A program made the position numbers and the translations under genes. A stretch of DNA of 64,000 bases. Source: Flavobacteriaceae bacterium (GTDB lineage: Bacteria; Bacteroidota; Bacteroidia; Flavobacteriales; Flavobacteriaceae). The notes below the pieces were generated by a model, which made no database searches, had not been told where the DNA came from, and saw only the letters and a program-made list of their open reading frames with translations. Positions within the stretch are counted from its first letter, which is position 1; the number at the start of each line of letters is the position of its first letter. The stretch covers positions 39,424 to 103,423 of the forward strand of contig JAFMLE010000002.1 in assembly GCA_017852395.1 (NCBI GenBank). The letters run 5' to 3'. This document shows, in pieces, positions 1 to 64,000 of the stretch.

Positions 1-63
1 CGAATTTCTAATTTAAAAAAATGGATTCCAGAGGCACAGGAAAAAATTAAAAAGATGTTTTGA
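1..63 (+). CDS. C-terminal end of an upstream gene (partial)
   Basis: Open frame 1 from base 1, RISNLKKWIPEAQEKIKKMF, stop TGA at 61-63. Confidence 0.45.
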   Translation, partial: RISNLKKWIPEAQEKIKKMF

Positions 64-118
64 CACCACAAAGCCTCATCTAAAATGACTACATTAGGCT
101 CACTATAAAACATTTATT

Positions 119-1441
119 GTGAGATTACCGAAGGGAAGTAAAAAATTACTCAATGCATGGGCCTTTTATGATTGGGCCAATTCGGTTTACTCTTTGGTCA
201 TTTCTTCGGCCATATTTCCAATTTATTTTGCCGCACTTTTTGCAGACAATAATCAAATCCAGTTTTTGGGTTATTCGATCAAAAATACCGCAATGATCAG
301 TTTTGTAACGGCTACAGCGTTTGTTTTTGTAGCGTTTATGTCTCCTCTTCTCTCCGGTATCGCCGATTATATAGGTAATAAAAAACGTTTTATGAAGTTT
401 TTTGTATACCTGGGTTCGATCTCTTGTGTGGGGTTATATTGGTTTGATTTGGATTCTATTTTTATCGGATTTGGATTTTATTTTCTGGCCCTGATTGGCT
501 TGTGGTCAAGTTTGGTGTTTTATAATTCTTACTTGCCAGACATCGCCTATCCTGAACAGCAGGGTAGTGCCAGTGCTCGTGGTTTTTCTATGGGCTACAT
601 TGGCAGTGTTTTGTTGTTGCTAGTTAACTTGGCCATGGTTATGAACCCCAGTATGTTTGGAATCCCTGGTGAGGGAGGAGCCGCTTCTATGCAAGCAATG
701 AAGTATTCCTTTGTCATGGTGGGTATTTGGTGGGCTGTTTTTAGTCAAATACCTTTTTACTATTTACCCAAGGGTACGCATGATCGAAAAGTTTCGAAGG
801 CAATTCTATGGAATGGTTTCAAAGAATTGCGTCAAGTTTGGTATCAACTTCAAAACCTATCAAACCTAAAACGCTTTTTGCCGGCTTTTTTCATGTACAG
901 CACTGCGCTTCAGACCGTGATGCTCATTGCTGCTTATTTTGGAGAAGAAGAAATCGCTTGGGCCAATAATGATGAAAAAACCATCGGGTTGATTGTTAGT
1001 ATTTTATTAATTCAACTTGTTGCTGTTGTAGGCGCCCAAATAACGGCTTATACCGCCAACAGGATAGGTGATATTCAAACCTTGATCATTATCAATATGA
1101 TATGGGCTGGTTTGTGTGTTTATGCTTATTATGTTACTACACCGGTTCAATTTTATATAGCAGCAGGTTCTGTGGGTATGGTTATGGGTGGTATGCAAGC
1201 ACTCTCTCGAGCGACCTACTCTAAAATGCTGCCCGAAACAGAAGATACTACTTCGTTTTTTAGTTTTTATGACGTTACCGAAAAAATAGGCATCATCATA
1301 GGGATGTCATTATTTGGTATCATTGATCAGATTACTGGGAGTATGCGAAATAGTATTTTGTTTTTTCTGATATTGTTTATTGCAGGTGGATTATTGTTGA
1401 CACAAGTACCACAGTTTAAAAATCGTTTTAGAAAGCACTAA
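119..1441 (+). CDS. MFS transporter, UMF1/Atg22-like family
   Basis: 440 aa, multiple TM segments, N-terminal NAWAFYDWANSVYSLVISSAIFP typical of UMF1 MFS; GTG start. Confidence 0.85.
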   Translation: MRLPKGSKKLLNAWAFYDWANSVYSLVISSAIFPIYFAALFADNNQIQFLGYSIKNTAMISFVTATAFVFVAFMSPLLSGIADYIGNKKRFMKFFVYLGSISCVGLYWFDLDSIFIGFGFYFLALIGLWSSLVFYNSYLPDIAYPEQQGSASARGFSMGYIGSVLLLLVNLAMVMNPSMFGIPGEGGAASMQAMKYSFVMVGIWWAVFSQIPFYYLPKGTHDRKVSKAILWNGFKELRQVWYQLQNLSNLKRFLPAFFMYSTALQTVMLIAAYFGEEEIAWANNDEKTIGLIVSILLIQLVAVVGAQITAYTANRIGDIQTLIIINMIWAGLCVYAYYVTTPVQFYIAAGSVGMVMGGMQALSRATYSKMLPETEDTTSFFSFYDVTEKIGIIIGMSLFGIIDQITGSMRNSILFFLILFIAGGLLLTQVPQFKNRFRKH

Positions 1442-2186
1442 CTACTTTACCCGAACCAACTACATTAGACCGGACTTTTAGCCCCCCGTCTTGGTCACAA
1501 TACTTAACGGTGCCGCTACCACTTACTTGGGCGTTTAAACTGCTCAATGCGCAGGTGGTGACTCTACCAGATCCAGATAGTTTGGCGGTTGCAAATGTCG
1601 ATAACAAACCTTTTGCTTCGAGATGGCCAGAACCTGCAAGAGCCATTTCGAGGTTTTCTGTACGTCCTTGAAGTTTCAATTTACCCGAACCGCTTAACTT
1701 GGCTTCTACATCATCACTTTCGATTTGTAGGTTTAGATTTCCTGAACCTGATAATTTGGCTTCAAAAGATTTGGACTTTAGACTAAACTCTGAAGTGATG
1801 TCTCCAGAACCCGAAAGTGTAACCCCATTAATTTCTGAAACAGGTAGGGTGATACGAACCGTTTTGTTGTAGGTGTTGCGCAACTTTGCTTTGTTTTTGT
1901 AGGCAATTTTTAGGGTATTATCTATTACTTTAGTTTCGATCATTTCGAGCTGTTTTGAAGTGCCGTTGAGTGTGATTGTTCCTTCTTTACCAGCTATAAG
2001 TTTTACCTCAAAGGGTCCGCCAACAACAACAGCATCAAAGGTGCCTATTTGCCGTTGTTCTTTTGAGAGCGATCGATCGCTTTTGACCCAGCCACGAGCT
2101 GCGTTATAGGTTGTTTGTTCTTGATTTTGTTGGGCATTGACCAAAATGGTGCAAATGAACATGCTTAGAAATAGGGAAGTTTTCAT
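1428..2186 (-). CDS. Secreted head-GIN/DUF2807-like auto-transporter adhesin family protein
   Basis: Signal peptide, FDAVVVGGPFEVKLIAG, repeated LSGSG motifs at about 18-20 aa. Confidence 0.8.
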   Translation of the reverse strand: MKTSLFLSMFICTILVNAQQNQEQTTYNAARGWVKSDRSLSKEQRQIGTFDAVVVGGPFEVKLIAGKEGTITLNGTSKQLEMIETKVIDNTLKIAYKNKAKLRNTYNKTVRITLPVSEINGVTLSGSGDITSEFSLKSKSFEAKLSGSGNLNLQIESDDVEAKLSGSGKLKLQGRTENLEMALAGSGHLEAKGLLSTFATAKLSGSGRVTTCALSSLNAQVSGSGTVKYCDQDGGLKVRSNVVGSGKVVSAF

Positions 2187-2197
2187 AAAAATGGATT

Positions 2198-3283
2198 TTA
2201 ATTGTTGGTGGCTTTTATTTTTATCGAACCATAGTCAGATTCGATAGTGATTAGCGATTTTCCTTTTGTTAGGTGGTATCCTTCATAATACCGATAGATA
2301 CTGTTTTTAGTGATTTCTTTTTCATAGACCAGAGGCAGCTCAGAGTTAAAACCGCCATAGTCCAAATCGATTTGAAAATCGAAGGCGGCCTCTTGATTGA
2401 TGCCCAATTGTATGCTTGTATAATCTGTATCGATATCTATTTTGTCAAAATCGGGCTCTATTTTTTCAATTTTAAGTGATCCATAATCAGCGTCGATCTC
2501 GAGCGATTTTTTGACCGTACCAATGCGGTAAGAGACATAATCGCCCGTTCCTTTTAGTTCACTAACCGTATTGACAGTAATCTTTCCATAGTCATTATCA
2601 AAGCGCAATGATTCGATACTTCCAAAGTGTGCATCCGTATAATCGGCCTGAAGCGCAATGGATCGGGATTCTCCAATCTCAAAATCGGAATAGTCAGCAT
2701 CAATTTTCCCCGACTTGAGATATTCTATGGTCGAGTTACGGGTGTAGTCCAAATTTATTTCATTGTCATCAGCATTGAGTTCACCGACAATCAATTTACC
2801 GTAATCACAATCAATAGTTGCTCTACCATTGAGTTGATTGAGCGATATGGTGCCATAGTCATTGATAAGATGCACCTGGTTATTGATGGGCAGTTTGATG
2901 GTATAATTGATTTCAAAATCCACAGAACTAGATCCAAAGAAAAAGTTGTTTTTCCATGATTCTTCGATATGGGTAATGGCACTAATACGGTTGGCTTGGG
3001 CATCAAATTCAATTTCGATATCCTCTAGTTTTGATTCGATTTGGCTCATACTATTGCCTTCTACGATAATTTCTACATCGATGACCACTTGCGGTTGATC
3101 CCAGCTGGTAAGATTTACATCACCATATTTGTTGCGAACATGCAACAGGGCATTGTCATTAACGTTAAATTCTTTATGAATTTCACGTTTTACTTTTTCT
3201 TTTTTTGGTACGTCGTTGGCATAACTAAAAAGGGGAACTACAAGTAGGACCAGCAAAAGGGTGTTAAAGTATTTGATTTTCAT
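2198..3283 (-). CDS. Secreted DUF4097-like beta-solenoid protein
   Basis: Signal peptide; repeated D-x-DYG-x-I/L motifs. Confidence 0.7.
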   Translation of the reverse strand: MKIKYFNTLLLVLLVVPLFSYANDVPKKEKVKREIHKEFNVNDNALLHVRNKYGDVNLTSWDQPQVVIDVEIIVEGNSMSQIESKLEDIEIEFDAQANRISAITHIEESWKNNFFFGSSSVDFEINYTIKLPINNQVHLINDYGTISLNQLNGRATIDCDYGKLIVGELNADDNEINLDYTRNSTIEYLKSGKIDADYSDFEIGESRSIALQADYTDAHFGSIESLRFDNDYGKITVNTVSELKGTGDYVSYRIGTVKKSLEIDADYGSLKIEKIEPDFDKIDIDTDYTSIQLGINQEAAFDFQIDLDYGGFNSELPLVYEKEITKNSIYRYYEGYHLTKGKSLITIESDYGSIKIKATNN

Positions 3284-3791
3284 GATTTTGGTTTTTTAAT
3301 TCGTTTAGGTACGTGTTTAGTTCATTGAGCAGTAAGAGTTGCTCTTGGAGGTTGTCTATCATAGCCGCAATAAGTTTGGGGTGGGCACCATCTTTTGTGA
3401 ACTGTTTGCCTAGGACGTTATAGTCGCTTTGCAGTCGGTTTAATTGCGTTTTGGCATCGCTTAAAACTTTTTCAGAAATCGCAAGGTCAAGTGTGTTCAA
3501 TTTTTCGAGTTGAAGGTTGATGGTTTTGGTAAAGTACTGTTCGGTTTGAAAAAAATCTTCCATTTCTGGTGTTGCTGGACGCTTCAAAAGCAGTAGACTT
3601 CCTCCCAAGGAGACCAATAAAAGGGCCACGGCAGCGCTCTTTAACAAAAAGGGGAGTCGTCGAACTTTTCTTCCTTGATCTATTCGTCTTAGAAAACGTT
3701 GTTCGTGGCCCATAGGTAGGGATTGCTCTGGAAAGGCGAGTCGAAACCGCTCAAATAAGGGATCTTTTTCTTTATTATGTTGTTTTTTCAT
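3264..3791 (-). CDS. Putative anti-sigma factor / membrane-anchored protein
   Basis: One TM segment (LLKSAAVALLLVSLGGSLLLL), overlaps the ECF sigma gene upstream. Confidence 0.5.
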   Translation of the reverse strand: MKKQHNKEKDPLFERFRLAFPEQSLPMGHEQRFLRRIDQGRKVRRLPFLLKSAAVALLLVSLGGSLLLLKRPATPEMEDFFQTEQYFTKTINLQLEKLNTLDLAISEKVLSDAKTQLNRLQSDYNVLGKQFTKDGAHPKLIAAMIDNLQEQLLLLNELNTYLNELKNQNHENQIL

Positions 3792-4335
3792 TTTTAGAAA
3801 GGGTGTCTAGTTTGATCCTCAGTTGTTCACGTGCTCGAGAAAGACTGGTTCTGCAGTTGGCATAACTAATGTTTAGAAAAGCGCTAATTTCTTCATGATC
3901 ATAGCCTTCCAAATAGTACAGCTTGAGCAAGAGGGCCTGTTTGGGTTTTAACAAGTCCAACGCCTTAAGCAGATTTTGTGTTTCCGAAGCGGGTTCTTCC
4001 TCCGCTTCCTGCGTATCAGCTTTGGTGGTTTCGATGTTTAATTCTTGAGTATTAAATTTATTTTCACGGTTATAGAGGGTAATACTTTTATTGATTACAA
4101 TTTTTTTGAGCCATCCTCCAAACTGATCTTTGCCACTATACTGCTTGAGTTTTGAAAACGCTTTGACAAAACTTTCTTGTATCGCATCTTCTGCCAGCAT
4201 AGGATCTTTTAGAATATTAAGTGCGGTATGGTACATCATTTTACTGAATCGATTATAAAGTTCAACTTGCGCATTAGTGTTTTTACGTTTACACGCAGCG
4301 ATGATAACATCGATGTTTTCTTTTTTAAAGTTCAA
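3775..4335 (-). CDS. ECF RNA polymerase sigma factor (sigma-70 family)
   Basis: LAEDAIQESFVKAF region 2 and YDHEEISAFLNISYANCRTSLSRAREQLR region 4. Confidence 0.9.
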   Translation of the reverse strand: MNFKKENIDVIIAACKRKNTNAQVELYNRFSKMMYHTALNILKDPMLAEDAIQESFVKAFSKLKQYSGKDQFGGWLKKIVINKSITLYNRENKFNTQELNIETTKADTQEAEEEPASETQNLLKALDLLKPKQALLLKLYYLEGYDHEEISAFLNISYANCRTSLSRAREQLRIKLDTLSKNEKTT

Positions 4336-4500
4336 GTTGACGACTCGGTTTTATATTAAGACCTCAATTTAGTTACGATGTTACAATTTTATGTTGGCAT
4401 AACTCTTGAATATATATTAGACGCCATTCTATTTGAGGTGTAAAGCCCTAAAATGGAATTGTAAATGCAAAAATAACTGACACACTGACATAAAAAAACG

Positions 4501-6963
4501 ATGGCTAAATCTATTTTTGGTTCTTTAGACAATTTGTCATTACAAGATATTGAAGCAGATGCTGAATTGATTCCTTTGATGACTTCAGAGGACGAAGAAG
4601 CACTTCAAAATGAAGCATTACCCAATTCACTCCCTATTTTACCGTTGCGCAATACCGTACTTTTTCCTGGGGTTGTAATACCCATAACGGCAGGTCGCGA
4701 TAAATCCATTCAACTTATAAAAGACGCCAATGCCGGTGATAAAGTCATTGGAGTGGTCGCCCAAAAAGAGGATAAGGTAGAAAACCCAACAGGAAAAGAC
4801 ATTCACAATTTGGGAACTGTAGCCCAAATTTTGAGGGTTCTCAAAATGCCAGACGGCAATACCACAGTCATTATACAAGGAAAAAAACGGTTCAAAATCA
4901 ATGAAATCCTCACCGAAGACCCCTATCTAAAAGCAACCATAGCAGAGGTTCCCGAAACCACAATAGATCTTCAAGGTAAAGAGTTTCAGGCGGTCATAGA
5001 CTCGGTCAAAGAGCTTGCACTGCAGATCATCCAAGAAAACCCCAATATCCCATCCGAAGCGTCATTTGCCATCAAAAACATTCAAAGCCCTTCGTTTTTG
5101 ATCAACTTTGTGTCTTCCAATCTCAACTTACCGGTTCACGAAAAACAAGAAATTCTAAAATTAGAAAGTCTTCATGAGCGTGCTTTGATCTGTCTCAAAC
5201 ACATGAATAATGAATATCAAAAGTTGGCACTCAAAAATGACATTCAAAGTCGTGTACGAACCGATCTCGATCAGCAACAACGCGAATATTATCTGCACCA
5301 ACAGCTCAAAACTATTCAAGAAGAACTTGGGGGCGTCTCTTACGAAGAAGAACTCGATGAGATGCGTGATCGCGCAAAAAAAATGAAATGGGACGATGCT
5401 ACTGCCCAACATTTTGACAAAGAAATTGGCCGATTGCAGCGCATGAACCCTCAAGTAGCCGAATATTCGATTCAACGAAACTACCTCGATCTACTGCTTG
5501 ATCTTCCTTGGAACGAATTTTCAAAAGATCGTTTTGACCTCAAAAAAGCTACAAAGATTTTGGATCGAGACCATTATGGCCTTGAGGAAGTCAAAAAACG
5601 AATCATCGAATATTTGGCCGTTTTGAAGCTTCGTAATGATATGAAATCACCGATCCTTTGCCTTTATGGCCCTCCGGGTGTCGGAAAAACCTCATTAGGA
5701 AAATCGATTGCCGAGGCCTTAGGGCGCTCCTATGTTAGAATTTCACTAGGAGGTATGCGCGACGAAGCCGAAATACGAGGCCATCGCAAAACCTATATAG
5801 GCGCACTACCAGGCCGGATCATTCAAAGTCTTAAAAAGGCCAAAACGGCTAACCCTGTTTTTGTCCTTGACGAAATTGATAAATTGGCAAACGGCGTCCA
5901 AGGGGACCCTGCAGCAGCTTTGTTGGAGGTTTTAGATCCCGAACAAAACAACGCTTTTTATGACAACTATCTCGAAATAGGATTTGACCTTTCCAAAGTT
6001 ATGTTTGTTGCTACGGCCAATAGCCTCGCACCGATTCATCCAGCATTGCGCGACCGGATGGAGATCATCGATGTTAGTGGTTATACACAAGAAGAAAAAG
6101 TTGCCATCGCTCAACGCCATTTGTTGCCCAAGCAACTCAAAGAGCACGGCATCGATAAGCTTCAATTGAAGTTGACGACTCCTACCTTAAAAACCCTTAT
6201 TCAAAATTACACCCGTGAATCGGGGGTGCGTGGACTCGAAAAACAAGTCGCTAAAGTGGTACGTTATGTAGCCAAGTCCATCGCAATGGAAGAGCAGTAC
6301 ATACAAAATCCAAAACCCGAAGATTTAAATACCATTATTGGCCCCCAAAAAGTGTTTCATGATTTATACGAAAACAACCAAGTGGCAGGCGTTGTAACCG
6401 GATTGGCTTGGACTTCGGTAGGCGGGGATATATTGTTTATAGAATCGGCACTTGCAAAGGGAAAAGGCTTGCTCAACATCACGGGCAACCTCGGAAAGGT
6501 CATGAAAGAGTCTGCAACGATTGCGCTAGAATATCTCAAAGCCAATGCAGATCGGCTTAAAATAGCGGGCTTTGCTTTTGATCAATACGACATCCATATA
6601 CATGTCCCAGAGGGTGCAACACCAAAGGATGGCCCAAGTGCGGGGATAACAATGCTTACGTCGCTTTTTTCGCTAATCACTCAAAAAAGAGTTAAGAAAA
6701 ACCTAGCAATGACCGGGGAGATTACCCTCAGAGGTCGTGTGTTACCCGTTGGAGGCATAAAAGAAAAAATTCTAGCTGCCAAACGGGCAAAAATCAAAGA
6801 AATCATCCTTTGTTATAAAAACAAAAAGGACATTGATGTAATTAAACCAAGCGATCTCAAGGGCCTAACATTTCATTATGTCGAAACCATGGAAGAAGTA
6901 TTGAGTCTCGCGATTACGGACCAAAAAGTGGTTCATCCCAAAAAACTGTTTAAAGCCAATTAG
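4501..6963 (+). CDS. lon: ATP-dependent endopeptidase Lon
   Basis: [20 protein letters not shown] Walker [10 protein letters not shown] catalytic Ser motif. Confidence 0.97.
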
Positions 6964-6985
6964 AAATTGCGCACTATCTTTGGGT

Positions 6986-7669
6986 ATGCAAAAAATCATC
7001 ATTGCCATTGACGGATTGGCCGCAACGGGTAAAAGCACACAAGCCAAAAAGCTTGCTTCCTATCTCGGATATCGTTATATAGATAGCGGAGCCATGTATC
7101 GGGCAATCACATTTTTTGCATTGCAAAACAATTGGTGTCAAGACACTAATAATTGCGATGAAAAGGCGCTTATCGCCGCTTTGCCCAATGTGCAATTGGA
7201 TTTTTTACCAGATGCTACTGGCAAAAGTGTTCTACACCTCAATGGAACAAATATTGACAACGAAATTCGAAGTATGGCTGTATCAAAATGGGTAAGTACC
7301 ATAGCTGCCATCCCTGAAGTCAGAACATTTTTGGTCGCCCAACAACGTGCAATATCCGCACAAAAAGCAATTGTCATGGACGGTCGTGATATAGGAACCG
7401 TCGTTTTTCCAGATGCAGAATTAAAATTCTTCTTTACGGCCCGCCCCGAAATTCGTGCTCAACGCCGGTTCGAAGAATTGCAAGCAATCGATCCCGACAT
7501 CACTTTTCAACAAGTACTTGAAAATGTTGTTGAACGCGATCAAAAAGACAGCAACAGAAAAACTTCACCGCTTATAAAGGCCTCAGATGCTATAGAAATT
7601 GATGTTTCGGACCAAAATGTTTCTGCCGTCTTCCAATTATTGTTACGCTACTTGCCAACAAATCAGTGA
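6986..7669 (+). CDS. cmk: (d)CMP kinase
   Basis: IIIAIDGLAATGKSTQAKKLASYLGYRYIDSGAMYRA; MDGRDIGTVVFPDA; ATG at 6986 preferred over the track start at 6980. Confidence 0.95.
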   Translation: MQKIIIAIDGLAATGKSTQAKKLASYLGYRYIDSGAMYRAITFFALQNNWCQDTNNCDEKALIAALPNVQLDFLPDATGKSVLHLNGTNIDNEIRSMAVSKWVSTIAAIPEVRTFLVAQQRAISAQKAIVMDGRDIGTVVFPDAELKFFFTARPEIRAQRRFEELQAIDPDITFQQVLENVVERDQKDSNRKTSPLIKASDAIEIDVSDQNVSAVFQLLLRYLPTNQ

Positions 7670-7685
7670 TTTTTTGTTTTAATAT

Positions 7686-7715
7686 TTGTCTTTCAACGAA
7701 TTAATGGTACTTTTG
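7686..7715 (+). promoter_or_regulatory. rpsA promoter, Bacteroidetes type (TTG-N19-TACTTTTG)
   Basis: TTG 7686-7688 and TACTTTTG 7708-7715 match the TTG / TAnnTTTG consensus with 19-nt spacing. Confidence 0.65.
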
Positions 7716-7767
7716 CAGACCTATTGAGCGAAGTGAAGGGCAATAGCATTAACCGTTTTAAAATCAC

Positions 7768-7805
7768 TTCTAAATTTTGAGCCTAACCCTCACCAAAATT
7801 TAGAA
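7768..7805 (+). promoter_or_regulatory. Perfect 12-bp hairpin in rpsA 5'UTR
   Basis: TTCTAAATTTTG (7768-7779) / CAAAATTTAGAA (7794-7805), 14-nt loop, 18 nt before the ATG. Confidence 0.6.
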
Positions 7806-7823
7806 TACAAAAACCACTCAGCC

Positions 7824-9647
7824 ATGGCTGAAAAGAAAACCACAAAAGCAGCAACTACCGAAGCGGCTGCAACAGAAGCCCCACAAGCAGCTCCGGCTGC
7901 TGAAAACCCACAAGCATTTTTAGACAATTTCAACTGGCACAACTACGAAGAAGGAATTGAGGTTATCGAAGAAAAGCAACTTCAAGAATTTGAAAAGTTA
8001 GTTACAGAAAATTTTGTTGACACTGCTGACGAAGACGTTATTGAAGGCGTTGTAGCACATCTGACAGATCGGGAAGCAATTATTGATATCAATGCAAAAT
8101 CTGAGGGGGTTATTTCATTAAATGAATTTAGATACAACCCAGACCTCAAAGTAGGCGACAAAGTTGAAGTTGTTGTTGATACTCGAGAAGATCGTACAGG
8201 TCAATTGGTACTTTCTCACCGCAAGGCACGTGTTATCAAAGCTTGGGATCGTGTAAACAACGCACATGAAAATGGAGAAGTCGTTAACGGATTTGTAAAA
8301 TGCAGAACCAAAGGCGGTATGATTGTCGATGTTTTCGGTATCGAAGCATTCTTACCCGGTTCTCAAATTGATGTAAAACCAATCCGCGACTACGATCAAT
8401 ATGTGAATAAAACAATGGAATTTAAGGTGGTAAAAATCAACCACGAATTCAAAAACGTTGTTGTATCTCACAAAGCCCTTATCGAAGCCGATATCGAAGA
8501 GCAGAAAAAAGAAATTATTTCGCAACTCGAAAAAGGTCAAGTACTTGAAGGTACGGTTAAAAACATCACATCTTATGGTGTGTTTATTGACCTTGGTGGC
8601 GTAGATGGATTGATCCATATTACAGATCTTTCTTGGAGTCGTATCAATCATCCTAACGAAATTTTAGAACTCGACCAAGTACTCAACGTTGTTATTCTTG
8701 ACTTTGATGATAACAAATCGCGTATCCAATTGGGTCTAAAACAATTGAGTGAGCATCCATGGGACAAACTCAGTGAAAACGTCAAAGAAGGAGAAAAAGT
8801 AAAAGGTAAAGTAGTAGTCATCGCAGACTACGGTGCTTTTATCGAAATTGAAGACGGTGTAGAAGGCCTTGTACATGTTTCTGAAATGTCTTGGTCAACT
8901 CACTTACGCTCTGCTCAAGATTTTGTCAACGTCGGTGACGAAGTAGAAGCCGTTGTTCTTACCCTTGATCGTGAAACACGAAAAATGTCGTTGGGGATCA
9001 AACAACTCACTACAGATCCATGGACTGATATTACCTCAAAATATCCTGTCGGATCCAACCATAAAGGAACCGTTCGTAATTTCACCAACTTTGGTGTTTT
9101 TGTAGAACTTGAAGAAGGTATCGACGGCTTAGTCTATATCTCTGACTTGTCGTGGACTAAGAAGATTAAGCACCCATCCGAAATGCTTACAATTGGTGAT
9201 ACACTCGAAGTAGTGGTTCTTGAATTGGATGTAGAGGGTCGAAAGTTGAGCCTAGGTCACAAACAGACCAAAGACAACCCTTGGGACAAATATCAAAAAG
9301 AATTTGGTATCGATACCGTACACAAAGCAGCGCTTACCGACATTGTAGATAAAGGGGCAACCATTACCTTCAATGAAGATATCGTAGCTTTTGTACCTGC
9401 TCGTCATATGGAGAAAGAAGACGGGTCTAAACTTGCTAAAGGAGAAGAAGTAGAATTTAAAATCATTGAGTTTAACAAAGATTTTAAACGTGTAGTAGCT
9501 TCTCATACAGCCTTGTTTAGAGAGCAAGAACGCGAAAACATCAAAAAGGCAGCCCGCAATGTGGCTTCTAACAACAGTGAGAAAACCACCCTTGGCGATT
9601 TAGATGCTTTAGCAGATTTAAAAGAAAAAATGGATAACGAAGGATAA
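7824..9647 (+). CDS. rpsA: 30S ribosomal protein S1
   Basis: Multiple S1 repeats (GTVKNITSYGVFIDLGGVDGLIHITDLSW etc.). Confidence 0.96.
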   Translation: MAEKKTTKAATTEAAATEAPQAAPAAENPQAFLDNFNWHNYEEGIEVIEEKQLQEFEKLVTENFVDTADEDVIEGVVAHLTDREAIIDINAKSEGVISLNEFRYNPDLKVGDKVEVVVDTREDRTGQLVLSHRKARVIKAWDRVNNAHENGEVVNGFVKCRTKGGMIVDVFGIEAFLPGSQIDVKPIRDYDQYVNKTMEFKVVKINHEFKNVVVSHKALIEADIEEQKKEIISQLEKGQVLEGTVKNITSYGVFIDLGGVDGLIHITDLSWSRINHPNEILELDQVLNVVILDFDDNKSRIQLGLKQLSEHPWDKLSENVKEGEKVKGKVVVIADYGAFIEIEDGVEGLVHVSEMSWSTHLRSAQDFVNVGDEVEAVVLTLDRETRKMSLGIKQLTTDPWTDITSKYPVGSNHKGTVRNFTNFGVFVELEEGIDGLVYISDLSWTKKIKHPSEMLTIGDTLEVVVLELDVEGRKLSLGHKQTKDNPWDKYQKEFGIDTVHKAALTDIVDKGATITFNEDIVAFVPARHMEKEDGSKLAKGEEVEFKIIEFNKDFKRVVASHTALFREQERENIKKAARNVASNNSEKTTLGDLDALADLKEKMDNEG

Positions 9648-9667
9648 ACTTCGTATTACAATTTTTG

Positions 9668-9697
9668 AAACCCGCGATCATTGATCGTGGGTTTTTT
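9668..9697 (+). terminator. Rho-independent terminator of rpsA
   Basis: AAACCCGCGATC/GATCGTGGGTTT stem followed by T-tract. Confidence 0.8.
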
Positions 9698-9746
9698 TAT
9701 TTTATAACCCCAAAAAATTGGTATTTTTGTTTCGTAAATAGTTCCT

Positions 9747-10292
9747 ATGCCATCAAAAGTTTTATTAGACGGAGTACACCTAGACATTCTACTCCATCGG
9801 CTTGCTTGGCAGTTGATCGAAAAACACAAAGATTTTTCCAATACATTATTAATCGGGCTTCAACCCAGAGGAGTCGAACTCCTCGATCGTCTAGTTGCGC
9901 TGATAAAGGAACAAAAGTCGCTACCTCAACTTCAGTCAGGAAAATTGGACACCACTTTTTTTAGAGACGATTTTAGACGTTCAGAAAAAATACACGCTGC
10001 CAGTGCTTCTGTAATGAATTTTAATATAGAAGGCAAATCTATCGTTTTGATCGATGACGTTTTGTACACCGGTAGAAGCATTCGTGCGGCCCTAACAGCG
10101 ATCGATTCTTATGGACGCCCCAAAAATATCGAATTATTAGTGCTTATCGACCGACGCTTTAGCCGTCATTTGCCCATACAACCCGATTATGTCGGCGCAC
10201 AAATTGATGTTTTGCAAGGGGACAAGGTCCGTGTAAAGTGGGAGAATGCCTCCAAAAAAAGTATAGTTTATCTCGAAACCGAAAATTCATGA
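9747..10292 (+). CDS. pyrR: Bifunctional pyr operon regulator / uracil phosphoribosyltransferase
   Basis: PRPP motif SIVLIDDVLYTGRSIRAAL. Confidence 0.93.
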   Translation: MPSKVLLDGVHLDILLHRLAWQLIEKHKDFSNTLLIGLQPRGVELLDRLVALIKEQKSLPQLQSGKLDTTFFRDDFRRSEKIHAASASVMNFNIEGKSIVLIDDVLYTGRSIRAALTAIDSYGRPKNIELLVLIDRRFSRHLPIQPDYVGAQIDVLQGDKVRVKWENASKKSIVYLETENS

Positions 10293-11227
10293 AAGCACTC
10301 AGTGTAGACCATCTTTTGGGAATCAAACAACTCACTGAAGCAGATGTTCAACTAATATTTGAGACCGCAGACCATTTTAAAGAAGTCATCAATAGACCCA
10401 TAAAAAAAGTTCCCAGTCTTCGAGACATTACTATTGCCAATCTTTTTTTTGAAAATAGTACACGTACCAAACTCTCTTTTGAACTCGCCGAAAAACGGCT
10501 GAGTGCAGACATTCTCAATTTTTCTGCGGCACAATCTTCCGTCAAAAAAGGAGAAACATTAGTCGATACGGTCAACAATATCCTAGCCATGAAAGTGGAC
10601 ATTGTTGTTATGCGTCACCCTAACCCTGGGGCAGCACAATTTTTGTCCAAACGGGTAAAAGCGTGCATCATTAATGCGGGAGACGGCACCCACGAACATC
10701 CGTCTCAGGCCTTGTTGGATGCCTATTCGCTCCGAGAAAAAATGGGAGACTTGCGGGGCAAAAAAGTTGCCATAGTAGGTGACATTCGTCACAGTAGAGT
10801 AGCGCTATCCAATATATTTGCCCTAAAGCTTCTTGGCGCAGAGGTGAAACTTTGTGCTCCAAAATCCTTGTTGCCCAAATACAGTAGTGCTTTAGATGTC
10901 TCTGTAGAAACCGACCTGATGAAAACCCTAAAATGGTGTGATGCCGCCAACATGCTTCGGGTGCAAAATGAACGAATGGATGTGTCGTATTTTCCGACCA
11001 CACGCGAATATGCTTTGCAGTATGGGCTGACAATGGACAAACTTAAGCAATTGCGAAAGGACATCATCATTCTACATCCTGGCCCCATCAATAGAGGTGT
11101 GGAAGTCACAACAGAAGTTGCCGACTCCGAATACGCAATTATTTTGGATCAAGTAGAAAATGGAGTTGCCATCAGAATGGCAATCATTTATCTTTTGGCT
11201 TCTAAACTCAACAATAATATCACATAA
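10289..11227 (+). CDS. pyrB: Aspartate carbamoyltransferase catalytic subunit
   Basis: FFENSTRTKLSFE, HPSQALLD, HPGPINRG; ATG at 10289 overlaps the pyrR stop (ATGA). Confidence 0.95.
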   Translation: MKALSVDHLLGIKQLTEADVQLIFETADHFKEVINRPIKKVPSLRDITIANLFFENSTRTKLSFELAEKRLSADILNFSAAQSSVKKGETLVDTVNNILAMKVDIVVMRHPNPGAAQFLSKRVKACIINAGDGTHEHPSQALLDAYSLREKMGDLRGKKVAIVGDIRHSRVALSNIFALKLLGAEVKLCAPKSLLPKYSSALDVSVETDLMKTLKWCDAANMLRVQNERMDVSYFPTTREYALQYGLTMDKLKQLRKDIIILHPGPINRGVEVTTEVADSEYAIILDQVENGVAIRMAIIYLLASKLNNNIT

Positions 11228-11553
11228 TGAAATTGTTATCGGAAGGAGTATATTATTTTAAGTACGGGGGTTCAGATCGCACAAAATCGTTTTTTGTTGA
11301 GCTCAACCAACGACTCAATTCGTCTTGTGACATTATAATAGACCTTTTAGAATCCCCTTCAATTTTTAAGGACTTTTGGATTGATTTGAACGTTTTTCAA
11401 CAAAAGATAGAAGCCCAAGGAAACACGGTAGTTCTTGTCGTAGGTACTGTCCAATTAGAAGAAGCAACGGATACAATCCCAAAAGTCCCTACACTTCAAG
11501 AGGCAGAAGATTATATCGCTTTTGAACGCATTCAGAGGGATTTAGGCATATAG
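11227..11553 (+). CDS. Small conserved-looking protein between pyrB and rnz
   Basis: 108 aa, start overlaps the pyrB stop, 3 bp before rnz. Confidence 0.7.
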   Translation: MKLLSEGVYYFKYGGSDRTKSFFVELNQRLNSSCDIIIDLLESPSIFKDFWIDLNVFQQKIEAQGNTVVLVVGTVQLEEATDTIPKVPTLQEAEDYIAFERIQRDLGI

Positions 11554-11556
11554 ACT

Positions 11557-12465
11557 ATGGATTTGACCATTTTGGGTTGTCACTCGGCAACACCACGTAA
11601 TGATTCGCATACCACCTCACAATTGTTGGAGATCAAAAATCATTTGTTTCTGATTGATTGTGGCGAAGGAACCCAAATGCAATTGCGTAAAGCACGGGTA
11701 AAATTTTTTAGAATCCAGCACATTTTTATTTCACATTTGCACGGCGATCATTTTTATGGATTGATAGGTCTCATCAGTACTTTTAGACTTCTTGGACGTG
11801 AAAACGATCTTCATGTATATGGCCCAACAGGCATCAAAGAATTGATCACCCTTCAATTAAAATACGCCAACTCTTGGACCAACTACAAGTTGTTTTTTCA
11901 TGAACTTTCTGCTCAAGTATCCGAATGTGTTTTTGAAGATGAAAACGTTCGAGTGACTACCTTGCCCCTAGATCATCGTGTGTATACTAATGGTTTTTTG
12001 TTTGAAGAAAAGCCGGGTCCACGACGCATTAATAAATCGGCCATTGCAGGATTAGAACTCCCTGTTGCCGCGCTAAAGGGGCTAAAAAAGGGTCAAGATT
12101 ATGTCACAGAAGCCGGAGAGGTTATCCCAAACCACCAGCTAACTTTAGATCCTATCAAGCCAAAGCGCTATGCTTTTTGTAGTGATACAGCCTATTATGA
12201 ACCATTGGTGCCGTTTATTGAAGGTGTCGATATACTGTATCACGAGGCAACTTTCTTAGCCCAACATGAGGCACTAGCAGCCAAAACCAAACACAGCACC
12301 GCGCAACAAGCGGCCTCAATTGCACAACAGGCAAAGGTAGAGACCCTTATTTTAGGGCATTTTTCTACGCGCTATAACAATGATCAGCTTTTTCAAAAAG
12401 AAGCGCAACCCATTTTTGAAAATACCCTTATAGCCGAAGCTGGAAAAACCTATCATTTTCGTTAA
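11557..12465 (+). CDS. rnz: Ribonuclease Z
   Basis: FISHLHGDHFYGLIGL, DILYHEATFL, KHSTAQQAA, LILGHFSTRY. Confidence 0.94.
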   Translation: MDLTILGCHSATPRNDSHTTSQLLEIKNHLFLIDCGEGTQMQLRKARVKFFRIQHIFISHLHGDHFYGLIGLISTFRLLGRENDLHVYGPTGIKELITLQLKYANSWTNYKLFFHELSAQVSECVFEDENVRVTTLPLDHRVYTNGFLFEEKPGPRRINKSAIAGLELPVAALKGLKKGQDYVTEAGEVIPNHQLTLDPIKPKRYAFCSDTAYYEPLVPFIEGVDILYHEATFLAQHEALAAKTKHSTAQQAASIAQQAKVETLILGHFSTRYNNDQLFQKEAQPIFENTLIAEAGKTYHFR

Positions 12466-12515
12466 AAGTAGGATTAATTGTACCTTGCTTAGGGATTTAA
12501 TTTTATAACAAATTA

Positions 12516-13163
12516 TTGATGGAACATAACATTGGGCATTTAAGGAAGTCTTACGAACAAGATCAATTGCGTCTCCAAGATATCGGCGATGACCCAATTG
12601 CTTTTTTTCATCTCTGGATGAATGCCGCTCAGCAACATCCACAAATCGAAGAAGCCAATGCCATGTCATTAGCAACCGTAGATTCTAACGGAAGACCTCA
12701 TACACGGGTAGTACTTCTAAAAGCCTATGATGCCGAAGGTTTTGTTTTTTATACCAATCATAACAGCCAAAAGGGACGCGCAATGGCCCAAAACCCAAAA
12801 GTTTGTTTATCCTTTTTCTGGCCCGCTTTAGAACGCCAAGTACGCATCAATGGGAGTATCACTATGGTAGATGTGCCAACAGCAACCGCCTATTTTGAAA
12901 CCCGACCCCGCGGAAGCCAGTTAGGTGCACATGCATCGAACCAGAGTCAAGAAATTTCTGATCCCTCCGAATTAGAAAAAAATCTAAAAGAATTGGAAGC
13001 TCGCTTTGCAGGCCGATCAGTTCCCATGCCAAAACACTGGGGAGGGTATCTGGTAAAGCCCGATGAAATCGAATTTTGGCAAGGCCGCCCCAATCGATTG
13101 CATCATCGTGTACGGTGCCGATTGGTAGATCAAAAATGGAACATGTCCTATTTAGCACCCTAA
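12516..13163 (+). CDS. pdxH: Pyridoxamine 5'-phosphate oxidase
   Basis: AMSLATVDSNGRPHTRVVLLK; WGGYLVKPDEIEFWQGRPNRLHHR. Confidence 0.95.
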   Translation: MMEHNIGHLRKSYEQDQLRLQDIGDDPIAFFHLWMNAAQQHPQIEEANAMSLATVDSNGRPHTRVVLLKAYDAEGFVFYTNHNSQKGRAMAQNPKVCLSFFWPALERQVRINGSITMVDVPTATAYFETRPRGSQLGAHASNQSQEISDPSELEKNLKELEARFAGRSVPMPKHWGGYLVKPDEIEFWQGRPNRLHHRVRCRLVDQKWNMSYLAP

Positions 13164-13165
13164 TC

Positions 13166-13639
13166 GTGAAAACCCTTTTTTTACTCCGACATGCCAAATC
13201 ATCTTGGAAGAACCCCTTGCAGGATATCTATAGACCGTTGCAAGAAAAAGGCATCGACCGAATCCTAAGGGTGGCCCAAAAAAACGGCAAAACTTGGAAC
13301 GAAATAGACGCCGTCTTTTCGAGTCCAGCACAACGTGCTTTGCACACCGCATCAATCGCCTGTATAGAATCAAAACTTGGTTGTGAAAAACTCACCGTCG
13401 TTTCTTCGCTTTACAGCTTTTCGGACCGACCGCTCTTGGAGTTTGTTCATCAATTAGATAACCACTTACAGACCGTGATGTTGGTCGGACATAACCCAGC
13501 ACTGACTCAGTTAGCCAATTACTTATCAAACCGGCCGTGTCCAGATCTTAAGACAGCTGCATGGGCAAAAATTCAATTTGATACTTCTACTTGGAATAAA
13601 GTGCACAATGGGGTGCTAACTTGGGAGATAACTTCATAA
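13166..13639 (+). CDS. SixA-type histidine phosphatase
   Basis: LFLLRHAKSSW motif, MLVGHNPALTQ; GTG start at 13166, 3 nt after pdxH. Confidence 0.85.
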   Translation: MKTLFLLRHAKSSWKNPLQDIYRPLQEKGIDRILRVAQKNGKTWNEIDAVFSSPAQRALHTASIACIESKLGCEKLTVVSSLYSFSDRPLLEFVHQLDNHLQTVMLVGHNPALTQLANYLSNRPCPDLKTAAWAKIQFDTSTWNKVHNGVLTWEITS

Positions 13640-13654
13640 ATTTGTGCTGTTTAG

Positions 13655-15730
13655 ATGAAGACTTCATATACCTATATTAATCGTGAAATCAGCTGGCTCG
13701 ATTTTAATGCTCGTGTCCTACAAGAAGCAGCAGAACCCTCAGTACCCCTTATTGAGCGATTGCGATTTTTAGGGATTTTTTCGAATAATTTAGACGAGTT
13801 TTTTCAAGTCCGATATGCCACTGTCAAACGCATATCACAGTCCCCCAAAAAAGGAAAACGCGTTCTGGGCGGCATCGACGCACAAACACTTTTGGAACAA
13901 ATTACTGCAAAGGTCATTGAACTTCAGGGGGAGAGCCACAAGATTTTTGAAAATATCCAAAAAGAATTACAGAAGACAGACATTTATTTTATTGATGAAC
14001 AACAAGTATTGGATGAGCACCGCGCTTTTTTAAAAGACTACTACATCAACCATGTTAGCCCTGCCTTGGTTACTGTGATACTTTCTCCAGATCGCGAGCA
14101 GGACTTTACAGACAATACGGCTTTTTTGACTGTCAAATTGCAACACAAAGGCGATCAAAAGCACAAACCCAAATCTACTTTTGCGCTAATTGAGATCACC
14201 CCAGAATTAGAACGTTTTGTAGTATTGCCAAAAATTGGCAACCGCCAATACATCATGTTGGTCGATGACCTAATCCGCTACCATTTCGACTTGATTTTTA
14301 GCTTTTTTGATTATGACAATATTGAAAGTCATATGATCAAAATAACCCGTGACGCCGAGTTGGATTTTGAAGAAAATGCCTCTAAAAGTTATGTCGAAAA
14401 GATCCAAGAAAGTGTACAAGACCGGATGTTTAGCGACCCAGTACGACTGGTATATGACAAAAATATCAGCAAGGACACCTTGACTTTTGTGATGCAGAAA
14501 TTGAAGATTGACACCACAGACAGCCTTATTCCTGGAGGGCGATATCACTTGAGAAGAGATTATATGCGCTTCCCAGATTTGGGCCGTATGGACTTGATAT
14601 ATCCTCGTTTACAACCTTTACCCATTGCGGGATTGCCTCTTGATAAGAGTATTTTGCAAGCCATTTCTCAAAAAGATTTCTTGCAATACACACCCTACCA
14701 TACGTTTTCGTATGTGGTTAAGTTTTTACGTGAAGCAGCCCTAGATCCTAATGTTCATACAATTAAAATTACCATTTACCGACTGGCCAAGATTTCTCAT
14801 GTAATCAGTAGCTTGATTAATGCAGCAAAAAATGGAAAAAAGGTGTTGGTCCAAATCGAACTGCAAGCACGGTTTGACGAAAACAACAATATTGATTTTG
14901 CTAATCAATTAGAAGCAGCAGGGGTTCATCTGATTTTTGGAGTCCCTGGGCTCAAAGTACATTCTAAAATTTGTGTGATCGAACGTTTTGAAAACCGTAA
15001 AAACGTTCGCTATGGCTTTATTAGTACCGGTAATTTTAATGAATCAACGGCTAAAATCTATACCGACTATACTTTGTTTACATCCAATCAAAAGTTATTA
15101 AAGGAAGTAAACAAAGTTTTTAATTTTCTGGAAGTCAATTATAAATTAAAGAAATATAAGCGCCTGTTGGTTTCTCCACATTATATGAAAGCAGGATTAG
15201 AGCGATTGATTCAGCGCGAAATTGATAATAAAAAGGCGGGCAAGTCAGCCGGGATAAGCCTCAAACTTAACAACGTCACCTCCTATAAAGTCATTGATAA
15301 ACTCTATGAAGCAAGCAATGCAGGAGTGCCCATTAGGATGTTAGTTAGAGGAATATGTTGCTTGATACCTGGGGTCAAAGGACAAAGTGTCAATATTGAA
15401 GTAAAAAGTGTCATCGATAAATTTTTGGAACACCCAAGGGTCTATATTTTTGAAAACCAAGGGGACCGTCAAGTATATATATCATCCGCAGATATGATGA
15501 CCCGAAATATCGAAAATCGTGTTGAGGTCGCCTGCCCAATTGACGATCTAGAGATCAAGAAACAATTGCTAGAAACCTTTGAGATCAGTTGGAATGATAA
15601 TGTCAAAGCCCGAATCTTAAATCGGAAGCCTCAAAATAAATTTGTACCGGCATCAACACCGCTTATTCGCTCTCAGTGGGAACTCCATCATTATTTTGAA
15701 CATCTAAACCAGCGAACGGATGAAAATTGA
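13655..15730 (+). CDS. ppk1: Polyphosphate kinase 1
   Basis: YINREISWLDFNARVLQEA; KITIYRLAKISHVISSLINAAKNGKKV; GFISTGNFNESTAKIYTDY. Confidence 0.96.
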   Translation: MKTSYTYINREISWLDFNARVLQEAAEPSVPLIERLRFLGIFSNNLDEFFQVRYATVKRISQSPKKGKRVLGGIDAQTLLEQITAKVIELQGESHKIFENIQKELQKTDIYFIDEQQVLDEHRAFLKDYYINHVSPALVTVILSPDREQDFTDNTAFLTVKLQHKGDQKHKPKSTFALIEITPELERFVVLPKIGNRQYIMLVDDLIRYHFDLIFSFFDYDNIESHMIKITRDAELDFEENASKSYVEKIQESVQDRMFSDPVRLVYDKNISKDTLTFVMQKLKIDTTDSLIPGGRYHLRRDYMRFPDLGRMDLIYPRLQPLPIAGLPLDKSILQAISQKDFLQYTPYHTFSYVVKFLREAALDPNVHTIKITIYRLAKISHVISSLINAAKNGKKVLVQIELQARFDENNNIDFANQLEAAGVHLIFGVPGLKVHSKICVIERFENRKNVRYGFISTGNFNESTAKIYTDYTLFTSNQKLLKEVNKVFNFLEVNYKLKKYKRLLVSPHYMKAGLERLIQREIDNKKAGKSAGISLKLNNVTSYKVIDKLYEASNAGVPIRMLVRGICCLIPGVKGQSVNIEVKSVIDKFLEHPRVYIFENQGDRQVYISSADMMTRNIENRVEVACPIDDLEIKKQLLETFEISWNDNVKARILNRKPQNKFVPASTPLIRSQWELHHYFEHLNQRTDEN

Positions 15731-16628
15731 GAAGTTCGCAGCCATAGACATCGGATCCAACGCCATTAGAGTGCTTATTGCCAATGTAGTGACCCCATCA
15801 ATAGACCGCCCTGTCCAATTCCAAAAAAATGCTCTGGTACGTGTGCCAATCCGTCTTGGTGAAGATTCTTTCAGTGTTGGCGAAATCAGTAAAAAGAATA
15901 TCAAACGGATGTTACGTGCGATGAAGGCATTTAAACAAATCATGAAAATTCATGGAGTTACACAGTTTAGAGCCTATGCTACATCGGCATTGAGAGAAGC
16001 TGCAAATGGAGAAGATGTGGTGCAGGTTATTAAAAAAGAAACTGGAATCAAAATCGAAATTATCGATGGAAAAAAAGAAGCATCTGTAATTTCTTACACA
16101 CAAATATTTGATCAATTTACAACACAAAAAACAGTATTGTATGTGGATGTTGGTGGTGGTAGTACCGAACTGAGCATTTTGAAAAATGGGGAACGTATTC
16201 ATTCAAAATCTTTTAAGTTAGGCACCGTCCGTTTACTCAATAAATCAGTTGAAGATCGGATTTGGGATGAAATGCAAAAATGGATTTCAAAACGAACTGC
16301 ACTAATCAATAGGATTACTGTTTTGGGTTCTGGAGGAAACATCAACAAACTTTTTAAGCTGACCAACACCAAAGAAGGAAGACCACTGTCTTTGGTGACT
16401 TTAAATGCCATCTACACAAAACTTCAACAACTCTCCTACGAAGAACGTATTCTCGAATTTCAACTCAATACAGACCGCGCTGATGTTATTTTGCCTGCTA
16501 CAGAAATTTATTTGCGTACGCTTCAATGGGCAGGTGCTTCAAAAATCTACGTACCCAAAATTGGTCTGTCAGATGGAATGATCAAAGAGATGTATTATGA
16601 TCTACAGAAAAGCACTACCCATGAATAG
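15720..16628 (+). CDS. Ppx/GppA family exopolyphosphatase
   Basis: FAAIDIGSNAIRVLI; YVDVGGGSTELSI; overlaps ppk1 end. Confidence 0.93.
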   Translation: MKIEKFAAIDIGSNAIRVLIANVVTPSIDRPVQFQKNALVRVPIRLGEDSFSVGEISKKNIKRMLRAMKAFKQIMKIHGVTQFRAYATSALREAANGEDVVQVIKKETGIKIEIIDGKKEASVISYTQIFDQFTTQKTVLYVDVGGGSTELSILKNGERIHSKSFKLGTVRLLNKSVEDRIWDEMQKWISKRTALINRITVLGSGGNINKLFKLTNTKEGRPLSLVTLNAIYTKLQQLSYEERILEFQLNTDRADVILPATEIYLRTLQWAGASKIYVPKIGLSDGMIKEMYYDLQKSTTHE

Positions 16629-17196
16629 TTTCTTTTGTGCCCAAATCTTTCATTAGATGCGCTTCATAGTCCAGTAGTGATTGCCATTTTTTTTGGACGA
16701 CAGCTTCTGCTTCATGTTGTCTTGCCAGTTTTAAGAATAAGGTATAGTGATGTGCTTCACTGATCATCAACTTGCGGTAAAATTTTTTCAATTCAGGATC
16801 ATGAAGTTCTTCGGATAACAATCTAAAACGCTCACAACTTCGGGCCTCAATCAGCCCTGCAACAAGCAATTTATGTACCAGGTGCGTTTGACGTGATCCG
16901 CCTTTTGGAAAAAATTTGTGAAGGGAGATGACGTATTCGTCTTTGCGTTCGCGACCAAGAACCAAACCCCGCTTTCGAATCAAATCATGAACCATTTTAA
17001 AATGACTGATTTCTTCTTCTGCCAAGGCAATCATTTCACTTACAAGCTCCGAATGCTCAGGAAAACCGACAACAATAGATAGTGCAGTACTGGCTGCTTT
17101 TTGTTCACAATAGGCGTGATCGGTAAGAATTTCATCGATATTTTTTTCAACAATATTGACCCATCTCGGATCTGTAGGAAGTTTTAAACCAAGCAT
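16615..17196 (-). CDS. miaE: tRNA-(ms2io6A)-hydroxylase-like diiron protein
   Basis: DHAYCEQKAASTALSI, EEEISHFKMVHDLI, SEAHHYTLFLKLAR. Confidence 0.8.
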   Translation of the reverse strand: MLGLKLPTDPRWVNIVEKNIDEILTDHAYCEQKAASTALSIVVGFPEHSELVSEMIALAEEEISHFKMVHDLIRKRGLVLGRERKDEYVISLHKFFPKGGSRQTHLVHKLLVAGLIEARSCERFRLLSEELHDPELKKFYRKLMISEAHHYTLFLKLARQHEAEAVVQKKWQSLLDYEAHLMKDLGTKETIHG

Positions 17197-17200
17197 AATT

Positions 17201-17878
17201 TTAATATTCTAGTCCAAAGGTATCGCGTAACTTTTTAAGTGACGGATTGATGGACAGGAGTTTGTTGTATTTTTCTTCAGAGGTGTAAACAAATTCTTCT
17301 TTTTTCTGATGATTTACATCAATATCAAAATAAAGATGGTCATTTTGAACTGCCGCTCGCAAAAAAGGAAGCAGTTCTTCTCCCTCGCGTTGAAGTTCTA
17401 CCTTATTGATGTTGTTGGGCACCGATAGCTTTAGTGCTTCGTCTTGCAATTTGGGTTGGCAGATTTCAAGAATTGATACGATATTGCTGGCCCCTTGGTC
17501 ACGTTTATTTAGGGTATATTTTTTCCAAGCAGCAAGTAGTTGATCTTCAGAAATGGGGTTTCGTAGTTTTTTTTGTTCCTTCTTCTTTTGATCATCCTTA
17601 ATGGCTTCTTCTTTTTTCAGTTTGATGCTCGATAAGGAAAGCGATGATACTCCTTCAAATTTTGTTTTCAAATCAATTTTGATGGGCATCTGCTCTGTTG
17701 AAGTTGGCGCTGTTTCTTCATTTGCAGCATTGATCTTCAGATCATTGTCAGATTGTGAAACCTTGTTTACATTAATATCTTCTTCTTGATTTTTTAGAAC
17801 GACTTGGCCCGAACCAGTTTGCACATTTGCGCCGTTTGGTTCCGTATTTCTAAATTGATGTGTTGGAATTAGATAGCC
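17201..17878 (-). CDS. dnaX: DNA polymerase III tau C-terminal part, reached by -1 frameshift from dnaX
   Basis: -1 frame is open from G17878 (GGC TAT CTA ATT CCA ...) through the GTG at 17824 to the stop at 17201, 226 codons. Confidence 0.75.
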   Translation of the reverse strand, partial: GYLIPTHQFRNTEPNGANVQTGSGQVVLKNQEEDINVNKVSQSDNDLKINAANEETAPTSTEQMPIKIDLKTKFEGVSSLSLSSIKLKKEEAIKDDQKKKEQKKLRNPISEDQLLAAWKKYTLNKRDQGASNIVSILEICQPKLQDEALKLSVPNNINKVELQREGEELLPFLRAAVQNDHLYFDIDVNHQKKEEFVYTSEEKYNKLLSINPSLKKLRDTFGLEY

Positions 17879-18957
17879 TTTTTTTTTTCTCCATCATAAT
17901 GGAGTGAGGCGAGTTGCATAAAGCAAAGTTCTATGAGTAGGCGTTTGTGGGTGCTGTTTTTATAATTAAGGGAAGTCTCGTTGATAATTTTTAACCCTTC
18001 AATCAGTATTTGGAGGTCAAAGGCTTTGGATTGTTCTAAGTACAGCGTTTTAGTTTGCGCGGCAACTTCTAGTAGTGGAACGGTCTGTGGGTCTTTAGAA
18101 ACTAGAAGTGTGCGGTAGTGATTGCTCAAACCTTCTATAAATTGACCGCCTTCAAATCCCTTGGAAATCACCTGGTCAATCAGCATCAAAATACTGGGGA
18201 TGTCTTGATTAAGAATATGTTCAGTGAACTTAAAATACGTGTCGTAATCAAGAATATTTAGGTTGCTTGCAACTCCAGAAGTAGTAAGATTTTTTTGCGT
18301 AAAACTCACCATGCGATCAAAAATTGAAAGTGCGTCACGCATAGCACCATCTGCTTTTACGGCGATAAGCTGAAGCGCTTCGTCTTCATAAGGAATTTGA
18401 AGATTTGTAGCGATTTTGACCAGAGATTCTTTGATATCTTCTATACTGATCCGCTTAAAATCATAGATCTGGCAACGCGAAAGAATGGTAGGAATTATCT
18501 TGTGTTTTTCTGTCGTTGCGAGAATAAAAATAACATGTTTTGGTGGCTCTTCAAGTGTCTTAAGAAACGCGTTGAATGCCGAGGTAGAAAGCATGTGTAC
18601 TTCGTCTATGATATACACCTTATGGGTACCAACTTGGGGAGGTATACGTACCTGTTCGTTGAGTTGGCGGATGTCATCTACAGAGTTGTTGGAGGCTGCA
18701 TCGAGTTCAAATATATTGAACGCATAATCCCGCTCCTCAGATGCTCCTTGTTGTTGGTTAATGGTTTTTGCTAATATTCTGGCGCATGAAGTTTTGCCTA
18801 CACCACGAGGCCCACAAAATAGCAAAGCTTGGGCCAGTTGATTTTGGTCAACGGCATTTTTTAAAGTTTGTGTAATGGATTGTTGCCCAACAACCTCTTC
18901 AAAGGTTTGTGGACGATAACGTAAGGCAGATACTTGATACGTTTCCATGTTTGACAA
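17869..18957 (-). CDS. dnaX: DNA polymerase III subunit gamma/tau, N-terminal (gamma-like 0-frame product)
   Basis: RYRPQTFEEVVGQQSITQTL, GPRGVGKTSCARILAK, VYIIDEVHMLSTSAFNAFLKTLEEPP; ends ...HYDGEKKKAI*. Confidence 0.95.
   Translation of the reverse strand: MSNMETYQVSALRYRPQTFEEVVGQQSITQTLKNAVDQNQLAQALLFCGPRGVGKTSCARILAKTINQQQGASEERDYAFNIFELDAASNNSVDDIRQLNEQVRIPPQVGTHKVYIIDEVHMLSTSAFNAFLKTLEEPPKHVIFILATTEKHKIIPTILSRCQIYDFKRISIEDIKESLVKIATNLQIPYEDEALQLIAVKADGAMRDALSIFDRMVSFTQKNLTTSGVASNLNILDYDTYFKFTEHILNQDIPSILMLIDQVISKGFEGGQFIEGLSNHYRTLLVSKDPQTVPLLEVAAQTKTLYLEQSKAFDLQILIEGLKIINETSLNYKNSTHKRLLIELCFMQLASLHYDGEKKKAI
17878..17888 (-). promoter_or_regulatory. Slippery homopolymer A10-G with in-phase A AAA AAG heptamer
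   Basis: Minus strand GGA GAA AAA AAA AAG GCT ATC TAA; heptamer at 17884-17878. Confidence 0.75.
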
Positions 18958-19027
18958 ATATAAAAATAGCTGAGGGTTTCAGGGAGTACCCCCTGCAAAA
19001 ATTAGACGAAAATTATCAACAATAGCG

Positions 19028-19035
19028 TACCTTTG
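19028..19035 (+). promoter_or_regulatory. rnpB -7 element TACCTTTG
   Basis: TAnnTTTG match ending 5 nt before the inferred rnpB 5' end; no clear -33 TTG. Confidence 0.5.
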
Positions 19036-19039
19036 TTAC

Positions 19040-19335
19040 AGCAGGCCATCTTATCGCTGTCTCGAATTTCGAGGGGGAGGAAAGTCCGGACACCATAGAG
19101 CAGTATAGCGGGTAACGCCCGTCCTTTCATCTTTGATGGAAGAGGACCAGTGCAACAGAAAGCAAGTACAGTTCGGCTGTAGTGAAATCGGTAAACTCTA
19201 TACGGTGCAACGCCAAGTATATCTGCGCTTGAGGGTAGCTCGTCCGATGCAGAAGGGTAGGCGGTTAGAATTTTTCAGTAATGAAAGATCCAGATAAATG
19301 ATAAGACTCGACAGAATCCGGCTTATCGGCCTGCT
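19040..19335 (+). ncRNA. rnpB: RNase P RNA (class A)
   Basis: GAGGAAAGTCCGGAC core, ...ACAGAATCCGGCTTATCGGCCTGCTTTTTT 3' end; 5' GCAGGCC pairs with 3' GGCCTGC. Confidence 0.93.
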
Positions 19336-19868
19336 TTTTTCTTAAATAGGCTAAACATGCAACTGCCATATTTTCGTTGTTGATCAAAATAGGGGTGATT
19401 TTCAAAACTATGGTGGGTGTCGTGTTCGACGATTAGCCAACCGTTTTCTGCGATGTTTTTTTGAAAAATTGTTTCAATAAGAGCCTTATAATTTTCTTCA
19501 TCAAATGCATAGGGCGGATCCATAAAAACAAGATCGTATTGGAAGCCGTACTTTTCTATAAAGCTTTCGACGCTCATCCGATGGGTGTCGATAGGCAGTT
19601 GGAGTTGTTTGGCCGTTTGGTCGATAAAGCGGATACAATGGGGGTTTTGATCGACGGCTAGGATTTTTTGCACCCCACGTGAGGCAAACTCATAACTGAT
19701 GCTCCCTGTACCTGCAAAGAGATCAAGTACTTGAATCGATTGAAAATCAAACTCGTGTTGAAGGATATTAAAAAGGGCTTCTTTGGCACGATCTGTAGTG
19801 GGCCTAACCGGCAATTTTTTTGGAGCTACGAGCCTACGTCCCTTATGGATGCCTGATATGATTCGCAT
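19323..19868 (-). CDS. rsmD: 16S rRNA (guanine966-N2)-methyltransferase RsmD
   Basis: MRIISGIHKGRRL, VLDLFAGTGSISYEFASRG, LVFMDPPY. Confidence 0.93.
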   Translation of the reverse strand: MRIISGIHKGRRLVAPKKLPVRPTTDRAKEALFNILQHEFDFQSIQVLDLFAGTGSISYEFASRGVQKILAVDQNPHCIRFIDQTAKQLQLPIDTHRMSVESFIEKYGFQYDLVFMDPPYAFDEENYKALIETIFQKNIAENGWLIVEHDTHHSFENHPYFDQQRKYGSCMFSLFKKKAGR

Positions 19869-20620
19869 TAGTGACTACAAAAAAAGGGGGCAGGAGCAGG
19901 GGTAGTATTCTTTTGTTCCTCAACAAACAAATATTGCAAGTTGTTATGAAAATTAGACACCCCATCATAATAGGCATTATAAGAATCGTATTTTCCTAAA
20001 AAATAAAGGTCAAAAGCATCTTGATCTAGCTTTAGCGTTTCGACTACATAAAATAAAAAATATAAAAAAGTATCTACATTGTTTTGGGCGAAACGGTTGT
20101 TGAAAAGCAACTTTGCTCCGTCAAACAAAAACAGGTCAAAAGCACCTTTTTGCAGGTGGACGAATAACTGTTTACTCGTTTGGGTTTTACTATGCGATTG
20201 TACAAGATTGTACAAAAGATTTTGATAATTGATTATATCAATGTTTGCATGCATTTTTTTGAAAAAACTTTTCCATTTCGAAGCAATGGGTGCCACTACT
20301 TTCAATGTCTTGTCTTCCGTATCTAAAACGTTTAGCTCAAAGGCTTCAGCTAAGGTATTGTAATGGGTATAGTAATCTTCTTTTTTCGAATTTTCAAAAA
20401 GCGCTTGCGGAACAAACAAAGCAGGGTGCTCAAAGTGTATGATACTCGGAGGCTGATCTCCAAAATATTTTTTGAATGTCTGCTCTAAAAAACCTTGTGT
20501 GTCAGTGGGAAAATTTTTGAAGGAAATAAATTCGCATTGTTGTGGGGTATAAAAACAAAATCCATCCAAGAAAACCTGGATGGATTTTTGTGGTATAAAT
20601 TGTGATTTAGTTGCCGGCAT
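19868..20620 (-). CDS. DUF3822-like protein (actin/hexokinase-type fold)
   Basis: About 250 aa, start MPATKSQF preferred over the track start at 20644; adjacent to rsmD. Confidence 0.6.
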   Translation of the reverse strand: MPATKSQFIPQKSIQVFLDGFCFYTPQQCEFISFKNFPTDTQGFLEQTFKKYFGDQPPSIIHFEHPALFVPQALFENSKKEDYYTHYNTLAEAFELNVLDTEDKTLKVVAPIASKWKSFFKKMHANIDIINYQNLLYNLVQSHSKTQTSKQLFVHLQKGAFDLFLFDGAKLLFNNRFAQNNVDTFLYFLFYVVETLKLDQDAFDLYFLGKYDSYNAYYDGVSNFHNNLQYLFVEEQKNTTPAPAPFFCSH

Positions 20621-21302
20621 CGAAAATCGTGGGCCAGTTACCATTGGTGCTCACCTCAGATAATGAACCTAAAATAATTTCAGGGCCATTGACACCATCT
20701 ACAGAAATGGTTTCGTTTTCTTGCTTCAGCAAATCTTTGTCTTGATCATGCAACACAATATTTTTAGCCACTTTTACTTCAAATACAGGAACTCGGTAAC
20801 CATTTTTGTTGATTACATTGGCCTTGATGCTAAAATCTGCATCGATACCTTCTACAGGTACTTTGTGCAACATTTTATAACTGTCATCTTTAAATAAAGA
20901 ATCCTTAACACTAACAAAGCCAAGGGTATCAATGACAATTACTTCACGAAGCATATCAATACGATAGGTGCGATCATACTCCATATAACTCGAATCTCTT
21001 TTTTCGATAAGAGTAAAAATGCCGGTTTCAATAAAACTCACAAGGCTATCAAAATTGTTGGCATAGAAACCTTTGACATCTTTGTGTGCAATTTGCGCTT
21101 TCCGGATTTCTTTCATTCGATCGATTACCTCAGCGTAGCGCTTATTTTTAGTTTCGTTAAAATTGATAGGACCGTTGATAGAATCGTAGATCTGATAACT
21201 AAAAACGACGCATAAAATCCAAAGAACCGCTTGTATGGCTAATTTCATTTTTTTATTGTTTAGAATTTTAGTGAAAAACAATTTCGATCTGAAAAGTATC
21301 AT
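20607..21302 (-). CDS. Membrane-anchored hypothetical protein
   Basis: 231 aa, N-terminal TM segment LAIQAVLWILCVVFSYQIY. Confidence 0.7.
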   Translation of the reverse strand: MILFRSKLFFTKILNNKKMKLAIQAVLWILCVVFSYQIYDSINGPINFNETKNKRYAEVIDRMKEIRKAQIAHKDVKGFYANNFDSLVSFIETGIFTLIEKRDSSYMEYDRTYRIDMLREVIVIDTLGFVSVKDSLFKDDSYKMLHKVPVEGIDADFSIKANVINKNGYRVPVFEVKVAKNIVLHDQDKDLLKQENETISVDGVNGPEIILGSLSEVSTNGNWPTIFDAGN

Positions 21303-21387
21303 TTTTCACGACCAAAACAAAACTACAATTTTTTTTTATTCAGAAAAGATTTTCCGTTTCTTTTGTATCATATAAGAATCAGCCGTT

Positions 21388-22812
21388 TTGCTTTCAGAAA
21401 AAATACAGATTGACTTTAGAAATTCCTTTCCTTATCCATTATCTGCTTCTCAAGATGTATGGTTAGAAAAAATGGCTGTTTTTTTGTCAGATACTGCTTC
21501 AAAAACCCTTTTTTTGATGGCGGGCTATGCCGGAACCGGCAAATCTACCATGATTGGGCACTTGGTAAAACGCTTGCAACCCCTGGGATACAAGAGTGTT
21601 TTATTAGCACCCACCGGGCGTGCGGCCAAAGTTTTATCTGTTTTCTCAAAACGTAAGGCGTTTACCATCCACAAGCATATTTATTATACTAAGGCGAACA
21701 AAACAGGAGGAGTTCATTTTCAGCTAAAACCCAACAAATACAAAAACACCCTTTTTATTGTCGATGAAGCCTCAATGATAAGTGATGATCGTCAGAGTAA
21801 TCGGTTGTTTGAAAACGGAAGTGTATTGGACGACCTGATACAGTATGTAAGTGGTGGTGATCAATGTCGGTTGATTTTTATTGGTGACACGGCGCAGCTG
21901 CCGCCGGTTCATCTTGAGGTGAGCCCTGCGATGGATTCGGACCAATTAGAAGGTATATATCAATTGAGCACCTACAGCAGCATACTAACGGATGTTATAC
22001 GGCAAGAAAAGGCTTCAGGAATTTTACACAATGCCACCCGATTGCGACAATTGATTTCGGATCAATTGGGAACAGGGTTTCAATTTGATCTTAAAGGTTT
22101 TGCAGACATCCATCGTATTCAAGACGGCAATGAATTGCTTGAGGCGCTCTCATCGGCGCTTCAAAATGAGGGTATAGATCAAACTGCTTTTTTGGTTCGG
22201 TCAAACAAAAGGGCCAATTTGTACAATCAGAGTATTCGTCAACGGATTTTATTTTTGGAAGCCGAGTTGGCGGTTGGCGACCATTTGATGGTGGTCAAAA
22301 ACAACTATTTTTGGCTCGACGATAATGCAGAGGCGGGTTTTATTGCAAATGGCGATACGATCATCATAGAACGCATTTATGGATACAAAAACCTCTATGG
22401 CTTTGAGTTTGCAGAGGTACAGATCGCCTTGGCCGATTATCCATCCCAAGCTCCTTTTGATACGTTTATTTTATTGGATACACTAAAAAGTGAGACTGCT
22501 GCTTTACCAAACGAAGATACAGATCGTTTATACCACGAAGTGATGAAAGATTATGCCAATATTGCTTCCAAATACAAACGCTTGCTTAAGGTAAAAAACA
22601 ACCCCTATTTTAATGCGTTGCAAGTCAAATATTCTTATGCAATTACGTGTCACAAATCACAAGGTGGACAATGGAATACCGTTTTTGTAGAACAACCCTA
22701 CCTTGCAGAGGGTACAAATGTGGCTTATTATAGGTGGTTGTACACCGCGCTAACACGTGCAAAAGAAAAATTATTTCTTGTCAACTTTAAAGAAGAATTT
22801 TTTAATGACTAA
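21388..22812 (+). CDS. ATP-dependent DNA helicase (RecD2/AAA_30 plus UvrD_C_2 like)
   Basis: GYAGTGKSTMIGHLVKRL, FIVDEASMISDD, FIGDTAQLPPV, YAITCHKSQGGQWNTVFVE. Confidence 0.93.
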   Translation: MLSEKIQIDFRNSFPYPLSASQDVWLEKMAVFLSDTASKTLFLMAGYAGTGKSTMIGHLVKRLQPLGYKSVLLAPTGRAAKVLSVFSKRKAFTIHKHIYYTKANKTGGVHFQLKPNKYKNTLFIVDEASMISDDRQSNRLFENGSVLDDLIQYVSGGDQCRLIFIGDTAQLPPVHLEVSPAMDSDQLEGIYQLSTYSSILTDVIRQEKASGILHNATRLRQLISDQLGTGFQFDLKGFADIHRIQDGNELLEALSSALQNEGIDQTAFLVRSNKRANLYNQSIRQRILFLEAELAVGDHLMVVKNNYFWLDDNAEAGFIANGDTIIIERIYGYKNLYGFEFAEVQIALADYPSQAPFDTFILLDTLKSETAALPNEDTDRLYHEVMKDYANIASKYKRLLKVKNNPYFNALQVKYSYAITCHKSQGGQWNTVFVEQPYLAEGTNVAYYRWLYTALTRAKEKLFLVNFKEEFFND

Positions 22813-22845
22813 AACCTCACTATCTTTCTTCTTCAATACAACGGC

Positions 22846-22938
22846 ATGGACCAAAAAAGCATAGATGCGGTAGCGCTACTTCATAAAGAAAACTGGGTGA
22901 TGGATTTGTCGGTACTTTCATCTTTAAGACGACCCTAA
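22846..22938 (+). CDS. Candidate 30-aa small ORF directly upstream of the acyltransferase
   Basis: ATG..TAA, MDQKSIDAVALLHKENWVMDLSVLSSLRRP; TAA abuts the next ATG in the same frame. Confidence 0.35.
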   Translation: MDQKSIDAVALLHKENWVMDLSVLSSLRRP

Positions 22939-23487
22939 ATGCACAGATTGGCGCGCTTTATTTTTTTTAAACTCATGGGGTGGAGGCTGGAAGGCGAATT
23001 TCCAAGATTGGATCAATTTGTTGTAGCTGTAGTACCGCATACCAGTTCTATGGACTTTATCATCGGGGTACTCACTCGAGCTGTATTGAGAGAAGAAATA
23101 AATTTTATTGGAAAAAAAGAATTGTTTAACCCATGGACCGGATGGTTTTTCAAAGCAATGGGAGGTCGTCCTGTTGATCGTTCAGGTAACCGCAACAATG
23201 TCGAAAATATTGCTGCACTTTTTAACGCGCATAAAGTCTTGCGTTTGGCGCTTGCACCAGAGGGTACACGAAAAAAAGTCAACGCTTTGCGAACGGGTTT
23301 TTATCATATTGCTCATAAAGCAGGGGTGCCAATTTTACCTGTTGGTTTTGATTTTAAAAACAGAAGAGTCATATTTTTTCAAACACTCACGCCAAGTGAT
23401 TCTATCGAGCGGGATTTTGAAATTTTAGAAAACCACTTTGATGGTATTCAAGGAAAAATACCCGAAAATTCGTTTAGAAAAAGTTAG
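22939..23487 (+). CDS. 1-acyl-sn-glycerol-3-phosphate acyltransferase-like
   Basis: VVPHTSSMDFIIG, ALAPEGTRKKV. Confidence 0.85.
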   Translation: MHRLARFIFFKLMGWRLEGEFPRLDQFVVAVVPHTSSMDFIIGVLTRAVLREEINFIGKKELFNPWTGWFFKAMGGRPVDRSGNRNNVENIAALFNAHKVLRLALAPEGTRKKVNALRTGFYHIAHKAGVPILPVGFDFKNRRVIFFQTLTPSDSIERDFEILENHFDGIQGKIPENSFRKS

Positions 23488-24224
23488 TTGTTTTCTTCCA
23501 TGTTGTGATACACGTTTTGCACGTCATCATCTTCTTCGATTTTTTCCAATAATTTTTCGATGTCTTCCACCTGTTCGGGGCTGATATTTTTTGAAGTATT
23601 TGGGATGCGATCAAAACCTGAAGAAAGGATTTCGATATTGCGATTTTCGAGTTCTTTTTGAAGGGCTCCAAAATTTTCAAATGGTGCATAGATAATGATC
23701 CCATCATCATCGACAAAAAACTCTTCCAAGCCAAAATCGATCAATTCTAATTCCAATTCTTCTGGATCCAGTCCTTCCGGATTGATTCTAAAATTGCACG
23801 TATGATCAAACATAAACTCTACAGAACCTGCAGTTCCTAGACTGCCATTGCATTTGTTAAAATAGCTTCTGATATTGGCTACGGTTCTGTTGTTGTTGTC
23901 GGTGGCGGTCTCTACCAAAATCGCAATACCATGGGGTGCATACCCTTCAAAAAGTACTTCTTTATAATTTTGTGTGTTTTTGTCCGATGCTTTTTTGATT
24001 GCCCGTTCGATATTTTCTTTGGGCATATTAGCTGCCTTGGCATTTTGGATCACTGCTCTTAAACGAGAATTATTTTGCGGATCGGAACCACCTTCTTTGA
24101 CGGCCATGACAATGTCTTTTCCAATCCGTGTAAAAGTTTTGGCCATGGCTGACCAGCGTTTCATTTTACGTGCTTTTCGAAATTCGAAGGCTCTTCCCAT
24201 TGCTTGCAATTTTGATCTTGACAA
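23484..24224 (-). CDS. YebC/PmpR family transcriptional/translation regulator
   Basis: RKMKRWSAMAKTFTRIGKDIVMAVKEGG; NMPKENIERAIKKA; CNGSLGTAGSVEFMF. Confidence 0.93.
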   Translation of the reverse strand: MSRSKLQAMGRAFEFRKARKMKRWSAMAKTFTRIGKDIVMAVKEGGSDPQNNSRLRAVIQNAKAANMPKENIERAIKKASDKNTQNYKEVLFEGYAPHGIAILVETATDNNNRTVANIRSYFNKCNGSLGTAGSVEFMFDHTCNFRINPEGLDPEELELELIDFGLEEFFVDDDGIIIYAPFENFGALQKELENRNIEILSSGFDRIPNTSKNISPEQVEDIEKLLEKIEEDDDVQNVYHNMEENN

Positions 24225-24297
24225 AGATAAGCATTAGGTCAAAATTTTAAAATCCTTTTTATCTGTCAACGAAAGGCGCGACCAGAAGGATTAGGGA

Positions 24298-25131
24298 TTA
24301 TAGGTTTTTGCGTATCAAATCCATTTCGTCTAAAACCTCATTGTAGCTCGTCAACAGATGTGTAGGCAAATTATTTTCTTTTGGAAGCGTGGCCAGGTAT
24401 CTTGTGTTGTTGGTCGTAAAAACTTGTTTAAAAATCCCGGGTTTGTGATGCCTCCGTGTTACGATTTGACGGATAAAATCATAATGCGATATCAAATCTG
24501 TACTGCCAAGATGGAAAATTCCTGTCCGTTTTTGATTGATGATAAAATGGATTTGTTGGGTCAATTTTTGAATGCCATTGACATTGATAATCGTATTTGG
24601 AAAAACTTCAATAGGTTGGTGTTGTTGTACCGCTTTATCAATCTGAACGGTTCGTGGCGCATGTTGCCCAAAAATCATGGGCAGTCGGGCGATGACATAT
24701 TTGGCCGGTGGCAGCCGGAGTAAGCGACTTTCTATTTTTATTTTAAAACGCCCATAGATACTCTCAGAATAGGTTTTGTCGTATTCATAAGAAGGAAAAT
24801 GATGAAAGGCATCAAAAACATTGGCGGAAGACAAAAAAAACAACCTACAATTGGCATTCTTGATATACGATACCAAAAAATCGTGGAGCTCAATTTGTAG
24901 GTCAAAATCACCACGCAATGCCGAAATAATCAGGTGGGGACGTACTTCTTTCAAAATGGGCTTTAAACCCTCTTCTGCTGCGTTAAAATTATAAAACTGA
25001 TGGTTGTTTCCATACCCTTTGTGAGAACAAAACGTAGCGTAGGTATTATAATAGGGGCAAAGTTCTCGGTAAAGTGCCTGACCAATAAAACCGCTCCCTC
25101 CAAGTATGAGTATGCGTTTTGTGGTCATCAC
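24298..25131 (-). CDS. NAD(P)-dependent SDR / dTDP-4-dehydrorhamnose reductase-like
   Basis: RILILGGSGFIGQALYREL; FFLSSANVFD; YGRFK. Confidence 0.75.
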   Translation of the reverse strand: MMTTKRILILGGSGFIGQALYRELCPYYNTYATFCSHKGYGNNHQFYNFNAAEEGLKPILKEVRPHLIISALRGDFDLQIELHDFLVSYIKNANCRLFFLSSANVFDAFHHFPSYEYDKTYSESIYGRFKIKIESRLLRLPPAKYVIARLPMIFGQHAPRTVQIDKAVQQHQPIEVFPNTIINVNGIQKLTQQIHFIINQKRTGIFHLGSTDLISHYDFIRQIVTRRHHKPGIFKQVFTTNNTRYLATLPKENNLPTHLLTSYNEVLDEMDLIRKNL

Positions 25132-26235
25132 TTATGATTTATAAAAGGGCAATTTGACGATTGTTGCAGAAATAATTTTGTCGCGAATCAATATTCCAAT
25201 TTCGGTCCCCACAGTGGCATTTGCAGTAGTAACGTATCCCAAACCAATCCCTTTGTCCAGGCTTGGAGATTGGGTACCCGAAGTTACAGTTCCGATAGAT
25301 TGACCTTCCGGGGTTGTAATGGTATATCTCCCACGCGGAATCCCTCTTCCTGTCATTTCGAAAGCAACCAATTGTGTAGCAGTACCAGAATTTTTTTGTT
25401 GTGTTAAGATCGCTTGGTCGATGCCCAAAAATGCGGGTTTTGTAACCCATCCTAGGCCGGCAGCTATGGGAGATGTTTGGTCATCAATTTCATTGCCGTA
25501 CAAACAATACCCCATTTCTAATCGAAGCGTATCTCGTGCAGCTAAGCCGATTGGTGCGATGCCAAAATCATCCCCAGCTTCTATAACAGCATCCCAAATT
25601 TGGTTTGCTTCCTCGTTGGGAAAATAAATTTCGATTCCTCCAGAACCGGTATAACCCGTAGTGGCAACAATCACACCTTCTACGCCTGCAAAACTGCCCT
25701 TTTGATGGGCGTAGAATGGGAGGGCTTTCAGATCTATTGTGGTAAGTTTTTGCATGGCATCTAAGGCTTTTGGTCCTTGGATGGCTAATAATGACAATGC
25801 ATCAGATTGATTTTCTAATTGCGCATCGAAGGCTTGATTTTGTTGGCTGATCCAAGCCCAATCTTTTTCAATATTGGCGGCATTTACAACCAATAAAAAC
25901 ACCTGCTCTTCAATTTTATAAACAATCAAGTCATCAACAACACCACCCTTTCCATTGGGCAGGTAGTTGTACTGCGCCTTGCCAACCGTAAGTTTGCTAA
26001 TATCGTTGCTGCAGATGTGTTGTAAAAGCGCTTCCGCCTGTGGGCCACGCACAAAAAATTCTCCCATATGCGATACGTCAAAAACGCCCACAGCATTGCG
26101 AACAGTTAGGTGTTCTTGTTTGACACCCAAGTACTGTACGGGCATTTCATAGCCAGCAAAAGGAACCATTTTGGCACCTGCTTCTATATGGCGTTGGTAG
26201 AGAGCGGTTTTTTTCATCCTTTTTCTTTTTTTCAA
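25132..26235 (-). CDS. gcvT: Glycine cleavage system T protein (aminomethyltransferase)
   Basis: [55 protein letters not shown]. Confidence 0.96.
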
Positions 26236-26276
26236 AAGTATTACATTTAAAAGGTTTTAAACATTAAAAACACAAA

Positions 26277-27896
26277 ATGAAATTCACAATCAATCTTTTA
26301 TTGGCCTTAGTGGTCGTAGGATCTTCAAATATACTTTTAGCCCAAGAACGTTTTGCCTCAGGACTAAGCCCTGAGTTTCACAAATCACGACGCGACGCCC
26401 TTAGAGAAAAAATGCCTGCCAATAGTGTAGCGGTATTGTTTAATGCACCCATTCGCAATCGGGCCAATGACACCGATTATGAATACCATCCAGACCCCAA
26501 TTTTTATTACCTCACGGGGTGGAAAGAACCCCACGCGGTACTTTTGATTTACAAAGAGGCACAGAACGATGCTAATGGAACCTATGACGAGGTACTCTAT
26601 GTACGGCAACGTAATGCGTATGATGAGATGTGGAATGGAAAACGTGCTGGTCTCGAAGGAGCACAAAAATCGGGCTTTGAGCGAGTCGTTTCTCGAAATG
26701 CTTTTGCGTCAGATGCCCATCAATTTGATCGTTTTGAAACAGTTTTGATTTTTGATTTTGATACGGATATCAAAGACTTTAAAAATGACCCAAATGATCT
26801 TTTTGATTTGCAAGCCAGTCTTAAAGAAAAAATCAATTATCCCAAAAATTTTAATGCCACACAATACCGTTTGTACCAAAAAATCCGTCAATCAACCCCC
26901 GAAAATGCCGAACAACTCAAGCGCGAAATTATATTCTACACCCAGCGCGATGAAGCCTTGGCTGCCGATCCTTTGATTGCAGCATTTTTGACTGCTATGG
27001 AACCGGATACCTTTAATGAACTACGTCAAAAATCAGCCTTTAGTCTGCGAACTACCAACTTTGACATCAGTCTTTTGGGCGGTCTAATGGCAGATTTGCG
27101 CGAAATCAAAACACCCGAAGAAGTGGCATTGATTCGCAAAGCAGTGGCCATCTCCTCACAAGGGCAAATAGAGGTCATGAAGGCTATGCATCCTAATATG
27201 AGTGAGCGTGAAATTCAGGGCATACATCAATATATATACAAACGTTATGGAGCAGCCCATGAGGGCTATCCTTCTATCGTTGGAGCAGGGGCAAATGGTT
27301 GTGTGTTACACTATATAACAAATGATCTGAAGGAAGTAAAAAATCAGCTGGTTTTGATGGATCTGGGTGCAGAATATCAAGGATATACTGCTGATGTCAC
27401 CCGAACCGTTCCGGCTAAAGGGCGTTTTACCGATCCTCAAAAGGCCCTTTATAAAATTGTTTACGACGCACAAGAGGCTGGTATTGCTGCAGCTCAGATA
27501 GGCGCTAGTTTTGCAGATATTGCTACAGCTTGTAGAAATGTAGTTGCAAAAGGATTGGTTGATTTGGGCTTGATCCAAAACGAAAAAGACGTTCGAAAAT
27601 ACCTGCCCCACGGAGTAGCGCATCATATTGGTTTGGATGTACACGACCCCGGTAACTACGCGCTTTTGGAAGAAAACATGATTATTACGGTAGAACCCGG
27701 CATCTATGTTCCGGAGGGAAGTGATTGCGATTCAAAATGGTGGAATATCGGCATTCGTATCGAGGACGATATCTTGATCAGTAAACAAGGACCAATTAAC
27801 TTGTCAGCAGCGGCTCCAAGAGCTTGGGAACAGATTGAAGCATTGATGCAAGAAACCAGTCCTTTGGATCAGTTTCAATTACCAGAGATAAACTAG
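26277..27896 (+). CDS. Xaa-Pro aminopeptidase (M24B)
   Basis: Signal peptide; LMDLGAEYQGYTADVTRT; LPHGVAHHIGLDVHD; ITVEPGIYV. Confidence 0.93.
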   Translation: MKFTINLLLALVVVGSSNILLAQERFASGLSPEFHKSRRDALREKMPANSVAVLFNAPIRNRANDTDYEYHPDPNFYYLTGWKEPHAVLLIYKEAQNDANGTYDEVLYVRQRNAYDEMWNGKRAGLEGAQKSGFERVVSRNAFASDAHQFDRFETVLIFDFDTDIKDFKNDPNDLFDLQASLKEKINYPKNFNATQYRLYQKIRQSTPENAEQLKREIIFYTQRDEALAADPLIAAFLTAMEPDTFNELRQKSAFSLRTTNFDISLLGGLMADLREIKTPEEVALIRKAVAISSQGQIEVMKAMHPNMSEREIQGIHQYIYKRYGAAHEGYPSIVGAGANGCVLHYITNDLKEVKNQLVLMDLGAEYQGYTADVTRTVPAKGRFTDPQKALYKIVYDAQEAGIAAAQIGASFADIATACRNVVAKGLVDLGLIQNEKDVRKYLPHGVAHHIGLDVHDPGNYALLEENMIITVEPGIYVPEGSDCDSKWWNIGIRIEDDILISKQGPINLSAAAPRAWEQIEALMQETSPLDQFQLPEIN

Positions 27897-29200
27897 TCCG
27901 TGTTTAGGAGGTAGTTTTTTAAACCCGTATAGCTATCGATGGATAGGGCTTTTTTCTCTCTATTTAAAAGGGGCATTAGCCTTTCGGGCATGTCGATCGT
28001 GCGTTGCAATGTTTCTTCTACAACATCCAAAAATTTTATTGGGTGTGCAGTTTCTAAAAAGACTCCGTAGGCAGAAGTTTCTAAAGTATTTAGATAGGCC
28101 TCTAAGCCCAAAAAACCAACTGCCCCATGAGGATCGGCAATGTAATTGTAGGACTGATAGAGACGAACTAGAGCTGCTTTGGTTTGTGCATCATCATAAC
28201 TGTAACCACTCAGGTGCTTTTGCAAAACATCAAAATCGTGATTCATTATTTGTTGAATCCGGACAAAATTGCTGGGTGCACCTACATCCATAGCATTGGA
28301 TATCGTAGGAATGGTTTTTTGAGTTTGGTAATTGCCTGTTTTTAGGTATTCTGGCACGACTTTATTACTGTTGGTACTGGCAACAAAATGATGAATGGGT
28401 AAACCCATTTTTTGAGCCATCATCCCAGCACAGAGGTTTCCAAAATTGCCACTCGGAACCGAAAAAACCAAGGGTTTATTTTTGTCTGCTAACGCTTGAA
28501 ATGCAAAAAAATAGTAAAACATCTGTGGAAGCCAGCGTGCGACATTGATCGAGTTGGCCGATGTCAGATTTTTCTTTGTATTGATCTCAGGGTCTAGAAA
28601 TGCCGTTTTTACCATATCTTGACAATCGTCAAAAACTCCGTCAACTTCTAGCGCCGTGATGTTTTTTCCAAGAGTAGTCAATTGCTTTTCTTGGATTTCG
28701 CTTACTTTTCCCTTAGGGTATAAAATAACCACATCGATACCACGAACTCCCAAAAACCCATCTGCTACAGCGCCTCCAGTATCTCCAGAAGTGGCGACCA
28801 AGACGGTACTTTTTTCGGTTTGTTGATCTTGTTGGTTAAAATAACCCAAACACCGCGCCATAAAACGCGCACCGACATCTTTAAAGGCCAAAGTGGGTCC
28901 GTGAAACAATTCTAAACTACCAATGGTATCTGTAACGGGAATGATTGGAAATTCAAAGCAGAGTGTTTCATCAATAATTTGTTTTAGAACCGCTTTAGGA
29001 ATTTCGTTTCCGATGTAGGGCTCAATAACTTCCAATGCGATGGCTTCTTTTGATAGGTTGGGCAATCGCTCTAAAAAATCTTTTGCTAAAGCAGGAATCT
29101 CTTTGGGAAAATAAAGCCCCTTATCTGGTGCCAGCCCCATCTTGACTGCCGCTTTAAAAGTAGTTTCTAACGCCGGATTGTTTAGGCTATAGTATTTCAT
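27893..29200 (-). CDS. thrC: Threonine synthase
   Basis: LELFHGPTLAFKDVGARFMAR; VATSGDTGGAVADGF; SVPSGNFGN. Confidence 0.96.
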   Translation of the reverse strand: MKYYSLNNPALETTFKAAVKMGLAPDKGLYFPKEIPALAKDFLERLPNLSKEAIALEVIEPYIGNEIPKAVLKQIIDETLCFEFPIIPVTDTIGSLELFHGPTLAFKDVGARFMARCLGYFNQQDQQTEKSTVLVATSGDTGGAVADGFLGVRGIDVVILYPKGKVSEIQEKQLTTLGKNITALEVDGVFDDCQDMVKTAFLDPEINTKKNLTSANSINVARWLPQMFYYFFAFQALADKNKPLVFSVPSGNFGNLCAGMMAQKMGLPIHHFVASTNSNKVVPEYLKTGNYQTQKTIPTISNAMDVGAPSNFVRIQQIMNHDFDVLQKHLSGYSYDDAQTKAALVRLYQSYNYIADPHGAVGFLGLEAYLNTLETSAYGVFLETAHPIKFLDVVEETLQRTIDMPERLMPLLNREKKALSIDSYTGLKNYLLNTD

Positions 29201-30129
29201 TTTGCAGAAATAATTTCAACCCCGTTCCTATTGATTGGTGAGGTATATAGTTGATGCTCAATACCCTTTTGGTTACAAAAGTACGACAAGGCATGTGCGA
29301 TATTATGGCTTTTTTCTGCTCCTTTTACCAATGAAAAAATAGAAGGCCCGGCACCAGATATGCCACAGCCCAATGCTCCTTCTTGCAAGGCAATTTTTTG
29401 AATACGATCAAATTCTGGAATCAACTTTTTACGAAGTGGTTCGGCAATCACGTCTTGAAGGCTTCTGGCCATCAAAGAATCATCGTCCGTATGCAGTGCA
29501 TGCACGAGAGCTCCAACATTAGCCCACTGTTGTATGGCGCTTTTTAGTAGCACTTGATTGCCTAACAGGGCACGTGCTTCTGCTGTTTTTAGTTCAATTT
29601 GAGGATGCAGTACAACGGCAAACAGATCTTTGGGTATTGGTAGTTTGACAAGATCCATAGGGTAGACACTTCGGACCAAGATGATACCGCCTAGTAATGC
29701 AGGGGCAATATTGTCTGCATGGGCATCTTTGCTGGCCATGGCCTCTCCTGCAAGTGCGAAGGGCAATAGGTCTTGTTTTGGAAGGGGATGTTCTAACAAT
29801 TGGTTGATACCAACAACGGCACCAACTGCGCTTGCAGCGCTACTTCCAATTCCGCTTCCGGGTAAAATTCCTTTTTCTATTTCTATCTGTACACCTCCTG
29901 CTATGGGATGTGCATCCAAAAGCGCTTGTGCGGCTACGCCGGCTACATTTTGTTTTGGATCTGTAGGAAGCGAAGAATTGTTTTTATTGAAAATTTTTAT
30001 CCCAGAATCCGAAGTCCTTTGAAAAGACATCGTATCTCCAACGCCTTCCAGACATAGCCCCAAAACATCAAAACCACAAGATAAATTGGCTACACTAGCA
30101 GGCGCAAAGACTTGGACGGTGTTTTTCAT
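29197..30129 (-). CDS. thrB: Homoserine kinase
   Basis: GILPGSGIGSSAASAVGAVVGIN; GCGISGAGPSIFSL. Confidence 0.96.
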   Translation of the reverse strand: MKNTVQVFAPASVANLSCGFDVLGLCLEGVGDTMSFQRTSDSGIKIFNKNNSSLPTDPKQNVAGVAAQALLDAHPIAGGVQIEIEKGILPGSGIGSSAASAVGAVVGINQLLEHPLPKQDLLPFALAGEAMASKDAHADNIAPALLGGIILVRSVYPMDLVKLPIPKDLFAVVLHPQIELKTAEARALLGNQVLLKSAIQQWANVGALVHALHTDDDSLMARSLQDVIAEPLRKKLIPEFDRIQKIALQEGALGCGISGAGPSIFSLVKGAEKSHNIAHALSYFCNQKGIEHQLYTSPINRNGVEIISAK

Positions 30130-32564
30130 TATTGCTTTCCGATTCTTATAATGTCTGCAAAAAGTCCTGAGGCCGTAACTTCTGCACCCGCACCAGCGCC
30201 TTTAACGATAAGTGGTTGTGCTGCATAACGGTTGGTATAAAACAGGACAATATTGTCACTCCCCTCAAGGTTGTAAAAATCATGGTCTTTATCAATTAGC
30301 TGAAGACCTACTTGTGCCTTTCCATTTTCGAGCTGGGCAACATATTTGAGACGTGCTCCAGAGTGATCGGCCTCTTCAAGCAACTGATTAAAATGATCAT
30401 TGTGGTCCTTAAGTGCTTCTAAAAAAGCATTTATATCCTTAGTGTCCAAACATTCTTGGGGTATAAAAGCGTTGTTTTTTATTTCTTCAAGCTCCAGTTT
30501 ATAACCGCTTTCGCGAGCAAGAATTAAAATTTTACGCGCTACGTCAATACCACTCAAATCAATTTTGGGATCGGGTTCTGTATATCCTTCTTGCATCGCT
30601 TGCGCCACCACTTGATCAAAAGCGATTCCTTTTTTGAAGTTGTTAAAAATAAAATTGAGGCTTCCAGATAGCACCGCTTGTATCTTAGTAACTTGATCTC
30701 CAGACGCAATCAAATTATTAAGGGTGTCGATTATTGGCAATCCAGCGCCTACATTGGTTTCAAACAAAAAGGGACTTCCGTATTTTCGAGATATTCTTTT
30801 GAGGTTGAGGTAGTGATCCAGTTGATCTGCACAAGCAATTTTATTGCATGTAACTACACAGATACTATTTTGTAAGCACCTTAAGTATTCTTTAGCAATC
30901 AAAGGGCTGGCGGTATTGTCAACAAAAATGCTGTTACGCAGGTTTAAGGCTTTAATATGGTCAAAAAAGGCATCGCTATCTGCTTTTGTTGTGGCACCAT
31001 CTAGTGTTTCTTTCCAATTCTTTAGATCGATAGGCGTTGTGCTAAGCACCATTTTTCTCGAATTAGAAATGGCCCGAACTTGTATTGTCAATCGAAGGTT
31101 TTCTTTGAGATAATGTTGTTGCTTTTCGATTTGTTCAAGGAGTTTTCCACCGACATTTCCAGCCCCAACTACAAAGAGATTTAGCTGTTTGGTTTGTGCT
31201 TCAAAAAAGGTTTCGTGAAGGGTGTTTAGCGCTTTCTCAACATTTTTTTTATCAATAACAAAAGAAATATTTCTTTCTGAAGCACCTTGAGCAATAGCTC
31301 TAATATTGATGTTATTAGCACCGAGTGTACTGAATAACTTTCCACTGATGCCTTGATGATCTTTCATACGATCGCCCACAACAGCAATATTGACCAATTC
31401 ACGTTCTATGTGCGCGGGAGCAACTTTCTTGAGTGCTATTTCAAAGGCAAAATGCTCATCGATAAGCTCTTTGGCTCTATCGGCTTCTGTGTTGCTGATA
31501 CCTAAGCAAATCGAATACTCTGATGATGCTTGTGTAATCATCACGATGTTGATCTTATGATCTGAAAATATTTCAAATAATCGTTTTGAAAACCCAGGTA
31601 TTCCGATCATACCACTACCTTCTATGTTGAGCAGTGCAATGTTGTCAATATGGCTTATCCCTTTGACAATTTGACCGTTATGATGTGCTCCATTTTGGTC
31701 TATAAGCGTTCCTTTTGCTTCCGGTTCAAAAGTATTTTTGATCCAGATAGGTATTTTCTTTTCTACAAGTGGTTGTAAGGTGGGGGGATAAATCACTTTT
31801 GCTCCAAAATGAGACAATTCCATGGCCTCATAGTAGGTAAGCTGTCTGATAGGCATGGCTTGGGGAACAAGTTTAGGATTGGCGGTAAACATACCACTGA
31901 CATCGGTCCAAATCTCAAGCGATTCTGCATCGAGTGCTTTGGCAAAAATAGCCGCCGTATAATCAGACCCCCCTCTACCCAAAGTGGTCGCTTTTCCTTT
32001 GTGATTAGTAGCAATAAAACCTGGAGCTAAAAGCACTTGGCTGTTGCAGCTTTTCCATGCGGTCTGAATTGAGTTATCTGTAAAGTCAAAATCTACATTT
32101 TGGTTTTTATCAGTTCGTATCAGCAATCGTGCGTCCTGCAATTGGGTATCAATGCCTTGCTCTTGAAGTATGCTTGCAATAATTTTGCTTGACAAAATTT
32201 CACCATAACTGGCAATGGTGTCTTCTGATTTTTTAGTGATTTCGCCCAACTCTGATATGGCGTTGAGTACTCGTTCTAGCTGAAAGAGGGTTTCATTTAC
32301 AAACGCTTTGAGTGAGGCTTCGTTTTTTGAAGCGAGTTTTTCAATGGGTTCAAAATGACGTTTTTTCAGGTGCTCTATATCGGTTTTAAAGTCTGTAGAT
32401 CCATTGGCGGCCTTGTTTAACATAGTGATTAGTAAGTCTGTAACTCCTCCGAACGCAGATACGACAACGACACAGGCTTCTTTTTGGTGTTTTAAAATAG
32501 TAACAACGGCGGTTAGGCTTTTAGAATTTGCAACGGATGTTCCACCGAATTTTAGAACTTTCAT
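30129..32564 (-). CDS. thrA: Bifunctional aspartokinase / homoserine dehydrogenase
   Basis: VLKFGGTSVANSKSL; TLGRGGSDYTAAI; VVGAGNVGGKLLEQI; 811 aa. Confidence 0.96.
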   Translation of the reverse strand: MKVLKFGGTSVANSKSLTAVVTILKHQKEACVVVVSAFGGVTDLLITMLNKAANGSTDFKTDIEHLKKRHFEPIEKLASKNEASLKAFVNETLFQLERVLNAISELGEITKKSEDTIASYGEILSSKIIASILQEQGIDTQLQDARLLIRTDKNQNVDFDFTDNSIQTAWKSCNSQVLLAPGFIATNHKGKATTLGRGGSDYTAAIFAKALDAESLEIWTDVSGMFTANPKLVPQAMPIRQLTYYEAMELSHFGAKVIYPPTLQPLVEKKIPIWIKNTFEPEAKGTLIDQNGAHHNGQIVKGISHIDNIALLNIEGSGMIGIPGFSKRLFEIFSDHKINIVMITQASSEYSICLGISNTEADRAKELIDEHFAFEIALKKVAPAHIERELVNIAVVGDRMKDHQGISGKLFSTLGANNINIRAIAQGASERNISFVIDKKNVEKALNTLHETFFEAQTKQLNLFVVGAGNVGGKLLEQIEKQQHYLKENLRLTIQVRAISNSRKMVLSTTPIDLKNWKETLDGATTKADSDAFFDHIKALNLRNSIFVDNTASPLIAKEYLRCLQNSICVVTCNKIACADQLDHYLNLKRISRKYGSPFLFETNVGAGLPIIDTLNNLIASGDQVTKIQAVLSGSLNFIFNNFKKGIAFDQVVAQAMQEGYTEPDPKIDLSGIDVARKILILARESGYKLELEEIKNNAFIPQECLDTKDINAFLEALKDHNDHFNQLLEEADHSGARLKYVAQLENGKAQVGLQLIDKDHDFYNLEGSDNIVLFYTNRYAAQPLIVKGAGAGAEVTASGLFADIIRIGKQ

Positions 32565-32604
32565 TATGTAAGTGTTAGGAAAAACCCAATAAAATTTTAA
32601 AATG

Positions 32605-32612
32605 CAAAAATA
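32605..32612 (-). promoter_or_regulatory. thrA -7 element TATTTTTG
   Basis: TAnnTTTG match on the minus strand, 40 nt upstream of the thrA ATG. Confidence 0.4.
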
Positions 32613-32655
32613 TTATAAAAACCAGTGGTGGTGAAATAATATCTTAGATATCTCC

Positions 32656-32692
32656 AAAAAAAATCGCCCGTTTGAAGGCGATCAAACGAGCG
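32656..32692 (-). terminator. clpC rho-independent terminator
   Basis: CGCTCGTTTGA/TCAAACGGGCG stem followed by A then T8 on the minus strand. Confidence 0.85.
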
Positions 32693-32713
32693 GATGCATT
32701 GAGTTTCAAAATT

Positions 32714-35269
32714 TTAAGAAGCTGATTGCTCTTCGCTTGCCACTTTAAGTGAAAGTTTTTCTTCGTTCTTTTCATGGTCAAGAAGCAGATGGTCTCCCTC
32801 TTTGATGCTACTAGAAACCACATTTTCGGCAATCAAGTCTTCAACATATTTTTGGATGGCTCGATTGAGTGGTCGGGCTCCATTTTTTTCGTCAAATCCC
32901 TTTTCGGCAATAAAATCATAGGCAGAGTCGGTCATTTCTAAATGATAACCAAGTTGTTTAACTCGCTTGATGAGTTTTTGCATCTCTAGGGTGACAATTT
33001 TGCGGATATCATTTTTGTCCAACGGATTGAATACGACTAGATCATCGATGCGATTTAAAAACTCTGGAGAGAAGGTTTTTTTAAGCGCACGTTCAATAAT
33101 CCCTTTTTCAACTTCTTTGGTTTGATTTTTTTGAGAAGTGGTTTCAAAACCGACTCCGGTTCCAAAATCCTTTATCTGACGCGCTCCGATGTTGGAAGTC
33201 ATGATGATGATGGTATTTTGGAAATTAACTTTTCGCCCAAGACTATCTGTCAAAAATCCATCGTCGAGCACTTGAAGCAGCATATTGAAAATGTCAGGAT
33301 GCGCTTTTTCGACTTCATCCAACAAAACAACAGCATAAGGTCTTCTCCGAACTTTCTCGCTAAGTTGACCGCCTTCTTCGTATCCGACATAGCCTGGAGG
33401 CGCTCCTATCAATCGAGAGATGGCGAATTTTTCCATATACTCGCTCATATCTATCCGAATCAGGTTTTCTTCCGAATCAAAAATTTCAGACGCCAAAATC
33501 TTGGCCAATTGGGTTTTCCCTACTCCGGTTTGTCCAAGGAATATAAAAGAGCCAATCGGTTTGTCTGGAGCCTTGAGTCCGGCACGATTTCTTTGGATCG
33601 CGCGCACTACTTTTTCAACGGCTTCATTTTGACCGATAATTTTTTCAGAAATGGTAGCGGTTAGCGAAGCAAGTTTATTTTTTTCTGATTTTACAATTTT
33701 ATTGACGGGTATGTTGGTCATCATAGACACAACATCAGCAATATGCGTATCATTGACGGTAACACGGTTTTGCTTAGAGTCTTCTTGCCATTTTTCTTGT
33801 GCCTCTAAGAGCATGCGCTCTACCCGTTTTTCATCGTCGCGAAGCTTGGCCGCCTCTTCGTATTTTTGTTTTTTTACGACCGAATTTTTGAGCACGCGTA
33901 CTTTTTCTAAATCTTCTTCTAGTTGAATGATTTCTTGGGGTACATTCATGTTGTTGATGTGTACACGTGAGCCTGCTTCATCCAACGCATCAATTGCTTT
34001 GTCGGGCAAAAAGCGGTCGGACATATAACGGCTGGTTAGTTCTACACAGGCCAATAATGCTTCCTCGGTGTAAGAAACGTTGTGGTGATTTTCATAACGT
34101 TCCTTGATATTTTTGAGAATTTCGAGGGTTTCTTCTTCGCTGGTTTGCTCGACCAATATTTTTTGAAAGCGGCGCTCTAAGGCACCATCTTTTTCGATAT
34201 TTTGACGGAATTCATCTAAGGTTGTTGCTCCGATGCATTGGATTTCTCCACGTGCAAGAGCTGGCTTGAACATGTTGGAGGCGTCTAAACTTCCGGTGGC
34301 ACCTCCAGCACCAACAATGGTATGGATTTCATCAATAAAAAGGATGATGTTGTCATTTTTTTCGAGTTCGTTCATGACCGCTTTCATACGCTCTTCAAAT
34401 TGCCCACGATATTTGGTGCCGGCAACAAGGCTTGCGAGATCAAGCGATACGACACGTTTGCCGTAGAGCACACGCGACACTCTTTTTTGTATAATTCGCA
34501 ATGCCAATCCTTCGGCAATGGCGGATTTTCCAACACCAGGTTCGCCAATAAGTAGGGGGTTGTTTTTCTTTCTTCTACTTAAAATTTGTGAGACACGTTC
34601 GATTTCTTTTTCTCTGCCAACTACAGGGTCTAGTTTATTTTGTTCTGCTAATGCGGTAATATCACGACCAAAGTTGTCAAGAACGGGTGTTTTAGAATTT
34701 TTGCTGCTTCGTGTGTCGGAGGTGGGCACAAAGGGATTTTCTTTGCCCCGGTCTTCTCCTTCACCTTCTTTCTCTTCAGGAAATGAGGCAGCAGCGGGAA
34801 GGTCGATATAATCGTTATCATCATTGGCAATCATGAGTTTAAACTGTTCTTTGACAACATCATAATTGACGTTCATGTTGCTCAACAATTTGGTAGTGGG
34901 ATCGTTTTCATTTCTCAAAATACATAGCAGCAAGTGGGCTGTATTGATGAGGTCAGATTGAAAGAGTTTGGCCTCCAAAAAGGTGGTTTTGAGCGCACGC
35001 TCTGCCTGTCGGGTCAAGTGAAGGTTTCTTTTTTCATTTAACGCGCTGTTGTTTTCAATAACCGCAGGATTGAGAATTTCTACTTTTTGACGCAATTGAT
35101 CCAAATCGACCTCGATGGCGGATAAAATAGAAATTGCCTTTCCAGAACCGTCTCTTAAAATGCCTAACATCAAATGCTCTGTGCCAATGTAATTGTGTCC
35201 CAAACGCAGGGCTTCTTCTTTGCTGTACGCAATTACATCTTTTACCCGAGGTGAAAAATTATCGTCCAT
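32714..35269 (-). CDS. clpC: ATP-dependent Clp protease ATP-binding subunit ClpC
   Basis: Clp N domain, GEPGVGKSAIAEGLA, UVR region, GQTGVGKTQLAKILA; 851 aa. Confidence 0.96.
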   Translation of the reverse strand: MDDNFSPRVKDVIAYSKEEALRLGHNYIGTEHLMLGILRDGSGKAISILSAIEVDLDQLRQKVEILNPAVIENNSALNEKRNLHLTRQAERALKTTFLEAKLFQSDLINTAHLLLCILRNENDPTTKLLSNMNVNYDVVKEQFKLMIANDDNDYIDLPAAASFPEEKEGEGEDRGKENPFVPTSDTRSSKNSKTPVLDNFGRDITALAEQNKLDPVVGREKEIERVSQILSRRKKNNPLLIGEPGVGKSAIAEGLALRIIQKRVSRVLYGKRVVSLDLASLVAGTKYRGQFEERMKAVMNELEKNDNIILFIDEIHTIVGAGGATGSLDASNMFKPALARGEIQCIGATTLDEFRQNIEKDGALERRFQKILVEQTSEEETLEILKNIKERYENHHNVSYTEEALLACVELTSRYMSDRFLPDKAIDALDEAGSRVHINNMNVPQEIIQLEEDLEKVRVLKNSVVKKQKYEEAAKLRDDEKRVERMLLEAQEKWQEDSKQNRVTVNDTHIADVVSMMTNIPVNKIVKSEKNKLASLTATISEKIIGQNEAVEKVVRAIQRNRAGLKAPDKPIGSFIFLGQTGVGKTQLAKILASEIFDSEENLIRIDMSEYMEKFAISRLIGAPPGYVGYEEGGQLSEKVRRRPYAVVLLDEVEKAHPDIFNMLLQVLDDGFLTDSLGRKVNFQNTIIIMTSNIGARQIKDFGTGVGFETTSQKNQTKEVEKGIIERALKKTFSPEFLNRIDDLVVFNPLDKNDIRKIVTLEMQKLIKRVKQLGYHLEMTDSAYDFIAEKGFDEKNGARPLNRAIQKYVEDLIAENVVSSSIKEGDHLLLDHEKNEEKLSLKVASEEQSAS

Positions 35270-35491
35270 ATCTCAAAAAATCATTTACTATCATTACTCA
35301 AAAAGTGTACCACTTGACATGATTATAGCTAATTGACGAAAAAAAACTCAAAAGAGCAAAAGCTAGGCTCAAATAATTATCCCCAAATTGAAGTTTTTAG
35401 TTGTTGATAAAAAATTCGATAAAACTCTGCAAAGTCACTATTAAATTGAGCCCATAATATTATTTTAGCTTTTACGTACAATAAACAACTA

Positions 35492-37993
35492 GTGAGTATG
35501 AACGAAGGAGAAAAGCTTATTCCAATCAATATTGAAGATGAAATGAAATCGGCCTACATCGACTATTCGATGTCGGTCATTGTGTCACGTGCCCTGCCAG
35601 ACGTTCGCGACGGTTTTAAGCCGGTCCACCGTCGGGTGTTGTATGGGATGCATGAGTTGGGAATTCGCTCCAATACGTCGTACAAAAAATCGGCTAGAAT
35701 TGTAGGAGAAGTATTGGGAAAATACCACCCTCACGGTGATAGCTCTGTCTATGACACCATGGTACGTATGGCCCAAGATTGGAGCCTTCGTTATTTGTTG
35801 GTAGACGGCCAAGGAAACTTTGGTTCTGTAGATGGTGATAGCCCAGCAGCGATGCGTTATACCGAGGCGCGGATGCAAAAATTATCTGAAGAGATGTTGG
35901 CGGATATCGAGAAAGACACCGTCGATCATCAGCTAAATTTTGATGACACCCTCAAAGAACCTGTCGTTCTGCCTACGCGCGTCCCCAATCTTTTAGTAAA
36001 CGGTGCCTCTGGAATTGCTGTGGGTATGGCGACCAACATGCCTCCCCACAATTTGTCTGAAGTAATCAATGGAACCATTGCCTATATTGACAATACGGAT
36101 ATCGAAATTGATGCGCTGATAAAACATGTCAAAGCACCCGATTTTCCGACTGGAGGAACCATTTATGGCTACGAAGGAGTGCAAGAGGCATTTCATACTG
36201 GTAGAGGAAAAATTGTTCTTAGAGGAAAGGCCATAATTGAAGAAGTAGGAGGTAGAGAATGTATTGTTGTGACCGAAATTCCCTATCAGGTCAACAAAGC
36301 CGAAATGATCCGAAAGACTGCCGAACTGGTCAACGAAAAGAAGATTGAAGGCATCAGCACCATTCGTGATGAATCGGACCGAAAAGGAATGCGTGTAGTC
36401 TATGTTTTGAAGCGTGATGCAATACCAAATATAGTACTCAATAAACTCTATAAATATACCGCCCTTCAATCCTCTTTTAGTGTAAATAACATTGCACTAG
36501 TCAATGGACGTCCACAATTGCTCAACCTCAAGGACATGATCCATCATTTTGTGGAGCATCGACATGAAGTGGTCGTTCGACGTACCCGTTTTGAACTCAA
36601 AAAAGCCGAAGAGCGCGCACACATTTTAGAGGGTTTGATCATTGCATCAGACAATATTGATAAAGTCATTGCTCTCATACGCGCTTCTTCTAGCCCTGAT
36701 GAGGCTAAAGACAAATTGATCGAAGCCTTTAAGTTGTCTGAGCTTCAAGCGAAGGCCATCGTAGAAATGCGTTTGCGTCAACTTACCGGTCTTGAACAAG
36801 ACAAGCTACGAACCGAATTTGATGAACTGACGATCACCATTGCTGACCTCAAAGATATTTTGGAAAAGAAAGAACGTCGTATGGACATCATCAAATCCGA
36901 ATTGGAAGAAGTAAAAGCCAAATATGGGGATGAGCGACGATCGATTATCGACTTTGCTGGTGGCAATTTTAGTATCGAGGACATGATACCAGATGAAAAG
37001 GTTGTAATCACTATTTCGCATGCGGGATACATTAAACGCACACCGCTCTCTGAATACAAAACTCAGAATCGGGGAGGGGTTGGTCAAAAAGCCTCCACAA
37101 CACGAAATGAAGATTTCTTAGAGCATATATTTGTGGGTACCAACCACCAGTACATGCTTTTCTTTACCCAAAAAGGAAAATGTTTTTGGCAGCGAGTTTT
37201 TGAAATTCCAGAAGGTTCCAAAACCGCCAAAGGTCGTGCCATTCAGAATCTTATCAACATAGAACAAGACGACAAGGTCAAGGCATTTATCTGTACACAA
37301 GATCTCAGAGACGAAGCCTATATCAACAACCACTATGTCATTATGGTTACTAAACAAGGACAGGTCAAAAAGACTGCCCTCGAACAGTATTCGCGTCCAC
37401 GATCAAATGGAATCAATGCCATTACCGTTCGTGACAATGACGAATTGCTCGAAGCCAAATTGACCAATGGCAGCAGTCAAATATTATTGGCTGTTAAATC
37501 GGGTAAAGCCATACGCTTTGAAGAAAGTAAAACCCGCCCAATGGGCCGTGGTGCTTCTGGAGTACGTGGTATTACACTCGATGGTCCAAACGACGAAGTA
37601 GTGGGCATGGTATCGGTCAACGATATGGATACAAATATCTTGGTGGTTTCAGAAAATGGTTTTGGTAAACGCTCTAGCCTTGAGGATTACCGAATCACCA
37701 ATCGAGGGGGCAAAGGAGTCAAAACCATATCAATCACCCCCAAAACCGGTCAATTGGTTGCCATCAAAAATGTAACAGACAGTGATGATCTGATGATTAT
37801 AAAAAAATCGGGCGTCGCCATCCGACTTGCTATTAGTGAGTTACGTGTCATGGGAAGAGCAACGCAAGGCGTTAAACTCATCAATCTCAAAGACGACGAT
37901 TCTATTGCTGCTGTTGCCAAAGTAGTAAAAGATGATGAAGAAATTGATGACGTAAATGATCTTGATGTAGAAAATGGCACTGTTATTGAATAA
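35492..37993 (+). CDS. gyrA: DNA gyrase subunit A
   Basis: [55 protein letters not shown]. Confidence 0.98.
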
Positions 37994-38015
37994 TTAAAAA
38001 CAAATAAATATAAAC

Positions 38016-39248
38016 ATGAAACTCAAACTAACCCTGCTATTGTCCCTAACTTTAGCATTTGCTTTTGGACAAAAAAAAGAACTTAAAAAAGCAGAAAAAC
38101 TATTTGCAACTGGCAATATTGCTGAAGCTGCTCAAACCCTTGATGAAAATCAAGCCCTTTTGGAAGGCGCTGAAGAAAAAATAGCCAACGCATATATTTT
38201 TCTACGTGGCCGAATCGCTGAGCAAAATGGCGAATTTGAAAAAGCCCTAGGCTACTACACCCAGCTTAAAGATGACGTTAGATTGCAAGCCGAAGTTCAG
38301 ACCCAAGTTGGAACGCTATCCTCAGCGTTAATTACAAGTGCAATCGAAGACAATGAAGCAAAAGATTTTGTAGGTTCTGCGAGCAAGCTGTATCTGGCAT
38401 ATACCATAGATCCTGAAGCCAATCAAGATTATCTCTATTTTGCAGCTTCCAATAGTGTCAATGGCAGTGCCTATGACGATGCTTTGAAATACTATAATCT
38501 TCTTAAAGAAATTAATTACACAGGTATTACAAAGAAATATTTTGTTACAGAGGTAGCATCAAACCAAGAGATGGAAGTTTCTGAAACAGAATTCAATATT
38601 TTTCAAAAATCTAAAGATTATACCAATCCAAGAGAAGAAGAAACGGAGTCAAAATACCCTGAAATTGTTAAAAACATTGCTTTAATCTATGCTCAAAAAG
38701 GAGAACGCGATATGGCAATCGCCGCTGTACAAGAAGCACGTAAATCCAATCCAGATGATTTAAATCTTATTTTGACAGAAGCCAACCTGTATATAGAGCT
38801 GGATGATAAAGAACGATTTAAATCGCTTATCAATGAGGCCATTGCACAAGATCCAAACAATGCCAATCTATACTTTAACCTTGGTGTTGTAAATGCTGAT
38901 TTGGGAGACAAACAAGCGGCTCGTGGATATTATGAAAAAGCCATAGAAGTAGATCCAAGCATCGAAGCTCCTTACCTCAATTTGGTGGCGTTGATTTTAG
39001 AAGGAGAGGCGGCTATTGTTGAGGAAATGAACAGTTTAGGTACATCACGTAAAGACAATTTGCGCTATGAGGAGCTCAAAAAGATTCGTGAAGGGCTCTA
39101 CAAAGAATGTATTCCAATACTTAAAGGATTGATTTCTATTTCAAAAGACAACGAAGAAGCCATCAAAACCCTGATGAATATCTATGGTACACTTGGCGAA
39201 AACCAAGGGTTTATGGAAATGAAAAAATTACTAGAAGGGATCGAATAA
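38016..39248 (+). CDS. Secreted TPR-repeat protein
   Basis: Signal peptide; tandem TPRs (NLYFNLGVVNADLGDKQAARGYYEKAIEVDP). Confidence 0.85.
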   Translation: MKLKLTLLLSLTLAFAFGQKKELKKAEKLFATGNIAEAAQTLDENQALLEGAEEKIANAYIFLRGRIAEQNGEFEKALGYYTQLKDDVRLQAEVQTQVGTLSSALITSAIEDNEAKDFVGSASKLYLAYTIDPEANQDYLYFAASNSVNGSAYDDALKYYNLLKEINYTGITKKYFVTEVASNQEMEVSETEFNIFQKSKDYTNPREEETESKYPEIVKNIALIYAQKGERDMAIAAVQEARKSNPDDLNLILTEANLYIELDDKERFKSLINEAIAQDPNNANLYFNLGVVNADLGDKQAARGYYEKAIEVDPSIEAPYLNLVALILEGEAAIVEEMNSLGTSRKDNLRYEELKKIREGLYKECIPILKGLISISKDNEEAIKTLMNIYGTLGENQGFMEMKKLLEGIE

Positions 39249-39279
39249 TCGAATAACTTCTTTATGCACACTAACAAAA

Positions 39280-39303
39280 GGCCGTCTTGTACGGTCTTTT
39301 TTT
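39280..39303 (+). terminator. Terminator between convergent TPR and NlpC/P60 genes
   Basis: GGCCGT-CTTGT-ACGGTC plus T7. Confidence 0.7.
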
Positions 39304-40054
39304 AGCCCCAAACTTTTTTGATAATACGCAGCTGGTGTGAGTGCGTTTGGGTTTCCGAATTAAAAATCCCGGTTTGGTCAATTCGGTCGATACGCACTTT
39401 GCCATGCGCATGGATGATGTGGTGATTTTCCAAAAGCATACCAACATGCACGATTTTACCTTCTCTATCATCAAAAAAGGCCAAATCTCCAGGTTCGCTT
39501 TCTTCGATAAAACTGAGTGTTTGTCCCTGCTCGGCCTGTTGATAGGCATCGCGTTTTAGTGCCTGGCCGTTGATCTTATAGACCATCTGTACAAAGCCAG
39601 AGCAATCGATTCCGAAGGGGCTTTTGCCTCCCCATAAATAGGGTGCATTTAGATACAAAAAAGCCGTTTGAATAAGATCGGATTTTTTAGGATTATTTTT
39701 AGATCGTATGCCATCAAAATGATTGCCCAATAACGCATTGGCTTTTAGATTGCTTCCCAACAATATAGGAAAAAGCACCTGTTGTGGGGTTGTGACATAA
39801 TCGATCAGATGACCAGAAAACACATCGCGTTTTTTTTGATATTGCTCATAAGTGTCTTTTTGAATTTCAAAAAACTGTGTTCTAGGAATCCACCCTTCAT
39901 ATTGGTCAAAGGTTACGCGAATTTTAATCCATTTTTTTTGCTGATCCAATACCTTATAACAATCTCCATAAAGCAGCTGTGAAGTCATTTCACTTGCATG
40001 GCTGTTTTCCTTTCGAAGGGGAATAACTCCCAATTGACAAATGCCGTATTCCAA
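39302..40054 (-). CDS. C40 (NlpC/P60) peptidase with SH3 domain
   Basis: PYLWGGKSPFGIDCSGFVQMVYK; DLAFFDDREGKIVHVGM. Confidence 0.92.
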   Translation of the reverse strand: MEYGICQLGVIPLRKENSHASEMTSQLLYGDCYKVLDQQKKWIKIRVTFDQYEGWIPRTQFFEIQKDTYEQYQKKRDVFSGHLIDYVTTPQQVLFPILLGSNLKANALLGNHFDGIRSKNNPKKSDLIQTAFLYLNAPYLWGGKSPFGIDCSGFVQMVYKINGQALKRDAYQQAEQGQTLSFIEESEPGDLAFFDDREGKIVHVGMLLENHHIIHAHGKVRIDRIDQTGIFNSETQTHSHQLRIIKKVWG

Positions 40055-40165
40055 AAGTGACGATCGATTTTAGTATCAAACAAAACTACGGATTTTGTCA
40101 CCATCATACAATCTTTTGAAGGTTACAGTAAAGAGATTTAGTACATTTGAAAAAATGGATTTGTT

Positions 40166-42211
40166 TTGAGGACCTATTGGCAGCAAATTATTTATCGAAA
40201 AAACTTTTTATACAAAATTGGACTGTTTCTCATCGCCAGCAGTTTTATTTTGTACATCTTACCTAAGAATGCCACCTTTCAATTTGAGTATCAAAAGGGT
40301 TTGGTTTGGCAGCATGATAATTTTTATGCCCCTTTTGATTTCCCAATTTTAAAAACCGAGGAGCGCTTGACGGCTGAGCGTGAAGCAATTCGCAAAAATG
40401 CGGAAACCTATCTAAGAGCAAATACAAAGATTCTGCCAGTTGTAGCCACCAATTTTGAGCGGCTTTTTGACACGTATTTTTCAGAGCCATCGGAGGGCCA
40501 ACAGCGCGAAGTTTTACGAACTTATGGGTTGGATCTGATTGCAAAATTGTATAGTAATGGCGTACTGCCGTTGAACCTCAATTTTGACGAACCCGCCAAC
40601 CTACGATTGATCGAAGGAAATACTGAACGTGGGGTTGGTGTCAATGATTTTATTCGTATTCAAGAATTGTATGACTATTTGCAAAACCATTTGGACCCAC
40701 TCTATAAATCGTACTTAGATGCCTTTTATGGCTTGTTTTTTGAAATCGTAGAACCCAACATCTTATTGGACACACAATTTACCAACAACGCATTGCAAGC
40801 TGCATTGAGTGCAGTGGTTCCCACACGTGGAATGGTCTCTAAAGGCAGTCTCATTATTGCTAAAAATACACTGATTGACAACGAGAAATTTGTTGTACTA
40901 ACTTCTCTTGAAAGTGAGTATAAATTGCGCGGCGATACCCAAAAAAATAGAATTCAACGCTATGTTGGTTTTGGTGTTTTGGTGGGGTTGAGTTTGTTGT
41001 TTCTTTTTCGGTTTCTTTACATCTACCGTCCCCGCATTTATCACAACAATAAGGAAGTCACTTTTATCGTGTTCAATTTGGTTTTGGTTCTTTTATTGAC
41101 CATAAGTACCGTAAATTATAACGCTGGTTTGGTGTATGCAGTGCCAATTTGTATTCTTCCACTGATCCTAAAAGCTTTTTTTGACCCCCGTTTGGGGTTG
41201 CTAACACACGTCATAACAATTTTGCTATTGGGGTTTGTGGTTCCCAATGCTTTCGAATTTGTTTTTATACAATTCAATGCTGGGATCATTACGTTGCAGG
41301 GCAATACCAAACTCCATCAACGTGCCAGTCTTTTTGTTTCTGTAGGTCAGATTGTCTTGGTTTATTTGTTGAGTTATTTGGCCTTTTCGAGTATTCATGA
41401 GTTGGCACTTTCGGAGATTGATTTTGCGCTTATCGGCCTTTTTGTTCTCAATGGATTGATCACCCTTTTTGTACAACCACTGATCTATCTCTATGAGAAG
41501 ATTTTTGTACTCACATCAGATGTTTCGCTTTTAGAATTATCAGATACCAATTCACCATTATTAAAAAAATTATCCGACCAAGCGCCGGGGACTTTTCATC
41601 ACGCGCTACAAGTGGCAAATCTTGCCGAAGCAGCTGCCAATAAAATAGACGCCAACAGCCTGTTGGTTCGTGTAGGCGCATTGTACCATGATATTGGAAA
41701 GCTGAAAAACCCTTCTTATTTTAGTGAAAATCAAAAGGGAACCACTTCGCCCCATGATGCATTGGCACCGGAGCAAAGCGCTGCAATTATTATTGATCAT
41801 GTAAAAGAGGGGGTTGTTTTGGCAAAAAAACACAAACTCCCCGATCGGATCATCGATTTTATAAAAACACACCACGGAACCTCTACCGTTTATTATTTTC
41901 TAAAACAAGCGGAAGAAAAAAGTCATCAATCCGTCGATGTATCCGCCTTTAGTTATCCGGGTCCTCGACCGTTTTCTAAAGAAACGGCAATTTTGATGAT
42001 GTCTGATGCGGTGGAGGCAGCCTCCAAAAGTTTGAAAGCACCGGATTTTGATCAAATCAGCAATTTTGTAAACCGCATTATTGATCGTCAAACAGACGAA
42101 GGGCAGTTTGATGTCTGTGACATTACCCTTAATGAAATTTCGCTAGTAAAAACTGTTTTGATAGACAAACTCATAAATATCTATCAACTGCGTGTAGAAT
42201 ACCCAAAATAG
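40166..42211 (+). CDS. 7TM-HD family phosphohydrolase (PgpH-like)
   Basis: Extracellular domain, about 7 TM segments, HDIG domain GALYHDIGKLKNPSYFSENQ; TTG start. Confidence 0.88.
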   Translation: MRTYWQQIIYRKNFLYKIGLFLIASSFILYILPKNATFQFEYQKGLVWQHDNFYAPFDFPILKTEERLTAEREAIRKNAETYLRANTKILPVVATNFERLFDTYFSEPSEGQQREVLRTYGLDLIAKLYSNGVLPLNLNFDEPANLRLIEGNTERGVGVNDFIRIQELYDYLQNHLDPLYKSYLDAFYGLFFEIVEPNILLDTQFTNNALQAALSAVVPTRGMVSKGSLIIAKNTLIDNEKFVVLTSLESEYKLRGDTQKNRIQRYVGFGVLVGLSLLFLFRFLYIYRPRIYHNNKEVTFIVFNLVLVLLLTISTVNYNAGLVYAVPICILPLILKAFFDPRLGLLTHVITILLLGFVVPNAFEFVFIQFNAGIITLQGNTKLHQRASLFVSVGQIVLVYLLSYLAFSSIHELALSEIDFALIGLFVLNGLITLFVQPLIYLYEKIFVLTSDVSLLELSDTNSPLLKKLSDQAPGTFHHALQVANLAEAAANKIDANSLLVRVGALYHDIGKLKNPSYFSENQKGTTSPHDALAPEQSAAIIIDHVKEGVVLAKKHKLPDRIIDFIKTHHGTSTVYYFLKQAEEKSHQSVDVSAFSYPGPRPFSKETAILMMSDAVEAASKSLKAPDFDQISNFVNRIIDRQTDEGQFDVCDITLNEISLVKTVLIDKLINIYQLRVEYPK

Positions 42212-42235
42212 CCATTATGTTATTTGACAAAAATA

Positions 42236-42266
42236 TTGGTTAATAATTGAAGATGCATTATTTTTG
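42236..42266 (+). promoter_or_regulatory. tRNA-Ser promoter TTG-N20-TATTTTTG
   Basis: TTG 42236-42238; TATTTTTG 42259-42266. Confidence 0.7.
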
Positions 42267-42283
42267 GCCTTCCAATCTACCAC

Positions 42284-42367
42284 GGAGAGGTGCCAGAGTG
42301 GTAATGGAGCAGATTGCTAATCTGTCAACGTGTAAGCGTTGCCAGGGTTCGAATCCCTGTCTCTCCG
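42284..42367 (+). tRNA. tRNA-Ser(GCU)
   Basis: Cloverleaf with long variable arm (CAACG..CGTTG), anticodon GCT in CAGATTGCTAATCTG, GGTTCGAATCC T-arm; no encoded CCA. Confidence 0.95.
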
Positions 42368-42372
42368 CATAA

Positions 42373-42410
42373 AGCCCCGAAAGCCTTGGGTATTCGGGGT
42401 TTCTTTTTTT
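42373..42410 (+). terminator. Terminator downstream of tRNA-Ser
   Basis: CCCCGAA (42375-42381)/TTCGGGG (42393-42399) followed by TTTCTTTTTTT. Confidence 0.75.
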
Positions 42411-42591
42411 CGGGGAAATGTAAAAGGGAAAAACAGCTCATTCTTATTTAAAAAAACTTCTTGATGCAACCGCGAACGGCGAAAGGACCACTAAATGTTA
42501 AAGTCCCAGCGTTGCTTTTAGCCTTTGGCTTTTTTTAATACTTTAGATAAATAACAGCCCCCAAGTCTGTTCTACGACCATAAAAGCCAGT

Positions 42592-42657
42592 GGCTAACAA
42601 TGTATATGAAATCATAGCTCCCATTCGGTCGCTACGCTTCATATACTAACCGTTAGA
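42592..42657. repeat. attC-like imperfect palindrome
   Basis: GGCTAAC..TATATGAA ... TTCATATA..CGTTAG: CTAAC/GTTAG ends and TATATGAA/TTCATATA inner arms. Confidence 0.45.
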
Positions 42658-42840
42658 AAACATTTGATAAAAAGCATAGTGATAAGCCGGCTTTTTTTGT
42701 CTAGCGCTTGTCTTAATGCAAAACCTTAATGAGGCGGTTTGGTACGACCAAAAAGTGAGCAGCTTATAAAATTGGCGGGTAGAATCAATTTCGCTTTTAT
42801 ACAGCGGGTACACCTAGAAATTTACATTAGCATCGTCCAA

Positions 42841-43458
42841 TCAGACTTTTTCCTTTAACACCGGAATGCTATAGTTTTTGATTACCGCCACGGTTCTAAT
42901 CACAATAATGATGGCACATGACAAAATGGTTTTTAAAACTAAACTAAAACCAATTGCCTCAAAACCTAAGTAGGCGACCGCCCCCGCTACACATGCTGTA
43001 GCATAGATCTCTTTTCTAAAAATCAGTGGAATTTCATCGCATAGGATGTCTCTGATCGCACCACCAAAAGTAGCCGTGATTACCCCAAAAATGATTAGAT
43101 AGAAACCATTTAAATCATACTTTTGGGCCACTTGTAGTCCGTGTATTGTAAAGAGGCTAATTCCTATGGTGTCAAACAGAAAAAGCATCTTGCGCAACCT
43201 ACTGAATCTATCTTTTAAGAAATACGCCAAAATGACCCCAATAATGACTAAATAAAGATTGATAGGGTCGTAAATCCACGCGACATCGGTATTGAGTAGA
43301 ACATCTCTAAGCGTACCACCACCCAACCCGGTTACAAAAGCGATTACAAAAGCGCCAAAATGATCAAGCTTTTTGTTTACCGCAGTTATAAAGCCACTTA
43401 TTGCAAATACTAGGGTGCCCAAGTTGCTTAACCAAAATATGATATTATTAAAATCCAT
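42841..43458 (-). CDS. Trimeric intracellular cation channel family protein (UPF0126)
   Basis: Repeated GFITAVNKKLDHFGAFVIAFVTGLGGGTLRDVLL / FGVITATFGGAIRDIL. Confidence 0.88.
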   Translation of the reverse strand: MDFNNIIFWLSNLGTLVFAISGFITAVNKKLDHFGAFVIAFVTGLGGGTLRDVLLNTDVAWIYDPINLYLVIIGVILAYFLKDRFSRLRKMLFLFDTIGISLFTIHGLQVAQKYDLNGFYLIIFGVITATFGGAIRDILCDEIPLIFRKEIYATACVAGAVAYLGFEAIGFSLVLKTILSCAIIIVIRTVAVIKNYSIPVLKEKV

Positions 43459-43550
43459 ATCTAAATGTAAGCTTTATTAAATTAATTATAGATCCTAAAA
43501 ATTGCGTCTAAAACCCAATTAGATCCGTGATCTAGTGTCTTGGATAGCCA

Positions 43551-43593
43551 TGATATTTTATTAGATTGATCATTTTGACATAATAAAATATCA
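43551..43593. repeat. Perfect 13-bp inverted repeat, 17-nt spacer, in a divergent intergenic region
   Basis: TGATATTTTATTA (43551-43563) / TAATAAAATATCA (43581-43593). Confidence 0.7.
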
Positions 43594-43656
43594 ATAAATG
43601 CTTTAAGCAAAAGCTATTGGGACATTCCTTTCATTATTTATACATACCTTCATCGA

Positions 43657-44412
43657 GTGAATATTTTTTACGAAAACTTGTTGTTGATCGCGGTAGGATT
43701 TTTTGCAGGCATTATCAATACACTTGCTGGAGGCGGATCACTGTTTACACTCCCGGCACTGATATTTTTAGGATTGCCCCCCAATGTGGCCAACGGCACC
43801 AACCGCATCATGATTGTGATTCAATCTTTTTTTGGTACGCTGGGCTATCGAACGAAAGGAGTAAATACCTTCCCTTTTAGCCTTTATTTAGGCATAGCAG
43901 CGTTGATAGGTGCTTTTATCGGAGCACAAATTGCGGTAGATATAGATGCTAAACTCTTTAAAAGGATTTTGGCAATCATTATGATTATAGTGGTTTCTAT
44001 TATTGTTCTAAATCCCAAATCAAATCCTTTGGATCGGGTAGAACGCCTAACGGGTAAGTATCTAATTTTTGCCATTATTGGTTTTTTTATCATCGGCATT
44101 TATGGAGGTTTTATTAACGCTGGAGTAGGTTTTGTGATCATGATCTTTTTAAACCAAGTCAATCGAATGTCATTGGTTAGAACCAATGCCACCAAAGTAG
44201 CTTTAGTAACCATCTATTCTTTGGGTGCGCTTGCACTTTTTGCGTACTACGGAAAGGTAGATTGGGCAAAAGGCCTATGGATGGCATTAGGCACAAGTTT
44301 TGGCGCATGGTGGACAAGTAGGTGGTCGGTCACCAAGGGAGATCGTATTATTAAGATAGCCATGGTCATTATGGTGACCGTTATGGCCATCAAACTATGG
44401 CTTTTTGACTAA
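43657..44412 (+). CDS. TSUP (TauE/SafE) family sulfite/anion exporter
   Basis: VGFFAGIINTLAGGGSLFTLPALIFLGLPPNVANGTNRI; GTG start. Confidence 0.9.
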   Translation: MNIFYENLLLIAVGFFAGIINTLAGGGSLFTLPALIFLGLPPNVANGTNRIMIVIQSFFGTLGYRTKGVNTFPFSLYLGIAALIGAFIGAQIAVDIDAKLFKRILAIIMIIVVSIIVLNPKSNPLDRVERLTGKYLIFAIIGFFIIGIYGGFINAGVGFVIMIFLNQVNRMSLVRTNATKVALVTIYSLGALALFAYYGKVDWAKGLWMALGTSFGAWWTSRWSVTKGDRIIKIAMVIMVTVMAIKLWLFD

Positions 44413-44415
44413 TCG

Positions 44416-45543
44416 CTAAAATTGAACGTGGCTTTCGATCTCAATGCCGTATCCAGTAAGCCCAATTCTTGGAAGTTGTTTTGAGTTACTAAGCACTTTG
44501 AGTTTTTTGATTTGCAAGTCGTGCAAAATCTGAGCGCCAATACCAAAATCACGAGTATCCATACGCATGGGTGGAGAACTATTTAGGTGTCCTTTTTCTT
44601 GAAGTATTCGCAATTCTTCGATACGTGCCAATAGATTTTCGGAGGCTTGTTGCTGATTGATAAAAAGTACGGCCCCTTTTCCTTCTTTTTTGATCCGTTC
44701 AAAAACCTTTTCGAGGTTGGTATCAGTTCCTCCAGTTAGCAGACCAAGCACATCATTGTGTAGTCGCATCGAATTGATTCGTGTCAAAATAGGCTCCTCT
44801 TCTGACCAAGACCCCAGACTTAGAGCGAGATGTACTTGACCATTGGTGGTTTGCTGATAGGCACGAAGTCTAAATTCGCCAAAACGCGTGGATATGGTAG
44901 CATCACTTTTTTTGACAATAAGGCTATCATGCTGCATGCGATAGGCTACCAAATCTTCGATTGTTACCAGTTTTAGGTTAAATTTTTTAGCAACTTCGAC
45001 AAGGTCAGGCAGACGGGCCATCGTACCGTCTTCATTCATGATTTCTACAATAACACCTGCCGGGCTTTTGCCTGCCAGACGCGCAAAATCTATGGCAGCT
45101 TCGGTATGTCCTGTGCGTCGTAATACGCCACCTTCTTTTGCGATAAGCGGAAAGATGTGTCCCGGTCGGGACAACGCAAAGGGCTTGGTGTTTTGGTCGG
45201 TTAGTGCCATAATGGTTTTGCAGCGATCATGAGCAGAAATGCCCGTCGTTACGCCATGGCCTTTGAGATCCACAGAAACCGTAAAGGCGGTTTCCATAGG
45301 ATCCGTGTTGTTCGAGACCATGGGTGCCAATTCGAGTTCTTGACAACGTTTTTCAGTCAATGGGGTACAAATTAGTCCACGCCCATGTGTCGCCATAAAA
45401 TTGATCAACTCTGGAGTAATCGTTTCTGCGGCAGCTATAAAATCACCTTCATTTTCTCTGTTTTCATCATCTACCACGATGATGACCTCTCCGCGTTTGA
45501 TGGCATCGATGGCTTCTGGTATGGTATTAAAAGCTACTTTCAT
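44416..45543 (-). CDS. ribB: 3,4-dihydroxy-2-butanone-4-phosphate synthase with degenerate GTP cyclohydrolase II domain
   Basis: VDDENRENEGDFI, HTEAAIDFARLAG; C-terminal half RINSMRLHNDVLGLLTGGTDTNL lacks the GCHII Cys ligands. Confidence 0.9.
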   Translation of the reverse strand: MKVAFNTIPEAIDAIKRGEVIIVVDDENRENEGDFIAAAETITPELINFMATHGRGLICTPLTEKRCQELELAPMVSNNTDPMETAFTVSVDLKGHGVTTGISAHDRCKTIMALTDQNTKPFALSRPGHIFPLIAKEGGVLRRTGHTEAAIDFARLAGKSPAGVIVEIMNEDGTMARLPDLVEVAKKFNLKLVTIEDLVAYRMQHDSLIVKKSDATISTRFGEFRLRAYQQTTNGQVHLALSLGSWSEEEPILTRINSMRLHNDVLGLLTGGTDTNLEKVFERIKKEGKGAVLFINQQQASENLLARIEELRILQEKGHLNSSPPMRMDTRDFGIGAQILHDLQIKKLKVLSNSKQLPRIGLTGYGIEIESHVQF

Positions 45544-47000
45544 AGACGGTTTTTAGTTGAATTGAGGGACATTATTTTTTTAAAAAAATTGACCACGGGC
45601 ACCCAAACAATATCAATATTTACAAAACCCTTGTCCGCAGATGCTCTACGGGTCAAATAGAAGGCTAGGGGGGTTAAGATCAAGGTTGCTGTCCAGCTGG
45701 CAAGCGTAGGAGGGATGCTGTTGTCTTCGGCTGCATTTTTTGCAAACAAACCAATGTAATGATAGGTTAAAAAAATCAAGACCGCCAAAACCAGAGGTAG
45801 GCCAAGACCACCCTTACGGATAATGGCGCCCAAAGAAGCCCCCATCATAAACAACAGTAGCGAAGCAAAAATCAATACGTATTTGTCGTCCCGAGTGATC
45901 TTATGCAGGTTGATGAGTTTTTGAATTAAAAAAAACGAACGCTTTTTGGTGTCCAAATCACGGATGTCTTTTCGAATATCGGCGATGCTTCCTTGTATAA
46001 CATCAAAATATTGCCATGTTTGGTCAACTTTGATAAAATTTAAAACATTAGCACTGACCATGCTGTCTAAGACCATGCTGTCATTTTCGATTTTTGGAAG
46101 CTCTTGAAACGCCCCTTTTTTATAAAAATTTTCGCTAAAAGCGGCACGCTCATCGTCATAGGTGATTTGCAAGGTGTCGATACTCTGATTGAGTTGATCG
46201 ATCCGCTGCATGCGAAAGGTTGATGTGTAGTTTTCTTCGGTGAGGTCAACGTTGTTGAACTGTGACAAATCGATGTTCATCGTGTATTGTTCAAAGGCTA
46301 CTTTGGTGTGTGGGTGTTTCAACTGTTCGTTGGGTTTGTCTGGTCGCACTTCTTCATAGCGGTAGCCGTCATATAATACCATTTGGAGCATGGCATCGGA
46401 CGTCTCACTTTTTAATTCCCCCGTTTTGGCCTTAATAACAATGGTGTTGCGCTGATCGTTTGTTTTTTCATGGATGATTACATCCTCTAAAAAACGATCG
46501 TTGTCACCGTATTTGCGCCCTACTTTGATGTTGATTTGACCTAGGTCATTAAACATCCCTTCTCGAATGGCCAATGCGGGTTTGAGCTTGGCCAGATTTT
46601 TTCGCAGATTATACGACTTTACCTCGCCGTAGGGAATGACATGATTGGCAAAATAAAAAGAGCCGATACCCAAAGCAATATGAAAAATCACCAATCCGGC
46701 CATGGCTCTTTGCAAGGATATACCCGATGATTTCATGGCGGCAAATTCATAATTTTCGGCCAGGGTTCCGTAGGTCATCAATGCAGCGAGAAGCACCGAT
46801 AGAGGCAGCACCAGGGGGACCAATTTGGGCGAAAAATAGATTAGAAATCTAAAGATAATGATCAAGTCCAATCCCTTACCTGCCAATTCATCTACATACA
46901 GCCAAAAGGTTTGAACGACAAAAATCAACATGCAGATGGCAAAAACCGAAACAAGTCGTTGCAAATAACTCGTCAATATATAACGGTCAATGATTTTCAT
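45540..47000 (-). CDS. LptF/LptG (YjgP/YjgQ) family permease
   Basis: IIDRYILTSYLQRL N-terminus; C-terminal TM domain GASLGAIIRKGGLGLPLVLAV. Confidence 0.88.
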   Translation of the reverse strand: MKIIDRYILTSYLQRLVSVFAICMLIFVVQTFWLYVDELAGKGLDLIIIFRFLIYFSPKLVPLVLPLSVLLAALMTYGTLAENYEFAAMKSSGISLQRAMAGLVIFHIALGIGSFYFANHVIPYGEVKSYNLRKNLAKLKPALAIREGMFNDLGQINIKVGRKYGDNDRFLEDVIIHEKTNDQRNTIVIKAKTGELKSETSDAMLQMVLYDGYRYEEVRPDKPNEQLKHPHTKVAFEQYTMNIDLSQFNNVDLTEENYTSTFRMQRIDQLNQSIDTLQITYDDERAAFSENFYKKGAFQELPKIENDSMVLDSMVSANVLNFIKVDQTWQYFDVIQGSIADIRKDIRDLDTKKRSFFLIQKLINLHKITRDDKYVLIFASLLLFMMGASLGAIIRKGGLGLPLVLAVLIFLTYHYIGLFAKNAAEDNSIPPTLASWTATLILTPLAFYLTRRASADKGFVNIDIVWVPVVNFFKKIMSLNSTKNRL

Positions 47001-47001
47001 C

Positions 47002-47634
47002 TTAATTGTTTATATAATAGTTGGGATAATTGGCGGCATCAAAGACAAAGGTCCCACGAACTAGAAGATTGTTGGGTCTAAAATCCTGAAGCGTCAGTGT
47101 GGTGCGCGTTCCGTTTTCGCCAATTTCTATGATGCGATAGATGTGCTTGCTGCTAAGATCTATACCCAGCAGCAAATATTGAATCCCTTGGTCGGTGTCT
47201 TGGGGGGTTAGTTTTATAAATTGAATCCGATTGCCCTGAACATTTTGTACGATATCCATTTGAAGGTCATACCCCTCTTGATAAAAATAGAGCAACTTGT
47301 TTGGGTCTATTCCAAGGTCATCATCAGTTGTCGCATCGGTGATGTTGATTTCTTCATTTTCGGGTAGAATAGTATATTTTTTTTGACCGTCAAATAGTTG
47401 GGTGGCTTCAGGAATTTCGAGCACGTATTTTTCTTTTTCGACAATTACTTTACCGTTGGTTTCTTGCCGTATTTGTTCCTTTTGATTTTCTAGTACGTAG
47501 CTAAAATTAAATTTAATATTGTCATAACTACTGATTTTTGCAGCGACCTCATCCAATAACAAACTGGCTGGATTGCTACTCTGGGCCCAGCCTATTAGAG
47601 AGAAAAAACAAAAAATCAAGGACGCTTTTTTCAT
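47002..47634 (-). CDS. LolA-like outer membrane lipoprotein carrier protein
   Basis: Signal peptide; KVIVEKEKYVLEIPEATQLFDGQKKYTILPENEEI. Confidence 0.8.
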   Translation of the reverse strand: MKKASLIFCFFSLIGWAQSSNPASLLLDEVAAKISSYDNIKFNFSYVLENQKEQIRQETNGKVIVEKEKYVLEIPEATQLFDGQKKYTILPENEEINITDATTDDDLGIDPNKLLYFYQEGYDLQMDIVQNVQGNRIQFIKLTPQDTDQGIQYLLLGIDLSSKHIYRIIEIGENGTRTTLTLQDFRPNNLLVRGTFVFDAANYPNYYINN

Positions 47635-47637
47635 TGC

Positions 47638-49980
47638 TTAGCTTTCTGAATTTAACAATTGATCCAGTGCGTTTAGATCCGATATCAAAACTTGACGTGC
47701 TTTACTTCCTTCAAATGGGCCAACGATCCCTGCGGCTTCCATTTGGTCGATAATGCGCCCGGCACGGTTGTATCCCAATTTTAGCTTGCGCTGTAACAGG
47801 GAGGCTGACCCTTGCTGTGCGGTTACGATCACTTCGGCAGCTTCTCTAAATAGGGCATCACGTTCTGAAGGATCAATATCCAAACTATTGCTTTCACCCT
47901 CTCCAACATATTCGGGTAATTGATGGGCTTGCGCATAGCCTTTTTGAGCACCTATAAAGCCAGCGATTTTATCGACTTCGGGTGTGTCTACAAACGCACA
48001 TTGAATTCTGGTTAGGTCGTTACCTTGGGTGTACAACAGGTCTCCGCGGCCGATGAGTTGATCAGCTCCTCCATTATCAAGGATTGTCCTGGAGTCGATT
48101 TTGGAGGTTACACGAAAGGCTATTCGAGCAGGGAAATTGGCTTTTATTATCCCGGTGATTACATTGACAGATGGCCGTTGTGTTGCTATTATAAGATGGA
48201 TTCCAACGGCGCGGGCAAGCTGTGCCAAACGGGCAATGGGGGTTTCAACTTCTTTTCCGGCGGTCATGATCAGGTCGGCAAATTCGTCTATTACCAATAC
48301 GATATAGGGCAAATAGTCGTGTCCATCATTGGGATTTAGTTTTCGCTCTTTAAATTTTTTGTTGTACTCCTTAAGATTTCTACACAAAGCATTTTTTAGT
48401 AGGTCATAGCGGTTGTCCATTTCGATACACAGCGAGTTAAGCGTGTTGATGACTTTGTTGGTATCCGTGATGATGGATTCTTCAGCATCGGGCAATTTGG
48501 CCAGGTAGTGCCGCTCAATTTTATTATAGATCGTTAGTTCTACTTTTTTGGGATCGATCAATACAAATTTGACTTCTGCGGGATGTTTTTTATACAACAA
48601 AGAGGTCAATACTGCATTGAGACCAACCGATTTTCCTTGTCCCGTTGCACCAGCCATTAATAGATGGGGCATTTTGGTAAGATCTACGACAAAAGTTTCG
48701 TTGCTAATGGTTTTACCAAGGGCAATGGGCAGTTCCATTTCTGCCTTTTGAAATTTTGGCGAAGCAATCACAGAACGCATCGAAACAACCGTGGCCGTTT
48801 GATTGGGTACTTCGATCCCGATGGTCCCTTTGCCGGGAATTGGTGCTATAATACGAATGCCCAAGGCCGATAACGATAACGCGATATCATCTTCTAGATT
48901 TTTGATTTTAGAAATGCGTATACCAGCATCAGGGACAATCTCATAAAGTGTTACAGTTGGACCAATAGTGGCCTTGATTTGGGCAATCCCAATGTTGTAA
49001 TTTTTTAAGGTATTTACAATTTTGGTTTTGTTCTGTTCAAGCTCTTCTTGGTTGATCGTGATGCTACCCTCACCATAATCCTTTAGAAGATCTAAGGTGG
49101 GAAAGCGATATTTGCTCAATTCTAATTTAGGGTCAAAAAAACCATGCTTTTCAACAAGTTCTTGTGCAAGATTGCTTTCGAGGCGTTCTTCGTTTTCGGC
49201 AGTATTAACTTGAATTTTGATGTTTTCCAGATCCGTTGAGGTTACCTCTTTTTTCGGAGCGTCATCGTTTTCTTGATCTAAATTAATGGGCGACTCTGAT
49301 ACCAATTCAATTGGCTTTTGTTCTTGATCGTCAGCATTTGCAGGGTCAACAGCTTCCAAAACGTCTTCAGAAGTAAGTACATGTTCTTCGCTTTGGCGTT
49401 GTTCTGTTTCGGGCTTTTTAATCCGTTGAAAAATAAGTTCTGGAGTAATTTTCCATTGCACGACCAAGATGCAAATCAGCACAAAGGCCAATAGAGATAA
49501 AATCCCCAACGAACCGATATAATTTTCCATGGCGGAAAAAACTTCAAAACCTAAAGTGCCACTTAGAATCGCTGCCTGTGTTTTGAAAAAGGCCAATGCT
49601 AGGCTGATCCAAATCATATATAACATGCCCCAAGCCCAATAGCCCCAAAGGCGTGATTTTAATTTGTTGAAAAATAAGGCAGCACCCGAAATAATGAGAA
49701 GTATGGCCATGATGTAAGCACTGATTCCAAATAATTGTGTAATCATTTGGTGGCTAACCCATGCGCCAAGCTTACGGGTTATATTTTCTGCAACTACTTC
49801 GGGATTCGAAAGTTGTGCTACGGCGCTCTGGTCGGCTTTCCAATGAAGCAAATAGGAAGAAAACGCGATCAGCAAGAGAAATCCTAGCAACATCAAAAAA
49901 CTGCCGAACAAGATTTGACGCTGTCTGCTTTTGTATCTTGTAGTAGGATCTATAGAAGTGCTTTCTTTCTTTTTAGCCAT
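47638..49980 (-). CDS. ftsK: FtsK/SpoIIIE DNA translocase
   Basis: MPHLLMAGATGQGKSVGLNAVLTSLLYK; 4 TM N-terminus; C-terminal gamma domain SLLQRKLKLGYNRAGRIIDQMEAAGIVGP. Confidence 0.96.
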   Translation of the reverse strand: MAKKKESTSIDPTTRYKSRQRQILFGSFLMLLGFLLLIAFSSYLLHWKADQSAVAQLSNPEVVAENITRKLGAWVSHQMITQLFGISAYIMAILLIISGAALFFNKLKSRLWGYWAWGMLYMIWISLALAFFKTQAAILSGTLGFEVFSAMENYIGSLGILSLLAFVLICILVVQWKITPELIFQRIKKPETEQRQSEEHVLTSEDVLEAVDPANADDQEQKPIELVSESPINLDQENDDAPKKEVTSTDLENIKIQVNTAENEERLESNLAQELVEKHGFFDPKLELSKYRFPTLDLLKDYGEGSITINQEELEQNKTKIVNTLKNYNIGIAQIKATIGPTVTLYEIVPDAGIRISKIKNLEDDIALSLSALGIRIIAPIPGKGTIGIEVPNQTATVVSMRSVIASPKFQKAEMELPIALGKTISNETFVVDLTKMPHLLMAGATGQGKSVGLNAVLTSLLYKKHPAEVKFVLIDPKKVELTIYNKIERHYLAKLPDAEESIITDTNKVINTLNSLCIEMDNRYDLLKNALCRNLKEYNKKFKERKLNPNDGHDYLPYIVLVIDEFADLIMTAGKEVETPIARLAQLARAVGIHLIIATQRPSVNVITGIIKANFPARIAFRVTSKIDSRTILDNGGADQLIGRGDLLYTQGNDLTRIQCAFVDTPEVDKIAGFIGAQKGYAQAHQLPEYVGEGESNSLDIDPSERDALFREAAEVIVTAQQGSASLLQRKLKLGYNRAGRIIDQMEAAGIVGPFEGSKARQVLISDLNALDQLLNSES

Positions 49981-50090
49981 GGACTTTTAGGTCTCTTACA
50001 AAAGTACAAATTCAAAGGGATTTAAGCACCAAAAATCCTTCATCGAATCGATGTTAAAACAAAAGGTTTTTAATGTTTTTGTTGCAATAG

Positions 50091-50122
50091 AAAAAACGTT
50101 CTCCCAAATCACGTTAAGAACG
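50091..50122 (-). terminator. nhaC terminator overlapping its own stop codon
   Basis: CGTTCT ... AGAACG then T6 on the minus strand. Confidence 0.7.
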
Positions 50123-51550
50123 GATCATTTTGATCTTGATTTTAAAAGCTGCAAAAATCAATGTCATAATTGGACTTAACCAATTGAAAATTGCATAGAC
50201 AAAATACTCCGCTACACCAACACCCAATACTCCAGATTGATATGCACCACAAGTATTCCAGGGGATAAGTACGGAGGTTACGGTTCCAGAATCTTCGAGG
50301 GTTCTACTGAGATTTTCGGGAGCCAAATCACGGTCTTTGTAGGCTTTGGCAAACATTTTTCCGGGGATAACAATGGCAAGATATTGATCCGATGCTGTGA
50401 GATTAATGGCCAAACATGAGGCCACGGTACTTGCAAACAACTGAAACGTATTTTTGGCCCAATTGAGCAAGGCATTGCTAATTGCTTGAAGTGCACCAAT
50501 GGCCTCCATAATACCCCCAAAAACCATCGCACAAACGATGAGCCATATGGTGCCTAACATTCCTTCCATTCCGCCTGAGGTAAACAAGTCGTTGAGTAAT
50601 GGATTGCTCGTTGGCACTTCTGTAGCTACCGTGATGGCATTCAGTATACCTTTGTATGACGCGGCTAGACTGGGGGTTGTTTCTTGGCTCATCAACAAAA
50701 TGATATCCGGTTGAAAAACCAAAGCGAAGAGTGCACCCAATAGGGTTCCTATAAACAATGCTACAAGCGGGGGGCGCTTTTTTACGATAAGTCCAATAAC
50801 CACCAAGGGTACTATAAAAAGCCATCCATTGATCGTGAAGCGCATTTCAATCGCCTCCAATAAATTTCCAAGATCGGCTTGTGCTGCAGTTTCTTGAAAA
50901 ACACCCAAAATACTAAAAACAAAAAGCGTAATCAGTATGCTGGGCACCGTAGTATTGGTCATATATCGAATGTGCGTAAACAAATCCGTACCGGCCATAG
51001 CGGGGGCTAAATTGGTCGTATCACTAAGTGGTGAAAGTTTATCACCAAAATAGGCACCCGAAATTACTGCCCCGGCGACCATACCAACGTCGATTCCCAT
51101 CGCTTTTCCGATACCGATCAATGCGATACCCACAGTTGCTGATGTGGTCCAACTACTTCCGGTGGCGATGGATATGATCGAACAGATAATGATGCATGCG
51201 GGTAAAAACACCGCCGGATGAATAATTTGAAGTCCGTAGTAAATCATCGCAGGTATGATACCGCTGGCCAACCAAGTACCCGCTAACGCACCTACAAACA
51301 ATAAGATCAAAAGGGCCCCTGTAACCGACTGTACATTGTCAGCCACCTTTTCAATCATCGTCTTGTGATTTATCTGATTTCGATACCCCACAAGTGCAGC
51401 AATAGCTGCTCCGATTAGTAAAATAAATTGATTGGATCCACTGAGCGCATCATCGCCAAAAATCGATACATTGACTGCTAAGAGGAGCACCAATAAAACT
51501 ACAGGAATCATCGCTGCTGATAACGAAAGGGTAGGAGCGTCATTTTTCAT
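50114..51550 (-). CDS. nhaC: Na+/H+ antiporter NhaC family
   Basis: ISGAYFGDKLSPLSDTTNLAPAMAGTDLFTHIRYM; LIPWNTCGAYQSGVLGVG. Confidence 0.92.
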   Translation of the reverse strand: MKNDAPTLSLSAAMIPVVLLVLLLAVNVSIFGDDALSGSNQFILLIGAAIAALVGYRNQINHKTMIEKVADNVQSVTGALLILLFVGALAGTWLASGIIPAMIYYGLQIIHPAVFLPACIIICSIISIATGSSWTTSATVGIALIGIGKAMGIDVGMVAGAVISGAYFGDKLSPLSDTTNLAPAMAGTDLFTHIRYMTNTTVPSILITLFVFSILGVFQETAAQADLGNLLEAIEMRFTINGWLFIVPLVVIGLIVKKRPPLVALFIGTLLGALFALVFQPDIILLMSQETTPSLAASYKGILNAITVATEVPTSNPLLNDLFTSGGMEGMLGTIWLIVCAMVFGGIMEAIGALQAISNALLNWAKNTFQLFASTVASCLAINLTASDQYLAIVIPGKMFAKAYKDRDLAPENLSRTLEDSGTVTSVLIPWNTCGAYQSGVLGVGVAEYFVYAIFNWLSPIMTLIFAAFKIKIKMIRS

Positions 51551-51673
51551 ACGGTCAAAAGGGCTTTTAGGTTAGGATGTTTACAAGAATACTAATTTAT
51601 TTGCAATTATGGCCTTGATGGGTTTCCTTCCCTAAAAACATTTTGTAATTTTGAGCTTCATTATTTCGGACTT

Positions 51674-53074
51674 ATGGAAAAATTTGATGTATTAGTTATC
51701 GGTTCAGGGCCTGGCGGTTATGTTGCAGCAATTCGCTGTGCACAATTGGGTATGAAAACGGCTTTGGTGGAAAAATATGCAACCCTAGGAGGCACCTGTC
51801 TCAATGTTGGTTGTATCCCTTCAAAGTCACTTCTAGATTCTTCACATCACTATGAAGACGCAATCCAGCATTTTGATGCCCATGGTATTGAAATTTCGGG
51901 CGATGTAAAAGTAAATCTCGAAAAAATGATCGCCCGCAAAGCAGCGGTCGTAGAACAAACCACCAAAGGCATCGATTTTTTGATGGAAAAAAACAAGATT
52001 GCAGTCTTCAATGGTCTTGGGAGTTTTGTCGATGCGACTCATATTTTGATTAAGGGAGAAAAAGAAACTACGATCGAAGCAAAAAATACCATTATTGCTA
52101 CGGGGTCCAAACCCGCCAACCTTCCCTTTATTTCTTTAGATAAGGAGCGGATTATCACCTCAACCGAAGCCTTGAAACTTAAAGAAATTCCCAAACATCT
52201 ACTCGTTATAGGTGGTGGTGTCATTGGTCTAGAATTGGGGCAAGTATATCGCAGATTGGGTGCAGAAGTATCCGTAATAGAATATGCAGATCGTATTACT
52301 CCGGTTATGGATGGAGCTGTTTCTAAAGAATTGACCAAGGTGCTCAAAAAGCAAGGAATCAAATTCTACCTCTCTCATCAAGTCAATAAAGTAGTGCGTA
52401 ATGGGGCTCAAGTACAGCTTACGGCAACCGATAAGAAAGGCACCGAAGTTTCTTTTGAAGGTGATTATTGTTTGGTAGCGGTTGGCCGTCGTCCTTTTAC
52501 CGAAGGGCTTCAAGCCGATGCTGCTGGAGTAGCCATCAATGAGCGCGGGCAAATCGAAGTCAACGCACATTTGCAAACCAGTGTACCCAATATCTATGCT
52601 ATTGGCGATGTTGTTAGAGGGGCCATGTTGGCACACAAAGCAGAAGAAGAAGGGGTGATGGTTGCTGAGCTTTTGGCCGGACAAAAACCGCATATCGATT
52701 ATAATCTTATTCCTAATGTAATCTATACCTGGCCAGAAGTTGCTGCTGTTGGCAAAACAGAAGAACAGCTCAAAGGTGAAGGTGTAGCCTACAAAAATGG
52801 TCAATTTCCAATGCGCGCCCTAGGCCGTGCTCGAGCCAGTATGGATACCGATGGTTTTGTTAAAATATTGGCAGACGCCAATACGGATGAAATATTGGGG
52901 GTACATATTGTTGGTGCACGTGCTGCGGATCTAATTGCTGAGGCAGTTACGGCAATGGAATTTAGAGCATCCGCCGAAGATTTATCCAGAATGAGTCACT
53001 CACATCCAACCTATGCAGAAGCGATGAAAGAAGCTGCATTGGCTGCAACGGATAATCGCGCTTTACACATCTAA
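51674..53074 (+). CDS. lpdA: Dihydrolipoyl dehydrogenase
   Basis: VIGSGPGGYVAAIRCAQLG; GGTCLNVGCIPSKSLL; HSHPTYAEAMKEA. Confidence 0.97.
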   Translation: MEKFDVLVIGSGPGGYVAAIRCAQLGMKTALVEKYATLGGTCLNVGCIPSKSLLDSSHHYEDAIQHFDAHGIEISGDVKVNLEKMIARKAAVVEQTTKGIDFLMEKNKIAVFNGLGSFVDATHILIKGEKETTIEAKNTIIATGSKPANLPFISLDKERIITSTEALKLKEIPKHLLVIGGGVIGLELGQVYRRLGAEVSVIEYADRITPVMDGAVSKELTKVLKKQGIKFYLSHQVNKVVRNGAQVQLTATDKKGTEVSFEGDYCLVAVGRRPFTEGLQADAAGVAINERGQIEVNAHLQTSVPNIYAIGDVVRGAMLAHKAEEEGVMVAELLAGQKPHIDYNLIPNVIYTWPEVAAVGKTEEQLKGEGVAYKNGQFPMRALGRARASMDTDGFVKILADANTDEILGVHIVGARAADLIAEAVTAMEFRASAEDLSRMSHSHPTYAEAMKEAALAATDNRALHI

Positions 53075-53082
53075 TTAGGATT

Positions 53083-54366
53083 TTACCACAAGACATTTGT
53101 CATTTTTTGAGCAATCGCATCTAAAGCCAATTGTCCTCGGCTTCCCAAGTGCGTATGAGGTACTGTACGGTTGGGTTTGTAGGTTCCCTCAGCGATGTTT
53201 TTTTTCATTTTTAAATAAGCGTCTCTAAAAGACATACCGTCTTGTACCCAACCGTCTAGGGTGTCAACACTAAATAATAGATCGTATTTTGGGTCGTCCA
53301 GTAGCGTCTCTTTTATGTTGATTTTTTGAATGCAAAACTCAAAAATTGAAAGGCATTCTTTAATGTTGTTAATACCACTAATCAGTAACGATTTGGTCAA
53401 TTGCATCTCACGGTGATAACCGCTGGGGAGGTTGTTGGATAGCAAGATCATTTGATTGGGCAAAGCCTGAACTAGGTTGCACTTACCACGAATCAATTCA
53501 AATACATCGGGATTTTTTTTGTGGGGCATGATACTCGATCCCGTGGTGAGTTCATCTGGAAAACTAATAAAGCCAAAGTCCTGCCCCATATACAAACAAA
53601 TGTCCATGGCCATTTTTGACAATGTTGCTGCAATCATGCTTATGGCGATAGCCGTTATTTTCTCGACTTTGCCACGGCCCATTTGTGCGTTGACGACATT
53701 GTATTTTAGGGTGCTAAAACCCAGTGCAGCAGTTGTATATTCACGATCAATTGCAAAAGCACTCCCATAACCTGCAGCACTCCCCAAAGGGTTTTGATCG
53801 ACGATTTCATAGGCCGCTTTTACCATTTGCAAATCGTCAATAATTGCTTCGGCATAGGCCGAAAACCAAAGTCCAAATGAAGAAGGCATAGCGACTTGCA
53901 TATGTGTATAACCGGGCATTAGGTGGTCTTTATGCTTATGGGCCAATTTTAAAAATATGTCAAAAAGATTTTTGCTAAGCTTTTTAATTTGATTGAGTTC
54001 GTCCTTCAAATAGAGTTGAAGTGCTACTAGCACTTGATCGTTTCTTGATCGGGCTGTATGAATTTTTTTACCCAGATCTCCCAGTTTGTCAATCAAAAGA
54101 AATTCGATTTTAGAATGTACATCTTCAAAATCTGCTTCAATCGTAAAACGACCATCTTGGGCAATCTGTTCCAACTCTTTGAGTGCTGCAACTAAGACGT
54201 CCGACTCTTCGGGTGTCAAAAGGCCAATTTTGCCCAACATTTGCGCATGTGCAGCCGAAGCGATGCAATCGTATTTGGCAAGGTGTAAGTCCACCTCGCG
54301 GTCGTTACCAACTGTAAATTGATCAATATTTTTTAAGGCACCTTCGCCTTCTTGCCAAAGTTTCAT
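53083..54366 (-). CDS. argH: Argininosuccinate lyase
   Basis: GSSIMPHKKNPDVFELIRGK; VHSKIEFLLIDKLGDLGKKIHTARSRNDQV. Confidence 0.97.
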   Translation of the reverse strand: MKLWQEGEGALKNIDQFTVGNDREVDLHLAKYDCIASAAHAQMLGKIGLLTPEESDVLVAALKELEQIAQDGRFTIEADFEDVHSKIEFLLIDKLGDLGKKIHTARSRNDQVLVALQLYLKDELNQIKKLSKNLFDIFLKLAHKHKDHLMPGYTHMQVAMPSSFGLWFSAYAEAIIDDLQMVKAAYEIVDQNPLGSAAGYGSAFAIDREYTTAALGFSTLKYNVVNAQMGRGKVEKITAIAISMIAATLSKMAMDICLYMGQDFGFISFPDELTTGSSIMPHKKNPDVFELIRGKCNLVQALPNQMILLSNNLPSGYHREMQLTKSLLISGINNIKECLSIFEFCIQKINIKETLLDDPKYDLLFSVDTLDGWVQDGMSFRDAYLKMKKNIAEGTYKPNRTVPHTHLGSRGQLALDAIAQKMTNVLW

Positions 54367-54369
54367 AGG

Positions 54370-55425
54370 TCAAAGAATTTGTTCTAAAATATTTATATAA
54401 AGCGGTATCGCTTCTTCAATTTCGTGTATATATATAAACTCGTCAGCTTGATGCGAGCGTGTAGAATCGCCAGGACCGAGTTTTAGCGAGGGGCAAGTCA
54501 GTGCGGCCATGTCTGATAGGGTGGGCGAGCCATAGGTGGTTCTACCTAAAGCAACGCCGGCTTTTACCAACGGGTGATCTATAGGTATCGATGAGCTATT
54601 TAGGTGTAAGGATCGTGGTTGGAGTTGGCAAGGGGCATTTTTGCGCAGCAAATCATAGACCTCTTGATTAGAATAGCAATCATTGACACGAACATCCACT
54701 ACCATTTTGACTTCAGCAGGCACTACATTGTGTTGCGATCCCGCTTGAAGTTGGGTAACGGTCATTTTAACAGGGCCCAATTGGTTTGATGTTTTTTCAA
54801 ATCTAAAATTTTTGAACCAATCGATTATTTCGGGTACTTTGTAAATTGGGTTATCCTCGTTGGGGTGGGCAGCATGGCCAGAGGTACCCGAAATGGTAGC
54901 ATCGAGTACGACCAATCCTTTTTCTGCTATAGCCAGCTGCATTTGTGTGGGCTCGCCAACAATTGCCAAATCAACGGGAGGCAATTGCTTTAGGATCCCT
55001 CTAAGACTATTGGGACCAGCCGTTTCTTCTTCAACACTAGCGACAAAAATAAGATTGTATTTAAGGTCTTTTATGACATAAAAATGGGTAAAAGTAGCCA
55101 GTAAAGAAACAAGCGCACCGCCAGCATCGTTACTTCCTAAGCCGTATAGTTTACCTTCTTCAATGATCGGGTCAAATGGATCTTTGGTATATCCTTTATT
55201 TGGCCGTACCGTATCATGGTGCGAATTTAATAATAAGGTGGGTTTGTTTGAATCTATGGCGCTGTGCAACGCATAGACCGTATTTCCAATTCTATGATAA
55301 GGGATTTCGTAGCGATCAAACCACTCTATCAAACAAGCAGCAGTTGCTGTTTCTTCTCCCGAAAAAGAAGGGTTTTTTATTAGTTTTTTTAGCAAAAGGA
55401 TGCTTTGGGCAATCAATTCATTCAT
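54370..55425 (-). CDS. argE: M20 family N-acyl-citrulline/ornithine deacylase (ArgE-type)
   Basis: LLLNSHHDTVRPNKGY; YGLGSNDAGGALVSL; start MNELIAQS at 55425 preferred, overlapping the argB stop. Confidence 0.88.
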   Translation of the reverse strand: MNELIAQSILLLKKLIKNPSFSGEETATAACLIEWFDRYEIPYHRIGNTVYALHSAIDSNKPTLLLNSHHDTVRPNKGYTKDPFDPIIEEGKLYGLGSNDAGGALVSLLATFTHFYVIKDLKYNLIFVASVEEETAGPNSLRGILKQLPPVDLAIVGEPTQMQLAIAEKGLVVLDATISGTSGHAAHPNEDNPIYKVPEIIDWFKNFRFEKTSNQLGPVKMTVTQLQAGSQHNVVPAEVKMVVDVRVNDCYSNQEVYDLLRKNAPCQLQPRSLHLNSSSIPIDHPLVKAGVALGRTTYGSPTLSDMAALTCPSLKLGPGDSTRSHQADEFIYIHEIEEAIPLYINILEQIL

Positions 55426-56201
55426 AAGTTGGGTATTATCGTTGTATGCACTGTGGCTCCCTGCAGCATTTCTAACGAACCAATGTGTACAGCATGGACG
55501 TTTTGGTCGATGGCGTGAAAGCAATTGTCGAGTTTCGGAATCATTCCATCCGTTATAAGGTGTTCATTTTTTAGATTTTGATAGGTGTTAAAATCGATTT
55601 TTTCAATAATTGAATCCGGATTTTCACGATTTTTGAGCACCCCGTTTTGCTCGAAGCAATACCAAAGCTCTACGGTAAAAAAGTTGGCCATAGAAACGGC
55701 CAATGCTGCAGCAATACTGTCCGCGTTGGTGTTGAGTAGTTGGCCACTTCCATCGTGGGTCAACGCACAAAATACCGGTGTGATTTTCAAATTTTCCAAA
55801 AGTGTTCTAATTGCTGCAGAATCGACACTCGCGATATCTCCAACCCAACCAAAATCAATGGGTTTTGAAGTTCTTTTTTTGGATAAAATAAGGTTGGCAT
55901 CGGCGCCGCTCATTCCCATTGCATTACACTGCAAGGCTTGAAGTTTTGCAACGATGTTTTTATTGATTTTACCCGCATAAAGCATCGTAATCACAGCTAA
56001 TGTGTCTGCATCTGTACAACGTCGGCCATCGATCATTTTGACAGGGATATTGAGTTTTTCGGCCATAAGAGACGCTTCTTTTCCACCGCCATGGACTAAA
56101 ATTTTAAGGCCCTCTAATTCTGCAAATGCCTTGAGAAAAACCGCTAACCTCTCTTCATGCTCGATGACATTGCCACCTATTTTAACAACATTAAGCTTCA
56201 T
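55422..56201 (-). CDS. argB: N-acylglutamate kinase
   Basis: VVKIGGNVIE; KILVHGGGKEAS; VFCALTHDGSGQLLNTNADSIAAALA. Confidence 0.94.
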   Translation of the reverse strand: MKLNVVKIGGNVIEHEERLAVFLKAFAELEGLKILVHGGGKEASLMAEKLNIPVKMIDGRRCTDADTLAVITMLYAGKINKNIVAKLQALQCNAMGMSGADANLILSKKRTSKPIDFGWVGDIASVDSAAIRTLLENLKITPVFCALTHDGSGQLLNTNADSIAAALAVSMANFFTVELWYCFEQNGVLKNRENPDSIIEKIDFNTYQNLKNEHLITDGMIPKLDNCFHAIDQNVHAVHIGSLEMLQGATVHTTIIPNL

Positions 56202-57138
56202 CTAAAAATTTTTTAAGTATTGCTTGCGCAGAAAAGGTTCTGTTGTTGGCTTGCTCTAGTATCAAAGCCTGAGGACTCTCCAACACATCTTGATCAACCA
56301 CCACATTGCGTCGGACAGGTAAACAATGCATAAAATAAGCGTTGTTGGTCCACTTCATCTTCGTTGCTGACACTTTCCATATGTCGTCTGTTCTCAAAAT
56401 TTGGCCATATTGCTCAAAAGAACTCCAGTTTTTGGTATAGATAAAATCAGCTCCTTCAAAAGCTTGTTTTTGATCGTAAAGAATGGTAGCTTCTTTTGTA
56501 ATTTCTGGGTCTAAGGCATACCCTTCGGGATGTGTAATGACAAATTCTGCATCCATACGATGCATCATACGGACAAACGAATTGGCCACTGCCTGGGGCA
56601 GCGCTTTGGGATGTGGTGCCCAGCTAAGTACTACTTTTGGACGTGCCGTTTTTTGAAAGGTTTTGATGGTCAAAGCATCTGCTAAAGCTTGAAGTGGATG
56701 TGCGGTCGCACTCTCTAGATTGATAATGGGGATGCTGGCGTATTTTGCAAAGCTTCGCAAAACGACCTCTGCACGGTCCTTTTGTTTGTCCTCTAAGGAA
56801 GCAAAGGCTCGAACAGCAAGCACGTCAAAATATTGTGATAGGACACCTGCGGCTTCTTTTATATGCTCTGAGGTTGTGCCATTCATCAGCACACCATCTT
56901 CAAATTCTAATGCCCAACCTTCGTTGTTAAAATTCATCACGATGGTATGCATTCCCAAATTTTGAGCTGCCTTTTGTGTGCTGATACGGGTCCTAAGGCT
57001 AGGGTTAAAAAATAAGACCCCGAGTGTTTTGTTACGTCCTAAAGCGGTATGGGCAAACGGTTGCTTTTTTAGGGCGACCATTTCTTCGATAAGGGCATCA
57101 AAGTCTTGAAGATCGTCAAGTGTGATTAACTGTTTCAT
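56191..57138 (-). CDS. argF': N-acyl (acetyl/succinyl)-L-ornithine carbamoyltransferase (ArgF'-type)
   Basis: LFFNPSLRTRISTQKAAQNLG; ESATAHPLQALADALTIK; MHCLPVRRNVVVDQDV. Confidence 0.93.
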   Translation of the reverse strand: MKQLITLDDLQDFDALIEEMVALKKQPFAHTALGRNKTLGVLFFNPSLRTRISTQKAAQNLGMHTIVMNFNNEGWALEFEDGVLMNGTTSEHIKEAAGVLSQYFDVLAVRAFASLEDKQKDRAEVVLRSFAKYASIPIINLESATAHPLQALADALTIKTFQKTARPKVVLSWAPHPKALPQAVANSFVRMMHRMDAEFVITHPEGYALDPEITKEATILYDQKQAFEGADFIYTKNWSSFEQYGQILRTDDIWKVSATKMKWTNNAYFMHCLPVRRNVVVDQDVLESPQALILEQANNRTFSAQAILKKFLDEA

Positions 57139-58259
57139 AGGGCTTCTTTTAAAGCGGTAAAAAATTGTGCAATATGATTTTGTTGAATGGTCAATGGAGG
57201 TAATAAGCGTAATAGGTTTTTATTGCTACTGCCACCAGTCATGATGTGGTGATCGTATAGGAGTTTTTTTCGAAGCGGCCCCACCTCAAAATCAAATTCT
57301 AAACCGAGCATCAATCCTTTCCCTTTAATTTTTTTAACCTCAGGAAGTACTTTTGCACTTTCAAAAAAATAGGCCCCCATTTCTTGAGCATGTTCTTGAA
57401 GCTTTTCTTTTTCCAAAACTTCCAATACTGCCAATGCGGCAGCGCAAGCCAAATGATTGCCCCCAAAGGTGGTGCCAAGCAGGCCATAGGCTGCCTCTAT
57501 AGTAGGGTGTATCAAAATCCCTCCAATCGGAAAACCATTGCCCATTCCCTTGGCCATACTGATAATGTGTGGCGTAATCGAGGCGTGTTGATAGGCAAAA
57601 AACGCCCCCGTCCTACCGTACCCACTTTGTACCTCATCGGCGATGATTAACGCGCCGTATAGATTGCATAACTGTTCTAGTTGTTCTAAAAATTTAGTCT
57701 CAGGTTGATCCAAACCACCTACACCTTGAATCACTTCTATAATCACCCCCGCGACATCGCCTTTTTTCAACTCATTTTCGAGTTGCTGCGGGTCGTTAAA
57801 AGGCAAAAAAGTGACCGGATGATGGGCGTTTAGTGGAGCAACAATTTTGGGATTGTCAGTCACGGCAACCGCTGCACTGGTCCGTCCATGAAAGCTGTTC
57901 TGAAAAGCAATGATCCTACTTTTTCCAGTATAAAAAGAAGCCAGTTTTAGTGCATTTTCATTGGCTTCAGCACCACTGTTACATAAAAACAACTGATACG
58001 TATCCAGGCAAGACAGCTGCCCAAGTTTTGTGGCTAACGCTTGCTGCAATGGATTGATAATGGCGTTTGAATAGAACACCAATTGCTCCAGTTGATCTTT
58101 AATTCTACTTACAAAATGCGGATGCCCATGGCCAATTGAAACGACCGCATGCCCACCATAGAGGTCAAGATAAGCCTGGTTGGCAGCATCATAGACAAAG
58201 ACATCTGATCCTCGGACAGGCGTCAAGTCGTATAGTGGATAAACATCAAACAGTTTCAT
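57135..58259 (-). CDS. argD: Acetyl/succinylornithine aminotransferase
   Basis: FLCNSGAEANENALKLAS; IIADEVQSGYGRTGAFFAYQH; SMAKGMGNGFPIGG. Confidence 0.96.
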   Translation of the reverse strand: MKLFDVYPLYDLTPVRGSDVFVYDAANQAYLDLYGGHAVVSIGHGHPHFVSRIKDQLEQLVFYSNAIINPLQQALATKLGQLSCLDTYQLFLCNSGAEANENALKLASFYTGKSRIIAFQNSFHGRTSAAVAVTDNPKIVAPLNAHHPVTFLPFNDPQQLENELKKGDVAGVIIEVIQGVGGLDQPETKFLEQLEQLCNLYGALIIADEVQSGYGRTGAFFAYQHASITPHIISMAKGMGNGFPIGGILIHPTIEAAYGLLGTTFGGNHLACAAALAVLEVLEKEKLQEHAQEMGAYFFESAKVLPEVKKIKGKGLMLGLEFDFEVGPLRKKLLYDHHIMTGGSSNKNLLRLLPPLTIQQNHIAQFFTALKEAL

Positions 58260-59050
58260 GATTGGGCGATTTCATTAATTTTTTCATACGATTTAAGCAA
58301 CCCTTTGATTAGCGAGGAACTCAATCCTTGAAATTCCATCTCATTGAGCCCCGAAATGGTACAACCTTTAGGCGTTGTAACCTTGTCGATTTCTCTTTCG
58401 GGATGCGATGCGGTATTGACCAATAAACTTGCTGCACCAAGGCAGGTATGCACCGACATTTCGAGTGCAATTTGAGCATCAAACCCCATCTGAATCCCCC
58501 CTTGGGTAGTGGCGCGGATCATACGCATCCAAAAGGCGATGCCGCTAGAACACAAAACCGTTGCCGCTTGCATCAGCGCTTCATCAATTACAACCGTTTT
58601 ACCCATAAGTCCAAATAGTGCTTCAGCCACAGGTATTCGTTTTAGTCCCTTAGAATTGGCACAAAGACACGTCATCGATTTGCTTACAGCTATCGCGGTA
58701 TTGGGCATGGCACGTATGATGGAGTGCTCAGTGCCTAGTATGGATTCGATTTGATGGATTTTAAAACCTGTTGCTGTTGAAATAATTTGGTGTTTGTCGT
58801 GCAAAAACGGTTTGATTTCTTCCAACACTTTTTTTAAGTGATTGGGTTGAACCGACAAAATCAAGATATCAGCATTTTTTACCGCTTCCTCGTTTGAATT
58901 GGTCGTGTAAACTTTGGGAAAATCTTCCCAACTTTTGATTGTGCTCGCTTGACGTTTTGTTAAATAAAAAGTGGTGTATAAGTTATTATCTATAATACCT
59001 TTTGCGATACTAACTCCGAGATTTCCAGCTCCAATTATGGCAATTTTCAT
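58256..59050 (-). CDS. proC: Pyrroline-5-carboxylate reductase
   Basis: IAIIGAGNLGVSIAKGI; IIRAMPNTAIAVSKSMTC; TTPKGCTISGLNEME. Confidence 0.94.
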   Translation of the reverse strand: MKIAIIGAGNLGVSIAKGIIDNNLYTTFYLTKRQASTIKSWEDFPKVYTTNSNEEAVKNADILILSVQPNHLKKVLEEIKPFLHDKHQIISTATGFKIHQIESILGTEHSIIRAMPNTAIAVSKSMTCLCANSKGLKRIPVAEALFGLMGKTVVIDEALMQAATVLCSSGIAFWMRMIRATTQGGIQMGFDAQIALEMSVHTCLGAASLLVNTASHPEREIDKVTTPKGCTISGLNEMEFQGLSSSLIKGLLKSYEKINEIAQS

Positions 59051-59059
59051 ACGTTATTT

Positions 59060-60031
59060 TTAAAATACTGAAGGTTTTAAGTGCAACCCCAGATGTTCTT
59101 CAAGCCCTAGGATTAAATTGAGGTTTTGCAGCGCCTGACCTGCGGCTCCCTTGACAAGATTGTCAATAATACTGGTTATCAATAAAAAATCGTTGTGTTT
59201 GTGCAGATGCAAAATGCAGTTATTGGTATTGATAACTTGTTTTAGATGTATGGGATGTTTTGAGCGATGGGTAAACGGAGCCGTTGTATAAAACTGATCA
59301 TACAACGCCGATGCTTCTTCGACGGTTCCGTCAAATTGGGTGTACAGGGTTGCAAAAATGCCCCGTGTAAAGGGCCCCCTTTGGGGTAAAAAATGAACGT
59401 TTGCAGTGGCACCTACTTGAGCTAAAGTTTCTGAAATTTCTCCCAAGTGTTGATGTGTAAAAGGCTTGTACCAAGACAAGTTGTCGTTTCGCCAGCTAAA
59501 ATGACTGGTTTCGGACAATCCAACTCCCGCCCCTGTACTTCCGGTGGTGGCATTAACATGAATATCATGGTGCAACAGTCTTTCTTGTGCCAATGGCAAT
59601 AAGGCCAACTGAATTGCAGTAGCAAAACATCCAGGATTGGCAATCGATTTGGTGTTTTCTATGGCCGATTTGTTGATTTCTGGTAGGCCATAAACAAAGT
59701 TTCTGTGATTAAAATTCTGGTCTTCTTTTAAGCGAAAATCATTGCTCAGGTCGATAATGATCGTGTTTTCAGAAAATGAATGTTCCTGTAAAAAAGCCGC
59801 AGATTTTCCATGTCCCAAGCATAAAAAGAGGACATCGATGTCGGTGTTTATTTGATTTGTAAACTGCAACTCGGTTTGCCCTAAAAGTTCTGTATGGTGA
59901 TCAGTTAGTGCTGTTCCGGGTCGGCTGGTACTGTAAACAAAATCAATTTCGAGGGCGGGATGTCCCAAAATTAACCGTATGAGTTCTCCACCCGTATAGC
60001 CCGAGCCTCCTATGATACCTACTTTAATCAT
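59060..60031 (-). CDS. argC: N-acetyl-gamma-glutamyl-phosphate reductase
   Basis: VGIIGGSGYTGGELIRLI; IANPGCFATAIQLAL; HVNATTGSTGAG. Confidence 0.96.
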   Translation of the reverse strand: MIKVGIIGGSGYTGGELIRLILGHPALEIDFVYSTSRPGTALTDHHTELLGQTELQFTNQINTDIDVLFLCLGHGKSAAFLQEHSFSENTIIIDLSNDFRLKEDQNFNHRNFVYGLPEINKSAIENTKSIANPGCFATAIQLALLPLAQERLLHHDIHVNATTGSTGAGVGLSETSHFSWRNDNLSWYKPFTHQHLGEISETLAQVGATANVHFLPQRGPFTRGIFATLYTQFDGTVEEASALYDQFYTTAPFTHRSKHPIHLKQVINTNNCILHLHKHNDFLLITSIIDNLVKGAAGQALQNLNLILGLEEHLGLHLKPSVF

Positions 60032-61211
60032 TTTTTACTTTTATGGATTGATAAATTTTTTGTGCAGTAGCACTTACTTTAATAAACCCTTTGGCATCAT
60101 CTGCAGTCCATGACTTGTTCATTTCGCCGTAGGCACCAAATTGAGATTTCATCAAATCATTTTCAGATTCGATTCCGAGTAGTTCAAAACGATAGGGGTA
60201 AAGTTTGATGAAAACCGTTCCGCTGACCCGATTTTGACTACTTTCTAAAAAGGCTTCTATGTCGCGCATTACGGGGTCAAGATAGTTGCCTTCGTGGAGT
60301 TGCATTCCATAAAAATTGCTCATCTGTTCTTTTTGAAATTGTTGCCATTTGCTCATGGTGTGCTTTTCCAAAAGATGGTGGGCTTTAATCAATATTAGTG
60401 GTGCTGCAGCTTCAAAACCAACTCTACCTTTGATACCAACAATGGTGTCTCCGACATGGATATCCCGTCCGATAGCAAATTTGCTCGCAAGTGCTTGGAG
60501 CGCTTCAATCACTTTGATGGGAGGGTTTTGTTGGCCGTTGAGCCCTATAGCTTCACCTTTTTTAAAGCTTATGCTTATGTCTATTGGCTCGTTGTTTTCT
60601 AGTTGTGAGGGGTAGGCTTCATTGGGCAGTGCCTGGTGGGAGGTTAGGGTTTCTTTGCCACCTACACTGGTTCCCCAAAGCCCTTTATTGATCGAATATT
60701 GTGCTTTTTCCCAAGACATATGCACCCCTTGAGACTGCAAATACTCGATTTCTTCTTGACGGCTAATTTTTTCGTCTCTGATGGGTGTTATGATCGCAAT
60801 GTTTGGCGCCAGAATTTGAAAAATAGCATCAAAACGGACTTGATCATTTCCGGCTCCTGTACTTCCATGAACAATACCATCAGCGTTGATTTTTTTGGCG
60901 TAGTCTATCAATGCAATTGCTTGTACAATACGTTCTGCCGAGACCGATAGCGGATAGGTATTGTTTCGCAGTACGTTGCCAAAAATTAGGTATTTTATAA
61001 TATCATTATAAAACGTTTCTACGGAATCTACACATTCGTAAGAATGTGCGCCCATGTCCAAAGCACGTTGTTTTTGTTCGGCAATGGTTGCGGTGTCAAA
61101 GCCTCCAGTATTTATGGAAATAGCATGTACCTCATGATTTTCTTTGGCCAATTTTACCAAGCAATACGAGGTGTCTAAACCGCCACTGTAGGCGAGTACA
61201 AGTCTTTTCAT
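60024..61211 (-). CDS. argG: Argininosuccinate synthase
   Basis: VLAYSGGLDTSYCLVKL; GIVHGSTGAGNDQVRFD. Confidence 0.96.
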   Translation of the reverse strand: MKRLVLAYSGGLDTSYCLVKLAKENHEVHAISINTGGFDTATIAEQKQRALDMGAHSYECVDSVETFYNDIIKYLIFGNVLRNNTYPLSVSAERIVQAIALIDYAKKINADGIVHGSTGAGNDQVRFDAIFQILAPNIAIITPIRDEKISRQEEIEYLQSQGVHMSWEKAQYSINKGLWGTSVGGKETLTSHQALPNEAYPSQLENNEPIDISISFKKGEAIGLNGQQNPPIKVIEALQALASKFAIGRDIHVGDTIVGIKGRVGFEAAAPLILIKAHHLLEKHTMSKWQQFQKEQMSNFYGMQLHEGNYLDPVMRDIEAFLESSQNRVSGTVFIKLYPYRFELLGIESENDLMKSQFGAYGEMNKSWTADDAKGFIKVSATAQKIYQSIKVKND

Positions 61212-61816
61212 TTGGTTTTTTTTATAAATAAGGTGTTTTTGATTGATTTGAGTCTTTCGCCAACCTTTCGATTAAATTTTGATTTTTTGGTGTTGTTTTT
61301 AGGATCATAAAGCATGCCTGTACACAAACACATGGTGCGTTCGGTTCGGGTGAGTACATCAAAGTTTTTGCAGGTTTTGCAACCATTCCAAAACTCAGGA
61401 TCATCGGTTAGTTCGGAAAAGTGAACAGGTTTGTACCCCAATTCGTAATTAATCTTCATAACCGCCATGCCGGTGGTGATTCCAAAAATTTTGGCATCCG
61501 GAAATTTCTTTAGCGAAAGATCCAGTACCTTTTTTTTGATTTTTTTGGCCACTCCATGGCCTCTAAAATCGGGTGATACAATAAGCCCAGAATGCGCAAC
61601 ATATTTGCCATGTCCCCATACTTCTATATAACAAAACCCAACAAAAGTGTTGTCTTTGATGGCGATTACGGCATTTCCATTTTGCATTTTGGTGCGAATA
61701 TATTCGGGGGTTCTCAGCGCGATTCCAGTTCCTCGAACTTTGGCTGATGCATCAATACATGCTGCAATATCTGCGGCATATTGATAATGTGTTGCGTTAG
61801 CATTGGTTATTTCCAA
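61208..61816 (-). CDS. GNAT-family acyltransferase heading the arg operon (candidate N-acylglutamate synthase)
   Basis: GNAT motif A LIVSPDFRGHGVAKKIKKKVL; TTG start; overlaps argG start; C-terminal CKTC...CLC. Confidence 0.85.
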   Translation of the reverse strand: MEITNANATHYQYAADIAACIDASAKVRGTGIALRTPEYIRTKMQNGNAVIAIKDNTFVGFCYIEVWGHGKYVAHSGLIVSPDFRGHGVAKKIKKKVLDLSLKKFPDAKIFGITTGMAVMKINYELGYKPVHFSELTDDPEFWNGCKTCKNFDVLTRTERTMCLCTGMLYDPKNNTKKSKFNRKVGERLKSIKNTLFIKKTK

Positions 61817-61883
61817 CGTTTACTAAGTTGTTAATTAAAAAAAGTGAAATTTGATTGCGAACGAGTTGGACACACCTAACTCT

Positions 61884-61919
61884 AAAAAAGTACTACACCC
61901 CCAAGGGGCGGCGTGTAGT
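61884..61919 (-). terminator. Terminator-like (attenuator) hairpin in the arg operon leader
   Basis: Minus strand ACTACAC-(GCCGCCCCTTGGGG)-GTGTAGT then ACTTTTTT; U6 at 61889-61884. Confidence 0.8.
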
Positions 61920-61976
61920 GCTGCGTGACAAGGTCCTTAAAACCAAAGCATGCTTGTATGTGTACTTTTTTAACAT
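61893..61976 (-). CDS. Candidate arginine-rich leader peptide of the arg operon
   Basis: ATG TTA AAA AAG TAC ACA TAC AAG CAT GCT TTG GTT TTA AGG ACC TTG TCA CGC AGC ACT ACA CGC CGC CCC TTG GGG GTG TAG = MLKKYTYKHALVLRTLSRSTTRRPLGV*. Confidence 0.7.
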   Translation of the reverse strand: MLKKYTYKHALVLRTLSRSTTRRPLGV

Positions 61977-61980
61977 TAAA

Positions 61981-62011
61981 CAAATTAAGGGACATATATT
62001 TTGTAATGCAA
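61981..62011 (-). promoter_or_regulatory. Candidate arg operon promoter TTG-N20-TTAATTTG
   Basis: TTG at 62011-62009, TTAATTTG at 61988-61981 (7/8 match to TAnnTTTG), 20-nt spacer as for the tRNA-Ser promoter. Confidence 0.5.
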
Positions 62012-62079
62012 GTTTTTTTTTAAAAAAAACATTTTATAACAAATTGGAGTTCTGATAGATAAAAAGTTAATTTCGTAGT

Positions 62080-63396
62080 GTGAATAAGGCAGCCGTACCA
62101 ATTTTGAACTTACCTCTGACTAAGCCCAACAAAAATGGGTATTTGTTGGCTCTGAGTGGTGGGGTTGACAGCATGGTTTTGGCCCATCTTTTAAAGAAAA
62201 ATGACATCACCTTTGCTGTCGCACATTGCAATTTTCAATTACGTGGACCTGCCAGTGATCAAGATGCTGCATTTGTACGTCAATGGGCAGCCAAAAATGA
62301 TGTTCCTTGCTTTCAAATTCATTTGGCTACCATAGCCCATGCAAATTACACTAAAGTTTCTATTCAGATGGCCGCAAGAGCGTTGCGCTATAAGTGGTTT
62401 GACGACCTATGCGCCCTCTACAATTTTGACTGTGTGCTTACGGCACACCATCTCGATGATCAATTGGAGACCTATTTGATGCACACTTTTAGAGCAACAG
62501 GGATCAAAGGACTGCTTGGCATACCAGAAAAAAACAAAATGTATTTTCGTCCCTTGCTGCAAAATTCGAAGGCATCGATTTTGAATTATGCCCAAAGCCA
62601 GGATTTGTTGTGGCGTGAGGATGCCTCAAATAAAGCAAATTATTATCTGCGCAATCAGTTGCGAAATCAAGTTATACCCGAACTTCTAAAAGCAACAACG
62701 CCTCATGGGCTCGATGCATTTGCTCGTACAATTGGGCATCTCAGTGATACCCATGCCTTTATTGATCATTTTTTTAAAGCATGGCAACAAAAGCATTTTT
62801 GCATCGAACAACAAGGGGTCAAAATCGACCTAATGCCCCTCCAAGCACTTGCTCCTTTAGAATTTGGACTGCATCAGCTTTTTGGGCCTTATGGATTTTC
62901 GGCAAAAGAAGTCAACAAATTGATGGGTACTACTTCTGGAAAATCAATCTTCTCCGAACGTTATCAGCTTTTGAGGGAGCGTGATCATCTGTTCCTAAGT
63001 GCTATAAAACAAACAGTGGAACCCCACGTTTTTTTAATTGAAAAAAATGCAAACCTGATTTCAAAGCCCGTAAGATTAAGTATCCATCCCTCTCCCAGCA
63101 CTGAGGTGCCAAAGTCGGCAAACCCCACTGTGGTTTTGGACGAGGCCCTTTTGACCTACCCATTGGAAATCAGAAAATGGCAAAAAGGAGATTTTATCTA
63201 CCCAACCGGAATGAAAGGGAGAAAGCTGATCAGTAAGTATTTTAAAGATGAAAAATATACTACTTTAGCAAAAGAAAATCAATGGTTGTTAGTTTCAAAC
63301 TCACAAGTTGTTTGGATTATTGGCAAGCGCTGCGATCGACGTTTTATTGCAAAGAAAAAGACAAAAAATAAGCTCCTAATCACCCTCTTACAATGA
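62080..63396 (+). CDS. tilS: tRNA(Ile)-lysidine synthetase
   Basis: LLALSGGVDSMVLAHLL; GTG start; VLTAHHLDDQLETYLM; C-terminal WQKGDFIYPTGMKGRKLISKYFKDEK. Confidence 0.94.
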   Translation: MNKAAVPILNLPLTKPNKNGYLLALSGGVDSMVLAHLLKKNDITFAVAHCNFQLRGPASDQDAAFVRQWAAKNDVPCFQIHLATIAHANYTKVSIQMAARALRYKWFDDLCALYNFDCVLTAHHLDDQLETYLMHTFRATGIKGLLGIPEKNKMYFRPLLQNSKASILNYAQSQDLLWREDASNKANYYLRNQLRNQVIPELLKATTPHGLDAFARTIGHLSDTHAFIDHFFKAWQQKHFCIEQQGVKIDLMPLQALAPLEFGLHQLFGPYGFSAKEVNKLMGTTSGKSIFSERYQLLRERDHLFLSAIKQTVEPHVFLIEKNANLISKPVRLSIHPSPSTEVPKSANPTVVLDEALLTYPLEIRKWQKGDFIYPTGMKGRKLISKYFKDEKYTTLAKENQWLLVSNSQVVWIIGKRCDRRFIAKKKTKNKLLITLLQ

Positions 63397-64000
63397 AAAA
63401 ACTCCTCTTAATTTTATGTTGTTTACCACAACTCTTATTAGCACAAGTTAATCCTGTTAGTTGGTCAACTCGTGTAGAACCATTATCTGACAACGAATAT
63501 TTGCTGCATTTTGAAGCATCGATTGCAGAAAAGTGGCATTTATACTCGCAACACACCCCAGACGGTGGTGCACTACCTACCGTTTTTTTGTTTGAAAATC
63601 AATCGGATCTTACGTTTATTGGCGCGGTTGAAGAAAGTACCCCCATCAATGCGTACGATCCCGTTTTTGAAATGGATCAACTCTACTTTGATGGGACTGC
63701 CCATTTTCAGCAAAAAATCAAAATAAACAATCCCGAATTCACATCGATAAGTGGTGAAATCGAATATCAGGCCTGTGATGATAAGCTTTGTATTTTTAGA
63801 ACCGAACCGTTTTCTTTCGCACTAGACGGCTCATCAATTGCGGCGATTCAAGTTGACGAGGCCAGTTTAGAAAAATCCAAAGCACTTAAGCTTAATTTAA
63901 AAAACAACGAACTCCTGCTAGCAGCTAATAATCTCGATACTGGTGGCGGCTATCTTAATATTTTTCTTTTAGGTTTATTGGGCGGTATTTTGGCGCTTCT
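63393..64000 (+). CDS. Thiol:disulfide interchange protein DsbD-like (partial, runs off the window)
   Basis: ATG at 63393 overlaps the tilS stop; MKKLLLILCCLPQLLLAQ signal; GEIEYQACDDKLC motif; TM start LNIFLLGLLGGILAL. Confidence 0.8.
   Translation, partial: MKKLLLILCCLPQLLLAQVNPVSWSTRVEPLSDNEYLLHFEASIAEKWHLYSQHTPDGGALPTVFLFENQSDLTFIGAVEESTPINAYDPVFEMDQLYFDGTAHFQQKIKINNPEFTSISGEIEYQACDDKLCIFRTEPFSFALDGSSIAAIQVDEASLEKSKALKLNLKNNELLLAANNLDTGGGYLNIFLLGLLGGILAL

Follow-up and report, generated by a model that had tools for sequence, protein, structure and literature searches.

What controls the arginine biosynthesis operon of a flavobacterium in which a short reading frame rich in Arg codons runs into a terminator-like hairpin ahead of the first gene? 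Arginine operons are usually explained by the repressor ArgR, while leader-peptide attenuation of amino-acid operons (trp, his, thr, leu, ilv) is textbook knowledge. The locus lies on the minus strand of a 64,000-nucleotide stretch of Flavobacteriaceae DNA (the window, by which we mean the whole stretch analysed), and an earlier note made from its letters had proposed that low Arg-tRNA stalls the ribosome over the 5' arm of the terminator and so allows read-through. As set out below, conservation at 90 of 100 loci, frame-specific Arg codons and enrichment of the hairpin support this proposal at the level of sequence comparison, and we put at roughly 0.8 the probability that the leader acts as a ribosome-mediated transcription attenuator sensing charged tRNA-Arg.

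Direct reading confirms the 27-codon ORF with its Arg codons AGG, CGC and CGC CGC before the arginine operon (Table 1), and the genes of the nine-gene run GNAT-argG-argC-proC-argD-argF'-argB-argE-argH have the identities first claimed for them. NCBIfam matches lie above cut-off for argC, proC, argF' (N-acetylornithine carbamoyltransferase), argB and argH; argG and argD are the top matches of their genes but fall under the cut-off, and the matches are weak for argE (ArgE/DapE family) and for GNAT. The hairpin ACTACAC...GTGTAGT that ends in U6 is likewise present as described. No promoter box had been seen between this hairpin and GNAT; a promoter-like box was found ahead of the leader instead, with one mismatch to TAnnTTTG and 4 nt before the leader ATG. 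A locus of the same genus (L115) has the same TTAATTTG box and the same 4 nt ahead of its leader.

Table 1. Features of the arginine leader and operon, in positions of the window
Feature	Position	Strand	Details and basis
Promoter-like site, flavobacterial type	61981..62011	(-)	TTG 62011-62009, 20 nt, TTAATTTG 61988-61981
Leader peptide ORF MLKKYTYKHALVLRTLSRSTTRRPLGV, 27 codons	61893..61976	(-)	ATG 61976-61974, stop TAG 61895-61893; sequence read
Leader Arg codons	AGG 61937-61935; CGC 61925-61923; CGC CGC 61913-61908	(-)	sequence read
Hairpin 1, core CGCCCC-UUG-GGGGUG	61896..61910	(-)	covers last Arg codon; alignment and pair counts
Hairpin 1, outward extension in the window	span 61919-61892	(-)	ACTACAC 61919-61913, GTGTAGT 61898-61892
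U6 tract after hairpin 1	61884..61889	(-)	sequence read
Hairpin 2, GAGTT-A-GG-TGTGT-CC-AACTC	61863..61882	(-)	conserved bulged hairpin; across 90 loci the core is invariant and the stem covaries
GNAT-family acetyltransferase, operon gene 1	61208..61816	(-)	TTG start as listed; in-frame ATG at 61801
argG, argC, proC, argD, argF', argB, argE-like, argH	53083..61211	(-)	NCBIfam and ORFs

Considered on its own, the window is unremarkable: the fold z is 0.11, and 4 terminator-like sites occur in 2 kb versus 2.1 expected. The feature owes its significance to comparison across genomes. Of 151 genomes of the family, 100 contain GNAT, which always adjoins argG in the relatives; almost every one of these 100 represents a different genus, and we compared the regions upstream of GNAT. 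At nearly every locus the 200 nt or so ahead of GNAT contain a short ORF with a cluster of Arg codons at its end (MKNELYISTTNWAVAPNRSFAPTRRRP, MKGQRHISNTLSNLAPVRPFSRRRRP and MQNNQNIQFLSELTAPGIVFAITPVRPIRRRRP are examples), and 90 of the 100 loci, from about 90 genera of marine flavobacteria, share a complete layout of such an ORF, a GC hairpin containing Arg codons (hairpin 1), a U-rich stretch and a second hairpin (hairpin 2). The full element is absent from the remaining 10, and some genera are without any clear Arg leader. The check proposed in the earlier note, namely whether an Arg-rich short ORF plus terminator is kept in relatives while the sequence drifts, thus has a positive outcome at 90 of 100 loci. 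These 90 can be aligned from the Arg codons onward, with a common core of CGN-CGY-CGC-CCG-TAA-GGGTG, the U-rich stretch and GGAAC(U)(U)A-GG-UGNGU-CC-RGUUCC; the leader peptides themselves drift freely apart from Arg and the Pro encoded by the stem.

Pairing in hairpin 1 does not call for Arg codons ahead of the stem. Counted without regard to relatedness (the genera are distinct and the peptides share little else), the 15 codons before the stem in the 90 loci contain no stop among 1350 codons of the leader frame, against 55 and 82 in the other two frames, and 221 Arg codons, against 60 and 47. In the 9 codons nearest the stem, 25% of the in-frame codons are Arg, compared with 5% and 3% in the two other frames, and one or more Arg codons occur there in 87 of the 90 loci. 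Outside the stem, CGY accounts for 81% of Arg codons, compared with 35 of 82 for the operon genes of the window itself. This pattern argues that the leader is translated and that arginine is what strong selection maintains. In 17 loci an exact TAnnTTTG box precedes the leader ATG by 7-8 nt, and the transcript probably starts almost at the leader start codon; translation initiation in Bacteroidota differs from that in E. coli.

Across the family, hairpin 1 consists of CGCCC, a loop and GGGUG, with a C-G pair exchanged for A-U in three loci. The long outer stem of the window is private to its genome, and the same-genus locus L115 is without it. The Arg22-Arg23 pair, which the earlier note had placed just past the 5' arm, in fact lies inside the hairpin, and the conserved core contains the last Arg codon. 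Its placement of the stop codon in the 3' arm is right for the window but not for most relatives: in 76 of 90 loci the stop (TAA, TAG and one TGA) falls inside the loop, while the window's clade has TTG or TTT as loop and an ORF that in most cases continues through the 3' arm as RRPLGV or RRPFGV. Downstream of hairpin 1, T content reaches 60% versus a background of 36% (90 loci), in a stretch that is imperfect and in many species peaks only 9-12 nt past the hairpin. Under a strict rule, 40 of the 90 loci have a terminator-like site at hairpin 1 versus 8.1 expected from shuffles (about five times as many), and under a looser rule 61 have one versus 16.6 expected. The window and its clade have a good U-run after hairpin 1, which in the window fits the consensus of an intrinsic terminator.

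About half of the loci, then, fail the strict terminator rule, and this leaves some room for a model in which the sensor is the same and the output is not: stalling on Arg codons would act through Rho-dependent termination or through decay of the mRNA, and hairpin 2 would belong to the switch. There is a precedent in Salmonella speF orf34, where consecutive Arg codons work together with Rho and RNase G (PMC6386406), and the strong conservation of hairpin 2 downstream would fit as well. However, hairpin 1 and the U-rich stretch are clearly enriched over shuffles, and the U-run is good in the window and its clade, so that we regard control through Rho or decay as unlikely.

How would the transcription attenuator work? 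Transcription would start just ahead of the leader ATG. With arginine plentiful, the ribosome would pass the Arg codons, reach the stop inside or at hairpin 1 and release; hairpin 1 could then form, and RNA polymerase would tend to end transcription in the U-rich stretch, ahead of the operon. When arginine is short, the ribosome would stall on the clustered CGY codons, which are either part of the 5' arm of hairpin 1 or immediately ahead of it, cover that arm and block the hairpin, giving read-through into GNAT-argG-...-argH. The genomes themselves show the leader ORF and the frame it keeps, the Arg codons, hairpin 1 with the U-rich stretch, where the promoter lies, and the conservation of these features; stalling, termination and the response to arginine are what these features lead us to infer. 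An antiterminator may be unnecessary, as the ribosome might itself block the terminator arm. Pairing of the linker with the 5' arm of hairpin 2 looks plausible by eye in several species and was rejected as an antiterminator, since its mean z of -0.27 is no better than that of shuffled linkers; pairing of upstream sequence with the linker scores slightly above shuffles, and no conserved antiterminator was found among these pairings.

Hairpin 2, which would form only after read-through, sits just outside the range covered by the earlier note and was overlooked there, and yet it is the best-conserved part of the element, more so than hairpin 1. Its columns G, G, U, G, G and C are invariant or almost so, and double changes occur in each of the five pairs of the outer stem. 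The structure as a whole has 63 double-change cells versus 17 in shuffles, with a covariation score of 0.227 versus 0.112 in shuffles and at most 0.127 in slid controls. Some of the loci that depart from GG:CC keep the pentaloop, as GA-UGUGU-UC (L027, L134) or GA-UGCGU-UC (L064). A covariance model built on hairpins 1 and 2 finds one strong site per genome, always ahead of GNAT-argG; the weaker hits that were inspected, candidates for the element at other operons, are all chance matches, and a search of 295 genomes of the class gave no convincing site outside the family. One such false positive is a 25.6-bit hit in a genome of genus g129 (L135), located in GTTGTGGTTTGATTAAAGATTAGA-type repeats that resemble a CRISPR array.

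What might hairpin 2 do? Several roles were considered and discarded. It is not a terminator, there being no U-run after it (the sequence is A-rich instead); a pseudoknot via the variable loop base has no covarying column; pairing of the loop GGUG with CGCC of the Arg codons shows no covariation with the third base of Arg codons; and the distance to GNAT is not constant modulo 3, contrary to what an ORF starting in the hairpin would require. Because it comes after the decision point and has no U-tract, the most likely role, held with low confidence, is on the read-through mRNA, for instance as a binding site or stability element. Going further, we tentatively suggest that hairpin 2 could be a new sequence-specific RNA signal of flavobacterial arginine operons, read by a trans-acting factor (a protein, the ribosome or an RNA polymerase accessory factor) and working with the leader peptide and the stop-in-loop terminator as a two-layer arginine switch of undescribed design; we consider this possible rather than probable. 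That hairpin 2 is itself the sensor, riboswitch-like or protein-binding, with the leader peptide secondary, is improbable. In its favour, the A-GG-UGNGU-CC core hardly varies and sits on a covarying stem, but the element is small for a riboswitch, its variable loop base has no covarying partner, and it is the Arg codons and the reading frame that are under strong selection. Least credible of all is a nascent-peptide arrest in which arginine or the peptide sequence stalls the ribosome at high arginine, as in TnaC, SpeFL and the fungal arginine attenuator peptide: many leaders do end in Arg-Arg-Pro-stop, and TnaC, too, has a Pro ahead of its stop, but no peptide sequence is conserved beyond Arg, the Pro codon CCN is also demanded by the stem of hairpin 1, and repressing a biosynthetic operon at high arginine requires no arrest.

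If the operon is governed by ribosome-mediated attenuation, is there a repressor as well? ArgR (PF01316) was found in none of 40 relatives, including the window's genome G000 (86% complete), while the same search recovered it from 9 of 14 control genomes, a Bacteroides among them. This result fits the leader as main regulator, and the attenuator very probably takes the place of the customary repressor, apparently absent from these bacteria. Rfam models, including RF01692 and the T-box and riboswitch families, do not match the leader, and hairpin 2 is absent from Rfam. Elsewhere in the window, Rfam places a class A RNase P RNA at 19038-19341 and a tRNA gene at 42284-42367, both on the plus strand.

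How does this arrangement compare with known systems? Like the classical attenuators (trp, his, thr, leu, ilv and phe, in Proteobacteria and Actinobacteria), it combines a leader ORF rich in codons for the end product, a hairpin with a U-rich stretch and a biosynthetic operon downstream. Unlike them, it concerns arginine, has Arg codons within the terminator stem, begins with the leader almost at the 5' end of the transcript, carries the extra conserved hairpin 2 and has yielded no antiterminator. The authors of a 2010 study knew of no leader-peptide system shown outside Proteobacteria and Actinobacteria before their own case in Firmicutes (PMC2965389). Within the same phylum, leader-peptide attenuation has been proposed from transcriptome data for amino-acid operons of Flavobacterium psychrophilum, with pheA and hisG among the conserved 5' elements (PMC9723704); these are also cis-regulatory leaders of amino-acid operons, and arginine is not named in the available part of that report. 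The Bacteroid-trp motif RF01692, a listed Bacteroidetes motif (PMC2864571), is another amino-acid operon leader of the phylum, but its model does not match the arg leader. In speF orf34 (PMC6386406) consecutive Arg codons of a leader ORF also sense arginine and change RNA folding, but the leader is long, the controlled gene encodes ornithine decarboxylase and the host is a gammaproteobacterium. The short leader ORF rbfL of Staphylococcus aureus (PMC13009471) likewise reports arginine limitation through Arg codons, but it does so via a rare AGG codon, by translational repression of a biofilm regulator and with no terminator.

In the openly readable literature we found no published arginine leader on an arginine biosynthesis operon. 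The earlier note knew of no Arg leader-peptide attenuator described in Bacteroidetes; attenuation by leader peptides as such had already been proposed for amino-acid operons of a flavobacterium (PMC9723704). The present reading would add arginine biosynthesis in Bacteroidota to the processes under leader-peptide attenuation, and it brings to light a conserved hairpin; as a large bacterial family with no detectable ArgR appears to rely on an Arg leader, arginine regulation in Flavobacteriaceae becomes directly testable.

Arg leader peptides probably reach beyond the one RNA element. Elsewhere in the order, other families have short Arg-rich ORFs that differ in sequence ahead of GNAT-argG (MNLRRRRPVRR in f2, MNKTTKHINTLAPRFFRRPLWVLN in f3, MNTEYGFSSYLRCRRSSAIA in f9 and MKQVNKYTPLERPVLTIGIGCFSPQDRFRRQPNRQ in f15). 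At three f2 loci (L195, L197, L198) the leader ends in RRRPVRV or RRRRPVRR and is followed about 20 nt on, in the same place as hairpin 2, by a hairpin with an invariant UACGU loop and a varying stem (AUGGU/ACCAU, AUGAU/AUCAU), possibly a distant relative of hairpin 2. Some genomes of genus g129 have another candidate leader, MNKTSLHITSLSRTNRPTTSPEVRML, or none. One clade (L028, L039, L042, L045, L058, L061, L080, L086, L095) apparently has two arginine leaders in tandem: a second, earlier Arg-rich ORF such as MKNLKNKIRCSIPGLPVRNRRRF lies about 300 nt before GNAT with a promoter-like box right before its ATG, and the main leader mostly starts with GTG or TTG 27-28 codons before the stem and has an extra AT-rich hairpin, AGTTAAT...ATTAAC. 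Finally, in the window's own genome (contig C30, locus L226) a short leader, MQMKYIHTHLIFRAQAR, and a strong intrinsic terminator, ACCCGTTTGAGTATCAAACGGGTTTTTTTT, precede hisG of the his operon; since that operon has a leader and terminator of its own, leader attenuation is probably general in this genome.

Follow-up and report, generated by a model that had tools for sequence, protein, structure and literature searches.

Arginine genes are usually regarded as controlled by ArgR. The trp and his attenuators of Proteobacteria place a short leader open reading frame (ORF) upstream of a biosynthetic operon; strand 1 carries codons for the amino acid under control, the stop codon falls within or close to the loop between strands 1 and 2, and 1:2, 2:3, and 3:4 pairings overlap. 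The leader described here has counterparts of these features, that of 2:3 being only likely. Unlike them, this leader concerns arginine, has a 3:4 hairpin without a U-tract, and probably starts nearly leaderless; a sequence relation is not expected. With respect to Arg codons, the closest mechanistic parallel is the orf34/speFL leader of Salmonella speF, in which pausing at consecutive Arg codons alters RNA structure, although that leader is longer, precedes a decarboxylase gene rather than genes for arginine synthesis, and has Rho and RNase G as its outputs (PMC6386406). In F. psychrophilum, which belongs to the same family, leader-peptide attenuation, the kind of control proposed below, has been reported ahead of amino acid operons, with pheA and hisG named; the main text of that report names no arg element (PMC9723704).

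The leader lies within the window, by which we mean the whole 64,000-nucleotide (nt) stretch of Flavobacteriaceae DNA analyzed here, upstream of an operon with the gene order GNAT-argG-argC-proC-argD-argF'-argB-argE-argH (Table 1), in which argG and the argE-like gene score under the NCBIfam cut-offs. Its conserved layout consists of a probably near-leaderless ORF of about 27 codons ending in ...RRRP-stop, Arg codons placed in a first hairpin (H1), a spacer of about 12 nt, and a second hairpin (H2). Comparison of these sequences across the family makes it reasonably probable that the leader is an arginine-responsive, ribosome-mediated attenuator of the leader-peptide type that controls the arg operon.

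The GNAT protein encoded by the first gene is a candidate N-acetylglutamate synthase and matches only general acetyltransferase families. The operon also contains proC (pyrroline-5-carboxylate reductase; 58256-59050, minus strand), and the leader would therefore govern proline synthesis too.

Table 1. Features of the arg leader and its operon, by position in the window.
Feature	Position	Strand	Comment
Likely promoter: TTG (62011-62009), 20 nt, TTAATTTG (61988-61981)	61981-62011	minus	From sequence; one mismatch to TAnnTTTG
Leader ORF, MLKKYTYKHALVLRTLSRSTTRRPLGV-stop	61893-61976	minus	Equivalent Arg-ended ORF in 156/164 relatives
Leader start segment, AAAAAAGTAC	61962-61971	minus	Exact complement of 61893-61884, without family-wide conservation
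Leader Arg codons	14 (61937-61935), 18 (61925-61923), 22-23 (61913-61908)	minus	
H1 (strands 1:2), ACUACAC/GUGUAGU, CCCC/GGGG above GCCG bulge	61892-61919	minus	Fold of -15.5 kcal/mol
End of H1 and spacer/U6 ahead of H2, GTACTTTTTT	61884-61893	minus	GUACUU within it also matches the strand 3 loop
H2 (strands 3:4), GAGUU-A-GG-UGUGU-CC-AACUC	61863-61882	minus	Double changes in all six outer pairs, in both species sets
Strand 3, near-invariant H2 loop AGGUGNGUCC	61868-61877	minus	Candidate alternative partner of strand 2
G-poor unstructured stretch, H2 to first gene	61817-61862	minus	No U-tract directly 3' of H2
GNAT acetyltransferase, first operon gene	61208-61816	minus	Pfam PF00583
argG, argC, proC, argD, N-acetylornithine carbamoyltransferase (argF'), argB, argE-like, argH	53083-61211	minus	Pfam, NCBIfam

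Relatives were retrieved through the first gene, GNAT, and the complete arg operon was verified in the window only. Homologues of this gene were present in 132/201 and 271/400 of the Flavobacteriaceae genomes sampled (the two samples overlap), and upstream DNA was taken from about 190 genomes with such a homologue, as well as from 38 named records. One common element was found in the upstream regions of about 170 Flavobacteriaceae genomes. A model of H1 and H2 built from 98 upstream sequences matches 98/100 loci of the first set, which are mostly the sequences used to build it, and 77/79 loci of a second set, which is the fairer test; it also matches 32 of the 38 named records, some of them from the same genomes as the sets. 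The window's own genome has one clear match. Among named records, the closest is a Flavobacteriia metagenome-assembled genome (MAG) carrying the same locus as the nearest relative (L003). In a sample of the phylum, the sole match outside Flavobacteriaceae lay on the strand opposite a coding frame, in a genome of high GC content, and was taken as chance; the strict first-look filters of this search missed family members too, so that absence outside the family is not proven by it.

Covariation supports both hairpins. The covariation counts for H1 and H2 were reached in 0/500 shuffles in each of the two species sets; because the alignments had been fitted to the model, the counts lean its way, but slid controls fall well below. 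Within the family, H1 changes from CGCCC:GGGUG to CGCAC:GUGCG while the encoded peptide changes from RRP to RRT. The distance between the end of H1 and the GG of the H2 loop is 18 to 22 nt in 92/97 leaders of the first set and in 68/70 of the second. RNAalifold returned only 4 pairs on a MAFFT alignment, probably because the length of the H2 bulge varies. Two other pairings, between strand 4 and the GNAT start codon and, as a kissing contact, between the H2 loop and the Arg codons, were judged by eye, lacked consistent covariation, and were rejected.

An Arg-rich ORF, defined as having at least 2 Arg in its last 12 codons in the frame with the most Arg in that region, was present in 156/164 leaders, with its stop within H1 in 133 and between H1 and H2 in 23. 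Wherever the ORF was identified, this stop preceded H2; in the window, H1 holds Arg codons 22-23 as well as the stop codon. The interpretation in the earlier note is supported in so far as the leader ORF is conserved, with its Arg codons inside a hairpin 5' arm ahead of the arg operon. The third base of the conserved CGN codon that is left unpaired varies (T109/C38/A3/G1), which matches the prediction from coding constraint. An arrest peptide acting through Pro-stop is weakened as a candidate, since Pro becomes Thr and the stop shifts when H1 changes.

In the window, 4 nt separate the leader ATG from a box that has one mismatch to TAnnTTTG, and among relatives a perfect TAnnTTTG box ends 6 to 9 nt ahead of it in 26/47 leaders. 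The corresponding box of F. psychrophilum promoters is placed at -12 to -5 (PMC9723704). Positions 61981-62011 are likely to be a promoter whose transcription start would lie at or adjoining the leader ATG, and because of these box-to-ATG distances and the F. psychrophilum box position, the leader mRNA probably has little or no untranslated sequence before the ATG. Across the family, the region at -62 to -20 relative to the H1 end is better folded than its shuffles (mean z -0.84, standard error 0.11), with sequences that differ, and may hold an additional hairpin; the window itself shows no such fold signal there (z +0.48).

The earlier note had singled out a complement between the start of the leader ORF and the 3' base of H1 with its U-tract, and had proposed that the two pair as an antiterminator. 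The exact 10-nt reverse complement of AAAAAAGTAC (61971-61962) and GTACTTTTTT (61893-61884) is confirmed and reaches 11 nt with a flanking base. When the leader's first 66 nt were shuffled, a match of 11 nt arose in 0/1000 dinucleotide shuffles; the duplex energy was reached by 1.6% of 1000 dinucleotide shuffles, and leader and spacer of different species match over at least 9 nt in 0.14% of pairs. The complement thus exceeds what local base composition gives, but it was picked by eye and part of it is an A6/T6 pairing, which the earlier note had flagged as partly explicable by chance in AT-rich DNA. When the transcript 61976-61860 was folded, the A6GUAC:GUACU6 helix did form, with a probability of 0.96, but the upper stem of the hairpin still stood at about 0.5. 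In the minimum free energy (MFE) structure of this 117-nt RNA, the helix takes only the lowest hairpin pairs and the U-tract and encloses a shortened hairpin, so that the exclusivity of the two states is not strict.

As a conserved antiterminator, the pairing did not hold up. Complementarity between a species' own leader start and spacer was no better than in species-swapped pairs, at 4.87 versus 4.66 nt in one test (29/500) and 4.28 versus 4.35 nt in the other (369/500), and the pairing was rejected as a family feature. L003 keeps an 8-nt counterpart, AAATACTA:TAGTATTT, which carries a single G-C to A-U double change and forms a duplex not beyond its own shuffles (0.44). The A6GUAC:GUACU6 helix is at best an auxiliary element specific to the window or to a small lineage, and the proposed antiterminator is plausible only locally.

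The conserved alternative partner of the flagged segment appears to be the downstream segment 61877-61868 rather than the leader start. The spacer starts with Y-R-Y-U-U and, joined to the 3' arm of H1, reads GGGUG-YRYUU, which is complementary (G-U allowed) to AGGUG-N-GUCC in the H2 loop. This 2:3 register was noticed on the first set, where it pairs 78.9% of positions versus 60% with shuffled spacers (0/2000). In the second set, fetched later and thinned to 48, it pairs 78.3% versus 58.0 +- 2.7 for shuffled spacers (0/2000), with other registers at 66.7% or below, in shuffle tests that ignore relatedness and with second-set genomes that often share genera with the first set. Strand 3 barely varies, and 2:3 shows no true covariation. 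A comparison of own and swapped 2:3 duplexes in diverged leaders showed no preference for the own partner and lends 2:3 no support. In equilibrium folds without strand 1, H2 beats 2:3 in 75/94 leaders, and in the window 2:3 amounts to a weak pairing of GUACUU (61893-61888) with AGGUGU (61877-61872). We regard 2:3 as likely but not settled, and as likely that the leader recreates the strand logic of trp and his, with H1 as 1:2, H2 as 3:4, and a 2:3 alternative at weak energies.

Under this scheme, when Arg-tRNA is scarce, a ribosome would stall at the Arg codons of strand 1 and block H1; strand 2 (GGGUG plus YRYUU) would then pair with strand 3 (AGGUGNGUCC), preventing H2, and the operon would be transcribed. 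When arginine is plentiful, the ribosome would run on to the stop codon, inside H1 or just past it; strand 3 would be free to form H2, and expression would be reduced. The spacing of H1, 11-12 nt, and a U/G junction resembles a hairpin pause, which would synchronize polymerase and ribosome. More specifically, we tentatively raise the possibility of an uncatalogued class of Flavobacteriaceae arginine attenuator with trp-like strands and an H2 (UGNGU loop) lacking a U-tract, in which the off step would run through Rho or another factor.

With -15.5 kcal/mol and a U score of 4.33, H1 of the window with its U6 comes close to two terminator-like T8 hairpins of the same genome (U scores 5.16 and 5.76) and may be an intrinsic terminator. 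A ribosome covering its 5' arm at codons 18-23 could then suffice with no alternative pairing; modelled folds with the ribosome there abolish H1 (probability 0) and leave the A6GUAC:GUACU6 helix at 0.99. The earlier note had expected such masking for a stall anywhere in codons 14-23, which applies to codons 18-23 but not to codon 14, where the H1 stem remains at about 0.6 and the helix at 0.38. These folds assume a footprint and equilibrium, with kinetics outside the model. With the ribosome at the stop codon, however, neither H1 nor the helix forms, so this explanation needs prompt ribosome release for repression. It also leaves the conserved H2 unexplained, and a terminator at H1, as the earlier note had it, is seldom found in other family members: the U score after H1 averages 2.49 in the family (null 1.69) and is at least 3.5 in just 13/94 relatives, on which ground H1 was rejected as the family's general terminator. 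Simple blocking of this kind, confined to this lineage, strikes us as rather unlikely. The two-state switch of the earlier note, in which a ribosome stalled on Arg codons would let A6GUAC:GUACU6 act as antiterminator against an H1 terminator, can draw on the 11-nt complement unmatched by shuffles, on the helix formed with the ribosome at codons 18-23, and on the L003 counterpart with its double change. The missing family signal and the ordinary L003 duplex count against it, as does the state of the RNA at the time: from the known mechanism, the U-tract half of the pairing would still be within RNA polymerase at the termination decision, and with the U-tract withheld, six of the seven H1 stem pairs reach 0.97-0.99 and the outermost 0.79, while the helix drops to 0. 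A ribosome stalled on the Arg codons is moreover enough by itself to block the stem, which makes an antiterminator superfluous, and we find this switch improbable.

At H2, the U score that follows averages 1.72 in the family against a null of 1.69; thus, no U-tract marks 3:4 as an intrinsic terminator. The stretch after H2 is G-poor in the family (G 4.6%, C 16.6%, compared with 14.7% G in control genes, taken from the window only), has a C:G ratio of 3.6 versus 1.0 in controls, and is unstructured (z +0.27), properties that would be suited to Rho or just to the initiation of translation. H2 might serve as a binding site or a Rho-linked element, with a putative factor acting at its loop or at the G-poor stretch for the off step. 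The near-invariant loop, the lack of a U-tract, and the skewed C:G ratio favor this explanation, as does orf34-speF, a leader with Arg codons in which both Rho and RNase G are at work (PMC6386406). Yet the stretch is just about 45 nt long and may merely keep the start site unstructured; we judge this explanation unlikely.

Known RNA families did not account for the leader. No Rfam 15 family (T-box, riboswitches, amino acid leaders) matched the window at gathering score or six leader loci at E up to 1, and the Bacteroid-trp model (RF01692) gave 0 covariance-model matches in the window's own genome with a positive Bacteroides control. The GUCCY-hairpin motif (PMC2864571) is also a short Bacteroidetes hairpin motif with GUCC in its name; it is absent from Rfam and was compared by name, and in the arg element the base after GUCC is a purine in 97%. 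Neither a premature-terminator survey nor a structured-RNA survey mentions arginine, and we found no earlier description of the arg leader in the literature searched, beyond which other papers could hold one.

The same genome carries a second leader of related design upstream of hisG (L173), with a TAnnTTTG box, a short ORF (MQMKYIHTHLIFRAQAR) near the promoter, and hairpins ahead of a biosynthetic operon. It is likely a canonical attenuator and differs from the arg leader in ending with a hairpin and T8 directly before hisG, a tract absent from arg H2. Upstream of thrA-thrB-thrC (named by eye; 32565-32713, minus strand), there is only a terminator-like T8 hairpin, which presumably belongs to the gene before it; an obvious leader peptide is absent.

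For the striking local complement that drew attention to this locus, comparative tests can separate such a match from a conserved switch. Conservation of an Arg-codon leader throughout a large family that is common in the environment would point to a route to the control of arginine genes other than ArgR, in bacteria whose leader mRNA is probably nearly leaderless, and would open transcription-translation coupling in Bacteroidota to direct tests.
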